This document shows positions 1 to 6,392 of a stretch of 6,392 nt of DNA, in pieces. Position 1 is the stretch's first letter; each line of letters starts with the position of its first letter. This DNA comes from Caldilineaceae bacterium (GTDB lineage Bacteria; Chloroflexota; Anaerolineae; Caldilineales; Caldilineaceae). Made by a program: the position numbers and the translations under genes. The notes below the pieces were generated by a model. It was not told the DNA's origin, ran no database searches, and worked only from the letters and a program-made list of their open reading frames with translations. Location of the stretch: NCBI GenBank assembly GCA_028819675.1, contig JAPPKT010000375.1, forward strand, positions 1 to 6,392, read 5' to 3'.

Positions 1-328
1 GCCCCCCCCCCCCCAACGCCCCCTCTCCTACAACACGCCTCATCGACCGGGTGTCTACATTGGTGACAGGTGCCTAATAGAAGGTGCCCAGCCAGACCCC
101 GCTCCGCCAGTCCCATCGAATCCCCCATGGCCAGCCCTTGTGCCAGCCCTGGCCCCCCAAATCTAACGACCTCCCAACTAAGTCTGGCCCTGACAGCTTC
201 CCGCCTCTGCTCCAACAGCCGGCCCATTGTCCCAGCCGCTGCCGGCTTGGATTCCCAGCCTCTTCCTACCCCAAATCCGGGACGCACCCCCCTCAACCGC
301 TCGATTCCGAGAAACAGGGGGCTGCTGC
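1..328. other. Cytosine-rich non-coding region
   Basis: I see no supportable gene here. The plus strand is markedly C-rich and G-poor, starting with an uninterrupted run of 13 C at 2-14, and it is scattered with CCC and CCCC runs. On the minus strand these are G-runs that could form G-quadruplex-like structures. A short direct repeat AGGTGCC occurs at 68-74 and 82-88. Plus-strand open frames translate to Ser/Pro-rich sequence without domain character. A minus-strand frame is open from 227 to the left edge but reads as low-complexity Gly/Arg/Leu sequence. This is best treated as intergenic DNA upstream of the 424 gene. Confidence 0.6.
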
Positions 329-334
329 TATAAT
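305..334 (+). promoter_or_regulatory. Candidate sigma-70-type promoter
   Basis: A perfect TATAAT lies at 329-334. The best -35 candidate is TTCCGA at 305-310 with an 18-nt spacer; it matches TTGACA at only three of six positions. Transcription would begin near 341, leaving an untranslated leader of about 80 nt before the ATG at 424. A small palindrome, GGACC-T-GGTCC (353-363), would sit just inside the transcript. The -10 box is convincing in a C-rich background, but the -35 is weak, and the TATAAT overlaps the ATG of a possible leader ORF at 333. Confidence 0.45.
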
Positions 335-423
335 GGCAAAGAAATTTTTCACGGACCTGGTCCAGCCTCGACGACGGGGCTTCCCTTGGTCCGCGCAGCA
401 GCCAAGCGGCAGACGGAACTGAT

Positions 424-1050
424 ATGAAAGCATTCACAGTCATGTGGCGCACGATTAAGGCGCTCTATGAAGATCTGCTCCTTTGGGTCTGGCTCAGCGT
501 CCTCTGGTGGGTCGGGATTTTCCTGGTACTGCCCGCGGGACCGGTGACGGCAGGTATCCACAACGCGGCCAACCGCGTCGCCAACTACCGCAGGGTGGAG
601 AGCGGTTTCTTCTGGGACGGCGCAAAGTCCACCATCGGCAAGAGCTGGCTCCTGCTCGGCATCAATCTGCTGATGATCGCCGGCGTCTCGGTGAACATCC
701 GCTTCTACGGCGCCAGCACCGCCAGTTGGGCCCAGATCATCAGTATCGTATGGGTCTGGATCCTGATCATCGTTCTCATGGCGGGTCAATACTTCTTTCC
801 CTTGCTCTGGCAGCAGGACGAAATGAGTATCAAGATGGTCCTCAGAAACGCCTTCATTCTCGCCCTGCGCCACCCTCTCTATACCTTTCTCATGTTCCTC
901 TTCCAGGTCCTGTTGCTCGTCGTCAGTTTTGTTACCGTACTGCCAATCTTTCTGCTCACACCGGCGGCGGTCGTGTTGGCGATGAACTTCAGCTTGGTCG
1001 GCTTGCTGCAGGAACTGGATCTTGCGCCGGAGCCGCCGCCAGGCGCGTAA
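424..1050 (+). CDS. YesL/DUF624-like integral membrane protein
   Basis: A 208-residue membrane protein of unknown biochemical role. Hydrophobic segments lie at about 18-40, 75-92, 103-123 and 152-195, the last long enough for two passes, giving four or five helices. The layout fits the YesL/DUF624 family: an N-terminal helix ending in LPAGPVTAGIHNAANRV (36-52), a polar stretch with a GFFWDG turn (61-66), a helix ending in QYFFPLLWQ (122-130), and then the RNAFILALRHP segment (141-151). In other bacteria this family often sits beside ABC sugar-transport genes, so its place before a molybdenum hydroxylase is not informative about function. The ATG at 424 has only a weak GGA six nt upstream; the hydrophobic architecture supports this start. 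It ends 55 nt before the FAD subunit and may be co-transcribed with it. The family assignment is from recognised motifs and should be checked with a profile search. Confidence 0.8.
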   Translation: MKAFTVMWRTIKALYEDLLLWVWLSVLWWVGIFLVLPAGPVTAGIHNAANRVANYRRVESGFFWDGAKSTIGKSWLLLGINLLMIAGVSVNIRFYGASTASWAQIISIVWVWILIIVLMAGQYFFPLLWQQDEMSIKMVLRNAFILALRHPLYTFLMFLFQVLLLVVSFVTVLPIFLLTPAAVVLAMNFSLVGLLQELDLAPEPPPGA

Positions 1051-1105
1051 TCCCTGCACGAGTAACCCGCACCACGTTTCCCAATTCCAAAAACTTAGAT
1101 CAACA

Positions 1106-1924
1106 ATGGCAATTCTCGCGGAATATCACAGACCAAAGACCCTGACCGACGCCCTCGATCTACTGGCTGATCGTACCGCACGGCGCCTGCCCCTGGCCGG
1201 GGGCACCCATCTCGTGGGAGCCCTGGAAACGCGGCAGCGGCGCGACGTCGACGGCGTTGTCGACCTGGCCGCCCTGGAACTGTCCTACATCAGGCACATC
1301 GATTCCAGCCTGCATGTCGCCGCCATGACAACCCTTACCGAATTGGTCGAACATCCTCAATGCGCAGATCTGGCCGCCGGCATCCTGCCGGCTACCGCCC
1401 GCTTTGAAGGACCCCAGAACCTGCGCAACGCCGCCACAGTCGGCGGCCTCGTCGCACTTGCCGAGCCCGACAGCGAACTTTTCGCCGCCTTACTGGCGCT
1501 CAACGCCTCGGTCGTAGCCGTCGACAAAGACGGTGGCGAGTCGCACCGGCTGTTGGAAGATTTCACCCTTTCCAACCCTCGGTCCTCGCATGGTCCCATG
1601 CTGATAACCGGGATTCAGTTGCCCCTTGTCCATGCCAAAGCCGGCCACGCGCGTATTGCCCGAACGCCGATGGACCGGTGCATCGTTGCCGCAGTTGCTG
1701 TCGCCGCCGCCAACGGCGACCTCTCCCGGAGTGGAGCCTCCAGCGGCGGAAACCGCGCAGACTCGACTCGAACAGCCCTCTGCGGCGTAGGTTCCCGTCC
1801 CCGAATCGCTGGTGGCCCGCTCGTCCCCGCAGGTGATTTCAGAGGAAGCGGCGAATACAGGTTGGCCATGGCCGAAGTCGTGGGCCGGCGGGCGCGGGCT
1901 GACGCCACAGGCTCTCACCCATAG
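1106..1924 (+). CDS. Molybdenum hydroxylase FAD-binding subunit (CoxM/XdhB/YgfM-like)
   Basis: A 272-residue FAD subunit of the xanthine dehydrogenase family. It would take electrons from the FeS centres of the partner enzyme and pass them to an acceptor in the cytoplasm. The FAD-binding domain shows AGGTHL at 31-36 and ATVGG at 110-114, equivalent to the two FAD pyrophosphate loops of CoxM. The Asn usually following TVGG is Leu115. The C-terminal domain carries RIARTPMDR (183-191), TALCGVGSRP (223-232) and a DFRGSGEYRLAM block, all typical of the family. Residues 207-220 form an unusual Ser/Gly/Arg-rich stretch just before TALCGVG. The ATG at 1106 starts at the expected N-terminus (EYHRP, ALDLL); an upstream in-frame ATG at 1022 would add 28 basic residues unlike the family and overlap the previous gene. 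There is no clear SD. The gene lies 47 nt before the catalytic subunit, so the pair is probably one transcription unit. Substrate cannot be read from this subunit. Confidence 0.87.
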   Translation: MAILAEYHRPKTLTDALDLLADRTARRLPLAGGTHLVGALETRQRRDVDGVVDLAALELSYIRHIDSSLHVAAMTTLTELVEHPQCADLAAGILPATARFEGPQNLRNAATVGGLVALAEPDSELFAALLALNASVVAVDKDGGESHRLLEDFTLSNPRSSHGPMLITGIQLPLVHAKAGHARIARTPMDRCIVAAVAVAAANGDLSRSGASSGGNRADSTRTALCGVGSRPRIAGGPLVPAGDFRGSGEYRLAMAEVVGRRARADATGSHP

Positions 1925-1971
1925 CCGGGAGACCTTGCAGACTTCTGGACTCAATCCACTACATCCCAACC

Positions 1972-4900
1972 ATGCCCTCTTCAATCTCACTCACAGTCAA
2001 CGGAACCCACCATCTCATCGACGTCTTCCCCGGAGAGCTGCTGCGGACGGCTTTGCGCCGTCTGCGTATCTTCAGCCTCAAACATGGCGACGAGACAGGC
2101 GAAAGCGGCGCAGATGCTATTCTCTTCACCCGAACGCCGGACGACCCCAGGAGCTACCGCCTTGTCAACAGCGGAATCCTGCTGGCTGCCCAAGCCGACG
2201 GTGCTTCGGTCGTCACCCTGGAAGGGTTGGAGGGCGAAGAAGATGACGGCGCAGAAAGGAGCTTGCAGGAACGCCTGTCTCCTCGCATCTCCACCTTGCA
2301 GCAGCAGTTCATCGAGTGTGGCGCGATTCAGTGCGGCTACTGCACGCCCGCGCAGATCCTGGCCGCCCAGCACCTGCTGGACAAGGACCCCCGGCCCAGC
2401 GAAGACGCCGTGCGCGAAGCCATCGCCGGCGTTCTCTGCCGCTGCACAGGCTACCTGAAACCTGTTCAGGCCATCCTCCGCGCTGCCGCCCAGCTGCAGG
2501 GAGAGACCCCTCCCGCTCCCGAAATAGACGTACGCGACGCCCCCGCAACCGGCGAATGGCCGGCCTCGGACCAGCTCCCTTCAAACGGCTGGCACGACGG
2601 CGGGCCCGACACACAAACACAGACCCGCATCGTCCCCGTGACCGTCGCGCCGCCCAAAACCCATGTCGTCAACAAGCCCGAACCAAAGGTGGACGCCGTC
2701 AAACTGGCCAAAGGTCGGCCCGTCTTTGCCGACGATGTCGAGCTGCCCGGCATGCTCTATGGCGGCCTCCTCACCAGCCCCGTCGCCCATGCCCGCATTC
2801 TTTCGATCGATACTTCCGATGCGCTCGCGTTGCCCGGTGTGCACGCCGTCCAGACCTACGCCGACCTGCCCCGCGTCATCTACGCCAGCGGCGGCCAGAG
2901 CTACCCCCAGCCGCCCCCCTACGACCAGGTCTGCCTCGATTCAAAAGTCCGCTACGTCGGCGACAGGGTGGCGACCGTGGCCGCTGAAACGCCAGAGCTT
3001 GTGCAGGAGGCGCTGGAACGCATCAAGGTCGAATATGAGGAGCTGCCCGCCGCCTTCTCACCTGAAGAAGCGATGCAGACCGGCGCGCCCGTGATTCACG
3101 ACGAAGACGACGCCCAAATGATTCACGACGCCAAACGCAACGTCGCCGTCAAACTGCTCGTGGACCATAACGACGTTGATGCCGCGCTCGAATCTGCCGA
3201 CTTTGTCTTCGAAAGCGAGTACCGCGTTCACCAGGTGCAGCAGGCCAGCATCGAGCCCCACATCGTCATCACCTACTGGGATGAAGACGACCGGCTCGTC
3301 ATCCGCACCAGTACCCAGGTCCCCTTCCACGTCCGCCGCATGGTCGCGCCCCTCCTCGGCCTGCCCGTCCGCCGCATCCGCGTCGTGAAACCCCGCATCG
3401 GCGGCGGCTTCGGCGGCAAGCAGGAGATGCTCATCGAAGACCTCTGCGCCCATCTCACCATTGCGACGGGCCGCCCGGTCAAGTTCGAATACACACGCCA
3501 GATGGAGTTTAGCTCCGCCCGCACACGCCATCCGCAACGGCTGCGATTCCGCAGCGGCGTGGATGCATCCGGAAAACTGGTCGGGATGGAAGTCCGGGTG
3601 GTTGCCGACACCGGCGCCTACGGGACACACGGTCTCACCGTGCAGATGGTCACCGGCTTTCGCGCCCTCAGCACCTACTGGCTGCCCGCAGCCCGCTTCG
3701 ACTGTGATGTCGTCTACACCAACAAACCCGTACCCGGTGCATTCCGCGGCTACGGCGCACCCCAGGCCCTCTTCGGCCTGGAGCAGCACATGGAGGAAAT
3801 GGCGCTCGCCTTCGGAATGGACCCGGTGGAATTCAAGCGCCTCAACTGGGTCAAAGAGGGCCAGTCACTGCCCATGGCGGTGGCGATGGGAGAAGGACGC
3901 GAGGGTTTCCCCCAAACGGTGGAGAGCAGCGGCCTCGCAGAGTGCGTTGAAGCCGGGGCCGAGTCCATCGGCTGGGACCGCCGCAACGACCCCGATTGGA
4001 TGGCGCCGCCCGACCGCCCCCATATCCGCCGCGGCATCGGCCTCGCAATCTGTATGCACGGGACCGGCATCGCCGGGCTCGACATGGGCGCCGCCAGCAT
4101 CAAGCTCAACGACGACGGCTCCTTCAACCTCCTGGTCGGCGCAACCGACCTCGGAACCGGCTCCGATACCGTCCTCGCCCAGATCGCAGCCGAAGCGCTC
4201 GGCGTGCCCCTCGAGCAGATCCTCATCTACAGCAGCGATACCGACTTCACACCCTTCGACACCGGCGCCTACGCCAGCAGCACCACCTACATCTCCGGCG
4301 GCGCCGTCCTCAAAGCCGCCGAAGACGTCAGCAGCCAAATCCGCCGCCACGCCGCCGCGCACCTGTTCGAAGGTGTCGACGCCGATCAGCTCTGGCTGGA
4401 AGACCAGAAGGTCATCGCGCCCGGCGGCCAGGCTGTCCCCTTGGAGACTGTCGCCCTCCACAGCATCCACCAGGAGGAGCAGCATCAGATCATGGCCACC
4501 GCCAGCCACATGAGCTACGTCAGCCCCCCTCCCTTCGCCGCCCAGTACGCCGCCCTGGAAGTGGACACGGAGACCGGCCAGGTGACCGTCGAAAAGGCTG
4601 TAATGGCCGTAGACTGCGGCATCGCCATCAATCCGGTCACTGCCAGCGGCCAGGTCGAAGGCGGCATGACCCAGGCCCTGGGCTACGCCCTCTGCGAGGA
4701 GATGCCCTACGACGACAACGGCCGCCTCGAGATCAGCAGATTCGGCGACTACCGAATCCTGGCCGCCAACGAAATACCGGAGCTCGACACCATCCTCGTC
4801 CAGACCTACGAGCCCACCGGCCCCTTCGGCGCCAAAGCCATAGCCGAAATCCCCATGGACGGCATGGCCCCCGCCATCGCCAGCGCCATCTTCGACGCCA

Positions 4901-4974
4901 CCGGCGTACGCATCCGCGAGATCCCCTTCACACCCGAACGGGTGTGGCGGGCCTTGAAAAGTGAGAAAAAGTAA
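1972..4974 (+). CDS. Fused [2Fe-2S]/molybdopterin catalytic subunit, XdhD-like
   Basis: A 1000-residue xanthine-dehydrogenase-family subunit that hydroxylates a substrate at a Mo-pterin centre. Residues 1-80 form a ferredoxin-like domain whose four cluster cysteines are replaced (Asp40, Ser45, Asp48, Gly68). Residues 110-175 form the helical [2Fe-2S] domain with an intact Cys121-x2-Cys124-x31-Cys156-x-Cys158 motif. A Pro/Thr-rich linker (about 176-235) leads to the Mo domain, which opens with VNKPEPKVDAVKL. Mo-domain signatures are RIGGGFGGK (475-483), GAFRGYGAPQ (589-598, Arg592 equivalent to bovine XDH Arg880), GTGSDTVLAQ (728-737), and GAKAIAE (953-959, Glu959 in the catalytic-base position). 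The AYRCSFR loop of CO dehydrogenase is absent. Bovine Glu802 appears to align with Gln423. FeS-Mo fusion beside a separate FAD gene recalls E. coli XdhD/YgfM. The substrate is probably an N-heterocycle or purine-like compound, but this is inference. No SD precedes the ATG; EISLTVNG-like family N-termini support it. No XdhC-type maturation gene is in the window. Confidence 0.92.
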   Translation: MPSSISLTVNGTHHLIDVFPGELLRTALRRLRIFSLKHGDETGESGADAILFTRTPDDPRSYRLVNSGILLAAQADGASVVTLEGLEGEEDDGAERSLQERLSPRISTLQQQFIECGAIQCGYCTPAQILAAQHLLDKDPRPSEDAVREAIAGVLCRCTGYLKPVQAILRAAAQLQGETPPAPEIDVRDAPATGEWPASDQLPSNGWHDGGPDTQTQTRIVPVTVAPPKTHVVNKPEPKVDAVKLAKGRPVFADDVELPGMLYGGLLTSPVAHARILSIDTSDALALPGVHAVQTYADLPRVIYASGGQSYPQPPPYDQVCLDSKVRYVGDRVATVAAETPELVQEALERIKVEYEELPAAFSPEEAMQTGAPVIHDEDDAQMIHDAKRNVAVKLLVDHNDVDAALESADFVFESEYRVHQVQQASIEPHIVITYWDEDDRLVIRTSTQVPFHVRRMVAPLLGLPVRRIRVVKPRIGGGFGGKQEMLIEDLCAHLTIATGRPVKFEYTRQMEFSSARTRHPQRLRFRSGVDASGKLVGMEVRVVADTGAYGTHGLTVQMVTGFRALSTYWLPAARFDCDVVYTNKPVPGAFRGYGAPQALFGLEQHMEEMALAFGMDPVEFKRLNWVKEGQSLPMAVAMGEGREGFPQTVESSGLAECVEAGAESIGWDRRNDPDWMAPPDRPHIRRGIGLAICMHGTGIAGLDMGAASIKLNDDGSFNLLVGATDLGTGSDTVLAQIAAEALGVPLEQILIYSSDTDFTPFDTGAYASSTTYISGGAVLKAAEDVSSQIRRHAAAHLFEGVDADQLWLEDQKVIAPGGQAVPLETVALHSIHQEEQHQIMATASHMSYVSPPPFAAQYAALEVDTETGQVTVEKAVMAVDCGIAINPVTASGQVEGGMTQALGYALCEEMPYDDNGRLEISRFGDYRILAANEIPELDTILVQTYEPTGPFGAKAIAEIPMDGMAPAIASAIFDATGVRIREIPFTPERVWRALKSEKK

Positions 4975-5157
4975 ATGGCTCTAAAGGAACACCTGTTGCG
5001 CCTTGTCGACAACATCTTCTTTCTGGAAAAACTGAAAGAATTTTGGGCGGCACAGCGGGCACTGAAAGCATTGAAAGAGTGGCAGTCTGACCCGTCGACA
5101 GCCCGACCCTGGCGGGAAGTCTTCACTGAAATGGGCGTAAACGTCAGCGACGAATAG
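4975..5157 (+). CDS. Small hypothetical protein, abutting the catalytic subunit
   Basis: A 60-residue ORF that I do not recognise. Its ATG follows the upstream TAA with no gap, the arrangement expected for translational coupling by a terminating ribosome. Residues 1-36 are rich in Leu, Lys, Glu, Ala and aromatics and would form an amphipathic helix (HLLRLVDNIFFLEKLKEFW at 6-24). The tail WREVFTEMGVNVSDE (46-60) resembles the short 'LEEVLAELGL' ends seen in Phd/RelB-type antitoxins and other small regulators, but there is no adjacent toxin gene. The only ribosome-binding-like signal is a purine-rich GTGAGAAAAAG just upstream. It could be a real small protein co-expressed with the hydroxylase, or a chance ORF; the codons read plausibly and no better frame competes. 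Confidence 0.5.
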   Translation: MALKEHLLRLVDNIFFLEKLKEFWAAQRALKALKEWQSDPSTARPWREVFTEMGVNVSDE

Positions 5158-5327
5158 TCGCTGACCAGTCGTGCATCAAGTCTGGGAAAGAAGAGCGAGG
5201 AAGATTCCGGCGAGACTCGGTATGTAGCCCAATGACCTGCGAGTCCTGAAGACCCTTTCGGCGCAGTTCAGTGCAATCGGATCCCCATCACTCACCACGC
5301 CCAACAAAAAGCACAGTTGGCCTAGCT

Positions 5328-5342
5328 AACGCTTTAAGCGTT
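5328..5342. promoter_or_regulatory. Perfect 15-nt palindrome, possible operator
   Basis: AACGCTTTAAGCGTT is two perfect 7-nt half-sites around a central T. The size and symmetry suit a dimeric helix-turn-helix regulator of the LacI type. It is not followed by a T-tract, so it does not look like an intrinsic terminator. It lies about 265 nt upstream of the zinc-finger gene and 170 nt after the small ORF, so the gene it would control is unclear. The regulatory role is inference from symmetry alone. Confidence 0.35.
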
Positions 5343-5441
5343 CTCTGTCAGTCTCCTCCGTTTTGGCCTACGAAGACTGTCCTTGCGAAAGACATTTCAG
5401 AGCTGTTTGGGGCTCACTAACATTTCCTTACAACCAGGCAT

Positions 5442-5495
5442 CCATCGTAGGGGCACCCCTTGTGGGTGCCCTCTTGGTTGCCTCACCCTCGATGG
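5442..5495. repeat. Nested inverted-repeat element (REP/MITE-like)
   Basis: An inner stem GGGCACCC (5451-5458) pairs with GGGTGCCC (5464-5471) around a CTTGT loop. An outer pair CCATCG (5442-5447) and CGATGG (5490-5495) encloses it. GTAGGGGCACCC-loop-GGGTGCCC units of this kind occur as dispersed intergenic repeats in several bacterial genomes and commonly generate spurious peptides. Only one copy is visible here, so repetition across the genome is inferred rather than seen. It may be a palindromic remnant of a small non-autonomous transposable element. Confidence 0.55.
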
Positions 5496-5511
5496 GGCTT
5501 CGTGAAACCTC

Positions 5512-5532
5512 TTGTCCCTCGTGGAGGGACAA
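5512..5532. repeat. Tight 9-bp hairpin
   Basis: TTGTCCCTC (5512-5520) pairs perfectly with GAGGGACAA (5524-5532) around a three-base GTG loop. It begins 16 nt after the nested hairpin element and may be part of the same composite repeat. The sequence after it is not T-rich, so an intrinsic terminator is unlikely on the plus strand. On the minus strand the downstream bases are also not a T-tract. Confidence 0.5.
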
Positions 5533-5586
5533 CATATCGCATTCACCTCTCAACGCCCTGACCCAAGCCGTAGACTCAAAGAGCGC

Positions 5587-5594
5587 GGAAGGAG
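5587..5594 (+). promoter_or_regulatory. Strong Shine-Dalgarno for the zinc-finger gene
   Basis: GGAAGGAG ends 9 nt before an in-frame TTG (5604) and 12 nt before the ATG (5607). It is the only strong SD in the window. The spacing slightly favours TTG, while codon preference favours ATG; the two differ by one residue. Confidence 0.6.
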
Positions 5595-5606
5595 CACAGA
5601 CAATTG

Positions 5607-5849
5607 ATGCCGTTCAAAAAATGTCCGATCTGTGGAGGTGAAATGGTCGAGAAGGAAGTCGAGAAGCTACTACGTGGTGGCGCAAATACCGCTGCTGTGA
5701 CCGCCCCTGCCGAGGTCTGTCTACATTGCGATGAACGACTCTACTCTGCAGAAACTGTCAGCCGATTCCAGCAAATTCGCGCCAAACTTTCTTGCCATGA
5801 CGTTGCCGATCTTAAACCCTTGGGACAGTCCTTTCAGACAGCCGTTTAA
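5607..5849 (+). CDS. YgiT-type zinc-finger protein (MqsA N-terminal-like)
   Basis: An 80-residue protein with the zinc-ribbon of the YgiT/MqsA N-terminal family. Cys6-Pro-Ile-Cys9 near the start and Cys38-Leu-His-Cys41 would bind one zinc. Between them lies the family's EKEVEKLLRGG segment (15-25), and after them the ERLYSAETVSRFQQIRAKL helix (43-61). It lacks the DNA-binding helix-turn-helix domain of full-length MqsA, so it is the short form common in environmental genomes. Short forms are often encoded beside a DUF4258 or similar RNase-like toxin and are presumed antitoxins, but no such gene is visible here within 450 nt upstream, and downstream is a convergent dehydrogenase. It is therefore an orphan, or its function is not toxin control. 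The ATG at 5607 is chosen; TTG at 5604 is a possible alternative with better SD spacing. Its 3' end converges on the SDR gene with a 55-nt gap and no obvious terminator. Confidence 0.88.
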   Translation: MPFKKCPICGGEMVEKEVEKLLRGGANTAAVTAPAEVCLHCDERLYSAETVSRFQQIRAKLSCHDVADLKPLGQSFQTAV

Positions 5850-5904
5850 CCCGTAATGCCCTTTGCCCAAATCTAAGCCCCAATCAAACGTAGCCTTCAG
5901 CAAA

Positions 5905-6392
5905 CTACTGCGCCGTATACCCCCCATCCACCGGCCACACACTCCCCGTCACAAACGACGCCTCATCCGACGCCAAAAACGCCACCACCGCCGCCACCTC
6001 CTCCGGCTGCCCCATCCGCCCCATCGGATGCAACCGCTTCATCTCCGCATGAACCTCCGGGTTCCCGACCACATTCTCCGTGAGCGGCGAATAAACGAAC
6101 CCGGGCGCAACCGCATTGATACGCACCCCCTCAACCGCAAACCGCACGCCCATCTCCTTGGTCATCTGCGCCACCGCCCCCTTGCTGTGCGGATACGCCG
6201 TAAAACCGTCCGAAAACGGCAGCGATGTCGGGTACCCAACCATGCTCATCACCGAAACAAGGTTCACAATCGCGCCCCGGCCTGCCGGTCTCATCACCTC
6301 CAACGCCGCATACGACATCAGAAACACGCCCTTGGCATTGACCTCCATCACCGCGTCCCAGCGCGCCTCAAAATCTGCCTCAGGCGGCAACG
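5905..6392 (-). CDS. Short-chain dehydrogenase/reductase, C-terminal part
   Basis: The last 161 or so residues of an SDR-family NAD(P)-dependent oxidoreductase; the 5' end lies beyond the right edge. The codon at 6388-6390 is TTG, most likely an internal Leu rather than a start, because full-length members have about 250 residues and the TGxxxGIG nucleotide-binding loop is missing. Counting from that codon, Asn18 in VNAKGVF is the conserved structural Asn, Ser46 in IVNLVSV is the likely catalytic Ser, and Tyr66-x3-Lys70 (YPHSK) is the active-site pair. The [13 protein letters not shown] segment (91-103) and the VDGGYTAQ terminus are typical of the classical subfamily. The Ser-Tyr spacing of 20 residues is longer than the usual 13 or so. 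Substrate cannot be told; sugar, polyol or 3-oxoacyl substrates are all possible. The gene is convergent with the zinc-finger gene and not part of the hydroxylase operon. Confidence 0.9.

Follow-up and report, generated by a model that had tools for sequence, protein, structure and literature searches.

In the xanthine oxidase family, electrons follow a textbook wire running from the molybdenum site over two [2Fe-2S] clusters to the flavin (Mo - FeSI - FeSII - FAD). Both clusters are carried by Thauera 4-hydroxybenzoyl-CoA reductase (1rm6) and CO dehydrogenase (1n5w), and also by the aldehyde oxidoreductase (AOR) of Desulfovibrio gigas (1sij), which has no FAD subunit and uses FeSII as its exit cluster. 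A further described system is XdhD-YgfM of Escherichia coli (NCBIfam TIGR03313 and TIGR03312; urate to yanthine reductase), in which the FAD gene adjoins a fused FeS-Mo gene. Purified XdhD was accompanied by a ~30-kDa protein, assigned as YgfM, and yanthine was formed from urate with NADH (PMC12507026; commentary PMC12990295). Judging from the alignment and the accessible literature, XdhD appears to be the only tested relative that is devoid of the cluster ligands discussed here. This feature seems undiscussed in the body of the first report and in the commentary, since the term "2Fe-2S" is absent from that body text, where the visible mentions of Fe-S or iron-sulfur concern YgfK, and "Fe-S" is absent from the accessible commentary. 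A 2008 paper on selenium-dependent molybdenum hydroxylases names ygfM and ygfN, with no ligand detail in its accessible part (PMC2276186), while some loci of C. difficile are described as having no FAD or FeS subunit genes (PMC11448449, accessible part). No report of FeSII ligand loss in the family was found among titles and abstract openings of the open-access literature, nor anything bearing on it in the accessible parts of PMC10609526 and PMC12879404; earlier XdhD work in subscription journals may contain more.

The stretch of DNA analyzed here (6,392 nt, Caldilineaceae, Chloroflexota; hereafter the window) carries the gene for a member of this family, a hydroxylase with fused FeS and molybdopterin parts. 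Three genes on the + strand form a likely operon: a 208-aa hydrophobic protein (424..1050), probably a membrane protein, with no family match and found at the same place in 15 of 16 related loci; a CoxM-type FAD-binding subunit (1106..1924, 272 aa; PF00941, 96 bits) with a shortened C-terminal domain; and the fused subunit itself (1972..4974, 1000 aa), to which the nearest loci show 97% identity over the whole 1000 aa. The latter comprises an N-terminal plant-type ferredoxin-like (FeSII) domain, delimited by us to residues 1-86 (1972..2229), an FeSI (Fer2_2) domain at residues 106-168 (2287..2475), intact by Pfam and alignment, and hammerhead and molybdopterin-binding domains at residues 248-936 (2713..4779; Ald_Xan_dh_C 248-359, MoCoBD_1 385-625, MoCoBD_2 663-936). 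The presence of the two-part MoCo-binding domain and of the a/b hammerhead is borne out by PF02738, PF20256 and PF01315, each with E ≤ 4.3e-28. Glu959 (4846-4848, + strand) lies just downstream of the MoCo domains and is aligned with the Glu of the CO dehydrogenase GAKGVGE motif. Together with Gln449 it is invariant in 59 aligned proteins and aligns with the Glu and Gln of 1rm6 and 1n5w; we take these residues to be the catalytic Glu near the C terminus and the conserved Gln at the Mo site. The Mo subunits of 1rm6 and 1n5w are homologous (1.2e-110 and 9.1e-86), their FeS subunits also match and the CoxM-type FAD subunit is common to all, although their Mo and FeS parts are separate chains, unlike in the window. 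The FAD subunit required by FAD-dependent members of the family would be supplied by the adjacent predicted gene at 1106-1924. Scores against TIGR03313 (XdhD, Se_sel_red_Mo; 610.6 bits) and NF043082 (XdhA_XDHase; 668.3 bits) fall below the curated cut-offs of 1101.9 and 780. By its predicted fold and its Mo domain the fused protein is a member of the family, and by its putative cofactor set it is a variant.

The CxxxxCxxC ... C ligand set of Fer2 is absent from the fused protein, which reads DxxxxSxxD ... G (LKHGDETGESGADAILF spans residues 36-52, and RLVNSGILLAAQADG starts at residue 63). On the + strand, FeSII ligand 1 is replaced by Asp40 (2089-2091, codon GAC), ligand 2 by Ser45 (2104-2106, AGC), ligand 3 by Asp48 (2113-2115, GAT) and ligand 4 by Gly68 (2173-2175, GGA). 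The FeSI ligands Cys121 (2332-2334), Cys124 (2341-2343), Cys156 (2437-2439) and Cys158 (2443-2445), also on the + strand, are all encoded by TGC, and hence four cysteines are present for FeSI and 0/4 for FeSII in a family characterized by two clusters. Pfam gave no match to Fer2 (PF00111) in the fused protein, though Fer2_2, Ald_Xan_dh_C and both MoCo domains match. The register of the ligands is secure, because the first loop of the nearest both-cluster relatives aligns gap-free (KHGCETGECGACAVLL; then VNSC). Both-cluster Chloroflexota relatives (P0096, P0099, P0104, P0101, P0121) have the same fused architecture and a first loop, KHGCETG[ED]CGAC, near-identical save for the ligands; unlike the window protein, they hold all eight cysteines and no 8-residue insertion before ligand 4. 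A preliminary description of this DNA had named the same four replacements at exactly these positions and an intact second cluster, and both readings hold. Its expectation that the fold is probably kept agrees with the full-length AlphaFold2 model, which aligns from residue 2 on with D. gigas AOR and with XDH. The window protein is no lone outlier among cysteine-bearing homologs either: 116 sequences share its state, and a sequencing error or single aberrant copy is rejected. Other cysteines are hardly available as ligands, since only 6 of the 116 have an extra one at residues 30-75 (three of them at residue 67), so that no fixed replacement is seen.

These counts come from 391 aligned sequences, comprising the best 120 each of 6368, 5595 and 7502 protein matches, the window, E. 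coli XdhD and 29 loci. FeSII was lost and FeSI kept in 115, plus one with three FeSI cysteines; 242 had neither cluster (both-minus), 29 had both (both-plus), one had FeSII only, two were too incomplete, and L018 (GCCC; disturbed N terminus), whose domain begins in a different frame of its draft contig, was counted apart, but treated as both-plus in the trees and in the FAD-segment comparison. The GCCC rows L081, L087, L089 and L107 (e.g., KSGGCEKGECGAC) carry a one-residue insertion and were scored as intact. Among the matches listed, Asp40, Asp48 and Gly68 are invariant in all 116 window-type rows, position 45 is S95/T17/A4, and the FeSI cysteines are found in 116, 115, 116 and 116 of them. 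Lys37, Glu41 and Gly46 are likewise present in 116/116, and much other loop sequence matches cluster-bearing kin. In the list of the best 120 relatives, PF00111 is missing from P0002-P0095 and P0097 and found in P0096 and P0098-P0121. A clade-specific insertion of ~8 residues (TPDDPRSY; 2134..2157, + strand) precedes the "VNSG" segment and ends in Tyr62 (2155-2157); 27 of 29 both-cluster rows are without it. Residue 62 is aromatic in every window-type row (Y113/F2/W1) and Gly in 27/29 both-cluster rows, and the aromatic side chain might fill the empty cluster cavity or act as a hopping site. Loss of the FeSII ligands is a fixed trait of the window clade.

A Mo-domain tree (residues 235-1000, 44 rows, two support values; G_L036 and P0127 left out) placed the window type as one clade (100/100) nested in both-plus proteins (100/98 and 100/99), with an exact root that is unsure due to the long XdhD branch meeting the long outgroup branch. 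The enterobacterial XdhD type (D-A-D-S at FeSII, S-N-S-D at FeSI) is a separate both-minus origin, and the Anaerolineae type (mostly S-T-A-D / S-x-[DC]-E) is another. FeSI alone was lost in a single genome (L024 and L076 being the same gene, G034:C133; 7941..4981, - strand), where the FeSII cysteines are kept (KHGCEDGTCGACTVL..CSC) and the FeSI motifs read MQSGYDAP..LSRETGY. The both-minus group of Anaerolineae/Caldilineae is large (L020 at 3033..187 on the - strand, P0242-P0361, L079, L083, L094), its ligand columns being mostly S-T-A-D and S-[SAT]-[DC]-E, and the FAD gene adjoins the Mo gene in L020, L083 and L094.

A survey of 301 Chloroflexota genomes found a match at E ≤ 1e-120 in 226, and ligand states were read from 50 loci (30 from the search, 20 fetched): 27 both-plus, 18 FeSII-minus/FeSI-plus, three both-minus, one FeSI-minus and one unreadable. 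These proportions are not population frequencies, because the 50 loci were among the best-scoring for a profile that itself included the loss types. Seventeen of the 18 FeSII-minus/FeSI-plus loci belong to one family (f18), which reads KFGDE..[LW][ST]GAD with NA[GA] at ligand 4, keeps FeSI, and has thereby reached D-[S/T]-D-[G/A] at the FeSII ligand positions, without the insertion before ligand 4. In a 75-row tree (excluding L073, L075, L076, L078, L121 and those loci below L073 that were not on a selected list), f18 formed a clade (99) within the both-plus L081, L087, L089 and L107, away from the window clade. Forcing the two clades together costs 559 log units on the Mo-domain data (dlnL; p-AU 0.002); for this AU test and the one below, the groups were defined with a tree already in view. 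The FeS-domain tree built without the ligand columns (147 columns) also groups f18 with L081/L087/L089/L107 (99/94), in agreement with the Mo-domain tree, and 0% of 200 bootstrap trees unite the two clades. This speaks against a domain swap between them, although an old swap is still formally compatible with the AU test on the 147 columns, where their union was not rejected (p 0.315). Since the Mo-domain data reject a single origin and the best FeS-domain tree concurs, the same four-position outcome most likely arose twice, by convergence. If clusters are only ever lost, the alignments and trees suggest at least four separate losses touching FeSII, plus the single-genome loss of FeSI alone.

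The same trees bear on XdhD. Like the window protein, it has its FeSII cysteines replaced, with Asp in line with ligands 1 and 3, the former uncertainly because its loop is one residue longer (NSDDGFGFAGSDA); unlike the window protein, it has also lost FeSI, shares 37-39% identity with it and reads AYQGYGAP, with Gln in place of the Arg of AFRGYGAP. The preliminary description had mentioned a degenerate FeS domain in XdhD, which is correct and extends to both clusters, and had suggested that, if so, the window protein may be an intermediate of the same decay. By descent this second idea is wrong: cluster-bearing rows stand between the two in the 44-row and the 75-row tree, the window clade lies inside cluster-bearing Chloroflexota, and XdhD and the Anaerolineae group lost both clusters separately. 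The word decay fits poorly as well, given the invariance of Asp40, Asp48 and Gly68, the constraint on the loop and the same outcome in f18.

Constraint was estimated as pN/pS from the 120 pairs formed by the window and 15 loci, as uncorrected and relative values because pS is ~0.5 in most comparisons (lower in control sets D, E and F). Within the fused gene, the Mo domain gave 0.091, FeSI 0.121, the FeSII domain 0.211, its ligand loop 0.148 and the linker 0.230; the FAD gene stood at 0.382 and the first gene (208-aa protein) at 0.074. FeSI is as constrained as its canonical counterpart (0.121 versus 0.119), the FeSII domain somewhat less so than the cluster-binding canonical FeSII half (0.211 versus 0.163), and the FAD subunit is clearly under weaker constraint. 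The FeSII domain is not decaying freely, since both domain and loop are under purifying selection. Control operons of the same genus gave FAD/Mo values of 0.207/0.115 (n=6), 0.094/0.050 (n=6), 0.201/0.131 (n=8 and 7) and 0.235/0.116 (n=3); one control FAD ratio was 0.409 with L043 (n=7), whose FAD gene is not an ortholog, and 0.207 without that genome (n=6). Both clusters were seen in all seven FeS sequences of control set A and in a single sequence from each of the sets D, E and F. The FAD/Mo quotient is 3.2 here when the entire fused gene is used (4.2 with just the Mo domain), versus 1.8, 1.9, 1.5 and 2.0 in the four canonical operons, meaning that the FAD gene, set against its Mo gene, changes at about double the control rate.

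Nevertheless, 15 of 16 window-clade loci retain an FAD gene, and the GG loops of the FAD site are invariant in 16/16 window-clade copies. Among five more distant window-type loci, such a gene was found in L025, L027 and L028, and no FAD gene was seen within the 13-kb stretch of L029 or the 4.3-kb contig of L030. The C-terminal segment of the subunit measures 25 aa in 16/16 clade members and in 3/3 more distant ones, versus 44-51 aa in 24 control subunits. Sorted by cluster state, it is 25 aa (nine loci, two being the same gene) or 38 aa (three loci) in FeSII-minus/FeSI-plus loci, 29 aa in three both-minus loci and 44-62 aa in 24 of 25 both-plus loci. The idea that shortening tracks FeSII loss holds only partly, and shortening alone is no mark of loss, as the both-plus relative L081 also has 38 aa. 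The structure model of the FAD subunit had a mean pLDDT of 51. For f18, short loci had suggested that the FAD subunit was lost; this was rejected, as the gene is present in all 17 genomes. In 13 of the 17 (G046, G095, G120, G152 and others) it lies 2-11 kb from the Mo gene with other genes between, yet strand and order are unchanged. No electron-carrier gene was found inside the likely operon. Genes for a glutaredoxin and for an FAD/4Fe-4S oxidoreductase each lie downstream in 13 of 14 compared window-clade loci, 5-8 kb away past other genes (in L016, glutaredoxin PF00462 at 14246-14512, - strand, and FAD-linked oxidase with 4Fe-4S domains, PF02913 and PF13183, at 14762-17908, + strand); both are outside the likely operon, and the conserved glutaredoxin is on the other strand.

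Our tentative preference, held at a little under even chances, is for a stable enzyme working without FeSII. The fused protein would be the Mo/FeS subunit of a hydroxylase (or dehydroxylase) of the xanthine oxidase type, whose ferredoxin-like domain remains as a folded, cluster-free scaffold, the Asp carboxylates (and Ser) probably accepting hydrogen bonds from backbone NH groups once satisfied by cluster sulfurs. FeSI would be the last cluster and the retained FAD subunit still the two-electron port. Electrons would pass between FeSI and FAD by an altered docking (moved FAD subunit) or by residue hopping, probably slowly. By analogy, XdhD may serve as a precedent for electron entry without clusters, and is not proof. 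Against this FeSII-free enzyme with an FAD port, the faster FAD gene and its shortened C-terminal segment could indicate a subunit losing its job, and two distant loci show no FAD gene. Also against it, in the geometry of XDH and CODH the gap from FeSI to FAD should exceed 14 Å without FeSII, too long for fast single-step tunnelling. The faster evolution and the shortening, with the separated FAD gene of most f18 genomes, the AORs as best full-length matches of the predicted structure and the downstream glutaredoxin and oxidoreductase genes, would suit a doubtful but serious alternative, namely that the FAD subunit is being phased out. In that case FeSI would deliver electrons to a separate one-electron carrier, as in the FAD-free D. 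gigas AOR, and the FeSII domain would have a purely structural role. It has to contend with an FAD gene retained throughout f18 and nearly all the window clade, with its invariant GG loops, and with a likely operon devoid of a carrier gene. Moreover, the AOR exit cluster is FeSII, exactly what is absent here, the window keeping the FAD gene that AOR does without.

The two invariant aspartates, their recurrence in a separate clade with Ser/Thr between them, and the Asp aligned at positions 1 (uncertainly) and 3 of XdhD allow for two readings that give the loop a function of its own. The "aspartate-for-cluster" loop D-[S/T]-D-[G/A] might be a defined alternative state rather than a product of decay, having arisen at least two times in proteins that retain FeSI and, as regards the aspartates at positions 1 and 3, probably a third time in XdhD, and acting as a metal relay or new docking surface for electron exchange with the flavin without the canonical wire; we regard this as unlikely. 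That Asp40, Asp48 and Ser/Thr45 bind another metal ion (mononuclear Fe, Mn, Zn, Mg or Ca), as a structural site or relay, seems slightly less likely still, as ligand 4 is now Gly/Ala, position 45 may be Ala (4/116) and the aspartates could equally cap loop NH groups. A shade lower we place a reaction in which the Mo site moves a hydroxyl group from one substrate to another without net redox change; this would need no electron exit and make the wire dispensable, FeSII first. The strong conservation of the Mo domain is in line with it, as is the loss of the wire in several independent lineages, be it of FeSII alone, of both clusters or of FeSI alone, but both FeSII-minus clades keep the FeSI cysteines and the FAD subunit, and E. 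coli XdhD-YgfM, in the accessible reports, uses NADH. A cluster formed from other residues, or a dead relic, has nothing beyond general possibility in its favor and is very improbable, considering that no other cysteine is fixed at residues 30-75 (6/116 have one), that purifying selection acts throughout and that Glu959 and Gln449 are invariant.

If the FeSII-free reading is right, these would be natural, long-lived enzymes from which part of the textbook wire has been removed in several lineages and in different combinations, with a chemical solution repeated at the empty cluster site. FeSII-minus enzymes would offer a direct test of the permissible spacing of redox centers and of alternative docking of the flavin subunit, and they bear on how E. 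coli XdhD takes electrons from NADH despite its missing cluster ligands. Two smaller reading frames follow the Mo gene in the window. A 60-aa ORF (4975-5157) starts directly past the stop codon and is probably outside the enzyme, since only some related loci have it, at varying distance from the Mo gene. Further on, a YgiT-type zinc-finger protein (TIGR03831) is encoded at 5604-5849 and is found downstream in part of the related loci.
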